From Actinomadura luteofluorescens (lineage in GTDB: Bacteria > Actinomycetota > Actinomycetes > Streptosporangiales > Streptosporangiaceae), in the NCBI RefSeq assembly GCF_013409365.1, contig NZ_JACCBA010000001.1, positions 1-64,000 on the forward strand: a DNA stretch of 64,000 nucleotides. Reading direction: 5' to 3'. Position numbers and translations under genes: made by a program. Shown here one piece after another: positions 1-64,000 of this stretch; positions within the stretch are counted from its first letter, which is position 1, and each line of letters opens with the position of its first letter. The notes beneath the pieces were generated by a model. That model was not told where the DNA came from and did no database searches. It saw only the letters and a list, made by a program, of their open reading frames with translations.

Positions 1-579
1 CACCACATGTGGAGCGGCGAACCCAACGCCGTCCTCGTGCAGGAGGCCGCCGACCTGGCGCCCGGCACCGCCCTGGACCTCGGATGCGGCGAGGGCGCCG
101 ACGCCGTCTGGCTCGCGCGCCGCGGCTGGCGCGTCACCGCCGTGGACATCTCCGGCGTGGCGCTCGAGCGCGCCGCCGGCCACGCCGAGGAGGCCGGCGT
201 CGCCGACCGCGTCGACTGGCAGCGCCGCGACCTGGCCGCCTCGTTCCCCGAGGGTTCCTACGACCTGGTCTCGGCGCAGTTCCTGCACTCCCCCGCCGAC
301 ATGCCCCGCGACGAGGTCCTGCGGGCCGCTGCCGCCGCCGTCGCGCCCGGCGGGATCCTGCTCGTCGTCGGGCACGCCGGGCCGCCGCCGTGGGATCCCG
401 GCGCCCATCCGGGAGTGCACCTGCCCACGCCCGGCGAGGTCCTCGCGTCCCTCTCCCTGCCGGAGGACGAGTGGGAGGTCCTGCGCAGCGGCGAGCACGA
501 ACGCGTCCAGACCGCACCCGACGGGCGCACCATGACCCGTACCGACAACGCGCTCAAGCTGCGGCGCCGGGCGCGGTGA
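1..579 (+). CDS. Class I SAM-dependent methyltransferase (5' partial)
   Basis: The reading frame is open from the first base, so the true start lies outside the window; ATG 7 is only the first visible start. From that ATG, motif I LDLGCGEG (about residues 24-31) forms the SAM-binding glycine loop, TAVDIS follows as the acidic end of the second strand, and a RRDL stretch lies near the third. This is the layout of small TehB/UbiE-like class I methyltransferases of about 200 residues. The C-terminus is complete. The substrate cannot be told from sequence. It converges on the EF-hand gene 15 bp away. Confidence 0.88.
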   Translation, partial: HHMWSGEPNAVLVQEAADLAPGTALDLGCGEGADAVWLARRGWRVTAVDISGVALERAAGHAEEAGVADRVDWQRRDLAASFPEGSYDLVSAQFLHSPADMPRDEVLRAAAAAVAPGGILLVVGHAGPPPWDPGAHPGVHLPTPGEVLASLSLPEDEWEVLRSGEHERVQTAPDGRTMTRTDNALKLRRRAR

Positions 580-594
580 CCCGAGCGGCCGCCG

Positions 595-813
595 TCAGCG
601 GGAGGTCCGCTCCATCAGCGCGGCGAACTCCTCCAGGGAGATCTTGCCGTCGTGGTTGGCGTCGGCGGCCACGACCACCTCCACGGCGCGGGTCTCGGTG
701 ATGTCCTGCCCGAGCCGGGTCATCAGGTTCTTCAGCTCCGCGGTCGAGATGTAGCCGTCGCCGTCCACGTCCACCAGCTCGAAGGTCGCCCTGTAGTCGT
801 TCACGTCCGCCAT
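595..813 (-). CDS. Small EF-hand calcium-binding protein
   Basis: A 72-residue protein made almost entirely of two EF-hands. The two loops, DVDGDGYISTAE and DANHDGKISLEE, have acidic or oxygen ligands at positions 1, 3, 5 and 12 and glycine at 6, so both should bind calcium. There is no signal peptide or membrane segment, so it is cytosolic and probably a calcium sensor or buffer. The ATG at 813 has a GGGAG ribosome site a few bases upstream. Two-EF-hand proteins of this size are common in Streptomyces and relatives; the partner is unknown. Confidence 0.85.
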   Translation of the reverse strand: MADVNDYRATFELVDVDGDGYISTAELKNLMTRLGQDITETRAVEVVVAADANHDGKISLEEFAALMERTSR

Positions 814-877
814 GCTCGCGCTCCCTTGCCGATCGTTTGCGGCGCCGACGTTAGCAGTGGTGTCCCAGCCCCCGCCC

Positions 878-890
878 TTTACGCGGTAAG
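878..890 (+). promoter_or_regulatory. TTTAC-N3-GTAAG inverted repeat and leaderless promoter of the GDPD gene
   Basis: TTTACGCGGTAAG is an imperfect inverted repeat 37 bp before the GTG of the phosphodiesterase gene. The same TTTAC-N3-GTARR pattern recurs at 23719, 34893 and 47184, always shortly before a start codon. Just downstream, CATAAT at 915-920 looks like a -10 box only 7 bp before the GTG, so the transcript may be leaderless. A TetR-type operator is the likeliest reading (inference). Confidence 0.4.
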
Positions 891-927
891 GTCAAATCGG
901 GCGGCGCGGTCGGCCATAATCGGACGC

Positions 928-1743
928 GTGCGGCGCTCGTACGAATTCCTCGACCATCCCGGCCCGATCCCCTTCGCCCATCGCGGCGGCGCGTCCGGAC
1001 GCCCGGAGAACTCGATGGCCGCGTTCCAGCGCGCCACCGACCTCGGCTACCGCTACCTGGAGACCGACGCCCACGCCACCGCCGACGGCGTCGTCGTCGC
1101 CTTCCACGACCGCACCCTCGACCGGGTCACCGACCGCACCGGCGCCATCGCCCGGCTCCCCTGGGCCGAGGTCGCCAGGGCCCGCATCGGCGGCACCGAG
1201 CCCATCCCCCGGCTCGAGGACGTCCTCGGCTCCTTCCCCGAGGCGCGCGTCAACATCGACCTGAAGGACGCCCCCGTCATCGGCCCGCTCGCCGAGACGC
1301 TGCGCCGCACCCGCGCCTGGAACCGCGTGTGCATCACGTCGTTCTCCACCCGCCGGCTGGCGCAGATGCGCGCCCGGCTCCCCATGGTCACCGACCACGA
1401 GGTGTGCATGGCGCTCGGCCCGCGCGGCCTGATGGCGCTGCGCGCCAAGTCCATCGGAGGCCCCACCGCCAAGCTCGTCCGCCTCGCCGCCACCGGCGTC
1501 GCCTGCGCCCAGGTGCCCTACGGCCTCGGCCCCGTCCCCTTCGTCACCGAGGCGTTCGTCGACCACGCCCACCGGCTCGGGCTGCAGGTCCACGCCTGGA
1601 CGGTCAACGACGCCGCCACCATGAAGCGCCTCCTGGACCTCGGCATCGACGGCATCATGACCGACGAGCTGGTCACCCTCCGCGACGTGATGGCCTCGCG
1701 CGGCCTGTGGCAGCACGGCGCCCCGCCGCCCACTCCGTCCTGA
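928..1743 (+). CDS. Glycerophosphodiester phosphodiesterase
   Basis: This 271-residue enzyme hydrolyses glycerophosphodiesters to glycerol-3-phosphate and an alcohol. The N-terminal AHRGG with the following PENS carries the catalytic His and Arg, then ETDAH gives the metal-binding acidic pair and VAFHD the second catalytic His. The rest follows the GDPD TIM barrel to a C-terminal VHAWTVND and GIDGIMTDE. There is no signal peptide, so it is cytosolic. The GTG at 928 was chosen because the conserved domain begins at once and a -10-like CATAAT lies immediately upstream; longer open frame upstream shows no family similarity. Confidence 0.9.
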   Translation: MRRSYEFLDHPGPIPFAHRGGASGRPENSMAAFQRATDLGYRYLETDAHATADGVVVAFHDRTLDRVTDRTGAIARLPWAEVARARIGGTEPIPRLEDVLGSFPEARVNIDLKDAPVIGPLAETLRRTRAWNRVCITSFSTRRLAQMRARLPMVTDHEVCMALGPRGLMALRAKSIGGPTAKLVRLAATGVACAQVPYGLGPVPFVTEAFVDHAHRLGLQVHAWTVNDAATMKRLLDLGIDGIMTDELVTLRDVMASRGLWQHGAPPPTPS

Positions 1744-1773
1744 CCCCGGCGCGGCCCGCGCACCGGGCGCGGG

Positions 1774-2067
1774 TCAGCGGCTGAAGCCGGGCGGGCGGTA
1801 CTCGGCCGCGATGCGCATCGGCGGCTGCTGCTGGGGCCGTTCGGCGGGTCGCGACGGCTGCCCCGGGGGGACGGTCCCGCCGACCTGCAGGTCGGCGCGC
1901 TGGGCGCGGACCGCCTCCAGGAGTTCCAGATCTTCTGGAGAGACCAGGGCGGCCATCACCCTGCCCCGCCGCGTGAGCTTGACGGGCTCGCCGGTGTAGG
2001 CGACCCGGTTCACCAGATCCGCGAACTGGGCGCGTGCTTCGGTCACCGGAACATCCACGTGATTCAT
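1774..2067 (-). CDS. Phd/YefM-family antitoxin-like protein
   Basis: The N-terminal half matches Phd/YefM antitoxins: VPVTEARAQFADLVNRV, GEPVKLTRRGR and MAALVSPEDLELL, the DNA-binding fold that represses its own operon. The C-terminal tail of about 35 residues is rich in Pro and Gln. No RelE/Doc-type toxin gene lies beside it, so it is an orphan or acts as a regulator. The ATG at 2067 begins where the family begins; a GTG at 2091 with a GGGAGG site six bases upstream is an alternative that adds eight residues. It is divergent from clpP and shares its upstream region. Confidence 0.8.
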   Translation of the reverse strand: MNHVDVPVTEARAQFADLVNRVAYTGEPVKLTRRGRVMAALVSPEDLELLEAVRAQRADLQVGGTVPPGQPSRPAERPQQQPPMRIAAEYRPPGFSR

Positions 2068-2132
2068 CGTATAGCGAAACTCTCCGTTCACCCTGGCCCT
2101 CCCACGGGGACTGGAATAGTGTCCGTACGTAG

Positions 2133-2147
2133 TGTACGAAACGTACA
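2133..2147. promoter_or_regulatory. Perfect palindrome upstream of the clpP pair
   Basis: TGTACG-AAA-CGTACA is a perfect 15-bp inverted repeat located 18 bp before the clpP ATG, with a further CGTACG at 2124-2129. The position between two divergent genes fits an operator. It matches neither the ClgR (GTTCGC-type) nor the PopR (TTCTGCC-type) sites known for clpP genes in Streptomyces. The ribosome site AAGGAGG is at 2155-2161. Confidence 0.45.
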
Positions 2148-2165
2148 GATGATCAAGGAGGCCTG

Positions 2166-2810
2166 ATGAACGGCGGACCGTGGCGACAGGACGGCCGGCG
2201 GCTGGCGGAGACGTTCACCGGCAGGTCGCGGGCGCAAGTCGACGAGATGACGCGGCCGGCGGACGCGCAGCTCTTCGAGCGGCTGCTGGCGCGGCGGATC
2301 GTGTTCCTCGGCAGCGAGATCGACGACGGGGTCGCCAACCGGATCGGCGCGCAGTTGCTGCTGCTCGCGGCGCAGGACGCCCGGCGCGACATCACGATCT
2401 ACATCAACTCCCCCGGCGGCGTCGTGGACGCCGGCATGGCGATCTACGACATGATGCAGTTCGTCCCGAACGACATATCCACGGTCGCGATGGGCATGGC
2501 CGCCTCCATGGGACAGACGCTGCTGTGCGCGGGGACCCGGGGCAAGAGGTACGCCCTGCGGCACGCGCGCGTGATGATGCACCAGCCGCACGGCGGCATC
2601 GGCGGCACCGCGTCCGACATCAGGATCCAGGCGGAGCAGTCGCTGTACCTCAAGCGGACCCTGGCGGAGCGGACGGCGTTCCACACCGGGCAGCCGCTGG
2701 AGCGGATCGAGGCCGACGGCGACCGCGACGCGTGGTTCACGGCGGAGGCGGCCCGCGACTACGGTTTCGTCGACCACGTCATCGACAGCACCGAGCGGGT
2801 GGGCACATGA
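2166..2810 (+). CDS. clpP: ATP-dependent Clp protease proteolytic subunit (first of pair)
   Basis: A 214-residue serine peptidase subunit that forms the proteolytic barrel served by ClpX/ClpC unfoldases. The triad is intact: Ser114 in GMAASMGQ, His139 in MMHQPHG and Asp188 in DGDRDAW. YINSPGG (residues 79-85) forms the substrate-binding strand. The N-terminus is about 25 residues longer than in E. coli ClpP and may be a propeptide. It overlaps the next clpP by four bases (ATGA), so the two are co-translated and probably form a mixed barrel. An isolated pair away from clpX recalls clpP3-clpP4 of Streptomyces; that assignment is inference. Confidence 0.93.
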
Positions 2811-3412
2811 CACGCGCGGAACGGCGCTCCCTCGTCCCGCAGTTCGAGGAGCGCACCGGCCAGGGCCGCAAGGAGACCGACCCCTACAGCAAGCTGTTCG
2901 AGGAGCGCATCGTGTTCCTCGGCGCGCCGGTGGACGACATCAGCGCGGGCGACGTCACGGCGCAGATGCTCGCGCTGGAGGGCATGGACGCCGACCGGCC
3001 CATCGCCCTGTACATCAACTCGCCGGGCGGGTCGATCACCGCGATGCTGGCGATCTGCGACACCATGCGCTACGTGCGGCCCGAGATCGAGACGACCTGC
3101 GTCGGGCAGGCCGGGTCGGCCGCGGCCGTCCTGCTGGCGGCGGGCTCGCCCGGACGCAGGCAGGCGCTGCCGGGCGCCCGGATCCTGCTGCACGAGCCGG
3201 AGATCGAGACGGCCAGCGGCCCCGCGACCGACCTGGCGATCCAGGCGCAGGAGGTGCTGCGGCTGCGCGGGCAGACCGAGGCGATCCTGGCCGAGGCCAC
3301 CGGGCGCGACCCCGCGGACATCCGCCGGGACCTGGACCGCGACCGCTACTTCACCGCCGCTGAGGCCAAGGAGTACGGGCTTATCGACGCGGTGCTCACG
3401 TCCCGTGACTAG
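2807..3412 (+). CDS. clpP: ATP-dependent Clp protease proteolytic subunit (second of pair)
   Basis: A 201-residue ClpP paralogue, translationally coupled to the first. Ser104 (GQAGSAA), His129 (LLHEPE) and Asp179 (DLDRDRY) keep the triad, and YINSPGG is present. The contexts differ from canonical ClpP: AASM at the serine is GSAA, and HQP after the histidine is HEP. It may therefore have altered specificity or depend on its partner for activation, as in the mixed ClpP1P2 barrel of mycobacteria. A terminator-like hairpin follows five bases after the stop codon. Confidence 0.92.
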
Positions 3413-3416
3413 CGCG

Positions 3417-3445
3417 CCAGCCGCCTGTTCCCCGGCGGCGGCTGG
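3417..3445 (+). terminator. Terminator after the clpP pair
   Basis: CCAGCCGCC (3417-3425) and GGCGGCTGG (3437-3445) form a perfect 9-bp stem with an 11-base loop just after the second clpP stop. No U-tract follows, which is usual in high-GC actinomycetes. Confidence 0.55.
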
Positions 3446-3485
3446 GGACGGCCGCAAACAGCAGGGTTGGATCACCCCGGGCGGG

Positions 3486-3511
3486 GGAATCTTGTCACGG
3501 TGTTCAGCGTT
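3486..3511 (+). promoter_or_regulatory. SigR-type promoter of rbpA
   Basis: GGAAT at 3486-3490, exactly 18 bases, then GTT at 3509-3511 matches the sigma-R consensus GGAAT-N18-GTT. In Streptomyces coelicolor rbpA is a known member of the thiol-stress SigR regulon, so the match is expected biologically as well as in sequence. Confidence 0.7.
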
Positions 3512-3552
3512 GGTCTGAGCAAGACCGCAAGCCGTCTGGGAGGCACGTGACG

Positions 3553-3897
3553 ATGGCCGAGCGCGCACTTCGCGGCACCCGACTCGGAGCGACGAGCTAC
3601 GAGAACGATCGCAACACCGATCTGGCCCCTCGCCAAGAGGTGGACTACACCTGCACCAAGGGCCACCGGTTCACCGTGACGCTCGCAGCCGAGGCCGAGG
3701 TGCCGATCACCTGGGAATGCCGCAGCTGCGGCGCCACGGCGCTGCGGGTCGACGGCGAGCCGCCCCAAGCCAAGAAGGGGAAGCCGCCGCGTACCCACTG
3801 GGACATGCTCATGGAGCGCAGGACCGTGGAGGACCTGGAGGAGGTCCTGGCCGAACGCCTGGAGATCTTGCGCGCGGGGCGCAAGAAGTCCGCGTGA
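3553..3897 (+). CDS. rbpA: RNA polymerase-binding protein RbpA
   Basis: A 114-residue actinobacterial RNA polymerase partner that stabilises the open complex with the principal sigma factor. It begins with the family signature MAERALRGTRLGA, followed by the core domain with YTCTKGHRF and ECRSCG, a basic linker (KKGKPPR) that contacts DNA, and the C-terminal sigma-interaction helix starting THWDMLMERR. ATG 3553 was chosen over GTG 3547 because homologues start here and GGGAGG lies nine bases upstream. A SigR-type promoter precedes it and a strong hairpin follows. Confidence 0.95.
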   Translation: MAERALRGTRLGATSYENDRNTDLAPRQEVDYTCTKGHRFTVTLAAEAEVPITWECRSCGATALRVDGEPPQAKKGKPPRTHWDMLMERRTVEDLEEVLAERLEILRAGRKKSA

Positions 3898-3916
3898 ACG
3901 GCTGACAGTTCTCGAC

Positions 3917-3952
3917 GCGAAGGCCCGTACCGGCGGGGGTGCGGGCCTTCGC
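3917..3952. terminator. Terminator between rbpA and the response regulator
   Basis: GCGAAGGCCCG (3917-3927) and CGGGCCTTCGC (3942-3952) form a perfect 11-bp stem with a 14-base loop between the two convergent genes, so it can serve both strands. Confidence 0.75.
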
Positions 3953-3992
3953 CATGCCCGCGGTCCCGGCCGTGCCGCGTTCGGACCGGAGG

Positions 3993-4658
3993 TCACCGGC
4001 CCGAGCGCGGCAGCACCAGGCCGCTCTCGTAGGCGGCGACGACCGCCTGGACGCGGTCGCGCAGCCCGAGCTTGCGCAGGATCCGGCTGACGTGGGTCTT
4101 GACCGTCTCCTCCCCGACGACCAGCCGGTCGGCGATCTCGGCGTTGGACAGGCCCGCGGCGACCAGGCGCAGCACGTCGGTCTCGCGCGGGGTCAGCGCG
4201 TCCAGGGCCGGCCCCTGCGACGGCGGGCGCGGCCGCAGCCGCGCGAACTCCCCGATGAGGCGGCGGGTGACGGCCGGGGCCAGCAGCGCCTCCCCCGCGG
4301 CGACGACCCGGACGGCGTCGAACAGCCGCTCCGCCGTGACGTCCTTGAGCAGGAAGCCGCTGGCGCCCGCGACCAGAGCGTCGTAGACGTGCTCGTCCAG
4401 GTCGAACGTGGTCAGCATCAGGACCCGGGGCGGGTCGGGTTCGGCGGTGACGCGGCGGGTGGCCTCGATGCCGTCCATGACCGGCATCCGCACGTCCATC
4501 AGCACGACGTCGGGACGGTGGTCGCGGCACACCCGGACCGCGGCCGCGCCGTCGGCCGCCGTCGCCACGACCTCCAGGTCCGGCTGGGTGCCCAGCAGGG
4601 CCCCGAACCCGGCGCGGACGACCTCCTGGTCGTCGGCCACCGCGACGCGGACGCTCAC
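3993..4658 (-). CDS. NarL/FixJ-family two-component response regulator
   Basis: A 221-residue regulator. The receiver domain (about residues 3-120) has the acidic pocket ADD, the phospho-acceptor Asp55 in LMDVRMP and the conserved Lys in FLLKD. The C-terminal LuxR-type HTH starts at LTPRETDVLRL and contains NAEIADRLVVGEETVKTHV. It overlaps the kinase gene by four bases (GTGA), so the two are coupled. The divergent ABC exporter at 5802 is its likely target, by the usual arrangement of such loci. Confidence 0.92.
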   Translation of the reverse strand: MSVRVAVADDQEVVRAGFGALLGTQPDLEVVATAADGAAAVRVCRDHRPDVVLMDVRMPVMDGIEATRRVTAEPDPPRVLMLTTFDLDEHVYDALVAGASGFLLKDVTAERLFDAVRVVAAGEALLAPAVTRRLIGEFARLRPRPPSQGPALDALTPRETDVLRLVAAGLSNAEIADRLVVGEETVKTHVSRILRKLGLRDRVQAVVAAYESGLVLPRSGR

Positions 4659-5674
4659 GGCCCCTCCTCCAGCGGCAGCGTCGCCTCCACCAGGAACCCG
4701 CCGGCGGGCCCCGGGCCGGTGCGCAGGTCGCCGCCGACGGCGGCGGCACGCTCGCGCATGCCGAGCAGCCCGTGCCCGGCCGGGCCGGCTCCGGAACCGT
4801 GGCCAGGACCCGGTCCGTTGTCGCGGACGCTGACGCGCAGCGCGCCCGGGGCGTAGTCGAGCTCCACGTCGACGGCCGCGCCGGGGGCGTGCCTGCGGGC
4901 GTTGGTCAGCGCCTCCTGGACGATCCGGTAGGCGGTCAGCTCCAGCCCGGGGTCCAGGGCCGCGACGTGCCCGCCGACGATCAGGCGGACGCCCGCGGCG
5001 CCCGACTCGCGGGTCTGGTCGACCAGGTCGAGGAGCTGCTGCAGGCCCGGCTGGGGGCGGCGGGTCGGCTCGGCTCCGGCGTCCTCGCGCAGCACGCCGA
5101 GCAGCCGCCGCATCTCGGTGAGCGCGGTGCGGGCGGTGTCGCCGATGGCCAGCAGCCGGCGGGCACCGTCCTCCGGCATGCCGGGGACGGCGAGCCGGGC
5201 CGTCTCGGCCTGCACGGAGATCATGGAGATGTGGTGGGCGACGACGTCGTGCAGCTCGCGGGCGATGCGTGCCCGCTCGCCGCGCGCGGTGTGCTCCAGC
5301 AGGGTGGTCTCGAACGCCCGCCGGGAGGCGTCGCGGGCGGCGGCCTCGGCGCGGCGGCGCAGGAACCGGCGGCGCGCCAGGACCGTCCAGACGGTGACGA
5401 GGGCGGCGAGGGCCGCGACGGCGGCGCCGCCGTGCAGTACGCACGCCGCGGCCGCCGCCGCCGTGATCACGACCGCGGCGGGCGCGGCCCGGTCCCGGAC
5501 GACCGCCAGCGGGAGCGTCGCGCACACGTCCACCACCAGGGCCAGCGCCAGGACGACCCCCGAGCCGTGGGTGCGGTAGAAGGCCTCGGCGGCGGCGGCC
5601 GCGGCGAGGCAGCCGCCGGCCGCCGGCCACCGCGCCCGCCCGGCGGTCCCGTCGCTGTCGCCCACGGACGCCAT
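4655..5674 (-). CDS. Sensor histidine kinase (HisKA_3 type)
   Basis: A 339-residue membrane kinase. The N-terminal about 100 residues hold several short hydrophobic segments with little outside the membrane, the intramembrane-sensing style. The HisKA_3 dimer helix carries the phospho-acceptor His142 in ARELHDVVAHH, and the HATPase domain has the N-box NARRHA and the G-boxes DNGPGPG and GHGLLGMRER. ATG 5674 was chosen because further upstream extension would run into the divergent ABC gene and looks non-membrane. The signal may be a cell-envelope-active compound exported by the neighbouring transporter (inference). Confidence 0.9.
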   Translation of the reverse strand: MASVGDSDGTAGRARWPAAGGCLAAAAAAEAFYRTHGSGVVLALALVVDVCATLPLAVVRDRAAPAAVVITAAAAAACVLHGGAAVAALAALVTVWTVLARRRFLRRRAEAAARDASRRAFETTLLEHTARGERARIARELHDVVAHHISMISVQAETARLAVPGMPEDGARRLLAIGDTARTALTEMRRLLGVLREDAGAEPTRRPQPGLQQLLDLVDQTRESGAAGVRLIVGGHVAALDPGLELTAYRIVQEALTNARRHAPGAAVDVELDYAPGALRVSVRDNGPGPGHGSGAGPAGHGLLGMRERAAAVGGDLRTGPGPAGGFLVEATLPLEEGP

Positions 5675-5801
5675 TGTGTCGTGGCCCGCGCCGCGGCGGC
5701 GTCCCTCCCGCGGGGGACGCCCGGTCCCCCGGCCCGCGGCCGCCGAGACTGCTCCCCGGCGTGATGACCCGGGGCCGCCGCGCTCCGTAACCTCCCGGTC
5801 C

Positions 5802-6731
5802 ATGGAGGCAACCATCGAAGTGCGGGGCCTGCGCAAGCGGTACGGCCCCACCCTCGCCGTGGACGACCTGTCGTTCACGGTCGGCCCGGGTCAGGTCACC
5901 GGGTTCGTCGGCCCGAACGGCGCCGGCAAGTCCACCACCATGCGGATGATCATGGGTCTGGACCGGCCGGACGGCGGGACGGCGCTGGTCTGCGGCCGGC
6001 CGTACCGGTCGCTGCGGGCGCCGCTGTGCCGGCTCGGGGCGATGCTGGACGCGTCGGCGCTCCACCCGGCCCGCCGCGCCCGCGACCACCTGCTGTGGCT
6101 CGCGCACGCCAACGGGCTGCCGGCCCGGCGGGTGGACGAGGTGATCGGGCTGACCGGGCTGGCGAGCGCGGCCCGCCGCCGGGCGGGCGGGTTCTCCCTC
6201 GGCATGCGGCAGCGGCTCGGGATCGCCGCAGCGCTGCTCGGGGACCCGCCGGTGCTGATGTTCGACGAGCCGGTCAACGGCCTGGACCCCGAGGGCGTCG
6301 CCTGGATCCGGGGGCTGCTGCGGTCGCTGGCCGCCGAGGGGCGGGCCGTGCTGGTCTCCAGCCACCTGATGGGCGAGCTGGAGGGCGGCGCCGACCACCT
6401 GGTGGTGATCGGGCGGGGCCGGCTGATCGCCGACACCGGGGTCGCGGACCTGCTGGAGGCCGCGTCCGGCGGCCGGGTCGAGGTCCGCACCGCCGAGCGC
6501 CGCGAGGCCATGACCGCCCTGGCCCGCGCGGGCGCCACGGTGGCGGCGTCCGGCCCGGACGCCGTCACCGCCACGGGCCTGGCCGCCGAGCGGGTCGTCG
6601 CGGTCCTCACCGAGGCCGGGGTGGGGTTCAGCGGCGTCGGCGAGCACCGCGCGTCGCTGGAGGAGGCCTACATGGAGCTCACCCGGGACGCGGTGGAGTT
6701 CCAGGCCGCGCAGGGGCGGGAGGCCCGGTGA
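5802..6731 (+). CDS. ABC-2 type exporter, ATP-binding subunit
   Basis: A 309-residue ATPase of the drug or lantibiotic exporter class. Walker A is GPNGAGKST, the signature is FSLGMRQRLG, Walker B is VLMFDEP followed by NGLDPEG, and the switch histidine is in SSHLM. A C-terminal extension of about 90 residues is typical of the family. GTGA overlap with the next gene shows operon coupling. The protein is clearly paralogous to the ATPase at 62675-63643: the same signature block DEPVNGLDPEG and closely matching segments run along the whole length. Confidence 0.93.
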   Translation: MEATIEVRGLRKRYGPTLAVDDLSFTVGPGQVTGFVGPNGAGKSTTMRMIMGLDRPDGGTALVCGRPYRSLRAPLCRLGAMLDASALHPARRARDHLLWLAHANGLPARRVDEVIGLTGLASAARRRAGGFSLGMRQRLGIAAALLGDPPVLMFDEPVNGLDPEGVAWIRGLLRSLAAEGRAVLVSSHLMGELEGGADHLVVIGRGRLIADTGVADLLEAASGGRVEVRTAERREAMTALARAGATVAASGPDAVTATGLAAERVVAVLTEAGVGFSGVGEHRASLEEAYMELTRDAVEFQAAQGREAR

Positions 6732-8182
6732 GCGCCCCGCAGAAGGCCGCCGCGGCGCCCTACCGCAGCACCGTCCAGGACGAGGCCCGCGACGGGTTCG
6801 GGTGGCTGCTGGCCGCCGAGTGGACCAAGCTGCGCACCGTCCGCCGCTGGATGCTGGCCCTGCTGGCGTCGGTGCTGCTGACCGTCCTGGTCGCGCTGCT
6901 GGCGGCGGCCGGAAGCCAGTCCACCGGGTCGGGCCGCGGTCGGCCCGACCCGGCACTGCTGAAGATCACCGATATGGGCCACTACACCTACCGGCCGCTG
7001 GCGGGCGACGGCTCGGTCGTCGCCCGCGTCACCTCCCAGGAGGGCGGCGGCGGGTGGGCCAAGGCCGGCCTCATGGTCAGGGGGAGCACGCGGGCGGGGG
7101 CCCCGTACGCGGCGCTGGCGGTGACGCCGGCGCACGGCGTCCGCCTTCTGAGCGGCTACGAGGAGGGCGGCGCCGGCGGCGGGACGGGCGCGGTGCCGCA
7201 CTGGCTCAAGCTGGCCCGCGCCGGGACGACCGTCACCGGCTACGCCTCGGCCGACGGCCGCGACTGGCGCCGCGTCGGGTCCGTCCGGCTGAAGGGACTG
7301 CCGCGCACGGCTCTGGCGGGCGTGTTCGTGGCCGCCCCGGACGAGGTCGAGGTGCGGCGCATGTTCGGCGGGGAGAGCGTCTCAGGTCAGCCCTCCGCCA
7401 CGCGGGCGACGTTCGACGAGGTGGCGGTGGCGCCGGCGCAGCCGGGCGCCGCCTGGCGGGACCGGGGCGCCCTGAGCGGTCCGGCGGCCGACCCGTCCCT
7501 GGACGGCCGCAGCGGGTCCGGAGGGACGATCGCGCTGAAGGGCGTGGGGGACATCGGGCCGAACGCGTTCGCCGACGACGTCACCAGGACCACCCTGTCC
7601 GGCACGCTGATCGGGCAGGTGGCGATCGTGACGCTGGCGGTGCTGTTCGTGACGGCCGAGTACCGGCGCGGGATGCTGCGCACGACGTTCGCGGCCGCAC
7701 CCCGGCGCGGCCGGGTCCTGGCGGCCAAGGCGGTCGTGGCGGGCCTGGCGTCCCTGGTGGCGGGGCTGGCGGCGGCGTTCGGGTCGGTGCTGCTCGCCGG
7801 GCCGGTGGAGCGTGCGCACGGGCTGGCGGTGCCGCCCCTGAGCGACGGCGCGGTGCTGCGCGCCGCCGCCGGCACGGGGGTGCTGTTCGCCGCGATCGCC
7901 GTGCTCTCGCTGGCGGTCGCGGTGATCGTGCGGCGCGGCGCGCCCGCGATCACCATCGTGCTGCTGCTCCTGCTCGTCCCGCAGATCGTGGCGACCGGGC
8001 TGCCGCTGTCGGCGGCGCGGTGGCTGGAGCGCCTCACCCCCGCGGCCGGGTTCGCGATCCAGCGGACCGTCGACCGCTACGACCAGTCGATCGGTCCGTG
8101 GGCGGGCCTCGGGGTGCTGTGCCTGTACGCGGCGGTCGCCCTGGCGGCGGCCGCGCGGCTGGTCGCGAGGCGCGACGCGTGA
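6728..8182 (+). CDS. ABC-2 exporter permease with a DUF1349-like extracytoplasmic insert
   Basis: A 484-residue permease subunit. The cytosolic start contains EWTKLRTV, the hallmark of this permease family, then the first membrane helix at about 41-62. A large insert of about 220 residues follows before helix two (about 291-310). Its core (residues about 75-250) reads as a concanavalin-like beta sandwich of the DUF1349 type: VVARVTSQEGGGGWAKAGLMVRG, then WLKLARAGTTVTGYAS and DGRDWRRVGS. Five further helices follow. Ordinary members are about 260 residues. The insert should lie outside the membrane and may bind glycan or the exported ligand (inference). Confidence 0.85.
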   Translation: MSAPQKAAAAPYRSTVQDEARDGFGWLLAAEWTKLRTVRRWMLALLASVLLTVLVALLAAAGSQSTGSGRGRPDPALLKITDMGHYTYRPLAGDGSVVARVTSQEGGGGWAKAGLMVRGSTRAGAPYAALAVTPAHGVRLLSGYEEGGAGGGTGAVPHWLKLARAGTTVTGYASADGRDWRRVGSVRLKGLPRTALAGVFVAAPDEVEVRRMFGGESVSGQPSATRATFDEVAVAPAQPGAAWRDRGALSGPAADPSLDGRSGSGGTIALKGVGDIGPNAFADDVTRTTLSGTLIGQVAIVTLAVLFVTAEYRRGMLRTTFAAAPRRGRVLAAKAVVAGLASLVAGLAAAFGSVLLAGPVERAHGLAVPPLSDGAVLRAAAGTGVLFAAIAVLSLAVAVIVRRGAPAITIVLLLLLVPQIVATGLPLSAARWLERLTPAAGFAIQRTVDRYDQSIGPWAGLGVLCLYAAVALAAAARLVARRDA

Positions 8183-8988
8183 CCGGCCGGGCGTGGACGG
8201 GCCTGCACGCGCTGCACGCGGAGTGGACGAAGCTGCGCACCGTGCCGAGCACGGCGTGGCTCGCGCCGGCGCTGGCGGTGCTGGTCGCCGCGGTCGGCGC
8301 GGCGGTGACCGGGACGGTGGACACCTCGCACTGCACGACGCCTGCCGGATGCGTGGAGGACACCCCGAAGCTGGCGCTGTCGGGCGTGCAGGTGGGGCAG
8401 GTGGCCGCGGTGGTCCTCGGGGTGCTGGCGGTCGGGGGCGAGTACGTCACGGGGACGATCGCCGCGACCCTGGCGGCGGTGCCGGGACGGACCACCGTGC
8501 TGGCCGCCAAGGCCGCCGTGGTGGCGGGGCTCGTCGCCGCGGCCGGGACGGCCGGGGTGCTGGCGTCGCTGGCGGCGGGGCGGGGCGTCCTGCCCGGCAA
8601 CGGCTTCACGCCCGCGAACGGCTACCCACCGCTGTCCCTCGCCGACGGCCCCACCGCCCGCGCGGCCGCCGGGACCGTCCTCTACCTGGTGCTGGTGGCG
8701 CTGCTGGCCCTGGGCGTGGGGACGGTCCTGCGCGAGCCGGCGGCGGCGATCAGCGCGGTGCTGGCGCTGCTGTGGATCGTGCCGGTCGTCACCCGCCTCG
8801 TCGGGGACGAGGCGTGGCGGGAGCGGCTGGAGAAGGCCGCGCCGATGACGGCGGGGCTGGCCGTCCAGGCGACGCGGGGCGTGGACCGGCTGCCGATCGG
8901 GCCGTGGGAGGGTCTGGGCGTACTGGCCGCCTACACGGCCGCGGCGCTGCTCGCGGGCGGCGCCGTGCTCGCCGCCCGCGACGCCTGA
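8179..8988 (+). CDS. ABC-2 exporter permease subunit
   Basis: A 269-residue six-helix permease with the N-terminal cytosolic motif EWTKLRTVPS, the usual ABC-2 GGEYVTGTI region after the second helix, and a C-terminal IGPWEGLGVLAAYTA helix almost identical in layout to the end of the preceding permease. GTGA overlap with that gene means the pair and the ATPase form one exporter. A short outer loop with two cysteines (HCTTPAGC) may form a disulphide. The gene ends three bases before the convergent fxsA. Confidence 0.9.
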   Translation: MTGRAWTGLHALHAEWTKLRTVPSTAWLAPALAVLVAAVGAAVTGTVDTSHCTTPAGCVEDTPKLALSGVQVGQVAAVVLGVLAVGGEYVTGTIAATLAAVPGRTTVLAAKAAVVAGLVAAAGTAGVLASLAAGRGVLPGNGFTPANGYPPLSLADGPTARAAAGTVLYLVLVALLALGVGTVLREPAAAISAVLALLWIVPVVTRLVGDEAWRERLEKAAPMTAGLAVQATRGVDRLPIGPWEGLGVLAAYTAAALLAGGAVLAARDA

Positions 8989-8991
8989 GAC

Positions 8992-9534
8992 TCAGGCGCG
9001 CGACGTCTTGTCGCCGCTCTCCTCGGAGGCCCTGTCGTCGTGGATGACCTCGCCTCGGACCACCGGTCCGGGCGGGGTCTCGACGCGTTCGGGCCCGCGG
9101 CCCCGGGCGAACGGGTCGAAACCGGCGGCGCCGGGCGGGAACACGGTCGCGGCGCGTTCCTCGGCGGCCCGCATCCGCCGCGCCGCGAACGCCGACAGGG
9201 CGCGGCGGACGAGCGGGCGGGTGAACGGCAGCACGAGCGCGAGCCCCACGACGTCGGTGACGAAGCCGGGGACCAGCAGCAGCACGCCGCCGGCCATGAC
9301 CAGCGCCGCGTCCGCGACCTCCCGGTCGGGCAGGACCCCGCGCCGCGCCGTCTCCTGCAGGGCCCGCCACGCGCGGCGGCCCTCCCGGCGGACGATCCAC
9401 GCGCCGAGGGCGGTCTCGGCGATCAGCAGGCCGACCGTGGGCCAGGCGCCGATCACCTCGCCGACCTGGATCAGCACGAAGATCTCCAGGACCGGCACCA
9501 GCAGGAACGCCAGGACGATCAGCAGCGGCAGCAT
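8992..9534 (-). CDS. fxsA: FxsA family membrane protein
   Basis: A 180-residue inner-membrane protein of the FxsA family (named after the E. coli protein that blocks F-plasmid exclusion of phage T7). The first 35 residues form two helices, followed by a cytosolic segment (VRREGRRAWRALQE) and two more helices in MAGGVLLLVPGFVTDVVGLALVLP, the family's most conserved stretch. The charged tail is cytosolic. ATG 9534 starts directly at the first helix. Cellular role in actinomycetes is unknown. Confidence 0.88.
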   Translation of the reverse strand: MLPLLIVLAFLLVPVLEIFVLIQVGEVIGAWPTVGLLIAETALGAWIVRREGRRAWRALQETARRGVLPDREVADAALVMAGGVLLLVPGFVTDVVGLALVLPFTRPLVRRALSAFAARRMRAAEERAATVFPPGAAGFDPFARGRGPERVETPPGPVVRGEVIHDDRASEESGDKTSRA

Positions 9535-9633
9535 GGCTCCATCTTCGGGTCGTCGAAAGCCTCTCCCTGGTGTAACGCCAGGACGGCCCCGTTCGTTTCC
9601 CCGAGCGTCCAAGAGCGCCCCCGGGGCGCGCCT

Positions 9634-10380
9634 TCAGTTCGGGTCGCGGAGCTTGCCGATGCGGTCGCTCATCCCCCACTGGGTGATGCGCAGCGCCGCC
9701 TCGGCCATCACGTCCCGGCTCATCTTGCTGGTCCCGTGGACGCGCTCGACGAACGTGATCGGCACCTCGACCACGCGCAACCCCTGCCGCAGGGCCCGCA
9801 GCGCCAGGTCGATCTGGAAGCAGTAGCCGCGCGAGTCGACCCCCTCCAGCCCGATCTTCTCCAGGGTCGCGGCGCGGAAGGCGCGGTAGCCGCCGGTGGA
9901 GTCGTGCAGCGGGATGCCGAGCATCACCCGGGCGTAGGTGTTGGCGCCGCGCGACAGCGCCTCGCGCCGCTTCGGCCAGTTGCGGACCCTGCCGCCGGGC
10001 ACCCAGCGGGCACCGATGACCAGGTCGGCGTCCTCCAGCGCCGACAGCAGCCGCGGCAGCTCCTCGGGCTGGTGGGAGCCGTCGGCGTCCATCTCGACCA
10101 TGACGTCGTAGCCGTGCTCGGCGGCCCACCGGAACCCGGCGATGTAGGCGGGGCCGAGGCCCTCCTTGCCCTGCCGGTGCAGCACCCTGATCTGCTCGTC
10201 GGCGGCCGCCATCGCGTCGGCGGCCTCACCGGTGCCGTCGGGGCTCGCGTCGTCCACGACCAGGACGTCCACCGACGGGACGGCCTCGCGCACCCGCCCG
10301 GCGATGCGCTCGATGTTGTCCCGCTCGTTGTACGTCGGGATGATCACGAGCACCCGGCCGAGCCCGGCTGGGATCTCCAT
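9634..10380 (-). CDS. Polyprenol monophosphomannose synthase
   Basis: A 248-residue GT2 glycosyltransferase that moves mannose from GDP-mannose to polyprenyl phosphate, the donor for lipoglycan and protein O-mannosylation. VLVIIPTYNERDN opens the fold, VVDDASPDGT and the MDADGSH metal-binding motif follow, and GFRWAAEHGY and GGYRAFR match the DPM1/Ppm1 family. There are no membrane helices. It starts five bases after the lnt stop, so the two are one operon; in Mycobacterium tuberculosis the same two activities are fused in Ppm1. Confidence 0.92.
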   Translation of the reverse strand: MEIPAGLGRVLVIIPTYNERDNIERIAGRVREAVPSVDVLVVDDASPDGTGEAADAMAAADEQIRVLHRQGKEGLGPAYIAGFRWAAEHGYDVMVEMDADGSHQPEELPRLLSALEDADLVIGARWVPGGRVRNWPKRREALSRGANTYARVMLGIPLHDSTGGYRAFRAATLEKIGLEGVDSRGYCFQIDLALRALRQGLRVVEVPITFVERVHGTSKMSRDVMAEAALRITQWGMSDRIGKLRDPN

Positions 10381-10385
10381 CGGCG

Positions 10386-12050
10386 TCAATTCCCCTCGTT
10401 CTTCCTGGCTGTCCATGCCGCCGCGCAGACCGCGCCGAGCCCGAGCAGCGCCAGCGCCCACTCCGGCGCCTCCCCCAGCCGGTCCGACGCCGTCCGGGCC
10501 GTGCGCGCCGGGACGGCCGCGACCCGGACGGCGGGCACGAACTCCCGGGACCGGTCGACCATCCGGCCGTCGGGCGCGACGATGGCGCTGATCCCGCTCG
10601 TCGCGGCTACCAAGATCGTACGGCCATGTTCGACCGCGCGCAGCCGCGACATGGCGATCTGCTGGGGCGGCAGGCTGGTCCTGCCGTAGGTGGCGTTGTT
10701 GGTCTGCACGACCAGCAGGTTCCCGCGCGCGACGTCGCGGACCTCCTTGTCGTAGGCGACCTCGAAGCAGATCACGTCGCCGATGTCCACCGGCCCGAGC
10801 CCCATCACGCCGGAGCGGTCGCCCTTGGCGAAGTCGCGGGGGATCCGCTCGAACCGGGTGATCAGCTTGGTCAGGATGTCGCGGAACGGCAGGTACTCGC
10901 CGAACGGGACGGGGTGCCGCTTGACGTAGTAGTCGCCCGGGCCGGTCGAGGGGTCCCAGACGATGCCGCGGTTCTCGACCTTCTCCCCGTCGGGGGTGTC
11001 GGTGAGGGCGCCGACGAGGACGGGGACGCCGATGTCCTTCACCGCGCCGTCGATGGCGGTGTAGGCGTCGGGCTCGGTGTAGGGGTCCAGGTCGCTGGCG
11101 TTCTCCGGCCACACGACCAGCTCCGGCTTGGCGAGCCGCCCGGCGCGCACCCGCTCGGCCAGCTCGTGGGTGGCCTTGACGTGATTGTCAAGCACGGCCT
11201 TGCGCTGGCCGAGGAAGTCCAGGCCGAGGCGCGGAACGTTGCCCTGGACGACCGCGACGGTGACCGGGCGGCCTTCGGTGGGGGTGGGGATCAGGAGCCC
11301 GCCGCCGACGACGGCGCCGACCGCGGCCAGGCAGACCGCTGCGGGGATCAGGGCCCGGCGCGTCCCGGGCGTCTCCGCCGCGTCCTCCTCCGGGGGCCTG
11401 GCGCGGCGGGACCGGGCGCGGTGGACGGCCACGGCGGCACAGGCGAGGAGCCCGCCGATCAGGGCCGTCAGGAACGTGACCAGGGGCGCGCCGCCGAGCG
11501 ACGCGTACGGGGTGAGGGGTGTGGCGGTCTGGCTGAACGCCAGCCGGGCCCAGGGGAAGCCCCCGAAGGGGACGCGGCCGCGGATCAGCTCCTCGCCGAC
11601 CCACAGCGCGGCCGTCCACACCGGCCAGCCGGGCAGCCGGGCGACCATCGCGATCCCGGCGCCGAGCGGCAGGAAGTAGGCGGCCTGGACGAGGCTGAGG
11701 ATGATCCAGCCGTCCGGGCCGATGCGGGAGATGCCCTCCAGCACCGGGACGAAGAACGCGGCGCCTGCGAGGAAGGCGAGCCAGGCTCCGGTGCGGGCGG
11801 ACCGGCCGAGCACCGCGAGGGTCAGCAGCGCGACGCCCACCGGCGCGAGGGGCGTGAGGTCGATCGGCGGGAACGCCGGCCACATCAGCAGCCCGGCCGC
11901 CACGGCCAGCAGCGTGCGGGGCCAGCCCGCGCGGCCGCCGGAGCGCAGGCCGCGGCGCAGCCGGCCGAACCGCCCGCGCGGCGCCCCGGCACCGGGCGCG
12001 GCGCCCGGTTCCGTCGCCGGCGACCGGTCCGGGAGGGTCTCCTGGGCCAC
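10386..12050 (-). CDS. lnt: Apolipoprotein N-acyltransferase
   Basis: A 554-residue membrane enzyme that adds the third acyl chain to lipoproteins and, in mycobacteria, supports Ppm1. About six to eight N-terminal helices are followed by a periplasmic nitrilase-like domain from about residue 265 and a final helix. The catalytic residues are visible: Glu316 in WPENASD, Lys377 in VKRHPVPFGEY and Cys428 in VICFEVAY. The GTG start at 12050 has GAGGTGG upstream. Several binding-protein lipoproteins in this window would be its substrates. Confidence 0.93.
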   Translation of the reverse strand: MAQETLPDRSPATEPGAAPGAGAPRGRFGRLRRGLRSGGRAGWPRTLLAVAAGLLMWPAFPPIDLTPLAPVGVALLTLAVLGRSARTGAWLAFLAGAAFFVPVLEGISRIGPDGWIILSLVQAAYFLPLGAGIAMVARLPGWPVWTAALWVGEELIRGRVPFGGFPWARLAFSQTATPLTPYASLGGAPLVTFLTALIGGLLACAAVAVHRARSRRARPPEEDAAETPGTRRALIPAAVCLAAVGAVVGGGLLIPTPTEGRPVTVAVVQGNVPRLGLDFLGQRKAVLDNHVKATHELAERVRAGRLAKPELVVWPENASDLDPYTEPDAYTAIDGAVKDIGVPVLVGALTDTPDGEKVENRGIVWDPSTGPGDYYVKRHPVPFGEYLPFRDILTKLITRFERIPRDFAKGDRSGVMGLGPVDIGDVICFEVAYDKEVRDVARGNLLVVQTNNATYGRTSLPPQQIAMSRLRAVEHGRTILVAATSGISAIVAPDGRMVDRSREFVPAVRVAAVPARTARTASDRLGEAPEWALALLGLGAVCAAAWTARKNEGN

Positions 12051-12555
12051 GTCCCACCTCGTTCACTCGGGTCTAGCCGGAACGCTACCGGCCCCGGGCG
12101 CCCGCGGCGACCATGGGCCCAGGTCGCGGCGGAAGCGGACGGTTCACCGGGGTGGCGGGCGAGGTCCGGACGAGGAGGCCGGGCCTGGGAGTCGAGCGCC
12201 TGGCCGGGCACGGAGGAGGGCCCGCGACATCCGTCGGGCCGGAGACGTCCCACAGGCGGTGAGAACGAGGCTCCGTTTTCTACTGGATGTCCGGGCCCTT
12301 CCCGGGTCCAACCCCCCGCGCGATCGGACGGCTCCGCCCGGACACGGCCCCGAACACCGCGCTGGCTCGGGCGGGCACGATGGCGACCACTCGCGTGATC
12401 CCCGTCCCCGTCTCGGCGCGGCGCCCGGCGGCCCCTCGGGCGGCCGATCGGTGAGTCCCGTGCTGGACTGCAGCAAAACTACCGGCTTCCGCCACCTTGT
12501 CAACCGCCGCATGTTCTGCGGCTACTCCATGTTAGCCCAGCTCAACACCATGATC
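12051..12555. other. Gene-poor stretch upstream of lnt
   Basis: About 500 bp with no convincing gene. Short open frames here on the minus strand (for example one starting at 12512) have Arg/Pro-rich shadow composition. The stretch holds a consensus-like minus-strand promoter at its far end and, near the lnt start, a TAGCGT-like -10 for lnt. A long leader or small RNA is possible; no known RNA family consensus was recognised. Confidence 0.5.
12476..12503 (-). promoter_or_regulatory. Consensus-like sigma-70 promoter pointing toward lnt
   Basis: On the minus strand TTGACA (12503-12498), a 16-base spacer and TAGTTT (12481-12476) make the best housekeeping-type promoter noticed in the window. It would start transcription near 12469, about 420 bases before lnt. 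Confidence 0.5.
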
Positions 12556-12585
12556 AGGGCGTTCGGCGATTTCGCCGGACGCCCT
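12556..12585 (-). terminator. Terminator of the kamD-kamE-kal operon
   Basis: AGGGCGT (12556-12562) pairs with ACGCCCT (12579-12585), enclosing CGGCG/CGCCG with a four-base loop: a long stem broken by one G-T pair, 44 bp beyond the kal stop. Confidence 0.65.
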
Positions 12586-12628
12586 TTGCGATCACGATTT
12601 CGATCGCGGCCTCGATCGCGGGGTGCGG

Positions 12629-13024
12629 TCAGCCTCCCGGGGCCGAGACCACGACGGTCCCGGTCGCGGTGACCGCGACGATCGGCTCGGGCAGCGCCTC
12701 GGCCGCCGACTCGCCCTTGTCGGGGCGACCCCGGCACACCACGCGGGCCTGGAAGTCCATCACGCGGCTGCGCGTGCCGGCGCGGGCCAGCACGGCGGTG
12801 GTCTCCAGGACGTCGCCCGCCCGGACGGGCGCGCGGAACTGCACGTCGGAGTAGGAGGCGAACAGGCCCTCGTCGCCGTCGGTGCGGATGCACAGTTCCG
12901 TGGCCACGTCCCCGAACAGGCCCAGCACGTAGGCGCCGTCGACCAGGTCGCCGGCGTAGTGGGCGTGCGAGTAGGGGATGTAGCGGCGGTGGGTGACGGT
13001 CAGTCCCTCGCGGGGGTCGCTCAC
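12629..13024 (-). CDS. kal: 3-aminobutyryl-CoA ammonia-lyase (hotdog fold)
   Basis: A 131-residue hotdog protein matching Kal, which removes ammonia from 3-aminobutyryl-CoA to give crotonyl-CoA in lysine fermentation. HAHYAGDLVDGAYVLGLFGDVATEL is close to known Kal proteins, which are about 128 residues, and VQFRAPVRAGD is the usual hotdog helix-strand junction. Its GTG overlaps the kamE stop by four bases. Assignment rests on the family resemblance together with the two aminomutase genes directly upstream; as a lone gene it would be called a generic hotdog protein. Confidence 0.88.
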   Translation of the reverse strand: MSDPREGLTVTHRRYIPYSHAHYAGDLVDGAYVLGLFGDVATELCIRTDGDEGLFASYSDVQFRAPVRAGDVLETTAVLARAGTRSRVMDFQARVVCRGRPDKGESAAEALPEPIVAVTATGTVVVSAPGG

Positions 13025-13860
13025 TCTTCCTCCATCGTCGTGGGCCGGTGCTCGCCGGGCAGCAGGGCGTGCACGAGGTAGCTGGCGACCTCGGCGGGGG
13101 TGGTGCCCTTGCCGAAGATGCGGTCGACGCCGAGGTCGCCCTCGGTGACGGTGTCGAAGCGGGGGCCGCCGACGACCAGCAGGGGCCGTCCCATGCCGCC
13201 GGCCACCGCGGTCGGGTACTCGGCGTGGAACGCCGCGGCCATCTGCTTGGTGTTGTGCAGGTGGGCGTTGCGCTGGGTGACGACCTGGGACACCAGGACC
13301 GCGTCGGCGTTCTCGGCCTTGGCGCGCTCCACCAGCTCCTCGACCGTGACCTGGGCGCCCATGTTGACGACCTGGATCTCCCGGTAGTACTCCAGGCCCT
13401 TCTCCCCCGCGTACCCCTTGACGTTGAGGATCGCGTCGATCCCGACGGTGTGCGCGTCGGTGCCGATGCAGGCCCCGACGACCACCAGCCGCCGGTTCAG
13501 CGTCTCGCGGATCGCCAGGTTCACCTCCTGGGAGGTCAGCAGCGGGTAGGCGCGCTCTTCCGGGACGGGGATCGAGGCGTAGTCGATGAGGTGCCGCACC
13601 TTGCCGTACACGATGAAGAAGGTGAAGTGGGGGCCCATCGGCTTGGCGTGGACGACGCTGGCCGGGTCGAGGCCCATCTTCCCGGCCAGTTGCAGGGCGG
13701 CCGCCTCGGCGCGCTTCCCGGCGGGGACGGGCAGGGTGAACGACATCTGCACCATGCCGTCGCCGGTGGTGTCGCCGTAGGGTCGGATCACCTGCCGGGT
13801 GTCGGCGGGCTCGGCGGGGGCCTGGGTCCCGGTACCGGTTCCGGGGCTCTCGACCGTCAT
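13021..13860 (-). CDS. kamE: Lysine 5,6-aminomutase beta subunit
   Basis: A 279-residue cobalamin- and PLP-binding subunit that moves the terminal amino group of beta-lysine or D-lysine. The B12 motif DAHTVG supplies the axial ligand His137 (Asp135-x-His137-x-x-Gly140). Lys148, 11 residues later in LNVKG, matches the PLP-binding Lys144 that lies 11 residues after His133 in the clostridial enzyme. A Rossmann-type B12 domain fills the C-terminal half. ATGA overlap with kamD and GTGA with kal makes a tight three-gene operon. Confidence 0.93.
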   Translation of the reverse strand: MTVESPGTGTGTQAPAEPADTRQVIRPYGDTTGDGMVQMSFTLPVPAGKRAEAAALQLAGKMGLDPASVVHAKPMGPHFTFFIVYGKVRHLIDYASIPVPEERAYPLLTSQEVNLAIRETLNRRLVVVGACIGTDAHTVGIDAILNVKGYAGEKGLEYYREIQVVNMGAQVTVEELVERAKAENADAVLVSQVVTQRNAHLHNTKQMAAAFHAEYPTAVAGGMGRPLLVVGGPRFDTVTEGDLGVDRIFGKGTTPAEVASYLVHALLPGEHRPTTMEEE

Positions 13861-15476
13861 GCGGGCACCTCCTGGTCGGCGGTGGAACGGGCGGCGTGGG
13901 GGTCCTCGGTGTCGAGGATCTCGATGGCGGGGTTGAAGTACCCGTCGGCGCGCGCGACGACGCCGTCCAGGCCCTTGCCCCCGTCGGGCGGGCGGCGGGT
14001 GATGCCGAACGTGCCCTCGGCGATGGCCTCGAGCAGCCCGTCGTCGGCGATGCGCTCCAGCAGCTCCACCGACTCCGACAGCACCTGCTTGGCGCGCTGG
14101 ACGAGCATCCCGTCCGGGCGGGGCATGAAGTCCTCGGCGAGGTTCCCGCAGGCGTCGCGGACGTAGCGGACGTTCTCCAGCGCCAGGTCGCGGTCCGACA
14201 GCCAGGGGGTGTGGATGCCCTCGGTCATCATCCCGATCAGGATGATCGACTGCCCGGTCATCACGCCGGCGAGGTTGAAGAACGCGTCCAGCAGGTAGCC
14301 GGCGAAGATGTTGCCGGTCATGTGCTTGGTCGGCGGCATGTACTTCAGCGGCGCGCCGGGGAACAGCTCCCGGACGAGCTGGGCGTGCGCCAGCTCCATC
14401 CGGAACGACTCGGGGATCGCCGGGTTGATCTCGAAGGCGTGGCCGAGGCCGAGCTGGTCGTCGGCGAGGCCGGCCTCGTGCCCGAACCGCTCGTTCAGCA
14501 GCTGGCTGACGACCACGGTGTGCGCGGCGTCGACCGCGTCGGCGGTGGTGAGGTAGTTGTCCTCGCCGGTGTTGATGACGATGCCGGCGCGGGCGTGGAT
14601 CTGCCGGGAGAACCGCTGGTCGATGAACGTGCGGCGCGGGTTGATGTCGCGGAAGATGATGCCGTACATGCAGTCGTTCAGCATCATGTCCAGGCGCTCC
14701 AGCCCGGCGAGCGTCGCGATCTCCGGCATGCACAGCCCGGAGGCGTAGTTCGTCAGGCGCACGTACCGGCCGAGCTCGCGGGACACCTCGTCCAGGGCCG
14801 CGCGCATCAGCCGGAAGTTCTCCCGGGTGGCGTAGGTGCCGGCGTAGCCCTCCCGGGTGGCACCCTCGGGCACGAAGTCCAGCAGCGACTGCCCGGTGGA
14901 GCGGATCACCGCGACGACGTCGGCGCCCTCGCGCGCGGCGGCCTGCGCCTGCGGGATGTCCTCGTAGATGTCGCCGGTCGCCACGATCAGGTAGACCAGC
15001 GGCCTGGCCGGGTCGGCCCGGTCGGGGGTGGGCAGCTCGGCCAGCAGCCGGTCGCGCTCGGCACGGCGCCGGTCGATGCGCGCCATGCCGCCGCGGGCCG
15101 CCTCGCCCGCGGCCTTGCGGGCGTGCTCGGCGTCGGTGCCGGACGGGAGCCGGAACGACACCCTCCCCCGGGCGGCGGCCCGGGCCAGGTCGTCCAGGGA
15201 GCCGTGCGAGCCGGTCAGCAGCGCGTCCCAGACCGGCAGGGCGAGCCCGTGCTCCAGGCCCACCTGGCCGCGGACGGCGTCGGCGAGGTGGTTGGCCCAG
15301 GGGCGCCCCTCATCGTCGGCGCCGGTCAGGCCCGCCAGCCGCAGCAGTGCCCGCTCGACCGAGACGGTGGTGTGGGAGCGGGCCATGTCGATGATGGGTT
15401 CGGCGGCCCGGGCGGCCAGGCGCCGGGCGGTGCGCACCGCCTCCGGGTCGAGGTCCAGCTTTCCCTGCGGCGCCAT
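13857..15476 (-). CDS. kamD: Lysine 5,6-aminomutase alpha subunit
   Basis: A 539-residue catalytic TIM-barrel subunit of adenosylcobalamin/PLP-dependent lysine 5,6-aminomutase. Features of the family include VYLIVATGDIYEDIPQAQAAA, VIRSTGQSLLDFVPEG, the GLCMPEIA segment and INTGEDNYLTTADAV. The length agrees with the usual 515-540. It is first in the operon kamD-kamE-kal. No reactivase genes (kamB/kamC of Fusobacterium) lie nearby, so B12 reactivation must be encoded elsewhere. Confidence 0.94.
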   Translation of the reverse strand: MAPQGKLDLDPEAVRTARRLAARAAEPIIDMARSHTTVSVERALLRLAGLTGADDEGRPWANHLADAVRGQVGLEHGLALPVWDALLTGSHGSLDDLARAAARGRVSFRLPSGTDAEHARKAAGEAARGGMARIDRRRAERDRLLAELPTPDRADPARPLVYLIVATGDIYEDIPQAQAAAREGADVVAVIRSTGQSLLDFVPEGATREGYAGTYATRENFRLMRAALDEVSRELGRYVRLTNYASGLCMPEIATLAGLERLDMMLNDCMYGIIFRDINPRRTFIDQRFSRQIHARAGIVINTGEDNYLTTADAVDAAHTVVVSQLLNERFGHEAGLADDQLGLGHAFEINPAIPESFRMELAHAQLVRELFPGAPLKYMPPTKHMTGNIFAGYLLDAFFNLAGVMTGQSIILIGMMTEGIHTPWLSDRDLALENVRYVRDACGNLAEDFMPRPDGMLVQRAKQVLSESVELLERIADDGLLEAIAEGTFGITRRPPDGGKGLDGVVARADGYFNPAIEILDTEDPHAARSTADQEVPA

Positions 15477-15547
15477 TGCCGTCTCCCCTCACGCAGCCGC
15501 CCCTCTCAGGCCGGTCCGAACAATCATCCGTCATACCGAGTTCTCTA

Positions 15548-15604
15548 CGGGAGATCTTCCGGTACGAACACCGTATTCCACAAGAACTAGCACCAGATCT
15601 CCCG
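15548..15604. repeat. Inverted repeat upstream of kamD
   Basis: CGGGAGATCT (15548-15557) and AGATCTCCCG (15595-15604) are perfect 10-bp inverted arms 37 bases apart, 72 bp upstream of the kamD start within the 275-bp divergent region. It could be a two-site operator or an mRNA leader stem. The rest of the region shows only a TATGCT -10-like box (15709-15714) for the rightward gene. Confidence 0.45.
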
Positions 15605-15751
15605 CTACCTTCCGCAGGCGGGCAGCCCCATCTTCCCCCTGCGAGCGGTCATCTCACCCCCAGGTGACGGTCCGCGACAACCCATGTCGTGACGACTCTG
15701 GGTAAAGCTATGCTCACCCCTGGTCATGGACGGACCGATACCGGGAGGGGC

Positions 15752-16519
15752 ATGATCCTTTACTTCGCGGCCGCGGCCTGCGCCGTCGGCGTGGTCATCG
15801 TGGCGGGCCAGTTGGTACGGCGAGCGCGCGGAAGCGTGGACGACGCCGCCCCTGACGGCCCCACGTCCTCCCACACCGGGGCGATGCTCTCCGCGCTGTT
15901 CCTGCTGGCGTTCGCCATCGCCATCGTCGTGCCGTGGACGACGGCCGACTCCGCCCGCTCCAACACCTACACCGAGAGCCAGGCGATCGCCGAGGCGTAC
16001 TGGGCCGCCCAGCGCCTCCCCGCGGCCGACGCCCGGCGCGTCCAGGACGGGCTCATCGCCTACGTCGAACTCGTCCGCGGGCCCGAGTGGCGGCTGATGA
16101 AGAAGGGCCGCCTCACCGACCGCGGCTGGGCCGACCTCGACGGGCTGCGACGCGAGGCCATCGCCGTCCAGGCCGGAACCGACGAGGCCAAGGACGCGCG
16201 CAGCGCCGTCCTGGACCACCTCGGCGAGATCTCCGCGGCGCGGCGCCAGCGCGCCATGGACGCCCGCACGACGCCGCCCGCCGGACTGCTCGCCGTCACC
16301 CTCGTCACCGGCATCGTGGTCCTGCTGCTGCCGTTCCTCGCGGGCGCCCGCCCGCGCGGCATGGCGCTGGTGCCGCTGTCGCTGATGGCGGCCCTGCTCG
16401 CCGCCGGGGCCTACCTCACCGTCGACATCTCCCACGTGTTCACCGGCGCCCTCGCCGTCGGACCCGAGGCGTTCACCGGGCTGCACGCCGACCTGCAGCG
16501 CATCGCGGGGGGCGGCTGA
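15752..16519 (+). CDS. DUF4239 (bestrophin-like) membrane protein
   Basis: A 255-residue protein with two N-terminal helices (about 3-22 and 45-62), a central soluble domain rich in charged residues (about 75-180) and two C-terminal helices (about 185-205 and 210-230). SNTYTESQAIAEAYW and the ARRQRAMDAR segment match DUF4239, a family proposed to be distantly related to bestrophin channels. ATG 15752 has GGGAGGGG immediately upstream. The stop overlaps the start of the proline-rich gene (TGATG), so the two are co-translated. Function unknown. Confidence 0.82.
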   Translation: MILYFAAAACAVGVVIVAGQLVRRARGSVDDAAPDGPTSSHTGAMLSALFLLAFAIAIVVPWTTADSARSNTYTESQAIAEAYWAAQRLPAADARRVQDGLIAYVELVRGPEWRLMKKGRLTDRGWADLDGLRREAIAVQAGTDEAKDARSAVLDHLGEISAARRQRAMDARTTPPAGLLAVTLVTGIVVLLLPFLAGARPRGMALVPLSLMAALLAAGAYLTVDISHVFTGALAVGPEAFTGLHADLQRIAGGG

Positions 16520-17178
16520 TGCGCCCGCGCCCCGTCCCGCGCGCCGCCGCCACGGGCAGGGCGCGGCCGACCCGCACCCTGCCGGTGCGCGCTCTGCCGG
16601 TGCGGGCTCTGCCGGCTCTGACCCTGCCCGCCCTGACCCTGCCCGCCGTCATGCTCGGATTCCCCGCCGCCGCGCAGGCCGGCCCGGTGCCGACGCCCAG
16701 GATCAGCGTGTGCATCGACATCGAGATCGGCGGCGGCCCCGCCGACGACTGCGAACCGCCGGCCACCTCCCCGACCCCGCCCCCGCCGCCGCAGGAGCCG
16801 CCCCCCGACACCCCCGAACCCCCGCCGCCTCCCCAGACTCCGCCGGAGCCGCCGCCCGAACCGCCGCCTCCGCCACCCCCACCTCCCCCGGAGCCCGAGC
16901 CGCCCGCCCCGGCGCCGCCCCCGCCGGCGGCCGCGCCGCGGCCCCGGCCCGCGGCCCTCGCGCCGGGCCCGCCCCCGCGGACGCGGCCCGAACCGGCGGC
17001 GCCCGCGCCGCCAAGGAAGCCCACGAAGGCCAAGAAGCCCCCACCGGTGCGGGCGCACACGGCGCCCCGCCCGAAGAAGGAGCCGCCGCGGCGCCGCGAC
17101 CCGCTGCGCTCCTCGCTCGTGCTGGTCGTCATCGCCGTCGTCATCAGCGCCGGCACCGCCATCGCCTTCGCGCACTGA
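16519..17178 (+). CDS. Secreted or anchored proline-rich protein
   Basis: A 219-residue protein of unrecognised function. A basic N-terminus and a hydrophobic stretch ending AAAQA look like a signal peptide; this stretch is built from tandem repeats (LPVRA twice, LPALT twice, bases about 16579-16650). A short domain with two cysteines (CIDIEIGGGPADDC) is followed by about 85 residues that are mostly Pro with Glu, then a Pro/Lys/Arg-rich part and a C-terminal helix (SLVLVVIAVVISAGTAIAFAH). The likely layout is a stiff wall-spanning linker anchored at its C-terminus. It is coupled to the DUF4239 gene. Confidence 0.75.
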   Translation: MRPRPVPRAAATGRARPTRTLPVRALPVRALPALTLPALTLPAVMLGFPAAAQAGPVPTPRISVCIDIEIGGGPADDCEPPATSPTPPPPPQEPPPDTPEPPPPPQTPPEPPPEPPPPPPPPPPEPEPPAPAPPPPAAAPRPRPAALAPGPPPRTRPEPAAPAPPRKPTKAKKPPPVRAHTAPRPKKEPPRRRDPLRSSLVLVVIAVVISAGTAIAFAH

Positions 17179-17206
17179 GCCCGGCGCGCGACCGGACCGG
17201 CGCCCA

Positions 17207-17241
17207 CCGCCCACGCCCGCCGCGGAGGCGGGCGTGGGCGG
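17207..17241. terminator. Bidirectional terminator
   Basis: CCGCCCACGCCCGCC (17207-17221) and GGCGGGCGTGGGCGG (17227-17241) form a perfect 15-bp stem with a five-base loop between the two convergent genes. Confidence 0.8.
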
Positions 17242-17246
17242 CGCGG

Positions 17247-18047
17247 TCAGGCGCGGCGGCCGACTCCGCCGAAGACGAGGAAGCGCTCCGGGTCGGTCAC
17301 GGCCTCGCCCTCGTCCGGGCGCCACAGCGGCACGTACACCAGGCCGGGGTCGAGCAGGTCCCAGCCGTCGAAGAACCGCAGGATCTCGGCGTGGGACCGG
17401 GACACCGCCGGAGACGTGGCCCGGTCGTAGAGCTTGCCGATCGCCGCGGTCTTGGTCGGCCGCGCCTCGTGCGTGAGATGCGAGACCACCAGGAAGCTGC
17501 CCGGCGCGGCCGCCTCCCGCAGCGCCGCCACGATGCCCGCCGGGTCCTCCGCGGGCTTGATCAGGTGCAGTGCCGCCACGAGCAGGAACGCCACCGGCTC
17601 GGAGAGGTCGACCAGCCCCTTCAATTCCGGCGCCGCGAGGACGCCCGCCGGATCGCGCATGTCGGCCTGGACCACCGCGACGCGGTCGTCGCCCGCCAGC
17701 AGGGCGCGGCTGTGCGCCACCGCGACGTCGTCGTTGTCGACGTACACCACGCGCGCGTGAGGATCGACTTCCCGTACGACCTCGTGCACGTTGCCCTGCG
17801 TCGGAATGCCCGAGCCGATGTCGACGAACTGGGCGACGCCGTCCTCGGCGAGCGCGCGCACGGCCCGGCGCAGGAACGCCCGGTTCGCGCGCGCCAGTTC
17901 CCGCGCCCGCGGCTCCACCCGCAGCAGCCCCGTCGCCAGATCACGATCCGACGCGAAATTGTGGGCTCCCCCGAGCAGATAGTCGTACACCCGTGCGACG
18001 CTGGGTCTGCGGCTGTCGACCTCGGGTGGGATCCACTCGGAGTCCAT
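17247..18047 (-). CDS. DUF574-type SAM-dependent methyltransferase
   Basis: A 266-residue member of the SAM-dependent methyltransferase family PF04672 (DUF574), which is expanded in Streptomyces and Actinomadura relatives. Typical marks are ARVYDYLLGGAHNFASDRDLA at about residues 18-38, the motif I variant VDIGSGIPTQGN, the acidic YVDND and FLLVAALHLI. No signal or membrane segments. Substrates of this family are not established. It is divergent from the phosphatase gene. Confidence 0.9.
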   Translation of the reverse strand: MDSEWIPPEVDSRRPSVARVYDYLLGGAHNFASDRDLATGLLRVEPRARELARANRAFLRRAVRALAEDGVAQFVDIGSGIPTQGNVHEVVREVDPHARVVYVDNDDVAVAHSRALLAGDDRVAVVQADMRDPAGVLAAPELKGLVDLSEPVAFLLVAALHLIKPAEDPAGIVAALREAAAPGSFLVVSHLTHEARPTKTAAIGKLYDRATSPAVSRSHAEILRFFDGWDLLDPGLVYVPLWRPDEGEAVTDPERFLVFGGVGRRA

Positions 18048-18145
18048 GCAACGCCTCCCTTTGACCCGAAGGGGGTGCCGTCCGCGGGCACCTCAGCGTA
18101 ACGCCGGCCGCGGCGGAAGGCCCCCGCACACGGACTGTGAGGACC

Positions 18146-19741
18146 ATGGCCGAAGACCCCGCACGGCCGGCCCGGGCGACCGTCCTGCTCACCCCTGACG
18201 GGGTGGTCACCGGCTGGAGCGACGGCGCCGCGCGCCTGTTCGGCCCCGGCGCGGCCGCCGCGGCCGGAGCCGCGCTCACCGACCTGCTCGGCCGGCCCGG
18301 CGCGGCCGAGCAGCTGCTGGTCGCGTTGAGGGAGGCAGGGGCGGGCCGCCCCTGGAGCGGTGTGCTGCCACTGTCGGACGAGGGCCTGGCGGTGACCTGC
18401 GACCCGATGACGGGCGCGGACGGCCGCGTCCAGGTGCTGCTGGCGGTGTCCGCGCCGTGCACCGGCGGCCTGGAACTGCTGGACGAGGCCGCCCGCCGCG
18501 TCGGCTCCACCCTCGACCCGCACCGGACCGCCCGCGAGATCGTCGCCGTCACCGTCCCGCGGTTCGCCGACGCCGGCGCCATCTACGTGCTGGAACGGCT
18601 GCTCGCCGACGACGACCAGCCCGGCGCCGAGACCGGCGGATCCGCGGTCGTGCGGCGCCTGGCCGTCGCGCTCGCCGACGACGACCCGAAGGAGTGGTCC
18701 CGCGAGTTCCCCGTCGACGAGGTCATCGTCTACCCGCCGGACACCCCCTTGGCCCGGTGCCTCGCCACCGGCGGCACGGTCGAGTTCGGCGGCGACGCCG
18801 CCCGCGACACCGTGGTCGGCCGCACGGGCCGCGTCCTGGACGGCATCGCCGACCACGTGTCACTGCTGGCGGTGCCGCTCGTCGCGCGGGGCCGCACGCT
18901 CGGGTTCGCGGTGTTCAGCCGCAAGCGCGGCCGGCCGCCCTTCGGCCCGGACGACCGCGCCCTGGCCTCCGAGCTCGCGAGGCGCGCCGCGACCTGCGTC
19001 GACAACGCCTGCGCGTACCGGCGCGAGCACCGCACCGCGACGGCCCTGAGGGCGGCGCTGCTGCCCGCCGCCGTCACCGCCCCGTCCGGCCTGCGGATCG
19101 CGCACCGCTACCTGCCCGCCGGCAGCGGCGTCGGCGGCGACTGGTACGAGGTGGTGCCGCTGCCCGGCGACCGGATCGCGGTGGTGATCGGCGACTCGCT
19201 CGGGCACGGCGTCACCGCCGCCGCCGCGATGGGCCAGCTGCGGGTCGCCGCGCACACGCTGGTCAGGTGCGGATTCCCGCCCGGCGAGGTGCTCGCCCGG
19301 CTCGACGCCATCGCCCGGGAGCTGGACGCCGCGCAGTTCGCGACCTGCCTGTGCCTGGTCTGCGACCCGGCGACGCTGCGGTGCGAGATGGCCGGCGCCG
19401 GGCATCCCCCGCCGCTGCTGGCCCTGCCCGGCGGCACCGTGCGGCACTTCGCCGTCCCCCAGGGGCTGCCGCTCGGGGTGTCCGACCACGAGCACCCGGC
19501 CGAGTACCCGCAGGCGTCGGCGACGATCCCGCCGGGCGCGACCCTCGCCTTCTACACCGACGGCCTGGTGGAGAGCCGGATGCGCACCCTCGACGACGGC
19601 ATCGCCCGGCTCGCCTCGGCCCTGGTCGCCTCCCAGGACGGGACGCTGGAGGAGACCGCCGACGGCGTCGTGGCCCTGCTGTCCGACCAGCGGGGCCACG
19701 ACGACATCGCGCTGCTCCTGATCCGCCCCGACGGACCCTGA
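18146..19741 (+). CDS. PAS-GAF-PP2C (SpoIIE-type) serine phosphatase
   Basis: A 531-residue cytosolic signalling phosphatase. The order is a PAS-like domain (about 8-105), a GAF domain (about 112-300) and a SpoIIE-type PP2C domain (about 310-530). Metal-binding motifs are GSGVGGDWYE (about residue 325), VVIGDSLGHG (about 346) and GHDDIALLL near the end. Proteins of this type dephosphorylate anti-anti-sigma factors, but no sigma, anti-sigma or antagonist gene is adjacent. Start choice between GTG 18137 and ATG 18146 is uncertain; neither has a strong ribosome site. Confidence 0.9.
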   Translation: MAEDPARPARATVLLTPDGVVTGWSDGAARLFGPGAAAAAGAALTDLLGRPGAAEQLLVALREAGAGRPWSGVLPLSDEGLAVTCDPMTGADGRVQVLLAVSAPCTGGLELLDEAARRVGSTLDPHRTAREIVAVTVPRFADAGAIYVLERLLADDDQPGAETGGSAVVRRLAVALADDDPKEWSREFPVDEVIVYPPDTPLARCLATGGTVEFGGDAARDTVVGRTGRVLDGIADHVSLLAVPLVARGRTLGFAVFSRKRGRPPFGPDDRALASELARRAATCVDNACAYRREHRTATALRAALLPAAVTAPSGLRIAHRYLPAGSGVGGDWYEVVPLPGDRIAVVIGDSLGHGVTAAAAMGQLRVAAHTLVRCGFPPGEVLARLDAIARELDAAQFATCLCLVCDPATLRCEMAGAGHPPPLLALPGGTVRHFAVPQGLPLGVSDHEHPAEYPQASATIPPGATLAFYTDGLVESRMRTLDDGIARLASALVASQDGTLEETADGVVALLSDQRGHDDIALLLIRPDGP

Positions 19742-19747
19742 CCCGCC

Positions 19748-21079
19748 CTAAAGGCCGGGGATCTCGTGGTTGCGGAACGCGTCCACGAAGTAGGTGTGGT
19801 CCTCCCGGACGATCTCGGCGTACTCGGTGCCGAACGCGACCATGGCCTCCACGAACGCCGACTCGTCCGGGCCGATCACCGCGTCGATGGCGTCCTCGAC
19901 CTGGAACCCGACCAGGGTGTGGTCGGAGTCGGTGTCGGACACGCAGTGCACCTTGGCGGTGGCGCGGCCCAGGTCGTCCAGCACCGACAGCATGTCCTCG
20001 GGCTCGGTGAGGCCGCCCCAGTCCAGGTCCTCCTCGTAGGGCGACAGCTCCTGCACGACGTAGCCGACGCCGTCGATCCGGGTGTGGCCGAGCCACGGGT
20101 CGCTGTTGGCCTGCAGCGCGCGCCGCGACACGGCGGTGCGGTGCCCGTGGTGCTGGAAGTACTCGCGGATGCGGGGGTCGTCGACCACCCGGCTGGCCGC
20201 CGCGACGTTGCCCTGCTTCATCGACAGGACGACGTCGTTCTCCAGCGCCTGGGTGTTGCCCTCCACGAGGATGTTGTAGGCCGACAGCCCGGCCGAGCCG
20301 ATGCCGAACCCGGACGCGCCGACGATGTCCTTGATCTCGTAGGTGAGGCTGCCGAAGCGCTTCTCGTTCGGGATGGTCGTCAGGTACTCCGCGTAGGCGG
20401 CCTCGACCTGGGCGCGCTCGGCGTCGTCCAGGCGGCGGACGCCGGGGCGGTCGCGGAACCGGCGCTCGGCCCCCGACACCACGGTCATGCCCTCCAGCAG
20501 CCCGGTCCGGGTGCCGCCCATCGCGGCGACCAGCACGTCGCGGACGTAGCCGTCGGTGGTGTCGAGCGTCAGCGCGAACTTCTCGTCGCCCTCGTGCGCG
20601 GCGAACTTGCGGACCTGGTCGACGTAGGCGCGCACGTAGGTCTCGATGAGCCGGCGGATGTCGGCGTCGGAGATCGCCTTCTGCCACGCCAGCAGCGCCA
20701 GGCTGGCCACCAGGCGCTTGACGTCCCAGGTGAAGTGGCCGACGTAGGCCTCGTCGTAGTCGTTGACGTCGAAGACGAAGACGCCGTCGTCGTTCATGTA
20801 GGTGCCGAAGTTCTGCGCGTGCAGGTCGCCCTGGATCCACACGCGGGACGTGCGCTCGTCGGCCCACGGGTCGTCGTCGTCCGCGATGTCGGCGTAGAAC
20901 AGGCAGGCGCTGCCCCGGTAGAACGCGAACGGGTCGGACGCCATCTTGCGGAAGCGGCGGCGGAACTCGGCGGGGCTGCGCTCCATCAGGTCCGAGAACG
21001 CGTCGACCAGGACGTCGACGATCTGCGCCTGGCGCTCCTTCGGGTCCCGCCCGCGCAGTTCCTCGGTGATGCTCGCCAT
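19748..21079 (-). CDS. DUF2252 family protein
   Basis: A 443-residue member of DUF2252, a family with distant kinase-like features. Conserved blocks include FAFYRGSACLFY, VWIQGDLHAQNFGTY, VFDVNDYDEAYVGHF (kinase-like Asp-rich region), KDIVGASGFGIGS and YVVQELSPYEEDL. No membrane segments. ATG 21079 has GGAGAGAG upstream. It is 52 bp downstream of kdd on the same strand and could be read through from it, but no metabolic link to lysine degradation is known. Confidence 0.88.
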   Translation of the reverse strand: MASITEELRGRDPKERQAQIVDVLVDAFSDLMERSPAEFRRRFRKMASDPFAFYRGSACLFYADIADDDDPWADERTSRVWIQGDLHAQNFGTYMNDDGVFVFDVNDYDEAYVGHFTWDVKRLVASLALLAWQKAISDADIRRLIETYVRAYVDQVRKFAAHEGDEKFALTLDTTDGYVRDVLVAAMGGTRTGLLEGMTVVSGAERRFRDRPGVRRLDDAERAQVEAAYAEYLTTIPNEKRFGSLTYEIKDIVGASGFGIGSAGLSAYNILVEGNTQALENDVVLSMKQGNVAAASRVVDDPRIREYFQHHGHRTAVSRRALQANSDPWLGHTRIDGVGYVVQELSPYEEDLDWGGLTEPEDMLSVLDDLGRATAKVHCVSDTDSDHTLVGFQVEDAIDAVIGPDESAFVEAMVAFGTEYAEIVREDHTYFVDAFRNHEIPGL

Positions 21080-21131
21080 GCTCTCTCCCTCGATGATCGG
21101 ACGGTCCCCGCCACGGCCGGGATGTTCCCGG

Positions 21132-22184
21132 TCATTGTGCCGAATCCGGACCGGTCCGGGAGGTGAACAGCGCACGCACGGCGGGTTCCGACCGCACCAG
21201 TTCCAGGGCGGTCTCCGCGTGCCCGGGGACGTAGCCGTTCCCGATGAGCATCGTGACGTCGGCGGCCAGGCCCTCCGCGCCGAGCGCGGCGGCCGGGAAC
21301 GAGGTCGCCATCGAGAAGAACACGACGGTGCCGCCGGGCGCGGTGGCGAGGATCGCGCCGTGCTCGCAGCCCGGCACGTCCACGCACACGACGGTGACGT
21401 CGGCCGGCTCGCCGACGGCCGCCGCGACCGCCACCGGGTCGCGGGCGTCGGCGCGGACGACGGCGTCGGCCAGGCCCGAGGCCGCCAGCCGCTCCTCCTC
21501 CGCGGCGGTGGGGACCAGCCCGATCACCCGGGACGCGCCGGCGCGCCGGGCGGCGGCCAGCGACAGGCTGCCGCTCTTGCCTGCCGCGCCCAGCACCAGC
21601 ACCACGGGACCGCCCTCGCGCGCCGACACGACGCGGTGGGTGAGGGCAGGCGCGCCGCACACGTCCATGACGGCGAGCGCCAGCGGCACCGGCATGTCGT
21701 CAGGCAGGACCGCGGCGATGGAGCGGGCGAACAGGATCGCGTGGCCCCGCGCCGGCACCTGCTCGGACCGCCCGTCCCAGTCCGCGAGGCCGTCGGTGAC
21801 CGCGAGCGGGGTGAGGGTGAGGGACACCAGGGTGGCGACGCGGTCCCCGGGCTTCAGGCCGAGCGGCGAGTCGGGCCCGGCCTCCTCGACCACGCCGACG
21901 AGCATGCCGCCCGACCCGGTCACCGGGTTGTGCATCTTGCCGCGCTCCTCGATGATCCGCAGCACCTCGGCGCGGATCGCGTCCGGGTCGCCGCCGTGCG
22001 CGGTGTGCAGCTGGCGGTAGGAGGCGGCGTCCAGGTTGAGGCGCTCGACCGCGATCCGCACCTCGTCCGGCCGGATCCGCGGATCGGGGTCCAGCCGCAG
22101 CGCGGCCTGCGGCAGGACGCCCGCGGGCTCCAGCACCCGGTGCAGCCCGACCGCCGTCCCCGTCCCGCCTCCGGTCGTCGCCAT
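21132..22184 (-). CDS. kdd: L-erythro-3,5-diaminohexanoate dehydrogenase
   Basis: A 350-residue NAD(P)-dependent enzyme that oxidatively deaminates 3,5-diaminohexanoate to 5-amino-3-oxohexanoate, the step after lysine 5,6-aminomutase. MDR-like core with LGAAGKSGSLSLAAARRAGA as the nucleotide-binding loop, LRLDPDPRIRPDEVRIAVERLNLDAAS near the N-terminus and KMHNPVTGSGGMLVG, all characteristic of Kdd rather than general alcohol dehydrogenases. ATG 22184 has AGGA five bases upstream. It is divergent from kamA with 136 bp between them. Confidence 0.93.
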   Translation of the reverse strand: MATTGGGTGTAVGLHRVLEPAGVLPQAALRLDPDPRIRPDEVRIAVERLNLDAASYRQLHTAHGGDPDAIRAEVLRIIEERGKMHNPVTGSGGMLVGVVEEAGPDSPLGLKPGDRVATLVSLTLTPLAVTDGLADWDGRSEQVPARGHAILFARSIAAVLPDDMPVPLALAVMDVCGAPALTHRVVSAREGGPVVLVLGAAGKSGSLSLAAARRAGASRVIGLVPTAAEEERLAASGLADAVVRADARDPVAVAAAVGEPADVTVVCVDVPGCEHGAILATAPGGTVVFFSMATSFPAAALGAEGLAADVTMLIGNGYVPGHAETALELVRSEPAVRALFTSRTGPDSAQ

Positions 22185-22320
22185 GCCGTCCTTCTCCTAA
22201 CATCGGGTGGTGTTACGCAAGATATCCAGGGCACCACTGGTTTCATCGAAAGTCTTCCCGTAACGTCGGCGGTACACAAGACTTTTATGCGATCAATGTG
22301 AGGCTAGGAGGCGGTCGACG

Positions 22321-23700
22321 ATGACCACTGCTCTGCACCCGGACGCCCTGCAGTCCGAGGAGGCCGCGCGCCAGCCGTACGCCTACCGGCGCCGGCCCCT
22401 GGTGGAGCCCGACTGGCGGCGTCTTCCAGGATGGCGGGACGTCACGGAGGCCGAGTGGGATTCGGCGCAGTGGCAGCGCGCCCACTGCGTGAAGAACGTC
22501 CGCCAGCTGCGCCGCGTCATGGGCGACCTGCTCGACGAGCGCTTCTACGCCGATTTGGAACGTGACCAGGCCGAGCGCGCCACCATGTCGATGCTGCTGC
22601 CCCCGCAGATGCTGAACACGATGGACGCCTCCTCCACCGAGGCCTTCTACGCCGACCCCGTGCGCCGCTACATGCTCCCGGTGTTCAGCGACCGGCGCAC
22701 CGACTGGCCGTCCCACCCGCACGCCTCCCGCGACTCGCTGCACGAGGCCGAGATGTGGGCCGTCGAGGGCCTCACCCACCGCTACCCCACCAAGGTCCTG
22801 GCCGAGCTCCTGCCGACCTGCCCGCAGTACTGCGGGCACTGCACCCGCATGGACCTGGTCGGCAACTCCACGCCGAACGTCGACAAGCACAAGTTCACCA
22901 TCAAGCCGCCGGACCGGCTCGGCGCCATGCTGGACTACCTGCGCCGCTCCCCCGGCGTCCGCGACGTGGTCGTCTCCGGCGGCGACGTCGCCAACATGCC
23001 GTGGGCGCGGCTGGAGTCGTTCGTCGACTCGCTGCTGGACATCGACAACATCCGCGACGTCCGGCTGGCCAGCAAGGCGCTCATGGGGCTGCCGCAGCAC
23101 TGGCTGCAGGACGACGTCCGCGCCGGGATGGAGCGCCTGGCGACCAAGGCGAACGCGCGCGGCGTGCAGATCGCGATCCACACCCACGTCAACGCCGCCC
23201 AGTCGGTGACGCCGCTGGTCGCCAAGGCGGCCCGCGCGATGCTCGACACCGGCATCCGCGACGTGCGCAACCAGGGCGTGCTGCTGCGCGGCGTGAACGA
23301 CACGCCCGAGGCGCTGCTCGACCTGTCGTTCGCGCTCCTCGACGAGGCCGGGATCCTGCCGTACTACCTGTACATGTGCGACATGATCCCGAGCAGCGAG
23401 CACTGGCGGCTCGCGGTCTGGGAGGCGCAGGAGCTGCAGCACGCGATCATGGGCTACCTGCCCGGCTTCGCCACCCCGCGGATCGTCTGCGACGTCCCCT
23501 ACGTCGGCAAGCGGTGGGTGCACCAGCTCGCCGACTACGACCGCGAGCGCGGCATCTCCTACTGGACGAAGAACTACCGCACCGGCCTGGAGCTGTCCGA
23601 CCCCGACGCGCTGACCCGGCGCTACGAATACCACGACCCGATCTACACCCTGCCGGACAAGGGCCAGGAGTGGTGGCGGGAGCGGTCGGGGACGGCCTGA
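22321..23700 (+). CDS. kamA: Lysine 2,3-aminomutase
   Basis: A 459-residue radical SAM enzyme that converts L-lysine to L-beta-lysine using a [4Fe-4S] cluster, SAM and PLP. The cluster motif is Cys167-x3-Cys171-x2-Cys174 in TCPQYCGHC. VVSGGDV and the C-terminal VGKRW (Lys397, the candidate PLP lysine) follow. The usual glycine-rich loop before that lysine is replaced by VPYV, and the C-terminus continues into YWTKNYRTGLE, as in a separate KamA clade. It opens the lysine route whose later enzymes lie at 12629-15476 and 21132-22184. GAGG and AGGAGG sites precede the ATG. Confidence 0.93.
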   Translation: MTTALHPDALQSEEAARQPYAYRRRPLVEPDWRRLPGWRDVTEAEWDSAQWQRAHCVKNVRQLRRVMGDLLDERFYADLERDQAERATMSMLLPPQMLNTMDASSTEAFYADPVRRYMLPVFSDRRTDWPSHPHASRDSLHEAEMWAVEGLTHRYPTKVLAELLPTCPQYCGHCTRMDLVGNSTPNVDKHKFTIKPPDRLGAMLDYLRRSPGVRDVVVSGGDVANMPWARLESFVDSLLDIDNIRDVRLASKALMGLPQHWLQDDVRAGMERLATKANARGVQIAIHTHVNAAQSVTPLVAKAARAMLDTGIRDVRNQGVLLRGVNDTPEALLDLSFALLDEAGILPYYLYMCDMIPSSEHWRLAVWEAQELQHAIMGYLPGFATPRIVCDVPYVGKRWVHQLADYDRERGISYWTKNYRTGLELSDPDALTRRYEYHDPIYTLPDKGQEWWRERSGTA

Positions 23701-23718
23701 GTCGCCACGGCCGACGCC

Positions 23719-23731
23719 TTTACGTTGTAGA
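23719..23731 (+). promoter_or_regulatory. TTTAC-N3-GTAGA element before the P450 gene
   Basis: TTTACGTTGTAGA ends 30 bp before the P450 GTG. It is the second copy of the TTTAC-N3-GTARR inverted repeat. No -10 box lies at a normal distance behind the TTTACG, which argues against it being a -35 element. Confidence 0.4.
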
Positions 23732-23761
23732 TCTGAAATAGGGCGGAATAGGCTGGGTCGG

Positions 23762-24940
23762 GTGACCTTCGACCTGACCTCCCGTTTCCCGCTCGGCGCG
23801 TCGGTGACGGCCGCCGCCCTGGAGGACGACCCGCACCCGCACCTGGCCCGGCTCCGCGAGCGCGAGCCCGTCTCCTGGCTGCCCGCGCTGGGCGGCTGGC
23901 TGGTGACCGCCCGCGGCCCGGCGCTGGAGGTCATGCGCGACGCGGCCGCCTACACGGTGGACGACCCGCGCTTCTCCACCGCGCAGGTCGTCGGGCCGAG
24001 CATGCTGTCGCTGGACGGCCCCGTCCACACCCGGCACCGCGACCCGTTCGCCCGGCCGTTCCGCCCGGCGCGGACGCGGGAGCGGTTCACCGCGTTCGTC
24101 GAGGCCGAGACCGACCGGCTCGTCGGCGCCCTCGCGCCCGCGGGCCGCGCCGAGCTGCGCGGCCGGCTGGCCGGGCCGCTCGCCGTCGCGGTCGTCACCG
24201 AGGCCCTCGGGCTGCACGGGGTGGACGCCGCGACCGTCCGCTCCTGGTACGGCGCGTTCGTCGAGGCCGTGTCGGCCATCACCGCCGGCGGCGCCGCGCC
24301 CGCGCGAACGGACGAGGCGTACCGGCTGCTGAGCGCGGCGGTGGAGGAGGCGATCCGCGCGGCGCGCCCCGGGTCGCTGCTGGCCGAGGCCGCCCGCGGC
24401 GACCTGCGCACCGACGAGGTCGTCGCCAACGCCGCGATCCTGATGTTCGGCGGCATCGACACCACCGAGGGGATGATCGCCAACGCCGCGCTGCACCTGC
24501 TCGGGCACCCGGACCAGCTCCGCCTCGTCCTGGACGCCCCGGAGCTGCTGCCCGCCGCGATCGAGGAGTCGCTGCGGCTGGAGCCCGCGGCCTCGGTCGT
24601 CGACCGGTACGCCGCCCGCGACACCGAGCTCGGCGGGGCGCCGGTCCGGGCGGGCGACCTCGTGCGGGTGTCGATCGCCGGCGCCAACCGGGACCCCTCG
24701 GTGTTCCCCGCGCCCGACCGCTTCGACGTGCGGCGCCGCAACGCCGCCGAGCACCTGGCGTTCGCGCACGGGCCCCACTTCTGCTTCGGCGCGCACCTGG
24801 CCCGGCTGGAGGCCCGCACCGCGCTCACCGCGCTGCTGGACCGCCTGCCCGGGCTGAGGCTCGACCCCTCCCGGCCCGCCCGGCCCCGCGGGCTGGTGTT
24901 CCGCAAGCCCGAGCGGCTGGACGTCCTCTGGGACCTCTGA
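23762..24940 (+). CDS. Cytochrome P450
   Basis: A 392-residue soluble bacterial P450. The I-helix oxygen-binding motif is FGGIDTTEG, the K-helix ExxR is ESLR, and the haem loop FAHGPHFCFGAHLARLE has the proximal ligand Cys341. The length and the absence of a membrane anchor fit class I bacterial enzymes that use ferredoxin; no ferredoxin gene is adjacent. It stands alone between kamA and a DUF3616 gene, with no biosynthetic partners, so the substrate is unknown. Confidence 0.93.
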   Translation: MTFDLTSRFPLGASVTAAALEDDPHPHLARLREREPVSWLPALGGWLVTARGPALEVMRDAAAYTVDDPRFSTAQVVGPSMLSLDGPVHTRHRDPFARPFRPARTRERFTAFVEAETDRLVGALAPAGRAELRGRLAGPLAVAVVTEALGLHGVDAATVRSWYGAFVEAVSAITAGGAAPARTDEAYRLLSAAVEEAIRAARPGSLLAEAARGDLRTDEVVANAAILMFGGIDTTEGMIANAALHLLGHPDQLRLVLDAPELLPAAIEESLRLEPAASVVDRYAARDTELGGAPVRAGDLVRVSIAGANRDPSVFPAPDRFDVRRRNAAEHLAFAHGPHFCFGAHLARLEARTALTALLDRLPGLRLDPSRPARPRGLVFRKPERLDVLWDL

Positions 24941-25002
24941 GGACCGGTTCTGGACCGTTCCCCGCGTCGCCCCGGACGGCGCCGCTGTGGGAGCATTCCC
25001 CA

Positions 25003-26070
25003 ATGATCGTGGAACGCCGTGTCGAGCTGCGCTTTTGCCCGGAGAGCCGCGAGGCTCAGACGCACGTCAACCTGTCCGCCGTGCGCCAGGACGGGCGCTG
25101 CCTGTGGGTGGCGGGCGACGAGACGGCCACCATCGAGCGCCTGACCGCCGTCACCGGCGAGGACGGGCGCGTCACCGGCTACGACGGGCAGGCCACGATC
25201 GCGCTCGCCGACCTCGTCCCGCTGCCGGCCGGGGCCGACGAGGAGGCCGACATCGAGGGCCTGGCCCGCGCCGACGGGTGGCTGTGGGCGATCGGCTCGC
25301 ACAGCCTCAAGCGCAAGAAGATCAAGCCCGGGAACGGCGACGCCAAGGCGCGCAAGCGCCTCGCCACCATCGTGCGGGAGGACAACCGCTACATCCTCGC
25401 CCGCATCCCCCTGGTCACCGGTGAGGACGGCCTGCCCACCGCCGTGGCGGAGGACGGCGACCGCACCGCGGCCGTCCTCGGCCTCGACAAGGACTCCATC
25501 GCCGACCTGCTCGCCGACGACCCGCACCTCGCGCCGTTCCTGGCCATCCCGAGCAAGGACAACGGCCTGGACATCGAGGGCGTCGCCGTGCACGGCGACC
25601 GCCTCTACATCGGGCTGCGCGGGCCGGTGCTGCGCGGCTGGGCGGTGCTGGTGGAGATCCGCCCCGCCCCGCACCCGAGGGACCCGCGGCGCCTGCGGGC
25701 GCTGCCCGTCGGCGACGACGGCGAGCTCTATCGCACCCACTTCCTGGACCTCGGCGGCCTCGGCGTCCGCGACCTGTGCCCGCACGGCGACGACCTGCTC
25801 GTGCTCACCGGCCCGAGCATGGACCTGGACGGCCCGGTGCGGCTCGTGCGGTGGCCGGGCGCGGCCCGCGCCGACGCCGGCGAGATCGTCCCGGCCGACG
25901 AGCTGGAGGTGCTGGGCGAGCTCCCCCACGGCGACGGCGACGACCACGCCGAGGGCATCGCCGTCCTGGACGAGCCCGGCACCCGCCTGCTGGTCGTCTA
26001 CGACAGCCCCGCCCCCGACCGGCTCACGGCGAACGGCGGCGTCCTCGCCGACGTGCTGCACCTCGGCTGA
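25003..26070 (+). CDS. DUF3616 domain protein
   Basis: A 355-residue protein covering the whole DUF3616 family. It looks like a beta-propeller built from repeated short strands: LSAVRQDGRCLWVAGDE, EADIEGLARADGWLWAIGSHSLKRKK, GLDIEGVAVHGDRLYIGLRGP and HAEGIAVLDEPGTRLLVVYDS. The repeated D/H-x-EG-x-A motif probably marks each blade. No signal peptide. Function is not known for the family. Confidence 0.87.
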   Translation: MIVERRVELRFCPESREAQTHVNLSAVRQDGRCLWVAGDETATIERLTAVTGEDGRVTGYDGQATIALADLVPLPAGADEEADIEGLARADGWLWAIGSHSLKRKKIKPGNGDAKARKRLATIVREDNRYILARIPLVTGEDGLPTAVAEDGDRTAAVLGLDKDSIADLLADDPHLAPFLAIPSKDNGLDIEGVAVHGDRLYIGLRGPVLRGWAVLVEIRPAPHPRDPRRLRALPVGDDGELYRTHFLDLGGLGVRDLCPHGDDLLVLTGPSMDLDGPVRLVRWPGAARADAGEIVPADELEVLGELPHGDGDDHAEGIAVLDEPGTRLLVVYDSPAPDRLTANGGVLADVLHLG

Positions 26071-26082
26071 CGGGCCCCGAAT

Positions 26083-26094
26083 AAGCGCTCGCTT
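26083..26094. promoter_or_regulatory. Putative TetR-type operator before the acyl-CoA dehydrogenase
   Basis: AAGCG-CT-CGCTT is a 12-bp inverted repeat 59 bp before the ATG. Similar repeats are found near fatty-acid catabolism genes of actinomycetes under TetR-type repressors; no such regulator is adjacent here. Confidence 0.35.
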
Positions 26095-26153
26095 TCGAGC
26101 TCTGCTTGGATGGCCCCGGTACCCGGCGGGAGTCGAGAGGGCGGGAGCAGAGC

Positions 26154-27377
26154 ATGATCGAATGGTCCGAGGAAGACCTGATGATCCGGGACGCGGTGCG
26201 CGGCTGGATCGACGCGGAGGTCCGCCCGAACCTGGACGCGCTGGAGTCGGGCGAGCTGCCGCCCTACGACCTGCTCCGCAACCTCTACAAGACGTTCGGG
26301 ATGGACGAGATGGCCCGCTCGTCCTTCCGGTCCCGGCCGGCCCGGCAACGCGAGGGCGGGGCGGGCGCGGCCGGCGGCGACGGCTCCGGCGACGACCGGC
26401 CCGGCGGCGGCAACGCGGCGATGTCGATGCTGCCGGTCATCGAACTGTGCAAGGTCGCGCCCGGCCTGGTCTCGGCGATGGGCGTCGGGCTCGGCCTCGC
26501 CGCCGGGACGATCATGAAGCGCGGCACGCCCGAGCAGAAGGAGCGCTGGGCGCTCCCGCTGCTCACCATGGAGAAGGTCGGCGCCTGGGCGATCACCGAG
26601 CCGAACTCCGGGTCGGACGCGTTCGGCGGGATGCAGGCCACCGCCCGCAAGGACGGCGACGAGTACGTCCTCAACGGCGGCAAGACCTTCATCACCAACG
26701 GCCCCTACGCCGACACGATCGTCTTCTACTGCAAGCTCGACAACGGGGACGCTCCGCGGGACCGGGAGATCCTCACCTTCGTCCTCGACCGGGGCATGCC
26801 CGGCCTGGAGCAGGGCCGGCCGCTGCGCAAGATGGGCCTGCACTCCTCCCCCACCGGCGAGCTGTTCCTGAACGACGTGCGCGCCGGCGCCGACCGGCTC
26901 CTGGCCTCCGGCTCCCAGGGCGGCAAGGAGTCGGCCCGCCAGAACTTCGTCACCGAGCGCGCCGGCGTCGCCGCGATGGCCCTCGGCGTCATCGAGGAGT
27001 GCCTGAAGCTGTCGGTCGAGTACGCCAAGACCCGCGAGCTGTGGGGGCAGCGCATCGGCGACTTCCAGCTCATCCAGCTCAAGCTGGCGAAGATGGAGGT
27101 CGCGCGCCTCAACGTGCAGAACCTGGTGTTCCGGCACATCGAGATGCAGCGCGCCGGGCGCTCCCCGACCCTGGCCGAGGCGTCGGCGATGAAGCTGTAC
27201 GCCGCGCAGGCCGCCAGCGAGGTCGCGCAGGAGGCCGTGCAGCTGTTCGGCGGCAACGGCTACATGAGCGAGTACCGCGTGGAGCAGCTCGCCCGCGACG
27301 CCAAGTCCTTCCAGATCTACGCCGGCACCGACGAGATCCAGATCACCCACATCGCCCGCGACCTGCTGTCGCGCTGA
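26154..27377 (+). CDS. Acyl-CoA dehydrogenase
   Basis: A 407-residue flavoenzyme for alpha-beta oxidation of an acyl-CoA. WAITEPNSGSDAFGG is the flavin/substrate loop, GGKTFITNGPYAD follows, and the C-terminal domain has FGGNGYMSEY and YAGTDEIQITHIARDLL. Between residues about 58 and 85 there is a Gly/Ala/Asp-rich, low-complexity insert (GGAGAAGGDGSGDDRPGGG) in the N-terminal helical domain, in frame. The catalytic base expected near the C-terminus is not certain by eye, so the acyl chain specificity is open. GGGAG lies upstream of ATG 26154. Confidence 0.92.
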   Translation: MIEWSEEDLMIRDAVRGWIDAEVRPNLDALESGELPPYDLLRNLYKTFGMDEMARSSFRSRPARQREGGAGAAGGDGSGDDRPGGGNAAMSMLPVIELCKVAPGLVSAMGVGLGLAAGTIMKRGTPEQKERWALPLLTMEKVGAWAITEPNSGSDAFGGMQATARKDGDEYVLNGGKTFITNGPYADTIVFYCKLDNGDAPRDREILTFVLDRGMPGLEQGRPLRKMGLHSSPTGELFLNDVRAGADRLLASGSQGGKESARQNFVTERAGVAAMALGVIEECLKLSVEYAKTRELWGQRIGDFQLIQLKLAKMEVARLNVQNLVFRHIEMQRAGRSPTLAEASAMKLYAAQAASEVAQEAVQLFGGNGYMSEYRVEQLARDAKSFQIYAGTDEIQITHIARDLLSR

Positions 27378-27399
27378 GCGCCCCGGCGGCGTCCGCGGC

Positions 27400-27437
27400 C
27401 GCCGCCCCGTCCGCGAACTTCCGGGGACGGGGCGGCG
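27400..27437 (+). terminator. Terminator after the acyl-CoA dehydrogenase
   Basis: CGCCGCCCCGTCC (27400-27412) and GGACGGGGCGGCG (27425-27437) make a perfect 13-bp stem with a 12-base loop, starting 22 bp after the stop. Confidence 0.75.
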
Positions 27438-27531
27438 TCGAAAAGGTGGAGGGCGGGTGAGGGCGATCGCCCGCCCTCGGCCCGACGGGCCTTTCTGGAC
27501 AGCCGACGACGGGGACTGGATACTCACAGCT

Positions 27532-28071
27532 ATGGACGGTCAGCCCTCATTCCCGGTGAGAGCGTCCGACACGGAACGGGACCGGGTGCTGCGCGTCCTC
27601 AGCGACCGCGTGGCCGAGGGCCGGATGTCGAACGAGACGTTCGAGCGCCGTGTCGACCAGGTGCTGCAGGCGCGCAGCAAGGCCGAGCTGGCCGACATCG
27701 TGCACGACCTGCCGGCCTCCAACCGCGTCGTGAACCGGCTGACCGGCATCATCTCCTCGGTCTCGCAGGCCACCGCGCGGATCGAGGCGGCCTGGCGGGC
27801 GCCGCGGCTGCCCCGGTTCATGCTTCCGCCGCGCGAGCTCGGCCGCATCGTCGTCGGCCGCGCCCCCGCCTGCCAGTTCATCCTCACCGACCTCACCGTC
27901 TCCCGGTTCCACGCCGAGATCCACCGCGCGGACGAGGGCTGGATGATCTCCGATCTCGGTTCGATGAACGGCACCCGGGTGAACGGGTACCGGCTGACCG
28001 GCCCGGCCCGCGTCCGGCCCGGCGACGAGGTCGGCTTCGGCAACTCCGCCTTCATCGTCACCGCTCCCTGA
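27532..28071 (+). CDS. DUF1707 and FHA domain protein
   Basis: A 179-residue protein. Residues about 9-60 form a DUF1707 domain (RASDTERDRVLRVLSDRVAEGRMS, then FERRVDQVLQARSKAEL), and residues about 100-178 an FHA domain with the phosphothreonine-binding signature GRIVVGR, SRFHAEIH and DLGSMNGTRVNG. FHA domains read Ser/Thr-kinase signalling, here presumably in the cytosol. The DUF1707 part is common in actinomycete membrane or signalling proteins, with unknown role. ATG 27532 places DUF1707 at the very start. Confidence 0.88.
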   Translation: MDGQPSFPVRASDTERDRVLRVLSDRVAEGRMSNETFERRVDQVLQARSKAELADIVHDLPASNRVVNRLTGIISSVSQATARIEAAWRAPRLPRFMLPPRELGRIVVGRAPACQFILTDLTVSRFHAEIHRADEGWMISDLGSMNGTRVNGYRLTGPARVRPGDEVGFGNSAFIVTAP

Positions 28072-28122
28072 CCCGTCCCGGGGTCTTGACGGAACCGGAA
28101 GCAGTCTTTACCTTCACCTCCA

Positions 28123-28143
28123 AGTTAGGAAACCTTCTTAACT
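28123..28143. promoter_or_regulatory. ROK-type operator
   Basis: Arms AGTTAGGAA (28123-28131) and TTCTTAACT (28135-28143) are inverted with one mismatch around ACC. The site is 13 bp before the GTG of the ROK gene and resembles the TTAGGAAA-type boxes bound by ROK repressors, which suggests autoregulation of the sugar operon. GGAGGA at 28145-28150 is the ribosome site. Confidence 0.6.
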
Positions 28144-28156
28144 CGGAGGAGCCGCC

Positions 28157-29374
28157 GTGCCCGTGCCCGTCCCCGGAACCCCCAGCCTGCTGCGGGCGAT
28201 CAACGACCGCGCCGCGCTGGAGGCGCTGCTGGCGCGGGGGCCGCTGACCCGGCCGCAGATCTCCGACCTCACCGGACTGTCCAAGCCGACCGCCTCCCAG
28301 CTGCTGGCGCGGCTGGAGCAGGCCGGGCTCGTCGTCCGCGACGGCGTCCGCGAGGGCCTGCCCGGCCGCACCGCCGAGCTGTACCGGATCAACGGCGCCG
28401 CCGCCCACGTCGCGGGCGCCGACGTCACCCCCGCGCGGATCCGCGTCAGCGTCGCCGACCTCGCCGGGACGGTGGTCGCCGAGCACACGCTGCCGACCCC
28501 CGGCCGCACCGGCGTGGACGTCGTGGCGCGGATGGCCGCCGCGCTCGACGGGGCCGCCGCCGCGGCCGGCCTCACCCGGGACCGCCTCGACCGGGCCGTC
28601 GTCGGCATCCAGGGCGCCGTCGACCCCGCCACCGGCCGCCTCGGGTACGCCCCGCACATCCCCGGCTGGCACATCCCCGACCTGGTCGACACCCTGAGCG
28701 ACGGGCTCGGCGTGCGCGTCGCGATCGAGAACGACGTCAACCTCGCCGCGCTCGCCGAGCGGGCCGGCGGGCGGGCCGAGGGCGCCGCGGACTTCGTCCT
28801 GCTGTGGGTCGCCGACGGCGTCGGCATGGCCGTCGTGCTGAACGGCACGCCGCACCGGGGCGCGACCGGCGGCGCCGGGGAGATCGGCTACATGCCCGCG
28901 GTGGGCGCCCCGCTCATGCGGGACGTGCGCCGCACCCACACCGGCGGCGTGCACAGCGTCACCGGCGGCGCGGCCGTGCTGAAGCTGATGCGCGAGCACG
29001 GCTTCCGCGGCCGGGACGCCGCCACCGCGCTCGCCCGCGCCGCCGCCGACGTGCAGACCGCCGGCCGGCGCACCGCCACGGACGCGGGCGCCCGCGCGGA
29101 ACGCGCCCTCACCGAGCTCGCCACCAGGCTCGGCGCCACCCTCGCCACGGTCGTGGCCGTCATCGACCCCGCGCTCGTCGTCCTCACCGGCGACGTCCTG
29201 CGCGCCGGGGGCGAACCGCTCCGCGCACGCGTCGAACAGCACCTGCACAGCCTCACGATCCCGCGCCCCGCCGTGCGGCTCAGCACCGTCCAGGGCAACC
29301 CCGTCCTGGCCGGGGCCCTCCAGCAGGCGCTCCGGGAGACCCGCGACGAGGTCTTCACCACCACCGTCCCCTGA
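28157..29374 (+). CDS. ROK family transcriptional regulator
   Basis: A 405-residue sugar-sensing repressor. The N-terminal winged helix (about 12-70) contains TRPQISDLTGLSKPTASQLLARLEQAGLV. The ROK domain follows, with ENDVNLAALAERAGG and GATGGAGEIGYM. The zinc-binding CxCGxxGC motif usual after the latter is missing, so effector-domain stability or DNA-binding control may differ. It leads the operon of sugar transporter and hydrolase genes and has a matching operator upstream. Confidence 0.92.
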   Translation: MPVPVPGTPSLLRAINDRAALEALLARGPLTRPQISDLTGLSKPTASQLLARLEQAGLVVRDGVREGLPGRTAELYRINGAAAHVAGADVTPARIRVSVADLAGTVVAEHTLPTPGRTGVDVVARMAAALDGAAAAAGLTRDRLDRAVVGIQGAVDPATGRLGYAPHIPGWHIPDLVDTLSDGLGVRVAIENDVNLAALAERAGGRAEGAADFVLLWVADGVGMAVVLNGTPHRGATGGAGEIGYMPAVGAPLMRDVRRTHTGGVHSVTGGAAVLKLMREHGFRGRDAATALARAAADVQTAGRRTATDAGARAERALTELATRLGATLATVVAVIDPALVVLTGDVLRAGGEPLRARVEQHLHSLTIPRPAVRLSTVQGNPVLAGALQQALRETRDEVFTTTVP

Positions 29375-29438
29375 CCCGCCGTCCGCCAGGACGCCGGCCC
29401 CTCACCACGCCGTTCCCCACCCCCTAAGGAGAACCGGA

Positions 29439-30764
29439 GTGCCCACCACCACAACGCGCCGGCTCGCGGCGGTCACGGCCGCCGCCGGGCTCGCCCTCGC
29501 GGCCGGGTGCACGGCCGGCGGCGACCGGTCCGGCCAGGGCCCGGCGTCCGGCGAGAAGCAGACCATCGAGGTCTGGCACGGCTGGAGCGCCCCCCACGAG
29601 GTGAAGGCCTTCCAGGACGCCGTCGCCGGATTCAACAAGGCCCACCCCAACATCACCGTCAAGCTCGTCAACGGCCAGACCGACGACCGCATCACCAACG
29701 CCATCCGCGGCGGGAGCCCGCCGGACGTGGTGTCGTCCTTCACCACCGACAGCGTCGGGCAGTGGTGCCAGAGCGGCGCCTGGCAGAACCTCTCGCCCTT
29801 CATCGCCAAGTCCGGGCTGGACCTGAACCAGTTCCCGCGGGCGGTGCGGAGCTACACCGAGTACAAGGGCATCCGCTGCGCGATGCCGCTGCTGGCCGAC
29901 GCCTACGGCCTCTACTACAACAAGAAGCTGATGAAGGGCGAGCGGCCGCCGAAGACGATGGGCGAGCTGACCGCGCTGGCCAAGAAGCTCACCGTCCGCG
30001 CCTCTGACGGGACCATCAAGGTCGCCGGGTTCATGCCCTCCGTCCAGTACTACGAGCACCAGGTCCAGCACCTGGCCCCGCAGTTCGGCGTCACGTGGCT
30101 GACCGCCGGCGGCAGGGCCAACTTCTCCGGCGACCCCGCCTTCCAGGCCTACCTGAAGTGGAACAAGAGCCTCATCGACTGGTACGGCTACGACAACGTC
30201 AAGAAGTTCCTGCGCTCGATGGGCCAGGAGTTCGAGTCGTCCAACCCCTTCCAGAAGGGCAGGACGGCGATGGCCGTGGACGGCGAGTGGCGCACCAAGT
30301 TCATCCAGGAGGAGGCGCCCGGGCTCGACTACGGCACCGCGCCCGTCCCCGTCTCCGACGACCGGGCGAGCGCGTACGGCGGCGGGTTCATCACCGGCAC
30401 CGTCATCGGGATCCCGCGCGGCGCCAGGCACGCCCCGGCGGCCTGGGAGTTCGTCCGGTACCTCACCACCGACACCGGCGCGCTGGTCACCTTCGCCAAC
30501 GCGCTCGGCAACGTGCCCTCCACGATCCCGGCGCTGTCGTCGCCGAAGCTGACGCTGCCGCCCCAGTTCCGGACTTTCCTCGACGTCTTCAAGAACCCCA
30601 ACAGCTCCTCCACGCCGCCGACGCCGAACGGCAACGACTACGTCGTCCGGTTCGAGAAGTTCACCCAGGAGGAGTGGGAGCCCGGCAAGGTGGGCGACCT
30701 CGGCCGGGCGCTGAAGAAGCTCGACGGCGAGGTCGACGACTCCCTCAAGCTCGCCGGAGGCTGA
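29439..30764 (+). CDS. Sugar ABC transporter substrate-binding lipoprotein
   Basis: A 441-residue family 1 extracellular solute-binding protein. The signal peptide ends in the lipobox LAAGC, so it is lipid-anchored after processing and a substrate for Lnt. IEVWHGWSAPHE, PPDVVSSFTTD, YGLYYNKKLM and GRTAMAVDGEW are typical of oligosaccharide-binding members. AAGGAG stands seven bases before the GTG. It is followed by two permeases, GH4 and a sugar kinase, which together suggest a beta-linked glucoside or amino-sugar substrate (inference). Confidence 0.93.
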   Translation: MPTTTTRRLAAVTAAAGLALAAGCTAGGDRSGQGPASGEKQTIEVWHGWSAPHEVKAFQDAVAGFNKAHPNITVKLVNGQTDDRITNAIRGGSPPDVVSSFTTDSVGQWCQSGAWQNLSPFIAKSGLDLNQFPRAVRSYTEYKGIRCAMPLLADAYGLYYNKKLMKGERPPKTMGELTALAKKLTVRASDGTIKVAGFMPSVQYYEHQVQHLAPQFGVTWLTAGGRANFSGDPAFQAYLKWNKSLIDWYGYDNVKKFLRSMGQEFESSNPFQKGRTAMAVDGEWRTKFIQEEAPGLDYGTAPVPVSDDRASAYGGGFITGTVIGIPRGARHAPAAWEFVRYLTTDTGALVTFANALGNVPSTIPALSSPKLTLPPQFRTFLDVFKNPNSSSTPPTPNGNDYVVRFEKFTQEEWEPGKVGDLGRALKKLDGEVDDSLKLAGG

Positions 30765-30766
30765 CC

Positions 30767-31744
30767 GTGGCATCCGGCTCACTGCGCCTCCCGCTCCCCG
30801 GGACGCGGGGCGGGACGGCGGCGGCGCGGGCCCGCCGGCGCCGCCGGCTCCGGACCCTGGCGTTCCTGTCGCCCTGGCTCGCCGGATTCGGCCTGTTCTT
30901 CGTCTACCCCCTCGCCGCCACCGTCTACTTCTCCTTCACCCGCTACAACCTGTTCACGCTGGAGTACGTCGGCCTCGACAACTACACCTACCTGCTGCAC
31001 GACCGCGACGCCTGGACGGCCATGCGCAACACGCTGTGGCTGGTCGCCGTGCTCGTCCCGCTGCGGGTCCTGTTCGGACTCGGCGTCGCCCAGCTGCTCA
31101 CCCGGATCAAGCGGGGCGCGGGCGTGCTGCGCTCGATCCTCTACCTGCCGTACCTGGTCCCGCCCGTCTCGGCCACTGTCGCGTTCGTGTTCCTGCTGAA
31201 CCCCGGCACCGGCCCCTTCCAGACCGTCGCCGCCCGGCTCGGGATCCCGCTGCCCGACTTCTTCAACGACGCCGCCTGGGCCAAGCCCGGCCTGACCCTG
31301 CTCGGCCTGTGGGCGGTCGGCGACGTCATGATCATCATGCTGGCGGCGCTGCTGAACGTGCCCGCCTCGCTGTACGAGGCGGCCGCGATCGACGGCGCCG
31401 GCGCCTGCGCCCGGTTCCGGCACATCACGCTGCCGACCGTATCGCCCGTCCTGGCGTTCTCCGCCGTCACCGGCGTCATCGAGACGCTGCAGTACTTCAC
31501 GCAGCCGATGGTGGCGGGCAAGGTCGCCTCCGGGCGCGCGGACCTGCCCGGCGTCCAGTACTCCCCCGGCTACCCCGACGGCTCCACGCTGACCTTCCCG
31601 CAGTGGCTGTACGACCAGGGGTTCCGCCAGTTCAACATGGGCTACGCGTGCGTGCTGGCGCTCGTCATGTTCGCCACCGCGATGGCGTTCACCGTGTTCC
31701 TGCTCCGCCGGTTCCGCGCGTTCGCCGGAGAGGAGGCGCAGTGA
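30767..31744 (+). CDS. Sugar ABC transporter permease (MalF type)
   Basis: A 325-residue inner-membrane subunit with six helices. The basic N-terminus (RARRRRRLR) is cytosolic, LSPWLAGFGLFFVYPLAATVYFSF is the first helix, and the EAA loop contacting the ATPase reads YEAAAIDGAGACARFRHITLP. An extracytoplasmic loop of about 40 residues before the last helix is longer than usual. GCCGGAGG precedes GTG 30767, two bases after the binding-protein stop, and the stop overlaps the next permease (GTGA). No ATPase is in the operon, so an MsiK-type ATPase must serve it. Confidence 0.92.
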   Translation: MASGSLRLPLPGTRGGTAAARARRRRRLRTLAFLSPWLAGFGLFFVYPLAATVYFSFTRYNLFTLEYVGLDNYTYLLHDRDAWTAMRNTLWLVAVLVPLRVLFGLGVAQLLTRIKRGAGVLRSILYLPYLVPPVSATVAFVFLLNPGTGPFQTVAARLGIPLPDFFNDAAWAKPGLTLLGLWAVGDVMIIMLAALLNVPASLYEAAAIDGAGACARFRHITLPTVSPVLAFSAVTGVIETLQYFTQPMVAGKVASGRADLPGVQYSPGYPDGSTLTFPQWLYDQGFRQFNMGYACVLALVMFATAMAFTVFLLRRFRAFAGEEAQ

Positions 31745-32571
31745 TCCCCGGAGGGCGCGCCCGCCGGGCGCTGCTGTGGCTCGCCGTGCACGCCACCGCC
31801 GTCGCTGTCGGTCTGATGTTCCTGGCGCCCCTGGCGTTCATGCTGCTGACCGCCGTGATGACCGACCGGCAGGCGCTCAGCGGCGACCTGTGGCCGCGCG
31901 GCTGGCACTTCGCCAACTTCACCGAGGTGTTCAGCGGCGACATGGTCCGCTGGACCGTCAACAGCACCCTGTACGCGGGCCTGTCCACGCTGTTCATGCT
32001 GGTCTCCAGCGTCCCGGTGGCGTACGCGCTGGCCCGGTTCCGGTTCCGGGGCCGCAACCTGGCGCTCGTCGCGGTGATCTCGGCGATGATGCTGCCGCCG
32101 CAGGTCACCATGGTGCCGCTGTACATCGTGTGGGCCCGGTTCGAGCTGACCGGCACGCTGTGGCCGCTGATCATCCCGCAGCTGTTCGGGGACGCGTTCT
32201 CCATCTTCCTGCTGCGCCAGTTCCTGGTGACGATCCCCCGCGAGTACGCCGACGCCGCCCGCGTGGACGGCTGCGGGGAACTGCGCACGATGCTGCGGGT
32301 CGTCCTGCCGATGGCGAGGCCCGCCCTGGCGGCGGTGGCGCTGTTCCAGTTCTTCTACTGCTGGAACGACTACTTCCGGCCGCTGGTGTACGCCGACCCC
32401 GACCACTGGACGCTGGCCATCGGCGTCGCGACGTTCCGCGCCGCCCACCACGTCGAGTGGAACCTCACCATGGCCGCGACGCTGCTGACGATCCTGCCGG
32501 TGCTGGTGGTGTTCTTCCTCGCCCAGCGCGTCTTCATCCAGGGTGTGACCTTGACGGGAGTGAAAGGTTGA
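31741..32571 (+). CDS. Sugar ABC transporter permease (MalG type)
   Basis: A 276-residue six-helix permease. The EAA motif is EYADAARVDGCGELRTMLRVVLP, preceded by FLLRQFLVTIP, and the C-terminus FIQGVTLTGVKG is the usual MalG ending. The GTG start overlaps the upstream stop and its own stop overlaps the TTG start of the GH4 gene, so translation is coupled along the operon. Confidence 0.93.
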   Translation: MIPGGRARRALLWLAVHATAVAVGLMFLAPLAFMLLTAVMTDRQALSGDLWPRGWHFANFTEVFSGDMVRWTVNSTLYAGLSTLFMLVSSVPVAYALARFRFRGRNLALVAVISAMMLPPQVTMVPLYIVWARFELTGTLWPLIIPQLFGDAFSIFLLRQFLVTIPREYADAARVDGCGELRTMLRVVLPMARPALAAVALFQFFYCWNDYFRPLVYADPDHWTLAIGVATFRAAHHVEWNLTMAATLLTILPVLVVFFLAQRVFIQGVTLTGVKG

Positions 32572-33824
32572 AGCTGACGGTCATCGGGGGCGGGTCCACC
32601 TACACCCCGGAACTGGTCGACGGGCTCGCGCGGGCGCACGCGGCGCTGCCGGTGTCGGAGCTGGTGCTCGCCGACCCCGACGCCCGGCGGCTCGAGCTCG
32701 TCGGCGGGCTCGCCGCGCGGATGCTCGCCCGCGCGGGCCACCCCGCCCGCGTCGTCACCACCGGCGACCTGGACGCGGCGGTCGCGGACGCGGCGATCGT
32801 CCTGATCCAGCTGCGCGTCGGCGGGCAGGCGGCCCGGCACGTCGACGAGACGCTGCCGGCGGCCTGCGGCTGCGTCGGGCAGGAGACGACCGGCGCCGGC
32901 GGCCTCGCCAAGGCGCTGCGCACCGTCCCGGTGGTGCTCCACATCGCCGGGCGCGTCGCCGCCCGCGCCCCGCACGCCTGGATCATCGACTTCACCAACC
33001 CGGTCGGCATCGTCACCCGCGCCCTGCTGGACGCCGGGCACCGCGCGGTCGGCCTGTGCAACGTCGCGATCGGGTTCCAGCGGCGCGCCGCGGCGCTGCT
33101 GGACGTCCCGCCCGACCGGGTCGGCCTCGGCCACGCCGGGCTCAACCACCTCACCTGGGTGCGGTCGGTCCTGCTCGACGGGCACGACGTCCTGCCGGAC
33201 CTGCTGGAGCGGCACCCCGGCGACCTCGCCGCGATCTGCGGCCTTCCCGCCCCGTTCCTGCGGGCGCTCGGCGCCGTCCCGTCCTACTACCTGCGCTACT
33301 TCTACGCGCACGACCGCGTCGTCGAGGAGCAGCGCGGCGCGCCGTCGCGGGCCGATGAGGTCGCGGCGCTCGAACGCGATCTGCTGGAGGCCTACGCCGA
33401 CCCCGCCCTGGACACCAAGCCCGCCCGGCTCGCCGAGCGCGGCGGCGCGTTCTACTCCGAGGCCGCCGTGCAGCTGGCCGCCTCCCTGCTCGGCGGCCGC
33501 GGAGACGTGCAGGTCGTCAACGTGCGCAACCACCGCACGCTGCCGTTCCTGGACGACCGCGCGGTCATCGAGGTGCCGGCGCGGATCACCGCTTCCGGGG
33601 CGGTGCCGCTGCCCGTCCCGCCCCTGGAACCGCTGATCGCCGGGCTGGTCGCGCACGTGGCGGCCTACGAGGAGCTCGCCCTGGACGCGGCGCTGCGCGG
33701 CGGCGTGGACCGGGTCGCCGCCGCGCTGCTCGCGCATCCGCTCGTGGGCCAGCTGGACGTGGCCGAGCGCCTCGCCCGCGACCTCGTCGCCGCCAACCGC
33801 GCCCACCTGCCGTGGGCCGCCTGA
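32568..33824 (+). CDS. 6-phospho-beta-glucosidase, glycoside hydrolase family 4
   Basis: A 418-residue NAD- and metal-dependent GH4 enzyme that cleaves a 6-phosphoglycoside by redox elimination. GGGSTYTPELV is the NAD-binding start, DFTNPVGIVT, GLCNVAIGFQ (metal-binding Cys-Asn) and GLNHLTW (metal His) follow. It starts with TTG, rare in this window, in a TTGA overlap with the permease stop; GGGAG lies seven bases before. In most bacteria these enzymes follow PTS uptake; here an ABC system and the sugar kinase directly downstream replace the PTS. Confidence 0.92.
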   Translation: MKLTVIGGGSTYTPELVDGLARAHAALPVSELVLADPDARRLELVGGLAARMLARAGHPARVVTTGDLDAAVADAAIVLIQLRVGGQAARHVDETLPAACGCVGQETTGAGGLAKALRTVPVVLHIAGRVAARAPHAWIIDFTNPVGIVTRALLDAGHRAVGLCNVAIGFQRRAAALLDVPPDRVGLGHAGLNHLTWVRSVLLDGHDVLPDLLERHPGDLAAICGLPAPFLRALGAVPSYYLRYFYAHDRVVEEQRGAPSRADEVAALERDLLEAYADPALDTKPARLAERGGAFYSEAAVQLAASLLGGRGDVQVVNVRNHRTLPFLDDRAVIEVPARITASGAVPLPVPPLEPLIAGLVAHVAAYEELALDAALRGGVDRVAAALLAHPLVGQLDVAERLARDLVAANRAHLPWAA

Positions 33825-34801
33825 TGGCCGCGGGCGCCCTGGTCGCCGTCGACGGCGGCAACAGCAAGACCGACGCGGCCGTCGCCACCACCGCCGGCGA
33901 GCTGCTCGCCACCGTGCGCGGCGACGGGTTCCGCCCGCAGGCCGCCGGGTTCGACGGCGCGCTCGACGCGCTCACCGCGGTCATCGCCAGGGCGCTGCGG
34001 GAGGCCGGCGTCCGGCCCGGCGACGTCGTCCACCTGTCCGCCTACATGGCCAACGTCGACCTGCCGGGCGAGGAGGAACGGCTGGAGAAGCTCCTGCTCG
34101 CCCGCGGCGCCGCGCCGAGCGTGACGGTCGGCAACGACACGTTCGCGCTACTGCGCAGCGCCGTCACCGAGGGCTGGGGCGTCGCGGTGGTCTGCGGGGC
34201 CGGCATCAACTGCGCGGGCGTCGCCCCCGACGGGCGCACCGCCCGGTTCCCCTCCCTCGGCTCCCACACCGGCGACTGGGGCGGCGGCGGGGAGCTGGGC
34301 CGCTCGGCGCTGTGGCACGCCATCCGGGGCGAGGACGGCCGCGGCCCGGAGACGGCGCTCACCGCCGCGGTCGCCGCCCACTTCGGCGTGGCCCGCGCCA
34401 TCGAGGTGGGCCTCGCCGTCCACTTCGGCGAGATCGGCCGGGGCCGCCTCACCGGCCTCGCGCCCGTCCTGCTCGACACCGCCGAGGCCGGCGACGAGGT
34501 GGCGCGCGGCGTGGTGCTCCGGCTCGCCGAGGAGGTGGCGATCCTCGGCTCGGTCGCACTGCGCCGCCTGGACCTGCTCGGCACCGCCGCCGACGTGGTC
34601 CTCGGCGGCGGAGTCCTGGCGGCCCGCCGGCCGCTGCTCATGGACGCGGTCGCCGACCGCTACGCCGCCCTCGCCCCGCGCGCCCGCCTCCTCGTCCCCG
34701 AGGAGCCGCCGCTCCTCGGAGCCGCGCTCCTCGCCCTCGACCACGTCGCCGCCCCACCGTCCGCCCACGCGGCCCTGCGCACCGCGTTCCGCCGCCGCTG
34801 A
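33824..34801 (+). CDS. BadF/BadG-type sugar kinase (N-acetylglucosamine kinase family)
   Basis: A 325-residue ASKHA-fold kinase. The phosphate 1 loop is VAVDGGNSKTDAAV, phosphate 2 is VCGAGINCAGV, and GDWGGGGELGRSAL and DVVLGGGVLAARRP complete the nucleotide site. The family includes N-acetylglucosamine kinases, and the position after GH4 suggests it phosphorylates the imported disaccharide or the released sugar. TGATG overlap with the GH4 stop. It ends the operon. Confidence 0.9.
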   Translation: MAAGALVAVDGGNSKTDAAVATTAGELLATVRGDGFRPQAAGFDGALDALTAVIARALREAGVRPGDVVHLSAYMANVDLPGEEERLEKLLLARGAAPSVTVGNDTFALLRSAVTEGWGVAVVCGAGINCAGVAPDGRTARFPSLGSHTGDWGGGGELGRSALWHAIRGEDGRGPETALTAAVAAHFGVARAIEVGLAVHFGEIGRGRLTGLAPVLLDTAEAGDEVARGVVLRLAEEVAILGSVALRRLDLLGTAADVVLGGGVLAARRPLLMDAVADRYAALAPRARLLVPEEPPLLGAALLALDHVAAPPSAHAALRTAFRRR

Positions 34802-34892
34802 CCCGCGGTCGGGCCGCCGGCGCGCGGGTACCTACCATGGCGATGGACGGGCGGCCCCGGGAGGACGGGAACCACGGCCCCGGGCACCGCCC

Positions 34893-34905
34893 TTGACGTT
34901 GTAAG
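34893..34905 (+). promoter_or_regulatory. TTGAC-N3-GTAAG element before the LLM oxidoreductase gene
   Basis: TTGACGTTGTAAG, with GCCC before and GT after, is very close to the copy at 878-890, and is 27 bp before the preferred GTG. Third member of the TTTAC-N3-GTARR set. Confidence 0.4.
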
Positions 34906-34932
34906 GTTCGGCCGGTGCGGGAGGGGGACGCC

Positions 34933-35850
34933 GTGGAGATCGGGTTCGCGGTGCCGGGTTCGGGAGCGTGGGCGACCCCGCGCAACCAGGTGACGGTGGC
35001 GCGGCGGGCCGAGGAGCTCGGCTACCGCTCGCTGTGGACGCTCCAGCGCGTCCTCAACCCCGCCGGGTCGACGGACCTCACCTACCGCGGCGTCCCCGAC
35101 CCTCTGATCACCCTGGCCTACCTCGCCGCCCACACCACCCGGGCGCGGCTCGGCGTCGCGGTCGTGAACCTGCCGTTCTACGCGCCGCCGATCCTCGCCA
35201 AGCAGGCCGCCACCCTCGACCACGTCAGCGGCGGGCGGCTGGACCTCGGGCTCGGGATCGGCTGGATGCGCGAGGAGTTCGCCGCGGTCGGCGCCCCGAT
35301 GGCCCGGCGCGGGGCCCGCGCCGAGGAGTTCATCGCCGCCCTGCGCGCCCTGTGGGCCGGCGGGCCCGGGGACGCCGCGCGGTTCCACGGCGAGTTCTAC
35401 GACATCCCGCCCGTGGTCATGGATCCGCGTCCGCTCCAGCCGTCGGGGCCGCCGATCCTGCTGGGCGGCGGGGCCGAGCCAGCGCTGCGGCGCGCCGGAC
35501 GGCTGGCGGAGGGCTGGGTCAGCTCCAGCCGCGCCGACCTCGCCGCGATCGGCCGGTCCGTCGCGATCGTGCGGGAGGCGGCGCGGGAGGCCGGGCGGGA
35601 CGCGTCCGCGCTGCGGTTCGTGTGCCGGGGCGCGGTCCGCGTCCGCCCGGCGGGGCGGGAGGAGCGGCGCCCGCTCACCGGCTCCTTCGAGGAGATCCGC
35701 GGCGACTTCGGGGCGCTGGCCGGGCAGGGCGTCACCGAGCTGTTCCTCGACCTGAACTTCGACCCCGCGATCACCGGGCCGGACGCCGATCCGGACGCGT
35801 CGCTCGACCGCGCCCTGGAGGCGCTGGAGGCGTTCGCGCCCGGGGCCTGA
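34933..35850 (+). CDS. LLM-class F420-dependent oxidoreductase
   Basis: A 305-residue luciferase-like TIM-barrel oxidoreductase of the type using coenzyme F420. MEIGFAVPGSGAWATPRN at the start, RARLGVAVVNLPFY, ATLDHVSGGRLDLGLGIGWMREEF and PPILLGGGAEPALRRAGRLAEGW are family hallmarks. GTG 34933 was chosen over GTG 34915 because homologues begin MEIGFAVP and GGGAGGGGG lies five bases upstream. Substrate unknown. It ends directly against the convergent Lrp gene. Confidence 0.9.
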   Translation: MEIGFAVPGSGAWATPRNQVTVARRAEELGYRSLWTLQRVLNPAGSTDLTYRGVPDPLITLAYLAAHTTRARLGVAVVNLPFYAPPILAKQAATLDHVSGGRLDLGLGIGWMREEFAAVGAPMARRGARAEEFIAALRALWAGGPGDAARFHGEFYDIPPVVMDPRPLQPSGPPILLGGGAEPALRRAGRLAEGWVSSSRADLAAIGRSVAIVREAAREAGRDASALRFVCRGAVRVRPAGREERRPLTGSFEEIRGDFGALAGQGVTELFLDLNFDPAITGPDADPDASLDRALEALEAFAPGA

Positions 35851-36291
35851 CTACAGCGGCGGCCGCCGCGCCTCCCAGGGGGTGCTGAGCACGACCGTGG
35901 TGCGCGTCGCGACGTTCGCGGCGGCGCGGATCTTCTGCAGCAGGTCCTCCAGCTCGTTCGGCGAGGCGACCCGCACCTTGAGGATGTAGCTCTCCTCCCC
36001 CGCCACCGAGTGGCACGCCTCGATCGCCTGCAGGTGCGCCAGCCGGTCGGGGGCGTCGTCGGGGGCGGCCGGGTCGATCGGCTTGATCGACACGAAGGCG
36101 GTCAGCGGCAGGCCGATCTGCCGGTTGTCGAGCTGGGCGGTGAAGCCCTTGATGACGCCGCGCTTCTGCAGCCGCCGGACGCGCTGGTGCACCGCCGACA
36201 CCGACAGCCCCGTCTCCTTGGCCAGATCGGTGAAACTCATCCGGCCGTCGTCGGCCAGCAGGGCCATGATCTGACGATCGATCTCCTCCAC
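35851..36291 (-). CDS. Lrp/AsnC family transcriptional regulator
   Basis: A 146-residue regulator: N-terminal HTH (IDRQIMALLADDGRMSFTDLAKETGLSVSAVHQRVRRL) and C-terminal RAM ligand-binding domain (ACHSVAGEESYILKVRV). Such proteins sense amino acids. Its own target is not evident, but a lysine-catabolic gene set is in the same window. A TAGATT box ends about nine bases before the GTG start, so the transcript may be leaderless. Confidence 0.92.
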   Translation of the reverse strand: MEEIDRQIMALLADDGRMSFTDLAKETGLSVSAVHQRVRRLQKRGVIKGFTAQLDNRQIGLPLTAFVSIKPIDPAAPDDAPDRLAHLQAIEACHSVAGEESYILKVRVASPNELEDLLQKIRAAANVATRTTVVLSTPWEARRPPL

Positions 36292-36375
36292 GCGGGAAAT
36301 CTAGCGCGCTATGGCCCGTGCATGGGCCCCCGTTCCATCACGGATCGGCTTTCCCGCGGGCTCGGCGTCGGCCGC

Positions 36376-36416
36376 ACCGGCGCGCGGAGCGCCAGCACTA
36401 CCGGCGCGCGGAGCGC
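36376..36416. repeat. 17-bp direct repeat at the 3' end of the LacI gene
   Basis: ACCGGCGCGCGGAGCGC occurs at 36376-36392 and 36400-36416. The second copy covers the stop codon and last codons of the LacI gene; the first is in the adjacent intergenic sequence. Confidence 0.6.
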
Positions 36417-37420
36417 AGCGGCCCGCAGCTGCCGCGCACCACCAGCTCCGTCGGCAGCAGAACGGGGCCTCCCCTGCCGCGCCGCGCGGGCTCGCGCAGC
36501 AGCAGTTCGCAGGCGCGGTAGCCGATGTCGTGGCCGGGCCTGGCCACGGCGGTCAGCGGCGGGTCGCACAGCTCCGCCCACGCGACGTCGTCCATCATCG
36601 CGATGGACACGTCGGCCGGCACCCGCAGGTCGAGCTCGCGGGCGACCAGGACTGCGGCCTCCCCGAGCAGATGGCCGGCGGCCAGCACGGCGGTGACGTC
36701 CGCCCGGCGCTGCAGCAGCCCGGCGGCCGCCGCGTAGGCGGCGTCGCGGGCGGGGCGGGCGGCCACGACCAGGTCCTCCTCCACGGGCACGCCCAGCTGC
36801 GCCAGGGTGTCGCGGAACGCGCGCTCGCGCACGCCCCGGGGGCGGCCCGGCGCGCCGCCGAGGAACCCGATGCGGCGGTGCCCGAGCCCGGCGAGGTACT
36901 CGGTGAGGGACCGCACGCCGCCCGCGTCGTCGGCCAGGACGGACGGGACGTCGGCCAGCCCGGGCAGGACGCGGTCGGCGAACACGACGCTGGAGCACAC
37001 CCGGGCCGCGGCGCGCCAGTCGGCCTCCTCCCCGGCGGGCAGCGCGATGATCCCGTCGACCCGCTGCTCGACGAGCCGGTCGACGATCTCGGCCTCGCGG
37101 GACGGGTCACCGTGCGCGGCGTCCACGATGACGTGCCCGCCGAGGGTGCGGGCGCAGGCCAGCACGCCCGCGACCACCTCAGCGCAGAACGGGTCGGTGA
37201 CGTCGGGGACGACCAGGCCGATGCCCCCGCTGCGGCGAAGCTTCAGGCCCCGGCCGAGGGCGGACGGCCGGTAGTCAAGCTCGCGGGCCGCGGCCAGCAC
37301 CCGCTCGCGGGTCGCGGCGCTCGCCGAGCCCGTCCCGGAGAACACGCGCGACACCGTGGCGATGCCGACGCCCGCCGCCGCGGCCACGTCCTTGATCGTC
37401 GCCGATCGCCGCTCCGCCAT
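36398..37420 (-). CDS. LacI family transcriptional regulator
   Basis: A 340-residue sugar-responsive repressor. The N-terminal HTH TIKDVAAAAGVGIATVSRVFSG and hinge helix YRPSALGRGLKLRRSGGIG are followed by a periplasmic-binding-protein-like effector domain (GLVVPDVTDPFCAEVV, GHRRIGFLGGAPG). It is divergent from the ATPase gene at 37567, and the region between has two LacI-type palindromes, so it likely controls that gene and itself. Confidence 0.93.
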   Translation of the reverse strand: MAERRSATIKDVAAAAGVGIATVSRVFSGTGSASAATRERVLAAARELDYRPSALGRGLKLRRSGGIGLVVPDVTDPFCAEVVAGVLACARTLGGHVIVDAAHGDPSREAEIVDRLVEQRVDGIIALPAGEEADWRAAARVCSSVVFADRVLPGLADVPSVLADDAGGVRSLTEYLAGLGHRRIGFLGGAPGRPRGVRERAFRDTLAQLGVPVEEDLVVAARPARDAAYAAAAGLLQRRADVTAVLAAGHLLGEAAVLVARELDLRVPADVSIAMMDDVAWAELCDPPLTAVARPGHDIGYRACELLLREPARRGRGGPVLLPTELVVRGSCGPLRSARR

Positions 37421-37476
37421 CCGACCGCCGCCCCTTTCCGCCCGTTTCGATCATCTTCTCACGGTCACGTCTCCCC

Positions 37477-37490
37477 TGGAAACGATTCCA
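37477..37490. promoter_or_regulatory. LacI-type operator 1
   Basis: TGGAAACGATTCCA is a near-perfect 14-bp palindrome with a central CG, 57 bp before the LacI start. The centre lies 64 bp from operator 2, a distance that would allow looping. Confidence 0.65.
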
Positions 37491-37541
37491 TGATGTTTAC
37501 TCCAGCCAATACGACATATCCCCTGTTCGGCAGGGGACGGC

Positions 37542-37553
37542 GGAAACGTTTCC
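37542..37553. promoter_or_regulatory. LacI-type operator 2
   Basis: GGAAACGTTTCC is a perfect 12-bp palindrome 13 bp before the ATPase ATG. A small hairpin (TCCCCTG 37519-37525 with CAGGGGA 37531-37537) lies just upstream. Confidence 0.7.
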
Positions 37554-37566
37554 ATAAGGGGTTCGG

Positions 37567-38811
<1,245 letters not shown>

Positions 38812-38818
38812 GCACCGA

Positions 38819-38869
38819 GGAAAAGGGAGGTGCCCACGGCCCGTGCGGCCGTGGGCACCTCCCTTTTCC
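38819..38869. terminator. Long bidirectional terminator
   Basis: Bases 38819-38840 and 38848-38869 form a perfect 22-bp stem with a seven-base loop. The stem contains AAAAGGGAGG on one arm and CCTCCCTTTT on the other, giving a terminal U-rich run in both directions, between the convergent ATPase and permease genes. Confidence 0.9.
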
Positions 38870-38876
38870 AGGTCCG

Positions 38877-39812
38877 TCACTTCACCGAGCCGGCGAGGAC
38901 CCCCTGGACGAAGTAGCGCTGGAAGGCGAAGAACACGACCAGCGGGACGACCAGGGACAGGAACGCGCCGGGCGCGAGGATGTCGATGTTGCCGGTGAAC
39001 TGCCGCATCTGCGACTGCAGCCACTTGGTCATCGGCTGCGACCCGGTGTCGGCGAACACCAGCGCGACCAGCAGGTCGTTCCACACCCACAGGAACTGGA
39101 AGATGCCGAGCGAGGCGATCGCCGGGCCGCCCAGCGGGAAGATCACCCGGCGGAAGATCGTCCACTCCGAGCCGCCGTCCATCCGCGCCGCCTCCAGCAG
39201 GTCCCGGGGGATCGCCGCGAAGAAGTTGCGGAGCAGGAAGATGGCGAACGGCAGCCCGAACGCGACGTGGAACAGCACCACGCCGGTGACCGAGCCGAAC
39301 ATGTGGAAGCTTCCGAACTCGATGTAGCCGTAGAGCTTGGCGACCGGGATCAGCGCCACCTGGACCGGCACCACCAGCAGCGCCACCACGCCGAGGAACA
39401 GCCAGTCCCGGCCGGGGAACTCCATCCAGGCGAACGCGTAGGCCGCCAGCGAGGCGATCGCGACCACCAGCAGCGTCGCCGGGACGGTGATCAGCACCGT
39501 GTTCCAGAACGAGTCGACGAAGTCGCCCTTGTCCAGAAGCGCGCTGTAGGACTCCCCGGTCAGCTGCGCCGGCTTGGCGAACACGTTCCACCAGCCGTCG
39601 GCGTTGTTGTCCTCGTTCGAGCGCAGCGAGGCGACCAGCAGGCCGAGGGTCGGCACCAGCCAGAACAGCGCGATCAGGACCAGCAGCGCCTGCGCGGCGC
39701 CGCCGCCCGCCCGGCCGACGACCCGCGCGGCCAGCCCGCGGCGCGGCGCCCCCGCCGCGCCGCCGCCCTCCGCCCCGGAGGGCGCCTGCGCGGCCTTCTC
39801 CGCGGTGCTCAT
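38877..39812 (-). CDS. Sugar ABC transporter permease (MalG type)
   Basis: A 311-residue permease. After a Gly/Ala-rich cytosolic start, six helices begin at LLVLIALFWLVPTLGLLVASL. The EAA loop is LLEAARMDGGSEWTIFRRVIFPLGGP, and the protein ends VQGVLAGSVK. The start overlaps the stop of the MalF-type gene (ATGA). Last gene of a four-gene operon read leftward from 43824. Confidence 0.92.
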   Translation of the reverse strand: MSTAEKAAQAPSGAEGGGAAGAPRRGLAARVVGRAGGGAAQALLVLIALFWLVPTLGLLVASLRSNEDNNADGWWNVFAKPAQLTGESYSALLDKGDFVDSFWNTVLITVPATLLVVAIASLAAYAFAWMEFPGRDWLFLGVVALLVVPVQVALIPVAKLYGYIEFGSFHMFGSVTGVVLFHVAFGLPFAIFLLRNFFAAIPRDLLEAARMDGGSEWTIFRRVIFPLGGPAIASLGIFQFLWVWNDLLVALVFADTGSQPMTKWLQSQMRQFTGNIDILAPGAFLSLVVPLVVFFAFQRYFVQGVLAGSVK

Positions 39813-41194
39813 TTGCGCTCCTGCCGCATTCGCCGGATGTTGAACAGCATGGCGGGCAGCACGAGCACGAACAGCAGCACGGCGATGGCGCTGCCGGAGC
39901 CCTGGTCGTTGCCGCCGCCGAACGACTCGGTCCACATCTGCAGCGCCAGCACGCTGGCGTTCGGATCGCCGCCGCCGATGATGTAGACGAGGTCGAAGAC
40001 CTTCAGGACGTTGATGACCAGCGTCACCAGCACCACCATCAGGACGGGCGCGAGCAGCGGGATCGTCACCCGCCGGAACACCTGCCACTCGGTGGCGCCG
40101 TCCACGCGCGCCGCCTCCAGGGCGTCGCGCGGGATGGCGGCGAGCCCGGCGGCGATCAGCACCATCGCGAAGCCCGACCACACCCACAGGTACGACCCGA
40201 TGATCGCCGGGGTGATCAGGGTGTCGCCGAGCCACTCGGCGCCCTGGTAGGCCGTGGTGAAGTTGTCCTTGGGCAGCCGGATCGCGTACGTCCCGGCGGG
40301 CACCTTCCGCAGGGTGAAGGTCCCGTCGGCCTCCGTGGTCGCCTTGGCGACGACCTTGCCGCCCTGGACCGCCTCCACCCGGATGCCCGGCAGGCCCGAC
40401 TCGCCGGAGTTCGGGGCGTTCTGCTGCCCGCCGCCGCCCCGCGTGAAGTCGAACCAGACCGTGCCGGTCAGCTCCCCCTGCTCGGCGGCCGGGGGCTGAG
40501 CGGCCGGCCTGGCGTCCTTCGGCAGGTACTCGGGCTTGATCTTCAGCAGCGGGACGAGCGCGCTCTGCCCCGCCGAGTACTGCCGCACCGAGACCACGGC
40601 GCCGCCGTCCTGCCGGACCGGCGCGTTCCCGCCGTTGCGCGGCCCGGCGCCCGGGTAGGTGGTGTCCTGCCGGAACATGTCGTGGACCGCGACCATCGCC
40701 GCGTTCGCCACGCCCTTGTCCGGGTCCTGCTGGTACACCAGCCGGAAGATCACGCCGGAGGCGAGGAACGAGATCGCCATGGGCATGAACACCACGAGCT
40801 TGAACACCGTCGCCCACCGGATCCGCTCGGTGAGCACGGCGAACACCAGGCCGATGATGGTCACCACGGTCGGCGCCACGACGACCCAGATGGCGGTGTT
40901 GCGCACCGCCACGAGGTTGTCGTGCCCCTGGAAGACCCCGGTGTAGTTGTCGACGCCGACGAACGAGTCGCCCGAGGCGTCGAAGAAACTGCGGATCACC
41001 GAGTAGACGATCGGGTACACGACGAGGAAGCCGAGCAGCAGCAGCGCCGGCAGCAGGAACGTCAGGGCCAGCCACGACGGCGGGGTCAGCCGCTCGCGCG
41101 CGCCGCGCGGGCCCGGGCGGGCGGGCGGCGCGTCGATGGCGGCGGCGCCGCCGGCCGTCGCGGCCGGCGGCACCTCCTCATTCGGAGCCTTCAT
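39809..41194 (-). CDS. Sugar ABC transporter permease (MalF type) with an extracytoplasmic prealbumin-like insert
   Basis: A 461-residue permease, against about 300 for most MalF-type subunits. Helices start at LALTFLLPALLLLGFLVVYPIV; after the helix ending near residue 160 comes an insert of about 160 residues. Its second half (about 238-312) reads as a carboxypeptidase-regulatory-like beta sandwich: LTGTVWFDFT, GLPGIRVEAVQGGKVV, ATTEADGTFTLRKVPAGTYAIRLP. Helices resume at IIGSYLWVWSGFAMVL, and the EAA loop is LEAARVDGATEWQVFRRVTIP. The insert takes the place of the MalF P2 loop that docks the binding protein in E. coli. Confidence 0.88.
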   Translation of the reverse strand: MKAPNEEVPPAATAGGAAAIDAPPARPGPRGARERLTPPSWLALTFLLPALLLLGFLVVYPIVYSVIRSFFDASGDSFVGVDNYTGVFQGHDNLVAVRNTAIWVVVAPTVVTIIGLVFAVLTERIRWATVFKLVVFMPMAISFLASGVIFRLVYQQDPDKGVANAAMVAVHDMFRQDTTYPGAGPRNGGNAPVRQDGGAVVSVRQYSAGQSALVPLLKIKPEYLPKDARPAAQPPAAEQGELTGTVWFDFTRGGGGQQNAPNSGESGLPGIRVEAVQGGKVVAKATTEADGTFTLRKVPAGTYAIRLPKDNFTTAYQGAEWLGDTLITPAIIGSYLWVWSGFAMVLIAAGLAAIPRDALEAARVDGATEWQVFRRVTIPLLAPVLMVVLVTLVINVLKVFDLVYIIGGGDPNASVLALQMWTESFGGGNDQGSGSAIAVLLFVLVLPAMLFNIRRMRQERK

Positions 41195-41203
41195 TCAGGG
41201 TTT

Positions 41204-41227
41204 CCCTACTTGTAGGCCCTACTTGTA
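41204..41227 (-). repeat. Duplicated last codons of the binding-protein gene
   Basis: CCCTACTTGTA occurs at 41204-41214 and 41217-41227. On the minus strand this repeats TAC-AAG-TAG, the final Tyr-Lys-stop of the binding protein, right after the real stop. Confidence 0.7.
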
Positions 41228-42598
41228 CGCCTTGGCCGCCTCGGCCTCCAGCTTGGCCTGCGTGCCCTTGACGTCGGTCGGGTTCTGCACGAACTGGCGC
41301 AGCGCCTCCCACTCGCCCTTGCCGGGCGTCGCGCCGAACGCGGCGGGCGCCAGGTCGGACATGTCGTAGCGGGCTGCGTCGCCGGCCTGCTGGAGCTGGG
41401 TGATCAGCTGCTTGGCGATCGGGTCGGAGTAGGCGTCCGGCTTGACGTTCTTGTTCGGCGTCAGGTAGCCGCCGAGCCCGGCCCACACCGTGCCCGCCTC
41501 GGGCGAGGCGAGGTACTTCATCAGCTCCTGCGCGCCCTTGCCGTCCTTCAGCGCGACCGCGACGTCGCCGCCGAGGATCGCCGGGGCGGTGTCGCCGGCC
41601 TTCGGGAACGCGAACACCTTGGCGTCCGTGCCGACCTTGGCCTTGGTGGTGCCGATGTTGGCGGCGGCGAAGTCACCGCCGTAGACCATGGCGGCCTTCT
41701 GCTGGCCGAACACCTGGGTGACCGACTCGTCGAACTTGGTCTTGGTCGCGGTCGCGACGCCGCCGTTCAGGTAGTCGGGCTTGCCCCAGACCTCGGCGAG
41801 CGTCTGCAGCGCCTTGCCCACGCTCGGGTCCGTCCACTTGATCTCGTGCTTGGCGAGCTTGTCGTAGTTGTCCGGGCCGGCCTGCGACAGGTAGACGTTC
41901 TCGAACCAGTCGGTCAGCGTCCAGGAGTCCTGCGGCCCCGCGGCGAGCGTGAACGGGGTGGTGCCCGCGTCCTGCAGCGTGCCCGCCGCCTTGGTCAGGT
42001 CGGCCCACGCCGCCGGCGGCTGGACGCCGGCCTCGTCGAGCGCCTGCGGCCTGTACCACAGGATCGACTTGTAGGCGGCCTTGACGATCACGCCGTAGGT
42101 CTTGCCGTCGGAGGAGCCGAGCTCCTTCCAGTACGGCGCGAAGTTCTGGCCGACCTGCGAGACCACGTCGTCGCCCAGGGGCTTGAGCGCCCCCTTGCCG
42201 GCGTACTGCTGCATCAGGCCCGGCTGCGGCAGGATCGCCACGTCCGGCGGGTTCTTGGCCTCGATGCGCGGGCCGAGGTAGGCGTCGGTGTTCTCACCGG
42301 TGGAGGCGTAGTTGACCTTCGCCCCGGTCTTCTTCTCGAACGCCTGCAGGACCTTGCGGAAGTTCGCCTCCTCAGGACCGGTCCACTTGGCCGCGACCTC
42401 GATGGTGGTGCCCTTCAGCTCACCCCCGCCGGAGGGCGACGACCCGTCGCCGTCCTTGTCGTCGCCGCCGCACGCGGCGGCCGCGGACAGGAGCAGTCCC
42501 GCCGCGACGGCGGCTCCCGTCACGCGCCTGCCGAAGCCCGCGGTGCGGTGTCGGGGGGTGCGGGGGGAGGTCCCCCCGCCGGCAAAGCTGACCGTCAT
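41219..42598 (-). CDS. Alpha-glucoside-type ABC substrate-binding lipoprotein
   Basis: A 459-residue solute-binding protein resembling AglE. A twin-Arg-containing but Sec-like signal region is followed by LLLSAAAACGG, whose Cys is the lipid-attachment site. TIEVAAKWTGPEEANFRKVL, PPDVAILPQPGLMQQYA, WYRPQALDEAGV and AMVYGGDF are typical. The start overlaps the ATPase stop by four bases and 24 bp separate it from the MalF-type gene. The substrate is probably an alpha-glucoside or trehalose-like sugar (family inference). Confidence 0.92.
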   Translation of the reverse strand: MTVSFAGGGTSPRTPRHRTAGFGRRVTGAAVAAGLLLSAAAACGGDDKDGDGSSPSGGGELKGTTIEVAAKWTGPEEANFRKVLQAFEKKTGAKVNYASTGENTDAYLGPRIEAKNPPDVAILPQPGLMQQYAGKGALKPLGDDVVSQVGQNFAPYWKELGSSDGKTYGVIVKAAYKSILWYRPQALDEAGVQPPAAWADLTKAAGTLQDAGTTPFTLAAGPQDSWTLTDWFENVYLSQAGPDNYDKLAKHEIKWTDPSVGKALQTLAEVWGKPDYLNGGVATATKTKFDESVTQVFGQQKAAMVYGGDFAAANIGTTKAKVGTDAKVFAFPKAGDTAPAILGGDVAVALKDGKGAQELMKYLASPEAGTVWAGLGGYLTPNKNVKPDAYSDPIAKQLITQLQQAGDAARYDMSDLAPAAFGATPGKGEWEALRQFVQNPTDVKGTQAKLEAEAAKAYK

Positions 42599-43824
42599 TC
42601 CTCATCCTCCCTGGCCGGAGCGGCGTCGCCTGGTCCCCAGATCGACGCGCCGGACTCGATATCGAAGAAGTGCAGGCGGCCGGTGTCGACGCGGATCGTC
42701 ACCGGGTCCCCCACCTTCACGCGGGTGCGCGGGCTGAACCGCGCGACCAGGTCCGTGCGGGGGCTCTCCAGGTTCCCCAGCACGTCGGTCCCCGCGTCGC
42801 GCGCGAGCTCCCTGGTGTCCTCGGTGACGACCTGGGACGCCTCGATCGCGAAGTGCACCAGCACGTCCGAGCCCATCGCCTCCACGAGGTCGGCGGTGGA
42901 GGCCAGCCCGGACCCCTCGGGCGTCTCCACGAGCTCGGAGTCCTCCATGTCCTCGGGGCGGATGCCGACGACGACCTCGCCCCCGAGGCGGGACGCCAGG
43001 GCGGGGCGCTCGGTCAGCACCTCGGCCGGGAGCGTCAGGGTCTGGCCGCCGATCTCCAGCCGCGGGTTCTCCGCGTCGCCGGACAGCGTGCCCTGGATCA
43101 GGTTCATGGCCGGTGAGCCGATGAATCCGGCGACGAACAGGTTCGCCGGCCGGTCGTAGAGCTCCTGCGGCGCCGCGACCTGCTGCAGGCGCCCCTTCTT
43201 CATCACCGCGACCCGGTCGCCGAGCGTCATCGCCTCGGTCTGGTCATGGGTGACGTAGACGGTGGTGACGCCGAGGTCGCGCTGGATGCGGGCGATCTCG
43301 GCGCGCATCTGGACGCGCAGTTTGGCGTCGAGGTTGGACAGCGGCTCGTCCATCAGGAACGCCTGCGGCTCCCGGACGATCGCGCGGCCCATCGCGACGC
43401 GCTGACGCTGCCCGCCCGACAGGTTGCGGGGCTTCTTGTCCAGGTAGTCGGTCAGGCCCAGGGTCTGCGCGGCCCGGTCGACCTTCTCGCGGATCTCGGC
43501 CTTGGGCAGCTTGCGCAGCGACAGCCCGAAACCGATGTTGTCGCGCACCGACAGGTGCGGGTAGAGGGCGTAGCTCTGGAACACCATCGCGACGTCGCGG
43601 TCCCGGGACGGCACCCGGTTGACGACCCGCCCGCCGATCGTGACCTCGCCCTCGGAGATGTCCTCCAGCCCGGCGACCATTCGCAGCGCGGTGGTCTTGC
43701 CGCAGCCCGACGGGCCCACCAGGACGAGGAACTCCCCGTCGGCGATGTGGAGGTTCAGGTCGGTCACGGCCCGCGTGCCGTCGGGATAGACCTTCCCGAC
43801 GCTGGTCAGGTCGACCTCTGCCAC
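42595..43824 (-). CDS. Sugar ABC transporter ATP-binding protein (MsiK/UgpC type), operon copy
   Basis: A 409-residue ATPase with Walker A GPSGCGKTT, VFQSYALYPHL, signature [15 protein letters not shown], Walker [15 protein letters not shown] and a MOBE C-terminal domain. It heads the operon ATPase, binding protein, MalF, MalG; actinomycete sugar importers usually lack a dedicated ATPase. It is a paralogue of the protein at 37567 but clearly distinct (Thr for Ser in Walker A, different tail). GTG 43824 has GAGGAGA upstream. The leader shows one half-site GGAAACG rather than a full LacI palindrome. Confidence 0.93.
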   Translation of the reverse strand: MAEVDLTSVGKVYPDGTRAVTDLNLHIADGEFLVLVGPSGCGKTTALRMVAGLEDISEGEVTIGGRVVNRVPSRDRDVAMVFQSYALYPHLSVRDNIGFGLSLRKLPKAEIREKVDRAAQTLGLTDYLDKKPRNLSGGQRQRVAMGRAIVREPQAFLMDEPLSNLDAKLRVQMRAEIARIQRDLGVTTVYVTHDQTEAMTLGDRVAVMKKGRLQQVAAPQELYDRPANLFVAGFIGSPAMNLIQGTLSGDAENPRLEIGGQTLTLPAEVLTERPALASRLGGEVVVGIRPEDMEDSELVETPEGSGLASTADLVEAMGSDVLVHFAIEASQVVTEDTRELARDAGTDVLGNLESPRTDLVARFSPRTRVKVGDPVTIRVDTGRLHFFDIESGASIWGPGDAAPAREDEE

Positions 43825-44010
43825 GGCGTCTCCTCTTCGTCACGGCCCGTCGATACGGAAGAACTCGACTTACTCCCGCGTAACAGTGCAACAAGGAGGT
43901 ACAGGGCCGGACACCCGGATCGCAACCGGCGGGGGCACGGTCCGGCGCATTTGATACAGAGATCGTTACCGAGCCGTTTCCGTCTCAATTTGCGCTGCCC
44001 GAAAACGGCA

Positions 44011-44044
44011 CGTGGGCATGAACGCAAATCCGTTCATGCCCACG
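44011..44044 (-). terminator. Terminator of the M24 peptidase gene
   Basis: CGTGGGCATGAACG (44011-44024) and CGTTCATGCCCACG (44031-44044) form a perfect 14-bp stem with a six-base loop, 34 bp after the peptidase stop. Confidence 0.85.
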
Positions 44045-44077
44045 GTCGTCCGGGCGCGGCGGCGCCCCGGACCGGCG

Positions 44078-45199
44078 TCAGTCCACGATCACCAGCCCGC
44101 GCTCGGTGACGTTCATGGGGGTGTGGCCGTCCTCGGTGCACACGACGATGTCCTCGATGCGCGCGCCGTGCGGGCCGGGGTAGATGCCGGGCTCGATCGA
44201 GAACGCCATCCCGGGCTCCAGCGGCTCGCGGTTGCCGGCGACGATGTAGGGCTCCTCGTGCGACTCCAGCCCGATGCCGTGGCCGGTGCGGTGGAAGAAG
44301 TGCTCGCCGTGCCCGGCGGCGGCGATGATGTCGCGGCCCGCCGCGTCCACCGCCTCCGGTGTGACCCCCGGCCGCACGGCCTCGCAGGACGCCCGCTGCG
44401 CCTCCTCCAGCACCGCGAAGTACGCGCGGTAGTCGGCGGGCGGCTCGCCCACGCAGTAGTTGCGCGTCGAGTCCGAGCAGTAGCCGCTCGGCATCGTCCC
44501 GCCGATGTCGACCACTACGGGCTCGCCGGGGCGGATGACCCGGTCCGACAGCTCGGCGTGCGGGTTGGCGCCGTTCGGGCCCGAGCCGACGATGACGAAG
44601 TCGACCTGCGCGTGCCCCTCGGCGATGATCGCGTCGGCGATGTCGCGGCCGACCTCGCGCTCGGTGCGCCCGGCCTTCAGCAGGCCCGGGACCCGGCGGT
44701 GCACCCGGTCGATCGCCTCCCCCGCCTCGCGCAGCGCCGCCACCTCCGCGGCGCTCTTGCGCATCCGCAGCTCGCGCAGCACGCCCCCGGCCGCGACCTG
44801 CTCGGCTCCGGGCATCGCGCCGCGGAACCGCAGCGCCATCACCGCCCACATCCGGTCGGCCACGCCGACGGTTCCCACGTCCCGCGGCAGGCGGCGGGCC
44901 ACCAGCGCGTACGGGTCGTCGGTCTCGTCCCACGGCACCAGCTCGACGCCGAGGGACCCCGCCGGCGACTCCTGCGCGGCGGGCAGCTCCAGCCTGGGGA
45001 CGACCAGGAACGGCTCGCCGCCGGCCGGAACCACCAGGCAGGTGAGCCGCTCCAGCTGCTTGGCGTCGTACCCGGTGACGTACCGCAGATCGGGACCGGG
45101 CGTCAGCAGCACCGCCCCGAGGCCCGCCTTCGCCGTCGCCTCGCGTACCAGGCCGACGCGCTCACGCGGATACAACTCCGTTGTCACATCCGTCTCCAT
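44078..45199 (-). CDS. M24 family metallopeptidase (Xaa-Pro aminopeptidase type)
   Basis: A 373-residue cytosolic peptidase that removes N-terminal residues before proline. The N-terminal creatinase-like domain (to about 130) is followed by the pita-bread catalytic domain. The five dinuclear-metal ligands are visible: Asp in VVVDIGG, Asp in CSDSTRN, His in GHGIGLESHE, Glu in FSIEPGIY and Glu in RIEDIVV. ATG 45199 has GAGAGG and GGAG upstream; an ATG at 45217 has none. Divergent from the exonuclease gene. Confidence 0.93.
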   Translation of the reverse strand: METDVTTELYPRERVGLVREATAKAGLGAVLLTPGPDLRYVTGYDAKQLERLTCLVVPAGGEPFLVVPRLELPAAQESPAGSLGVELVPWDETDDPYALVARRLPRDVGTVGVADRMWAVMALRFRGAMPGAEQVAAGGVLRELRMRKSAAEVAALREAGEAIDRVHRRVPGLLKAGRTEREVGRDIADAIIAEGHAQVDFVIVGSGPNGANPHAELSDRVIRPGEPVVVDIGGTMPSGYCSDSTRNYCVGEPPADYRAYFAVLEEAQRASCEAVRPGVTPEAVDAAGRDIIAAAGHGEHFFHRTGHGIGLESHEEPYIVAGNREPLEPGMAFSIEPGIYPGPHGARIEDIVVCTEDGHTPMNVTERGLVIVD

Positions 45200-45284
45200 T
45201 TCTCCGATCCTCTCCATGGCATGTACCAGGATCCCAGGAGCGTCCGGACGCCGCCGACCCGGCCCGCGTGGCAGCATGTGCCCC

Positions 45285-46205
45285 ATGAGCGGGCTGATGC
45301 TGCTGGACACGCCGTCGTTGTACTTCCGCGCCTTCTTCGGGGTCCCCGAGTCGGTGACGGCCCCCGACGGGACACCGGTGAACGCGGTGCGCGGGCTCGT
45401 CGACATGATCGCCCGCCTCGTCCAGGACCGGCGGCCGGAGCGGCTCGTGTGCTGCATGGACGCCGACTGGCGGCCGGCGTTCCGGGTGGAGGCGCTGCCC
45501 TCCTACAAGGCGCACCGGGTGGCCGAGGACGGCGGCGACCAGACGCCCGACGCGCTGGAGGCCCAGCTTCCGGTCATCGAGCAGGTCCTGGACGCCTTCG
45601 GGCTGGCGCGCGCCGGCGTCCCGGGCTACGAGGCCGACGACGTCATCGGGACGCTCGCGGTGCGGGGCGCGGCGGACGGGCCGGTCGACATCGTGACCGG
45701 CGACCGCGACCTGTTCCAGCTCGTCGACGACCGCGCCCCCGTCTGCGTCCTGTACACCGCGCGGGGGATCAGGAACCTGCAGGTGATGGGAGAGAAGGAG
45801 GTCGCGGCCAAGTACGGCATCCCGGGCCGCGGCTACGGCGACTACGCCACGCTGCGCGGCGACCCGAGCGACGGGCTGCCCGGCGTGCCCGGGGTCGGCG
45901 ACAAGACCGCCGCCGCCCTCGTCACCCGGTTCGGGTCGGTCGAGGCGATCCTCGCGGCGCTGGACGCCGGCACCGACGAGGGCTTCCCGGCGGGCGCGCG
46001 CCGCCGGATGGAGGGGGCCCGGGAGTACCTGGCCGCCGCCGAGACGGTGGTGCGGGTCGTCACCGACATCGACGCCCCCGAACTGGCGGACCTCGACGAC
46101 CGGCTGCCCGCTGGGGCGCGCGACGCCGGGGCCCTCGTCCGGCTCGCCGACACCTGGAACCTTTCCGGTCCGGTCAACCGCCTCCTGAACGCGCTCTCCC
46201 GCTGA
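45285..46205 (+). CDS. 5'-3' exonuclease (Pol I N-terminal domain type)
   Basis: A 306-residue stand-alone FEN-like nuclease without a polymerase domain. The PIN-like core has LMLLDTPSLYFRAFFG, MDADWRPAFR, GYEADDVIGTLA and VTGDRDLFQLV with the metal-binding acidic residues, and the helix-hairpin-helix DGLPGVPGVGDKTAAALV. It would remove flaps or RNA primers in replication and repair. Starts at 45276 and 45297 are also possible; no clear ribosome site is seen for any. Confidence 0.92.
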   Translation: MSGLMLLDTPSLYFRAFFGVPESVTAPDGTPVNAVRGLVDMIARLVQDRRPERLVCCMDADWRPAFRVEALPSYKAHRVAEDGGDQTPDALEAQLPVIEQVLDAFGLARAGVPGYEADDVIGTLAVRGAADGPVDIVTGDRDLFQLVDDRAPVCVLYTARGIRNLQVMGEKEVAAKYGIPGRGYGDYATLRGDPSDGLPGVPGVGDKTAAALVTRFGSVEAILAALDAGTDEGFPAGARRRMEGAREYLAAAETVVRVVTDIDAPELADLDDRLPAGARDAGALVRLADTWNLSGPVNRLLNALSR

Positions 46206-46235
46206 CCGCCGTTCTCGCTGCAATTTGCGCCGAGA

Positions 46236-46249
46236 GTGTCAGATGACAC
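46236..46249. promoter_or_regulatory. Perfect palindrome upstream of the Crp/Fnr gene
   Basis: GTGTCA-GA-TGACAC is a perfect 14-bp inverted repeat 162 bp before the preferred Crp/Fnr start. It resembles a compressed Crp half-site pair and could be an autoregulatory operator; it also argues against the far upstream ATG 46225, which would place it inside the coding region. Confidence 0.4.
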
Positions 46250-46410
46250 AGACAGCGCGGTCTCCGGCGAGCAGCATGCGGAGCGGTGAGAGGTTCTCAT
46301 TGGCACATGAAGGCGACCGGTATCCGCGGCACTCGGGCCTCAACGCCCCACTCCCCCCGATTGCCGTGGGTACCGGTTCACCCGCGCCCCGGACCCGAGG
46401 CGGACGTGCC

Positions 46411-47136
46411 GTGAGCGAGCGGACCAGATCCCGCGGCGCCCTCGCCGCGAGCCCCGGCGGCGGTTTCTGGGCCGCGCTGGACGGACCGGAGCGCGCGGCG
46501 CTGCGGGCCGCCGGGCGGGCGCGGACCTACCAGCCGAGGACTCCCCTGTGCTACCAGGGCGACGACTCCGACCACATCATCGTCATCGAGTCGGGCTGGG
46601 CGAAGGTCACCTCCACCGGCGAGGACGGGCGGGCGGTCGTGCTCGCCGTGCGGGGCCCCGGCGACCTGGTCTGCGAGAGCGCGGTGCTCGGCGGCCGGGA
46701 GCGGTCGGCGACCGTGCAGGCGCTCGACCACGTCCGGGCGCTGATCGTCCCGGCGGCCCGGTTCACCGCCTTCCTGGACGCCCACCCGCGGGTGTGGCGG
46801 CTGGTCAGCGGCACGTTCGTGCGGCGGCTCGACGACGCCGACCGCAGGCTGCGAGCGCACGTGTCGGCGCAGGGCGCCCGGCGGCTGGCGATCCTGCTGG
46901 CGGGCCTCGCCGACCTGTCGGCCCGGCACGCCCCGCCCGCCGCCGGCGGGGCGATCGCGATCGGGCCGCCGCTGTCCCAGGAGGAGCTCGGCAGCTGGAT
47001 GGACGCCTCCCGGGAGACCGTCGCGCGGGCGCTGTCCACGCTGCGGCGCGAGGGACTGGTCAGCACCGGCTGGCGCAAGATCACCGTGGAGGACCCGCCG
47101 GGGCTGCGCGCGTTCGCCGGCTCCCCGGACGAGTGA
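46411..47136 (+). CDS. Crp/Fnr family transcriptional regulator
   Basis: A 241-residue regulator with an N-terminal cyclic-nucleotide-binding-type beta roll (RTPLCYQGDDSDHIIVIESGWAKVTSTGEDGRAVVLAVRGPGDLVCESAVLGG) and a C-terminal winged helix (LSQEELGSWMDASRETVARALSTLRREGLV). No Cys cluster for an Fnr iron-sulphur site is present. GTG 46411 gives the normal family length with GAGG ten bases upstream; the open frame upstream adds only low-similarity sequence. Confidence 0.88.
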   Translation: MSERTRSRGALAASPGGGFWAALDGPERAALRAAGRARTYQPRTPLCYQGDDSDHIIVIESGWAKVTSTGEDGRAVVLAVRGPGDLVCESAVLGGRERSATVQALDHVRALIVPAARFTAFLDAHPRVWRLVSGTFVRRLDDADRRLRAHVSAQGARRLAILLAGLADLSARHAPPAAGGAIAIGPPLSQEELGSWMDASRETVARALSTLRREGLVSTGWRKITVEDPPGLRAFAGSPDE

Positions 47137-47183
47137 GTCCGCCCCCGGCCGGCGGGCCCGCTGCGGCCGCCGGACCCGGCGCC

Positions 47184-47196
47184 TTTACATTGTAGA
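47184..47196 (+). promoter_or_regulatory. TTTAC-N3-GTAGA element before the RNB ribonuclease gene
   Basis: TTTACATTGTAGA lies 42 bp before the GTG start; GCC precedes and TT follows, as in the P450 copy. Fourth member of the TTTAC-N3-GTARR set. Confidence 0.4.
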
Positions 47197-47238
47197 TTCC
47201 TAGAGAGATCGACGGATTCGTCCCGTACGCTCGGTTGT

Positions 47239-48657
47239 GTGCCGCGCCGACCGCTGCGACTGCGTACCGCCGAGGCCGACGCCGAGGTCCGGGCCGGGCT
47301 CGACCGGATCCGCGCCGAGTTCTCGGTGCCCGGCGCGTTCCCGCCCGCCGCCCTCGCCGAGGCCGCCGCGTCCGCGCCGCCCTCCAACGGCCGCGTCGAC
47401 CTGCGCGACGTCCCGTTCTTCACCCTGGACCCGCCCGGCTCGCTCGACCTCGACCAGGCGATGCACCTGGAGCGGCGCGGGTCCGGACACCGCGTGCGGT
47501 ACGCGATCGCCGACGTGGCCGGGTTCGTGCGCCCGGGCGGCGCGCTCGACACCGAGGCGCGCGCTCGCGGCGTGACGCTCTACCTGCCGGACGCCAGCGC
47601 GCCGCTTCATCCGCGCCCCCTGTCGGAGGGGAGCGCGAGCCTGCTGCCCGGCCGGGAGCGTCCCGCCGTGGCGTGGACCATCGATATCGACGACGCCGGA
47701 CGGATCACCGGTGTGGACGTGCGGCGCGCCCTCGTGCGCAGCCGCGACCGGCTCGACTACGCCACCGCGCGCCGCGCCGACGGCGACCCGCGGATCGCGC
47801 TGCTCGGCGAGATCGGCGAGCGGCTCATCGCGGCGGAGGCCGCGCGCGGCGGCGTGAGCCTGCCGCTGCCCGAGCAGGAGGTCGTGCACGCGGGCGGCGG
47901 CTGGGCGCTGAAGCTGCGCGGCGATCTGGCGACCGAGGCGTGGAACGCGCAGATCTCGCTGCTGACAGGGCGCGCCGCGGCCCGGCTGATGCTGGACGGC
48001 GGCGTCGGGCTGCTGCGCACCATGCCGCCCGCGCCCGCCGAGGCGGTCGAGCGGCTGCGGCTGGCCGCCCGGGCGCTCGAGGTCTCCTGGCCGGGGAACG
48101 CCTCCTACGGGGACATCGTCCGCGCCCTCGACCCGGCGCTGCCCCGGCACGCGGCGTTCCTGCACGACGCGGCGGGGCTGATGCGCGGCGCCGGCTACAC
48201 CGCCTTCGACGGGGCGCCGCCCGGGCAGGCCGCGCACGCCGCCGTCGCCGCCCCGTACGCGCACGTCACCGCGCCGATCCGGCGGCTGGCCGACCGGTAC
48301 GCCACGGAGGTGTGCCTGGCGCTGGCGGCGGACCGCCCCGTCCCGGGATGGGCGCGGGAGGCGCTGCCGCTCCTGCCCGAGGCGATGCAGCGGGCCCTGC
48401 GCCGCGGCGCGGACATCGACCACGCGTGCGTGGACCTCGTCGAGGCGCTGCTCCTGCGCGACCACGTCGGGGACGTCTTCGACGCGGTGGTCGTGGACGT
48501 GAACGGCGACCGGACCGGCGGGCGCGTCCAACTGGTGGCGCCACCGGTGTTCGGCCGCTGCGACGGGGAGGGGCTGCCGCTCGGCGAGCAGGTCAGGGTG
48601 CGGCTGGAGGAGGCGGACCCGGCGCGCCGCCGGGTCCGCTTCTCCCGTGCGTCGTGA
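47239..48657 (+). CDS. RNB domain exoribonuclease
   Basis: A 472-residue RNase II/R-type 3'-5' exoribonuclease. The catalytic acidic cluster is in FTLDPPGSLDLDQAM, followed by VRYAIADVAGFV and, near residue 345, HVTAPIRRLADRY, the second conserved block. The protein has only the RNB domain and short flanks, lacking the cold-shock and S1 domains of RNase R, which is usual for this actinobacterial group. The GTG start follows a TTTAC-N3-GTARR element. Confidence 0.92.
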   Translation: MPRRPLRLRTAEADAEVRAGLDRIRAEFSVPGAFPPAALAEAAASAPPSNGRVDLRDVPFFTLDPPGSLDLDQAMHLERRGSGHRVRYAIADVAGFVRPGGALDTEARARGVTLYLPDASAPLHPRPLSEGSASLLPGRERPAVAWTIDIDDAGRITGVDVRRALVRSRDRLDYATARRADGDPRIALLGEIGERLIAAEAARGGVSLPLPEQEVVHAGGGWALKLRGDLATEAWNAQISLLTGRAAARLMLDGGVGLLRTMPPAPAEAVERLRLAARALEVSWPGNASYGDIVRALDPALPRHAAFLHDAAGLMRGAGYTAFDGAPPGQAAHAAVAAPYAHVTAPIRRLADRYATEVCLALAADRPVPGWAREALPLLPEAMQRALRRGADIDHACVDLVEALLLRDHVGDVFDAVVVDVNGDRTGGRVQLVAPPVFGRCDGEGLPLGEQVRVRLEEADPARRRVRFSRAS

Positions 48658-48693
48658 GCCCCGCCCGCCGCGGGCGGCGGCCGGGGCGGGCGG

Positions 48694-48882
48694 TCACCGG
48701 CGGCCGCGGCGGCGCGGCCGCCAGTTCGCGCCGCCCCCGGTGCCGACGCCGCCGAGGTGCAGGGCGATCAGCAGCAGGCCGAGGACGGTCAGGGTGCTGT
48801 TGTTGATGGCGTCCGAGGAGATGTCGGCCAGGTCGAACAGCAGGGCAAGTGCGAAGACGATCGCGGCGACGATCGCGAGCAT
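48694..48882 (-). CDS. Small two-helix membrane protein
   Basis: A 62-residue protein with two hydrophobic helices (about 2-19 and 30-45), separated by LADISSDAINNST, and a basic RPRRRGRR tail. Small proteins with this plan occur widely in actinomycetes near unrelated genes; function unknown. GGAGG lies six bases before the ATG, which supports real translation. Confidence 0.7.
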   Translation of the reverse strand: MLAIVAAIVFALALLFDLADISSDAINNSTLTVLGLLLIALHLGGVGTGGGANWRPRRRGRR

Positions 48883-49104
48883 GTCGGCCTCCGTGGGGGT
48901 CGGGGGCCCACCGCGGGCCCCTCGGCTGCCTACCGGATCTCCTCCAGCCCGCCCCCGAAACCGCGCCCTCTTTCCGGCCGGCCGATAATCGGATTTCCGA
49001 CCATAAGGACGTTCGCGCCGGTCAGCGGACGGTCACGCGGCGTCGCGACGTGCAGCCGTGCGGGGAACGGCCGTGCTTCCGGCACCGTTTCGGGCTCCCC
49101 CTGC

Positions 49105-50304
49105 CTACGGCCCGTCGGGAACGTCCGGCCCGCCGCCCAGCGCGGCGCGGGCGCGCTCGGTCATGCGGACGACCTCGCGCCGCACCTGCGGGCGCTCGGT
49201 GAGCCGCTCGCCGAACGGGATCCGGACCGGGTGCTCGACGCCGCCGTCGGCGACGGCGAACTCGATGCCCACCGCGTCCAGGCCCGTCATCCTGGCAGCG
49301 GTCGCGCCGGGGCGCCCGCCGAGCGCGCGGCAGATCGTCAGGCAGTCGGCGGCGTGGTCCTCGTTCATGTGCCGTGCGATCTGCCGCACGACGTCGTCGG
49401 TGAAGGGGCCCGCGTCGGTCATGCGACGGTCCTCTCGAATCTGCGTCGGGACGGTCAGGCCCTTGTAGACCTGGAGGGCGTTGCCGGCGAGGACGAGCGC
49501 GAGGGTCTCCTCGTCCAGGCCGAGGGCGGCGATGGCGCGGGCGTTGCGGGCGATGCCGGGCACTCCGGGCCAGTCGGTGCCGAAGACGAACTTGCGGGCC
49601 AGGCGCTTCAGATCGTGCCGGGCGTAGTACTCGGGGAGCCGGCGGGGCGGCAGCCCGGACAGCTCGATCCACACCTCCTCGCGGGACAGCGCGAGGAACG
49701 CGGCGGCGTCGTACCACCATCCGCGCCCGCCGTGGGCGAGGACGAACGTCAGCCCGGGGAACAGCCGCAGCACGTCGTCGACCGCGGCCGGGTCGGCGTA
49801 CCGGTTGACCGAGCCGGGGAACGAGCTGGTCCCGCAGTGCACGACGACCGGGACGCCCGCGTCGCGGCACACCTGGTAGGCGGGGTAGAGCTCGGGGTCG
49901 GCGACGCTGAACCCGCCGTGCACCGGGTGCAGCTTGAGCGCGACGGCGCCGAGACCGAGCTGCCGCTCGACCTCGGCGCCGACCGGGTAGTGCAGATGCG
50001 GGTTGACGTTGGCGATCGGCTTGAAGCGCCGGGGGTTGTGCTCCAGGAGCGGACGCAGGTCCTCGATGGGCTGCGTGCCGGTGGTCCGCGGGCTGTACTC
50101 GCACAGCAGCAGGGCGACGTCGACGCCCTCGCCCTCGAAGTAGGCGTCCACCCGCTCGGGCACGAGCGCGCCGTCCTCGTCGTAGAGGTCCTGCCAGGGG
50201 TGGGAGGAGCCGAACTCCTCCGCCCAGCGCCGCCAGGCCGGGCGGAGCGTGGGCAGCCGGGCGGCGTGCACGTGCGCGTCGATCAGCGGGCGTCCGTCGA
50301 GCAT
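49105..50304 (-). CDS. Amidohydrolase fused to a DUF2470 domain
   Basis: A 399-residue protein. Residues 1-290 form a metal-dependent amidohydrolase-2 TIM barrel with DAHVH (His11, His13), Lys124 in ALKLHP, VVVHCG, VLAHGG and FGTDWP. Residues about 300-395 are a DUF2470 domain (RHMNEDHAADCLTICRAL), found in haem-handling HugZ-like proteins. There is no stop between them, but Met295 has a GAGAGGA site upstream (ATG at 49422), so a separate 105-residue DUF2470 protein could be made too. The gene starts 25 bp after the FAD reductase stop, within the nirB operon. The amidohydrolase substrate is unknown. Confidence 0.85.
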   Translation of the reverse strand: MLDGRPLIDAHVHAARLPTLRPAWRRWAEEFGSSHPWQDLYDEDGALVPERVDAYFEGEGVDVALLLCEYSPRTTGTQPIEDLRPLLEHNPRRFKPIANVNPHLHYPVGAEVERQLGLGAVALKLHPVHGGFSVADPELYPAYQVCRDAGVPVVVHCGTSSFPGSVNRYADPAAVDDVLRLFPGLTFVLAHGGRGWWYDAAAFLALSREEVWIELSGLPPRRLPEYYARHDLKRLARKFVFGTDWPGVPGIARNARAIAALGLDEETLALVLAGNALQVYKGLTVPTQIREDRRMTDAGPFTDDVVRQIARHMNEDHAADCLTICRALGGRPGATAARMTGLDAVGIEFAVADGGVEHPVRIPFGERLTERPQVRREVVRMTERARAALGGGPDVPDGP

Positions 50305-50329
50305 GCGGCGGAGCCTACCCGCCGCCCCG

Positions 50330-51802
50330 TCAAGCGACGTCGGCGGTGTCCTGCTCCTCCAGCCAGGCGACGATGCCCTCGACGGCGGAGCGGCAGCCGC
50401 CGCAGCCGGTGCTCGCCCGGGTGTCGCGCGCGACGGCGTCGGCCGTCCGGGCGCCGCCCTGCCAGCAGGCGCGGATCTGGCCCTTGCTGACGTCGTTGCA
50501 CTGGCAGACGGTCGCCGCGTCCGGCATCCGCACCGGCGACTCGGCCTCGGGCGCCGCGCCGACGCCGGGGAACAGCAGGCCGAGCCGCTCGGCGGGCAGC
50601 GGCGAGGCCCGGTCGTAGAGCTGGGTGAGCGTCCCGGCGGTGGAGGTCTCGCCGAGCAGGATCGCGCCGATCAGCCGCCCGTCCCGGATCACGGCCTTCT
50701 TGTAGGTGCCGCGCGCGGCGTCGGTGAACCGGACGACCTCCACGTCCTCGTCGTCGTCGCCGAAGTGCGTCTCGCCCATCGACGCCAGCTCGATCCCGGC
50801 GGCCTTGAGCCGGGTGATCTGGCGGGCGCCGGTGAACCGCGCCGCGGGATCGGTGCCGGCGAGCAGCCCCGCCAGCACGGCCGCCTGCTCCCACGCGGGC
50901 GCCACCAGCCCGTACACCTCGTCGCGGTGCTCGGAGCACTCGCCGATGGCGCGGACGGACGGGTCGGTGACCGACCGCAGCTCGTCGTCGACGATCACGG
51001 CCCGGCCGACGGCCAGGCCCGCGTCCCGGGCGAGGCCCACCTCCGGCCGGACCCCGCAGGACAGGACGACCAGGTCGGCGCCGACGACCTCGGTCCCCCC
51101 GCCGGGCAGGGCCAGCTCGACGCCGGTCACCGCGCCGCCCGCGGTGCGCAGCCCCGTGACGGCGGCCTGCAGCCGGGTGCCGATGCCGAGGGCCGCCAGC
51201 GTGCGGGCCAGGACCTTCCCCGCGGCGGGGTCGAGCTGGCGCTCCATCAGGTGCCCGGCCAGGTGCAGGACGGTCACCTCCAGGCCGCGGCCCATGAGCC
51301 CGCGCGCGGCCTCGATGCCGAGCAGGCCGCCGCCCACGACCACCGCGCGGCGCGCCGAGTCGGCGAGGGCGGAGATGCGGCCGCAGTCCTCCAGCGTGCG
51401 GAACACCTCCGCGCCGTCCGGCAGGCCGTCCTCCAGGCCCGGCATCGGCGGGACGAACGCGGTGCTGCCGGTCGCGAGGACGAGCGTGCCGTAGGGGGTG
51501 ACCGTGCCGTCGGAGGCGTGCACGGCCCGCGCCGCGCGGTCGATGCGGGTGACCTGGACGCCGAGCCGGGCGTCCACGCCGTGGGAGGCGTACCAGGCGG
51601 CGTCGACCAGGCTGATGTGGTCGGCCCGCGTCTTCCCGGCGAGGACGTTCGACAGCAGGATCCGGTTGTAGGGGCGCTGCGCCTCCGCGCCGAACACCGT
51701 CACCGGCGTCGCGGCGTCCCGGGAGCGCAGCTCGTCCACGAACCGCGCGCCGGCCATGCCGTTGCCGACGACGACCACGCCCGCCGCGTCCGCCGCGCTC
51801 AT
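50330..51802 (-). CDS. FAD-dependent NAD(P)H oxidoreductase with a BFD-like [2Fe-2S] domain
   Basis: A 490-residue flavoprotein resembling the N-terminal half of NirB. FAD motif VVVGNGMAGARFVDEL, NAD motif AVVVGGGLLGIEAARGL, ATGSTAFVPP, and IGECSEHR near the second FAD site. The C-terminal domain (about 420-480) has VCQCNDVSKGQI and STGCGGCRSAV, four Cys for a [2Fe-2S] cluster. It overlaps the nirB stop by four bases. Proteins of this type can pass electrons to assimilatory nitrate reductase or nitrite reductase; no nitrate reductase gene is in the window. Confidence 0.9.
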   Translation of the reverse strand: MSAADAAGVVVVGNGMAGARFVDELRSRDAATPVTVFGAEAQRPYNRILLSNVLAGKTRADHISLVDAAWYASHGVDARLGVQVTRIDRAARAVHASDGTVTPYGTLVLATGSTAFVPPMPGLEDGLPDGAEVFRTLEDCGRISALADSARRAVVVGGGLLGIEAARGLMGRGLEVTVLHLAGHLMERQLDPAAGKVLARTLAALGIGTRLQAAVTGLRTAGGAVTGVELALPGGGTEVVGADLVVLSCGVRPEVGLARDAGLAVGRAVIVDDELRSVTDPSVRAIGECSEHRDEVYGLVAPAWEQAAVLAGLLAGTDPAARFTGARQITRLKAAGIELASMGETHFGDDDEDVEVVRFTDAARGTYKKAVIRDGRLIGAILLGETSTAGTLTQLYDRASPLPAERLGLLFPGVGAAPEAESPVRMPDAATVCQCNDVSKGQIRACWQGGARTADAVARDTRASTGCGGCRSAVEGIVAWLEEQDTADVA

Positions 51803-54300
51803 CGCTTCACCTCCAGGGGGAGGGGCTTGATCTGGTCGCGCTCGACCTCGAAGGCGATGCTCGGGTCGGGGGTCTGCGGCGCGTTGACGAACGAGACGAA
51901 CCGGCGGAGCCGCTCGGGGTCGTCCAGGGTGTCGCGCCACTCGTCGGAGTAGGACGCGACGTGGCGGGCCATGGCGTCGTCGAGGTCGGCGCAGATGCCG
52001 AGCCGGTCGTCCACGATGACCTCGCGCAGGTAGTCCAGGCCGCCGTCGAGGGACTCCAGCCAGCTCGCGGTGCGCTGCAGCCGGTCGGCGGTGCGGATGT
52101 AGAACATCAGGAACCGGTCGATGCAGGTGATCAGTTCGTCGTCGGTGAGGTCGGTGGCGAACAGGTCGGCGTGCCGGGGCCGCATGCCGCCGTTCCCGGC
52201 GAGGTAGAGGTTCCAGCCGTTCTCGGTGGCGATGACGCCGAAGTCCTTGCTCTGCGCCTCGGCGCACTCGCGGGCGCAGCCGGACACGGCCGACTTCAGC
52301 TTGTGCGGGGCGCGCAGCCCCCGGTAGCGCATCTCCAGCCGGATCGCCATCGCGGCCGAGTCCTGGACGCCGTAGCGGCACCAGGTGGACCCGACGCACG
52401 ACTTCACCGTGCGCAGCGCCTTGCCGTAGGCGTGGCCGGACTCGAACCCGGCCTCGACGAGCCGCCGCCAGATCTCCGGCAGCTGCTCCACGCGGGCGCC
52501 GAACAGGTCGATGCGCTGACCGCCGGTGATCTTGGTGTAGAGGCCGAAGTCGCGCGCCACCTCCCCGATCACGATGAGCCGCTCGGGGGTGATCTCCCCG
52601 CCGGGGACGCGCGGGACCACCGAGTAGGTGCCGTTCTTCTGCAGGTTGGCCAGGAAGTGGTCGTTGGTGTCCTGCAGCGCCGCCTGCTCGCCCTCCAGGA
52701 TGTGGCCGTTGCCAAGGCTGGCGAGGATGGAGGCGACCGCGGGCTTGCAGATGTCGCAGCCGCGGCCCGTCCCGTGCTCCTGGACGAGCTGGGTGAAGCT
52801 CGCGACCCGCCCGGCCCGGACGATGTCGAACAGCTCGGCGCGGCTGTAGTCGAAGTGCTCGCAGATCGCCGTGCTGACCTCGATCCCGGCGGCGGTCAGC
52901 TCGGCGTCCAGGATCCGCTTCACCAGCGGGACGCAGCTGCCGCAGCTCGTCCCGGCCCGGGTGCGGTCCTTCACACCGGCCACGTCGGTCAGGGAGCATT
53001 CGGCGACCGCGCAGCGGATCCCCTCGGCGGTGACGTTGTTGCAGGAGCAGATGACCGTCGCCCCGGGGAGGTCGCCGCCCGCCGCCTCCGTCCCGCCGAA
53101 CAGCATCTGCTCGGGCGCGGCAGGCAGGCCGCCGCCGACGTGGGCGCGGAGCGTGCCGTAGGACTCGGCGTCGCCGACGAGGACGCCGCCGAGCAGGGTC
53201 CGCGCGTCGTCGCTGACGACGAGCCGCTTGTAGACGCCGGCGACGGGGTCGGTGTAGGTGACGCCGAGCGCGCCCTGCCCGGGCCCGGCGAACGGGTCGC
53301 CGAAGCTGGCGACGTCGACGCCCATCAGCTTGAGCTTGGTCGACATGTCCGCGCCCTCGAACACCGCCGTGCTCGCCGGGGACAGCAGCCGGTCGGCGAC
53401 CACCTCGGCCATCGAGAAGCACGGCCCGACCAGCCCGTAGACCGCGCCGCCGACCAGGGCGCACTCGCCGATCGCGAAGACGGCGGGGTCCTCGGTGCGG
53501 CAGGAGGCGTCCACCACGATCCCGCCGCGCTCCCCCACCGGCAGGCCGCAGCCGCGGGCCAGCTCGTCGCGCGGGCGGATCCCGGCGGAGAACACCACGA
53601 CCTCGGCGTCGAGGACCGCGCCGTCCGCCAGCACGACGCGGCGGACGGAGCCGTCCTCCCCCGCCTCCAGGGCGCGCATCGGGGTGCCGGCGTGCACGGC
53701 CATGCCGAGCGCCTCGATGTGGCGGCGCAGCATCGCGCCGCCGCCCTCGTCGAGCTGGCGCGGCATCAGCCACGGCGCCACCTCCACGACGCCGCTGCGC
53801 AGGCCGAGGCCCTGGATCGCGCGGGCCGCCTCCAGGCCGAGCAGGCCGCCGCCGACGACGGCGCCGGTGGCCCTGCCCCGCGCGTACGCGCGGATCGCGT
53901 CCAGGTCGTCGATCGTGCGGTAGACGAAGACGCCCGGCAGGTCCGCGCCCTCGACCGGCGGGACGAACGGCGAGGACCCCGTGGCCAGGACGAGCGCGTC
54001 GTAGGGGACGGCGCGCCCCGCCGAGGTGGCGACCGTCCGGGCGGCGCGGTCGATCCCGGTGACCCGTTCCCCGGTCCGCACGGTGACGGTGCCGTCGTGC
54101 GCCGGGTAGGCGAGGTCGGCGCCCTCCAGGTGCGTCGTCAGCGCCACCCGGTCGTAGGCGGTGCGGGGCTCCTCGCCGATCACCGTGATCGTCCACGTTC
54201 CGGCGGCGTCGCGCTCGCGCACCGCCTCCACCAGGCGGTGCGCGGCCGGCCCGTGGCCGGCGACGACCAGGCGCCTGTCCGGTCTGCTGTCGGCTCCCAT
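51799..54300 (-). CDS. nirB: Nitrite reductase [NAD(P)H] large subunit
   Basis: An 833-residue enzyme that reduces nitrite to ammonium in the cytosol. In order: FAD/NAD domains (ATGSSPFVPP, AVVGGGLLGLEAARAI), two BFD-like Fe-S domains (ICSCNNVTAEGIR with TSCGSC, and GRGCDICKP), and the sulphite/nitrite reductase domain. The sirohaem/[4Fe-4S] cysteines are in CVGSTWC (about residues 633-639) and SGCAREC (about 671-675). No nirD small-subunit gene follows; the FAD reductase takes its place. ATG at 54300. Confidence 0.95.
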   Translation of the reverse strand: MGADSRPDRRLVVAGHGPAAHRLVEAVRERDAAGTWTITVIGEEPRTAYDRVALTTHLEGADLAYPAHDGTVTVRTGERVTGIDRAARTVATSAGRAVPYDALVLATGSSPFVPPVEGADLPGVFVYRTIDDLDAIRAYARGRATGAVVGGGLLGLEAARAIQGLGLRSGVVEVAPWLMPRQLDEGGGAMLRRHIEALGMAVHAGTPMRALEAGEDGSVRRVVLADGAVLDAEVVVFSAGIRPRDELARGCGLPVGERGGIVVDASCRTEDPAVFAIGECALVGGAVYGLVGPCFSMAEVVADRLLSPASTAVFEGADMSTKLKLMGVDVASFGDPFAGPGQGALGVTYTDPVAGVYKRLVVSDDARTLLGGVLVGDAESYGTLRAHVGGGLPAAPEQMLFGGTEAAGGDLPGATVICSCNNVTAEGIRCAVAECSLTDVAGVKDRTRAGTSCGSCVPLVKRILDAELTAAGIEVSTAICEHFDYSRAELFDIVRAGRVASFTQLVQEHGTGRGCDICKPAVASILASLGNGHILEGEQAALQDTNDHFLANLQKNGTYSVVPRVPGGEITPERLIVIGEVARDFGLYTKITGGQRIDLFGARVEQLPEIWRRLVEAGFESGHAYGKALRTVKSCVGSTWCRYGVQDSAAMAIRLEMRYRGLRAPHKLKSAVSGCARECAEAQSKDFGVIATENGWNLYLAGNGGMRPRHADLFATDLTDDELITCIDRFLMFYIRTADRLQRTASWLESLDGGLDYLREVIVDDRLGICADLDDAMARHVASYSDEWRDTLDDPERLRRFVSFVNAPQTPDPSIAFEVERDQIKPLPLEVKR

Positions 54301-54345
54301 GGGCCCGATCCTCGGCGGCCCGCATTACCCGCAGGGATCCCCGCC

Positions 54346-54361
54346 GTCACCCCGGCGTTAA
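54346..54361. promoter_or_regulatory. GlnR-like box upstream of nirB
   Basis: GTCAC, six bases, GTTAA (54346-54361), or TTAAC-N6-GTGAC on the nirB strand, resembles one half of the GlnR consensus GTnAC-N6-GnAAC and is 45 bp from the nirB start. nirB is a GlnR target in Streptomyces. The match is imperfect. Confidence 0.35.
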
Positions 54362-54373
54362 GTGGACCTCACA

Positions 54374-54405
54374 GGCGGCCCGCCCGCGAGGTTGGGCGGG
54401 CCGCC
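54374..54405. repeat. Inverted repeat in the nirB-sirtuin divergent region
   Basis: GGCGGCCCGCCC (54374-54385) and GGGCGGGCCGCC (54394-54405) are perfect 12-bp arms with an eight-base loop, 36 bp before the sirtuin start. A terminator would be out of place between divergent genes, so an attenuator or operator is possible. Confidence 0.5.
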
Positions 54406-54441
54406 CACGCCGCACCCGCCCCGGTCGTGCACCATGGAAGG

Positions 54442-55290
54442 GTGACGGAGGCTGTGGAGAACGCGGCGCGGACCGGCCTGCCGATGCTGGCCGACCTCGT
54501 CTCGGACGGCGACGTGGTGGTGCTGAGCGGCGCGGGGCTGTCGACGGAGTCGGGCATTCCCGACTACCGCGGGGAGACGGGGCGGCGGCGGCGCGCGGAG
54601 CCGATGACCTACCAGGCGTTCACCGGGAGCGAGGCGGCGCGGCGCCGCTACTGGGCGCGCAGCCACCTCGGCTGGCGGCACATCGCGCGGGCCCGCCCGA
54701 ACGCCGGGCACCGCGCGGTCGCCGAGCTGCAGCGGCGCGGCCTGCTGGCCGGGATCATCACCCAGAACGTCGACGGCCTCCAGCAGGCCGCGGGCGCGCG
54801 CGAGGTGATCGAGCTGCACGGCGCGCTGGACCGGGTCGTCTGCCTGTCCTGCGGCGAGCGGTCCGCGCGCGAGCGGCTGGACGAGCGGCTGCGCGAGGCC
54901 AACCCCGGCTGGACGGCCCGGGCCGAGACGATCAACCCCGACGGCGACGCCGTGCTGCGCGACGAGGCCGTCGAGACGTTCCGGATCGTGGACTGCGAGC
55001 GGTGCGGCGGCGCGCTCAAGCCCGATGTGATCTTCTTCGGGGAGAACGTGCCGCCGGGCCGCGTCGGGGACTGCTACGCGCTGACGGAGCGGGCGGGGGC
55101 GCTGCTGGTGCTGGGGTCGTCGCTGACCGTGCTGTCGGGGTACCGGTTCGTCCGGCACGCGGCGCGGCACGGCGTCCCGGTGGCGATCGTCAACCGCGGC
55201 GCGACCCGGGGCGATCCGCACGCGCTCGTCACGCTGGACGCCCCGCTCGGCGCGACCCTGGACGCGCTGGTCGCCGAGCTGCCCGCCTGA
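54442..55290 (+). CDS. NAD-dependent deacylase (sirtuin)
   Basis: A 282-residue Sir2-family protein. The NAD-binding motif GAGLSTESGIPDYRG, TQNVDGLQ, the catalytic His in ELHGALD, the zinc ligands in CLSCGER and CERCGG, and LGSSLTVLSGYR are all present. It removes acyl groups from lysines of proteins using NAD. An insert of about 20 residues between the zinc pairs is longer than in CobB. GTG 54442 was taken; GTG 54454 with GGAGG upstream is an alternative. Confidence 0.92.
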   Translation: MTEAVENAARTGLPMLADLVSDGDVVVLSGAGLSTESGIPDYRGETGRRRRAEPMTYQAFTGSEAARRRYWARSHLGWRHIARARPNAGHRAVAELQRRGLLAGIITQNVDGLQQAAGAREVIELHGALDRVVCLSCGERSARERLDERLREANPGWTARAETINPDGDAVLRDEAVETFRIVDCERCGGALKPDVIFFGENVPPGRVGDCYALTERAGALLVLGSSLTVLSGYRFVRHAARHGVPVAIVNRGATRGDPHALVTLDAPLGATLDALVAELPA

Positions 55291-55306
55291 GCGGGCCCGC
55301 CCCGCC

Positions 55307-56014
55307 CTACCCCCCGCCCAGCAGGGAGGTCGCGGCCGGCGCCGGGGCGTGCGAGTGCCCGGGGTCCCCGGGCGGGGGCGCGCCGGTGGCCTGGGGCGGG
55401 TCGGGCAGCATGTCGCCGGTGACGAAGCCGGTGCCCTCCAGCAGCCTCATGTGGGTGCGGACGAACGTCTCGCACTGCTCGGAGAAGTTCCGCACGAGCG
55501 TGTTGCGCGTGCTGCCGCGGACGGCGGCGATCGCCGGGTAGATCTGCCCGTGCGCCATCCGCAGCCGGGCGACGGCCGTCCGGTCGTAGTCGTTCCCCGA
55601 CTTGCCGGTGATCTCCGACATCCAGCTCTGCTGGTCCGGGGTGGGCCGGCTCGGCAGCGCGACGTTCAGCTTCGCGGCGACCGCGCGGTCCAGCGCGTCC
55701 AGCCGGACGTGCTGGCGCGCGATCTCGCCGAGGTTGCGGCGGGTCGCGGCCCGCGCGGCGCGGCGCTCGGCCTCCCGGCCGACGGGGATCTCCCACAGCC
55801 CCGCCTGACGGACCTTCACGACGAGGTCGCGGTCGGCGGGGCCGAGCGGCCCCCACGGGGTGTCGACGGTGGACTGGGCCGCGGCCTGGGCGTTCGCCTG
55901 CGGCGCCACGGCGCCGCCGTCGGCCGCCTGGCGGCCGATCGGCGCGCAGGCGCCGAGCAGCAGGGCCGCGGCGAGGCCGCACGCCGCGGCGGCGACCGGT
56001 CGGGGTTCTCGCAT
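55307..56014 (-). CDS. DUF4142 lipoprotein
   Basis: A 235-residue secreted protein with lipobox LLLGAC (Cys at about 23), an Ala/Gln-rich linker, and a helical DUF4142 domain (about 58-190) containing DRDLVVKVRQAGLWEIPVGREAERRA, RQHVRLDALDRAVA and RTHMRLLEGTGF. DUF4142 folds as a ferritin-like bundle; function unknown. The C-terminal tail is Pro/Gly/His-rich. No partner genes are evident. Confidence 0.88.
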   Translation of the reverse strand: MREPRPVAAAACGLAAALLLGACAPIGRQAADGGAVAPQANAQAAAQSTVDTPWGPLGPADRDLVVKVRQAGLWEIPVGREAERRAARAATRRNLGEIARQHVRLDALDRAVAAKLNVALPSRPTPDQQSWMSEITGKSGNDYDRTAVARLRMAHGQIYPAIAAVRGSTRNTLVRNFSEQCETFVRTHMRLLEGTGFVTGDMLPDPPQATGAPPPGDPGHSHAPAPAATSLLGGG

Positions 56015-56113
56015 CCGCCGCCGCCTTTCGGTCGAGGGGGAAGGGGCGTCGATGCGCAGTACGCGCGTCCGGGCGGGAAGGTTCGGCCGGGCTCGGACCG
56101 GTTCGGGCCGGGC

Positions 56114-56593
56114 TCAGGTCCAGCCGAGCTGGGCCAGGGAGGTGACCGGCGGTTCGCCGCCCGCGTCGGTGAAGGCGCGCAGGGCGTCGACGAGGGCGCG
56201 CCGCTGCCCGGCCGGCATCCGGGCCACCACCGCGGCGATGTCGGCGCGGCGGCGGGCGGTCACGTCGTCGACGATGCCGCGCCCGGCCGGGGTGAGCTGG
56301 ATGCGGACCTCCCGGCCGCTGTCGGGGCTGGCCTGGCGGTCCACCAGCCCGGCGGCGGCCAGCCGGTCCACCATCCGCATCGCGGTCGAGGGATTGACCT
56401 CCAGGAGCCCGGCGAGCGTCACGAGCTTGGCGGGCCCCTGCGAGGACAGCACCACCAGGAGCCGGAACTGCGGCAGCGTGACGGCGCCCTCCACCGCGGC
56501 CAGCGAGCGCGCCGAGACCGCCACCAGCAGGCGGGACGCGGTCAGCAGCGCCGAGGTCACCGCGTCGACGCCGTCGTCGTACCGCTCGTTCAT
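56114..56593 (-). CDS. MarR family transcriptional regulator
   Basis: A 159-residue winged-helix regulator: LPQFRLLVVLSSQGPAKLVTLAGLLEVNPSTAMRMVDRLAAAGLVDRQASPDSGREVRIQLT spans the helix-turn-helix and wing with the conserved Asp-Arg region. Helices at both ends form the dimer interface. Usually senses phenolic or oxidative signals. It lies between a lipoprotein gene and the FAD/Fe-S oxidoreductase on the same strand, with 64 bp to the latter. Confidence 0.92.
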   Translation of the reverse strand: MNERYDDGVDAVTSALLTASRLLVAVSARSLAAVEGAVTLPQFRLLVVLSSQGPAKLVTLAGLLEVNPSTAMRMVDRLAAAGLVDRQASPDSGREVRIQLTPAGRGIVDDVTARRRADIAAVVARMPAGQRRALVDALRAFTDAGGEPPVTSLAQLGWT

Positions 56594-56657
56594 GACGACT
56601 TTCTACAGGGACCCGTCCCGCGTCCGCGAGCGCCGCCGCGGACCGGGCCGCCACCGG

Positions 56658-59600
56658 TCACCGGCCGTCCCCGTCCGGGAGGAGGCCGGCGAGGAGTTCG
56701 GCGAGATGGCGTGGCCGGGCGGCGGTCCCCGACTCGATCTGCGTCCGGCAGGAGAACCCGTCGGCGAGGACGACCGTCCCCGGCCCGGCGTCCCGCACCG
56801 CGGGCCACACGCCCTGCTCGGCGATGGCGGCCGACACCTCGTGGTGGCCCGCCTCGAAGCCGAAGTTCCCGGCGAGGCCGCAGCACCCGACGTCGAGCGT
56901 CCGCACGTCGACCCCGGCGCGCGCCAGCACGCGCCGGTCGGCGTCGAACCCCATGACGGCGTGCTGGTGGCAGTGCGGCTGGGCGATCGCGCGGACCTTC
57001 GGCCGGTCGAGCCCGGCGACGACGTCGTGGGACGCGCCCGGCGAGGCGCCACCGGACTCCTCCTGGTGCTCGTCGAGGAGCTCGGCGAGGGTCCGGGTCT
57101 GGTCGCGGAGCCGCTTGACGTCGTCCTCCAGCGCGTCGCCCTCCATCAGCTCGGGGGCGTCGGCGCGGAACACCGCGGTGCAGCTCGGCTCCAGCCCGAC
57201 CACGGGGACGCCGTCGCGCAGCCGCGGCGCGAGGGCCCGGACGGTGCGGCGCAGCACGCGGGCGGCCGTGCCGAGCTGCCCCGTGGAGATCCAGGTCAGG
57301 CCGCAGCACAGCGGCACCGGCGGGACCTCGACCCGGTGGCCGGTCGCCTCCAGGACGCGGACCGCGGCCTTGCCGATGTGCGGGTGGAAGTTGTCGGTGA
57401 ACGTGTCGGGCCACAGCACGACCCGCCGCCCGCCGCCGCGCGGGGGCCGGCGCCTGAACCAGTCGGTGAACCGCTCGCCGGCGAAGCGGGGCATGTCGCG
57501 GCGCGGGTCGATGCCGCCGATCCGCTTGGCGACCCGGTCCAGGACGGGGGCATGCAGTGCGGCGTTGGCGGCGCCGGGCGCCAGCGCGGCGATCCGCGCC
57601 CACAGCGGCAGCCAGCCCATGGTGTAGTGCGCGGGCGGACGGATGCGGCCCCGGTAGTGGTGGGAGAGGAACTCGGCCTTGTAGGTGGCCATGTCCACGT
57701 TGACGGGGCAGTCGCTGCGGCATCCCTTGCAGGCCAGGCACAGGTCGAGGGCGTCGCGGACGTCCCGCGACCGCCATCCGTCGGTGATGACGACGGCGCC
57801 GCCCGGCCCCGGCACCGCCGGGTTCGGCGTGCCGCCGCGCGGCATCCCGCGCATCATCTCCATCAGCAGCCGGGCCCGGCCCCGGGTGGAGTGCTCCTCC
57901 TCCCCCGTCACCCGGTAGCTCGGGCACATGACGCCGCCCGAGGACGCCCGGCACTTGCCGATCCCTACGCAGCGGGCCGCGGCGTGGGTGAAGCGGTGGT
58001 CGTCGTCGGGGAAGGAGAACCGGGTCCGCGGCTCGGCCGGGTCGTAGCCGAGGTGGTCGAGGTTCTCGTCCAGCCGGGACGGGTGGACGATCTTGCCGGG
58101 GTTCATCCGGTTCCCCGGGTCGAAGACCGCCTTGAACCGCTCGAACAGCCGGACCACCTCGTCCCCGAACATGATCGGCAGCAGCTCGCCGCGGGCCTGG
58201 CCGTCGCCGTGCTCGCCCGACAGCGACCCGCCGTGGTCCGCGACGAGGCGGGCGGCGCGCTCGATGAAGCGCCGGTACCCGCCGGTGCCGCGCTCGTCCT
58301 CCAGGTCGAACGGGATACGGGTGTGCACGCAGCCCTGCCCGAAGTGCCCGTAGAGCGAGACGGGGCCATAGCCGAACTCGTCGACGAGGGCGCGGAAGTC
58401 GCGCAGGTAGCCGCCGAGCCGGTCGGGCGGGACGGCGGCGTCCTCCCAGCCCTCGTGGGTGTCGGGCCGTCCCGGCGGGTAGGCGGTCGCGCCGAGCCCG
58501 GCCTCGCGCACCTTCCAGAGCAGCTCCTCCTCGTGCGGGTCGCGCACGAAGGTGCAGCGCGGCGGGTTCGGCCCGTTCTCCAGGTCCTCGATGAGCGAGC
58601 GGGCCCTGCCGTCGGCCTCGTCCTTGGTGTCGCCGCCGAAGCGGACCATGAGCCAGCCCCCTCCCTCCGGCATGTCCTCCACCGCGCGGGGCCCGGCGAG
58701 ATGGTCGCGGCGGGCCAGGTCGAGGAGCCGCTCGTCCATGCCCTCCAGCGCGAGCGGGCGCGAGGGCAGGACGCGCGGCACGGCGTCGCCGGCCTCCGCG
58801 ATGCCGTCGTAGCCGAGGACGGCGAGCGACTCGAAGGCCGGGATTGGCACCAGGCGTATCTCCGCGCGCAGCACGGCGACGAGCGTGCCCTCCGACCCGA
58901 CGAGGGCGCGTGCCACGTCGAAGCCCTTCTCGGGCAGCAGCGAGTCCAGGTTGTAGCCGGACACGCGGCGCGGGATGCCGGGGTAGCGGGTGCGGATCAG
59001 CTCCATGCCGTCGTCGCGCAGGTCGCGCAGCGCGCGGTAGATCTCGGCGCGCCGGCCGCCCTCGTCCTGGATCCGCTCGTACTCCTCCTCGGAGGTCTCC
59101 CCGACCCACATCCGCAGCCCGTCGTAGGTCAGCACCTCCAGCCGCAGGACGGAGTCGACCATCTTCCCGTACGCCTGCGCCGACGCGCCGCACGAGTTGT
59201 TGCCGATCATCCCGCCGATCGTGCAGGTGTCGTGGGTGGACGGCTTGGGCCCCACCATCAGCCGGTGCCGCGACAGCCGCTCGTTCAGGTCGTCCAGGCA
59301 CGCGCCGGGCTCGACCACGGCGCGGCGCGCCCGCGGGTCGACCGACACCAGCGCGCGGCAGTACTTGGACCAGTCGACGACCACCGCGTCGTTGACGCAC
59401 TGCCCGGCCAGGCTCGTCCCGCCGCCGCGGGACAGGATCGGGACGTCGTGCTCGGCGCAGACCCGGACGGCCTCCGCGCCGGCCTCGACCGTCCGCGGCA
59501 CCACCACCCCGATGGGCGGCTGCTGGTAGTTGGACGAGTCGTGGGAGTAGGCGGCCCGGGAGCCGGGATCGAACCGGACCTCGCCGTCCACCCTCTCGCC

Positions 59601-59687
59601 GAGCGCGCGCCGCAGCGCGTCCCGCCCGCGGGACGCCGCGCCCGCTCGCCTCTGGTCCTGCCGTGTCCCCTTCGCCGAAACAGCCAT
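56658..59687 (-). CDS. FAD- and Fe-S-binding oxidoreductase (D-2-hydroxyacid dehydrogenase type)
   Basis: A 1009-residue fusion of a GlcD-type flavoprotein with a GlpC-type iron-sulphur protein, like YdiJ. The FAD-binding PCMH domain is marked by PILSRGGGTSLAGQ, GGMIGNNSCG and VGSEGTLVAV. The ferredoxin part has CLACKGCRSDCP and an earlier CVGIGKC/CPSYR pair. Two CCG-type motifs near the C-terminus (LCCGLTWIS, GCCGLAGNFG) bind a further cluster. It probably oxidises a 2-hydroxy acid such as D-lactate or 2-hydroxyglutarate at the membrane face, passing electrons to quinone. ATG 59687 has no ribosome site; it may be leaderless. Confidence 0.92.
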   Translation of the reverse strand: MAVSAKGTRQDQRRAGAASRGRDALRRALGERVDGEVRFDPGSRAAYSHDSSNYQQPPIGVVVPRTVEAGAEAVRVCAEHDVPILSRGGGTSLAGQCVNDAVVVDWSKYCRALVSVDPRARRAVVEPGACLDDLNERLSRHRLMVGPKPSTHDTCTIGGMIGNNSCGASAQAYGKMVDSVLRLEVLTYDGLRMWVGETSEEEYERIQDEGGRRAEIYRALRDLRDDGMELIRTRYPGIPRRVSGYNLDSLLPEKGFDVARALVGSEGTLVAVLRAEIRLVPIPAFESLAVLGYDGIAEAGDAVPRVLPSRPLALEGMDERLLDLARRDHLAGPRAVEDMPEGGGWLMVRFGGDTKDEADGRARSLIEDLENGPNPPRCTFVRDPHEEELLWKVREAGLGATAYPPGRPDTHEGWEDAAVPPDRLGGYLRDFRALVDEFGYGPVSLYGHFGQGCVHTRIPFDLEDERGTGGYRRFIERAARLVADHGGSLSGEHGDGQARGELLPIMFGDEVVRLFERFKAVFDPGNRMNPGKIVHPSRLDENLDHLGYDPAEPRTRFSFPDDDHRFTHAAARCVGIGKCRASSGGVMCPSYRVTGEEEHSTRGRARLLMEMMRGMPRGGTPNPAVPGPGGAVVITDGWRSRDVRDALDLCLACKGCRSDCPVNVDMATYKAEFLSHHYRGRIRPPAHYTMGWLPLWARIAALAPGAANAALHAPVLDRVAKRIGGIDPRRDMPRFAGERFTDWFRRRPPRGGGRRVVLWPDTFTDNFHPHIGKAAVRVLEATGHRVEVPPVPLCCGLTWISTGQLGTAARVLRRTVRALAPRLRDGVPVVGLEPSCTAVFRADAPELMEGDALEDDVKRLRDQTRTLAELLDEHQEESGGASPGASHDVVAGLDRPKVRAIAQPHCHQHAVMGFDADRRVLARAGVDVRTLDVGCCGLAGNFGFEAGHHEVSAAIAEQGVWPAVRDAGPGTVVLADGFSCRTQIESGTAARPRHLAELLAGLLPDGDGR

Positions 59688-59774
59688 GTCAAGACGACTA
59701 ACCGCCAGGGCCCGCTTCAATCGCCCGGCCTGCCGTCCGTCCGGCCCGAGCGCCGTCCCGCGGTCATCCCGCGG

Positions 59775-61541
59775 TCATCCGGCGAGGCGCCAGGCGGTCT
59801 CCAGCAGGAGGGCGTGCACGAACGCCTGGGGCATGTTGCCGCGCAGCTGCCGCTGCCCGACGTCGTACTCCTCGGAGAACAGGCCGCTGGTCGCGCAGCC
59901 CGACCGGGTCCGCTCGAAGGCGGCGAGGGCCCGGGCGGTGTCGCCCTGGCGGTCCTCGGCGAGGGCGAGGAAGAAGCCGCAGAGGATGAAGGCGCCCTCG
60001 GCCACGCCGAGGGGCTCGTCCCCCGCCCGGTAGCGGTAGACGAACCCCTCCTCGACGAGGTCCTCGCGCACGGCCCGCAGCGTCGCGGCGGTGCGGGGGT
60101 CCTCGCTCGGGAGCGCGCCCCGCAGCGGCGGGATGAGCAGCGCCGCGTCCACGCGGTCGTCGCCGGGCGCGCGCCTCCACCGGCCCTCGGGGGTGAGCGA
60201 GGTCCGGGACGTCTCGGCGAGGATGGCGTCGGCGAGCGAGGTCCACCGGGCCGCCTCGGCGGGGCCCGCCAGCGTCCGGGCCGCCTGGCGCAGGCCGGCG
60301 ACGCAGGTCAGGCGCGAATGCGTCCACAGGTCGTCGTGGATCTCCCAGATCCCCGCCTCGGGCCGGGTCCAGCTGCGCGCGACCGCGCCGACCGCGACGC
60401 GGGCGGCCTCCACCGCCTCCGGGAGCCGGCGGTCGTGCTCGGCGGCGGCCGACAGCAGCAGCAGCGCCTCCCCCAGCGCGTCCAGCTGGAACTGGTCGCC
60501 GGCCCTGTTCCCGACGACCGCCCGGGCGCCCGGGTAGCCGGGCAGGCCGCTGGAGCTCTCGGCCGGCACCTGCCCGCCGGTGACGGTGTAGGCGGGCCTC
60601 AGCCGCTCCCCGTCGGCGAGGACGCGGGCGGACACGAACTCCACGGCGGCGCGCAGCAGGCGGGGCGGCCCGCCGTGGAGGGCGACGGCGCGCCCGGCGA
60701 AGCACTGGTCGCGGATCCAGGCGTAGCGGTAGTCGAAGTTGCGGCCCTCGTCCGCGCGTTCCGGAAGCGCCGTCGTGGCGGCGGCGACCATCCCACCGCC
60801 GGAGGCGGTGAGGCCCGTCAGGACGGAGTAGGCGAGGCGGGCGTCGCGCGGGGCGAGGGTGTCGCGGCAGTCCGGCACGGCCTCGCGCCAGTCCCGCTCG
60901 GTGGCCTCCCACAGCTCCGCGGCGTCCAGCGGGCCGCGGCCCCCGCCCTCGGCGATCTCCAGGACCAGGTCGCGGGTCTCCCCCTCGTCCAGGTCGAAGG
61001 CGAGGTCAAGGACGGGCCCGCCGCCGTCGCCGTCGCGCACGACGGCCTCGTCCGCGCCGCGCCAGCGCAGCGACGCGCCGCCGCCGCGGGCCGTCCACTC
61101 CGGGCCGTCGCGGCGCACGTCCCGCATCCGGGGAGCGCCGTGACCGGTGCGGACGTCCAGCAGGGCCCGGACGCGGGAGCGGCCGCGGACGGCACGGCAC
61201 CTGCGCAGGATGACCGCGCGGCCGGGCGCCGCCGGCCGCGCGAGGGCCTCGCGGCACTCCAGGATCGCGCCGTCGCCGGTCACCCACCGGCTGTGCCAGA
61301 TGAGCCCGCGGTCCTCGTAGTAGCCGCCCCAGACCCACCGCCCGGGACCGGGCTGGACCACGTAGGCGCCGGGGCCGCCGAGCAGGCCCGCGAAGGCGGG
61401 CGGCGAGTCCCAGACCGGGAAGCACATCCACGCGTACTCCCCGTGCGGGCCCACGAGCGCGCCGCGTTCGCCGTCGGCGATGAGGGCGTAGTCGCGGAGG
61501 GCCTTCGGGCCGGAGTCCTTTGCTCCGAAGTCGTCCTGCAT
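59775..61541 (-). CDS. Glycoside hydrolase family 15 protein (glucoamylase or trehalase type)
   Basis: A 588-residue cytosolic enzyme. The N-terminal beta domain (DYALIADGERGALVGPHGEYAWMCFP) is the GH15 supersandwich, followed by an (alpha/alpha)6 barrel with NFDYRYAWIRDQCF, GYPGARAVVGNRAGDQFQLDALGE, GIWEIHDD (general acid region) and FSEEYDVGQRQLRGNMPQAFVHALLLETA at the end (general base region). Relatives in mycobacteria hydrolyse trehalose; others act on alpha-glucans. No signal peptide. Confidence 0.92.
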   Translation of the reverse strand: MQDDFGAKDSGPKALRDYALIADGERGALVGPHGEYAWMCFPVWDSPPAFAGLLGGPGAYVVQPGPGRWVWGGYYEDRGLIWHSRWVTGDGAILECREALARPAAPGRAVILRRCRAVRGRSRVRALLDVRTGHGAPRMRDVRRDGPEWTARGGGASLRWRGADEAVVRDGDGGGPVLDLAFDLDEGETRDLVLEIAEGGGRGPLDAAELWEATERDWREAVPDCRDTLAPRDARLAYSVLTGLTASGGGMVAAATTALPERADEGRNFDYRYAWIRDQCFAGRAVALHGGPPRLLRAAVEFVSARVLADGERLRPAYTVTGGQVPAESSSGLPGYPGARAVVGNRAGDQFQLDALGEALLLLSAAAEHDRRLPEAVEAARVAVGAVARSWTRPEAGIWEIHDDLWTHSRLTCVAGLRQAARTLAGPAEAARWTSLADAILAETSRTSLTPEGRWRRAPGDDRVDAALLIPPLRGALPSEDPRTAATLRAVREDLVEEGFVYRYRAGDEPLGVAEGAFILCGFFLALAEDRQGDTARALAAFERTRSGCATSGLFSEEYDVGQRQLRGNMPQAFVHALLLETAWRLAG

Positions 61542-61680
61542 GCCCTCCCACTACCCGGGAGACCGCCGTTACTCGGAGCCGGGCAGAGGGACGCTCCTTC
61601 CGACCGCCCCACCGGCCCCGGGCCGTCCGGACCGCCTCGCAGACGGCCCAGACTGCCCGACGACCGGCCAGGGCCTGTCT

Positions 61681-61840
61681 CGAAGTGGCTCCGGCCATGC
61701 GCGCGAACGCGTGACCTGGCCGGTGCCGCGAAGCCGGAGGCGAGCGGCACCGGCCAGATCGCGAAGCGATGCCGCGTTCGCCCGGCCCCGGTCACGCAGC
61801 GAGCCGCCAGGCGAGCGAAGTGGGCCGGGACTGAACCAAC
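61681..61840. repeat. Structured repeat-rich intergenic element
   Basis: The 303-bp gap after the GH15 gene is not coding but is dense in repeats: a 14-bp perfect stem CTGGCCGGTGCCGC (61716-61729) with its complement at 61744-61757, a small stem ATCGC-GAA-GCGAT (61758-61770), an outer pair GCGTGACC (61709-61716) with GGTCACGC (61790-61797), and direct repeats CGAAGTGG (61681, 61816) and AGGCGAGCG (61738, 61809). It looks like a REP-like or small mobile element rather than a simple terminator. Confidence 0.6.
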
Positions 61841-61844
61841 ACGC

Positions 61845-62678
61845 CTAGGCGTCCCGGCGCTTGAGCAGGACGGCGGCGATGGCGAGCAGCACTCCGGTCC
61901 AGAGGGCGAAGACGCCGTACCCCTGCCAGGGGGTCAGCAGGTCGTTCTCCCCCTGGGTGGACTTGGCGATCAGCTGACCCGCCTGGGACGGCAGGTAGGC
62001 GCTGACGTGGTCGCCGATGCTGCCGGGCAGCAGCGTGGCGAGCGGCGTCAGCACCAGCACGAACCCGATGACGCCGGTGATGCCTCCGGCGGTGTGCCGC
62101 ACGATGGCGCCGATCGCCAGGGCGAAGAGCCCGAGCATCGCCAGGTACAGGCCGCCGCCGATGACGGCGCGCAGCACGCCCTCGTCGCTCAGCGACACCT
62201 GTGCCTTGTCCCCGATGAGCGCCGAGCCGATGAAGAACGAGACGAACGACACCACGACGCCGAGGACGAAGACGACCGCACCGAACACCAGGGCCTTCGC
62301 CCACAGAACGGGCAGCCGCTTCGGCACCGCGAGCAGGCTCGCGCGGATCATGCCGGTCGAGTACTCCGACGCGATCACCAGCACGCCGAGCACGCAGATG
62401 GTCAGCTGGCCGAGGAAGAAGCCGCTGCCGAGGATGAAGCCGGTCGGGTCGGCGACGACGGAGGCGCGGTCGGCGGGGTTGGTGTTGTCCCACTGCGCGA
62501 CGGTGACGCCGACCAGCAGCGCGGTGAATCCGAGGTCCACGACGACGAGCAGGATCAGCGTCCACAGCGTGGACCGCACGGTGCGGATCTTCGTCCACTC
62601 CGAGAGCAGGAGGCGCCCGAAGCCGGGACGGGGGTGGGCCGCGGGATCCGCGGCGGGCGTGGCGGTGGCCGTGGTCAT
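61845..62678 (-). CDS. ABC-2 exporter permease
   Basis: A 277-residue six-helix permease with the cytosolic LLSEWTKIRTVRST start shared with the permeases at 6728 and 8179, IASEYSTGMIRASLLAVP after the second helix, and a positively charged end (LLKRRDA). Its ATG overlaps the stop of the ATPase gene by four bases. One ATPase plus one permease is enough for a homodimeric exporter. Substrate unknown. Confidence 0.9.
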   Translation of the reverse strand: MTTATATPAADPAAHPRPGFGRLLLSEWTKIRTVRSTLWTLILLVVVDLGFTALLVGVTVAQWDNTNPADRASVVADPTGFILGSGFFLGQLTICVLGVLVIASEYSTGMIRASLLAVPKRLPVLWAKALVFGAVVFVLGVVVSFVSFFIGSALIGDKAQVSLSDEGVLRAVIGGGLYLAMLGLFALAIGAIVRHTAGGITGVIGFVLVLTPLATLLPGSIGDHVSAYLPSQAGQLIAKSTQGENDLLTPWQGYGVFALWTGVLLAIAAVLLKRRDA

Positions 62679-63643
62679 CGGTTCTCCCCCTCCTCGGCGA
62701 GGACGGCACTCGGCGCGGGGACGGCCGCCGGCGCGGGCTCGCCGGCTCCGCCGTACTCGACGCTGTCGCGGGTCAGTTCCATGAACGCCGACTCCAGCGA
62801 GCCGCGGGTCGGGGTGAGCTCGTGCAGCACGATGCCCTCGGCCGCGGCGAGCTCCCCGACGCGGGGCGCCTCCATGTGGGAGACGTTGAGCAGCCCCTCC
62901 TCCTGCACGGACGCCTTGCCCCCCTCGGCGGTGACGAGGTCGGCGAGGCGGGCCGCGTCCGGGCTGCGGACGATCACCGCCTTCTCGGTGCTGCGCTCGA
63001 TGAACTCCTCGGTGGAGCAGTCCGCGATCAGCCGGCCGCGGCCGACGACGATGAGGTGCTCGGCGGTGACGGCCATCTCGTTCATCAGGTGGCTGGAGAC
63101 GAACACCGTGCGCCCCTCGGCGGCGAGCCTCTGCATGAGCGTGCGGATCCAGACGATGCCCTCCGGATCGAGGCCGTTGACGGGCTCGTCCAAGACGAGC
63201 ACGGACGGGTCGCCGAGCAGCGCGGCGGCGATGCCGAGCCGCTGCCCCATACCCAGCGAGAAGCCGCCGGCGCGTTTGCGGGCGACGCCGCCGAGGCCGA
63301 CGAGCTCGACCACCTCGTCGACGCGCTTCTTGCCGATGCCCTGCGTCTGGGCGAGGCACAGCAGGTGGTTGTAGGCGCTGCGGCCGGTGTGGACGGCCCG
63401 CGCCTCCAGCAGCGCCCCGACGACGCGCATCGGCGCGTTCAGGTCGCGGTAGTGGCGGCCGTGGATCCGGGCGTCCCCGCGGTCGGGGCGGTCCAGGCCG
63501 AGCAGCAGCCGCATGGTGGTCGACTTCCCGGCGCCGTTGGGGCCGAGGAACCCGGTGACCCGCCCGGGGACCACCGTGAACGACAGGTCGTCCACGGCCG
63601 TCCTGTCGCCGTAGCGCTTGGTGAGGTTCTCCGCCTCGATCAT
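62675..63643 (-). CDS. ABC-2 exporter, ATP-binding subunit
   Basis: A 322-residue ATPase with Walker A GPNGAGKST, signature FSLGMGQRLG, Walker B LVLDEPVNGLDPEG and SSHLMNEM. The C-terminal extension carries a region used in this family for coupling to the permease, ending in a low-complexity APAPAAVPAPSA tail. Closely paralogous to the ATPase at 5802. GAGAGG precedes ATG 63643. First gene of a two-gene operon. Confidence 0.93.
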   Translation of the reverse strand: MIEAENLTKRYGDRTAVDDLSFTVVPGRVTGFLGPNGAGKSTTMRLLLGLDRPDRGDARIHGRHYRDLNAPMRVVGALLEARAVHTGRSAYNHLLCLAQTQGIGKKRVDEVVELVGLGGVARKRAGGFSLGMGQRLGIAAALLGDPSVLVLDEPVNGLDPEGIVWIRTLMQRLAAEGRTVFVSSHLMNEMAVTAEHLIVVGRGRLIADCSTEEFIERSTEKAVIVRSPDAARLADLVTAEGGKASVQEEGLLNVSHMEAPRVGELAAAEGIVLHELTPTRGSLESAFMELTRDSVEYGGAGEPAPAAVPAPSAVLAEEGENR

Positions 63644-63772
63644 GCCTCTCCCGGCGTCTCTCGGTAGTGGTTCGGTGACCGGAATCACACTAGTGCCCCG
63701 GGGCACCGACCGGATCCTCCGCAGTGCGGATCATTTGGCGCCCGGCGGCGGGGCGCGGCACCGCGGCACCCT

Positions 63773-63791
63773 TATTGACCGTCTGCCAATA
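63773..63791. promoter_or_regulatory. TetR-like operator before the MpaB-family gene
   Basis: A 19-bp near-palindrome, TATTG at 63773-63777 and CAATA at 63787-63791, with alternate matches between (15 of 19 positions symmetrical). It overlaps a TTGACC -35-like box and lies 45 bp before the GTG. Confidence 0.45.
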
Positions 63792-63836
63792 GGTGCGCGA
63801 GGATGGCCGGGCACGATCCGACCGCCGGGAGGCGCC

Positions 63837-64000
63837 GTGACCGCCCCGTCCCAGATCACGCCCGAAAGCCTCGCCGACCGCGACGTGCTGCGGACCCTCG
63901 CCGCCGAGCCGCTGGTCGGCCTCGCGGCCGGCCGGGCCCTGCTCATGCAGCTCGCCCACCCGGCCGTGGCGCGCGGCGTCGCCGAGCACAGCGACTTCGC
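63837..64000 (+). CDS. MpaB-family (DUF2236) oxygenase, 3' partial
   Basis: The first 54 residues of a gene cut by the window end. After a short polar start, GLAAGRALLMQLAHPAVARGVAEHSDF is the N-terminal block of the oxygenase MpaB/DUF2236 family, in which a histidine in this region is strictly conserved. GTG 63837 has GGGAGG four bases upstream. A TetR-like operator precedes it. Function of the bacterial members is poorly known. Confidence 0.8.
   Translation, partial: MTAPSQITPESLADRDVLRTLAAEPLVGLAAGRALLMQLAHPAVARGVAEHSDF

Follow-up and report, generated by a model that had tools for sequence, protein, structure and literature searches.

Introduction

The lysine aminomutase pathway is known from anaerobes, as a study of Cloacimonas recounts (PMC3149608). 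By its account the route there shares KamA, KamDE, Kdd and Kce with the gene set described here and has Kat in place of Kal (PMC3149608); Actinomadura carries a gene for Kal. Among solved structures, the Kce 2y7d comes closest to our candidate. We analysed the first 64,000 bases (hereafter the window) of the 9.62 Mb single-contig genome (C1) of Actinomadura luteofluorescens, together with the remainder of that genome and samples of its order and phylum. All six families of the clostridial and fusobacterial lysine fermentation (kamA, kamD, kamE, kdd, kce and kal) are present, with Kal, KamE, KamD and Kdd passing the NCBIfam equivalog cut-offs and Kce and KamA recognized by best match only. Unlike the clostridial and fusobacterial systems, this set occurs in an actinomycete that, like its genus, is presumed to be aerobic, with a divergent KamA, with kce 3.47 Mb away and with no MutL-type reactivase found. 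The pathways to beta-lysine antibiotics also use lysine 2,3-aminomutase and share the KamA chemistry and cofactors; here, in contrast, kamA and kdd form a divergent pair, and the genome also encodes the rest of a catabolic route.

None of the titles and abstract openings listed in our literature searches gives an account of the aminomutase pathway in actinomycetes. The enzymes are already known, and NCBI models name four of the proteins; new are the divergent KamA, the different gene arrangement and, presumably, the different host physiology. We propose that the two gene blocks in the window, together with the distant kce, very probably form a complete lysine 2,3-/5,6-aminomutase route leading from L-lysine to crotonyl-CoA and acetoacetate. 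The family-model and structural matches available at each step, the co-occurrence of KamD and Kce and the adjacency of their genes in related genera all argue for this reading, as do the joint loss of both from one genome, the Glu20 of Kce, the CoA-transferases and acetoacetyl-CoA synthetase of the host genome and a 3-oxoacid CoA-transferase pair within a related locus. By gene content, a B12- and radical-dependent pathway of anaerobes is a regular part of this soil actinomycete genus and extends to many other families of actinomycetes. An active pathway would give them a lysine-degrading route to crotonyl-CoA, some of which might feed the building blocks of antibiotics, and would open KamA, KamDE and Kce to genetic testing in an aerobe.

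Two gene blocks in the window

Three of the genes form one operon on the minus strand, joined by 4-base overlaps between kal and kamE and between kamE and kamD: kal (12629–13024), for a 3-aminobutyryl-CoA ammonia lyase of 131 amino acids (NF052388, 191.7 bits against a cut-off of 160); kamE (13021–13860), for a lysine 5,6-aminomutase subunit of 279 residues (NF052385, 339.8 against 280) that was aligned to 8t0v; and kamD (13857–15476), for the other subunit (NF052384, 699.9 against 600; solved relatives 8t0v and 1xrs). About 6 kb away lies a divergent pair, consisting of kdd (21132–22184, minus strand), for an L-erythro-3,5-diaminohexanoate dehydrogenase of 350 amino acids (NF052381, 262 against 200; 7dl3, 205 bits), and kamA (22321–23700, plus strand), for a radical-SAM/PLP lysine 2,3-aminomutase of 459 amino acids from a divergent actinobacterial clade (2a5h, 144 bits). 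Open reading frames, translations and family models bear out the positions of all five genes in the preliminary description, as well as its division into a tight operon and a divergent pair. Five unrelated genes separate the blocks, as it had also stated, and four of them were scanned against family models: these encode a bestrophin-like protein, a SAM methyltransferase, a SpoIIE phosphatase and a DUF2252 protein, and the fifth is a proline-rich open reading frame (about 16516–17178) taken from a reading of the frame list. A single copy of kamD was found in the genome, and its nearest named relative is that of Actinomadura mexicana at 98%, among the best 80 of 566 loci, from which records of the genome itself may have been left out. 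An Rfam scan of positions 8000–30000 gave no match at E ≤ 0.5.

The gene content is observed directly, and each activity is predicted from family membership. KamA would convert L-lysine to L-beta-lysine, which KamDE, with adenosylcobalamin and PLP, would turn into L-erythro-3,5-diaminohexanoate; Kdd would oxidize this to 3-keto-5-aminohexanoate, Kce would combine that product with acetyl-CoA to give 3-aminobutyryl-CoA and acetoacetate, and Kal would release ammonia from 3-aminobutyryl-CoA to leave crotonyl-CoA. Acetoacetate would then be activated by a 3-oxoacid CoA-transferase or acetoacetyl-CoA synthetase, and the products would presumably be oxidized or used as precursors, not fermented to butyrate.

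Cofactor and substrate residues of the aminomutases

The cofactor residues singled out in the preliminary description, Cys167, Cys171 and Cys174 of KamA and His137 and Lys148 of KamE, are present in both translation and alignment. In KamE (279-residue frame) the two residues fall opposite a His and a Lys in the solved lysine 5,6-aminomutase 8t0v, and we take His137 to be the cobalamin His and Lys148 the PLP Lys; with both subunits above their cut-offs, KamD and KamE are assigned to the AdoCbl/PLP lysine 5,6-aminomutases. KamA scores far below the cut-off of the AblA equivalog TIGR03820 (169.4 against 525.4 bits) and also below that of the KamA family TIGR00238 (159.5 against 199.2); both results count against a complete route, and its position under both marks it as a divergent KamA. 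Its sole solved match is 2a5h, a lysine 2,3-aminomutase, and C167, C171, C174, R176, D354, D391 and K397 are conserved without exception in an alignment of 12 actinobacterial KamA proteins. D354 and D391 align with D293 and D330 of 2a5h, presumably the lysine-binding Asp pair, and we assume that the CxxxCxxC cysteines are the cluster ligands and that K397 has the role of the PLP Lys. K397 and the PLP lysine of a canonical KamA, likely equivalents, are offset by one position when the two proteins are aligned together. The motif and the Asp pair align with 2a5h and, like K397, occur in all 12 actinobacterial proteins; the protein is filed not as an AblA equivalog, only as one predicted to work like it.

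A second KamA-family radical SAM protein is encoded in the same genome (C1:3264629-3265324); it has no aligned lysine-binding Asp pair, and it has relatives in the type-B genomes described below.

A Kce candidate elsewhere in the genome

The preliminary description had the pathway lacking Kce. This is true of the window, and does not hold for the genome. A genome-wide family search found three BKACE (PF05853) proteins, of which the one at C1:3479510-3480334, beside dtd and 3.47 Mb from the window blocks, has Kce as its best family, with 289.6 bits against an NF052387 cut-off of 382 that it does not reach, and the solved Kce 2y7d as its best PDB match, at 41% identity; a second BKACE of the genome (BKACE2) is not far behind, at 37% to 2y7d. 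All 10 aligned Kce rows have Glu20 (chain numbering of 2y7d), where the other two BKACEs of the genome have Asp or Arg; His52, His54, Glu236 and Asp237 are common to all three and so do not discriminate between them. The neighbourhood is stable within the genus, dtd adjoining kce in 30 of 30 loci fetched (35 genus genomes have kce), and in nine single-contig genomes kce lies at least 2.18 Mb from kamD by circular distance.

The score below the cut-off leaves room for a different assignment, in which C1:3479510-3480334 acts on another beta-keto acid and the cleavage step is performed by another BKACE or by none, and the family acts on many substrates, as one study reports (PMC4922564). Against this, the candidate shares the distribution of KamD, in a comparison that covered it alone among the three BKACEs, its counterparts lie near kamD in related genera, and Kce is its best family, so that we regard this alternative as extremely improbable. 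The same three lines of evidence lead us to reject the absence of Kce, and the KamD-matched distribution points to an actinobacterial Kce missed by the cut-off of the curated model.

Co-occurrence of KamD, Kce and KamA

In a sample of 249 genomes from 56 genera of the order, KamD (NF052384, E ≤ 0.001) was found in 65, in 62 above the cut-off and in three as split or partial pieces; Kce (E ≤ 1e-60) was found in the same 65, and the other 184 have neither. These 65 genomes fall in 14 of the 56 genera and are therefore not independent, so that a Fisher value computed for the association treats them as more independent than they are. Within Actinomadura, KamD is present in 35 of 39 sampled genomes, and the remaining four are without both KamD and Kce. 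The phylum sample comprises 396 genomes, with a KamD match in 21 and a score above the cut-off in 15. All five of these 15 that belong to the same class have Kce (the candidate itself, or proteins at 64–69% identity), as do three of the ten in other classes, at 46–47% identity; the seven of 15 above-cut-off genomes in which no Kce was matched at E ≤ 1e-70, which count against the complete route, all lie outside the class, where a distant Kce may fail the threshold. Phylum genomes without a KamD match gave no Kce match at E ≤ 1e-70 either. A further observation that weighs against the complete route is that 11 of the 65 KamD genomes are without the KamA type of the window.

The opposite pattern, KamA without KamD, occurs in nine of the 249 genomes (eight copies at 68–74% identity and one broken) and likewise weighs against it. 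The pattern also bears on the preliminary suggestion that the pathway may stop at 3,5-diaminohexanoate; this compound or a derivative would then be incorporated into a secondary metabolite. Actinomycetes use KamA to make beta-lysine for antibiotics, and in two (L202, L204) of the four KamA-only loci viewed (L202, L203, L204 and L206) the neighbours resemble, by eye, the ligases and oxidases of a biosynthetic cluster. An early stop would nevertheless leave unexplained the retention of Kdd, Kal and a Kce, the enzymes of the later steps, and the identical distribution of KamD and Kce over the 249 genomes; nor does the presence of KamD in 35 of 39 genus genomes and in many families resemble a strain-specific product cluster, and none of the four scanned genes between the blocks comes from a biosynthetic family. 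With a Kce candidate, CoA-transferases and an acetoacetyl-CoA synthetase in the genome, we consider an early stop highly improbable. Of the preliminary reading, then, the aminomutase genes in an actinomycete, their two blocks and a gene content for a route to crotonyl-CoA are supported, and the lack of Kce and a probable early stop are not.

Gene order and inheritance

We compared gene order in the best 80 of 566 confirmed named KamD loci. Wherever the sequence allowed a test, kamE directly follows kamD (77 loci) and kal is no more than 1.8 kb away from it (74 loci), and lnt lies downstream in 47 of 62 testable loci; the named loci come from many families. In 41 of them the sequence extends 8 kb or more upstream: 36 have kdd there, and the opposite strand carries kamA in 28, kce in five, both in none and neither in eight. 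In related genera the two blocks of the window are contiguous, as kamA|kdd-kamD-kamE-kal, and kdd adjoins kamD in Actinoallomurus and several metagenome-assembled genomes; in Actinomadura and its neighbours the two are separated by DUF2252, alone or accompanied by the SpoIIE, methyltransferase and bestrophin-like genes.

One genome (G156) shows a joint loss of kamD and kce: neither KamD nor Kce is found genome-wide, kamA is in two pieces, and across a 19.9 kb region no kamE, kal or kdd was seen and the flanking genes were kept. Membership of the intervening genes in the pathway was rejected, since the bestrophin-like, methyltransferase, SpoIIE and DUF2252 genes persist in this genome without KamD or Kce; the direct adjacency of kdd and kamD elsewhere also speaks against it. 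The P450, DUF3616 and acyl-CoA dehydrogenase genes after kamA are likewise retained there and so are probably not pathway-specific.

We built a KamD tree from 31 rows, having left out three others with stops in their spans; it broadly follows families, with 17 of 28 inner branches well supported. Gene order and tree together favour old vertical inheritance with losses, a history that they suggest with outgroup branches that are long and some inner forks that are weak.

An Amidohydro_3 gene lies upstream of kamD in 14 of the 80 named loci (over half of the query covered; for example, L152:8420-9985 and L199:11531-13096), including loci of Frankiaceae, Intrasporangiaceae, Kineosporia and Lentzea, and wherever kdd is seen it sits between kdd and kamD; its product perhaps hydrolyses a lactam or an N-acyl group. 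In another genome (G096), kamD (L207:13298-14889) reads as two overlapping frames, because the gene is either genuinely split or wrongly sequenced.

Clusters with kce and without the KamA of the window

Eleven genomes of three genera (g15, g23 and g41), including Herbidospora solisilvae, Acrocarpospora macrocephala and Streptosporangiaceae NEAU-GS5, have a different arrangement, which we call type B. In all 11, kce lies 1.9–2.8 kb from kamD. It points away from kdd-kamD-kamE-kal, as a divergent gene, in the three genomes viewed with flanks and in six named loci, of which three represent the same or closely similar records. No KamA of the window type was found in any of the 11 at E ≤ 1e-60. A family search recovered a single weak KamA-family protein in each; five of the 11 were read and have FVERD instead of MCD at the first lysine-binding Asp, and the one that was aligned, like its orthologue in the A. 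luteofluorescens genome, is without both Asp residues. The beta-lysine of type-B genomes would come from either another enzyme or uptake.

These genomes speak for a salvage function, in which beta-lysine or N-acyl-beta-lysine is the main substrate in place of free lysine and KamA serves something else, in that all 11 keep KamD and Kce without the window-type KamA. In the lineage of the window, by contrast, kamA is divergent to kdd, 28 of the 41 named loci with sufficient upstream sequence have kamA there, and R176, D354 and D391 are conserved in each of the 12 aligned KamA proteins, which makes salvage very unlikely there in comparison with the complete route from L-lysine. A broader scenario, which we raise tentatively and judge rather unlikely in its entirety, is that aerobic actinomycetes inherited a complete, oxygen-adapted route with a KamA clade of their own from a remote shared ancestor, and that the branch of Herbidospora, Acrocarpospora and their kin has since lost KamA and depends on preformed beta-lysine, such as that in the beta-lysine antibiotics of other bacteria.

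The named loci with kce beside kdd and no window-type KamA are L048, L050, L051, L125, L127, L129, L135, L139 and L146. The kce/kdd gap of Herbidospora and Acrocarpospora contains a CTGAGTC..GACTCAG palindrome.

Downstream capacity and reactivation

Five CoA-transferase matches were found in the genome, two of them an adjacent pair (C1:9268125-9269479), together with an acetoacetyl-CoA synthetase (806 against 521 bits) with one TAG inside the matched stretch; in G096 the genes of a 3-oxoacid CoA-transferase pair separate kdd from kamD. A reactivase, noted earlier as absent from the window, is absent genome-wide as far as the MutL type is concerned, for which the genome gave not a single match, and this counts against the complete route; among the 249 order genomes this search gave 63 weak matches and none above the cut-off. 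Beside kal in two distant actinomycetes, G452 and a Hamadaea metagenome-assembled genome, lies a gene for a GlmL/MutL-type ATPase (L199:7410-8852 and L158:12703-13959), likely an aminomutase reactivase.

Putative regulatory sites

When 16 intergenic regions of the Actinomadura type and its neighbours were aligned and the window was scanned, a footprint conserved in Actinomadura emerged, CGAAAGTCTTCCCGTAACGTC, in the divergent kdd/kamA intergenic region (22185–22320, core 22248–22262, no strand assigned). A similar sequence upstream of kamD, GGAAGATCTCCCGTA (15546–15564, minus strand), is a candidate operator. Allowing up to three mismatches, the window contains five matches, two of which are the overlapping site upstream of kamD; shuffled windows gave a mean of 0.87, and one of 100 reached five. 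In its palindrome form, a pattern defined from the same sites on which it was scored, the footprint matches 16 of 30 kamD upstream regions and two of 17 kdd/kamA regions with up to five mismatches, against five of 357 background windows. At the same tolerance it was found in none of 37 regions upstream of kce, which counts against the complete route, and we regard the footprint as a candidate operator and a lead only. An inverted repeat in the kdd/kamA region, GTTACG...CGTAAC, was dropped, as four of 59 regions match it. In several lineages an Lrp/AsnC-type regulator, a candidate regulator of the pathway, is encoded near kamA (L138, L152, L153, L164, L197, L198 and L201).
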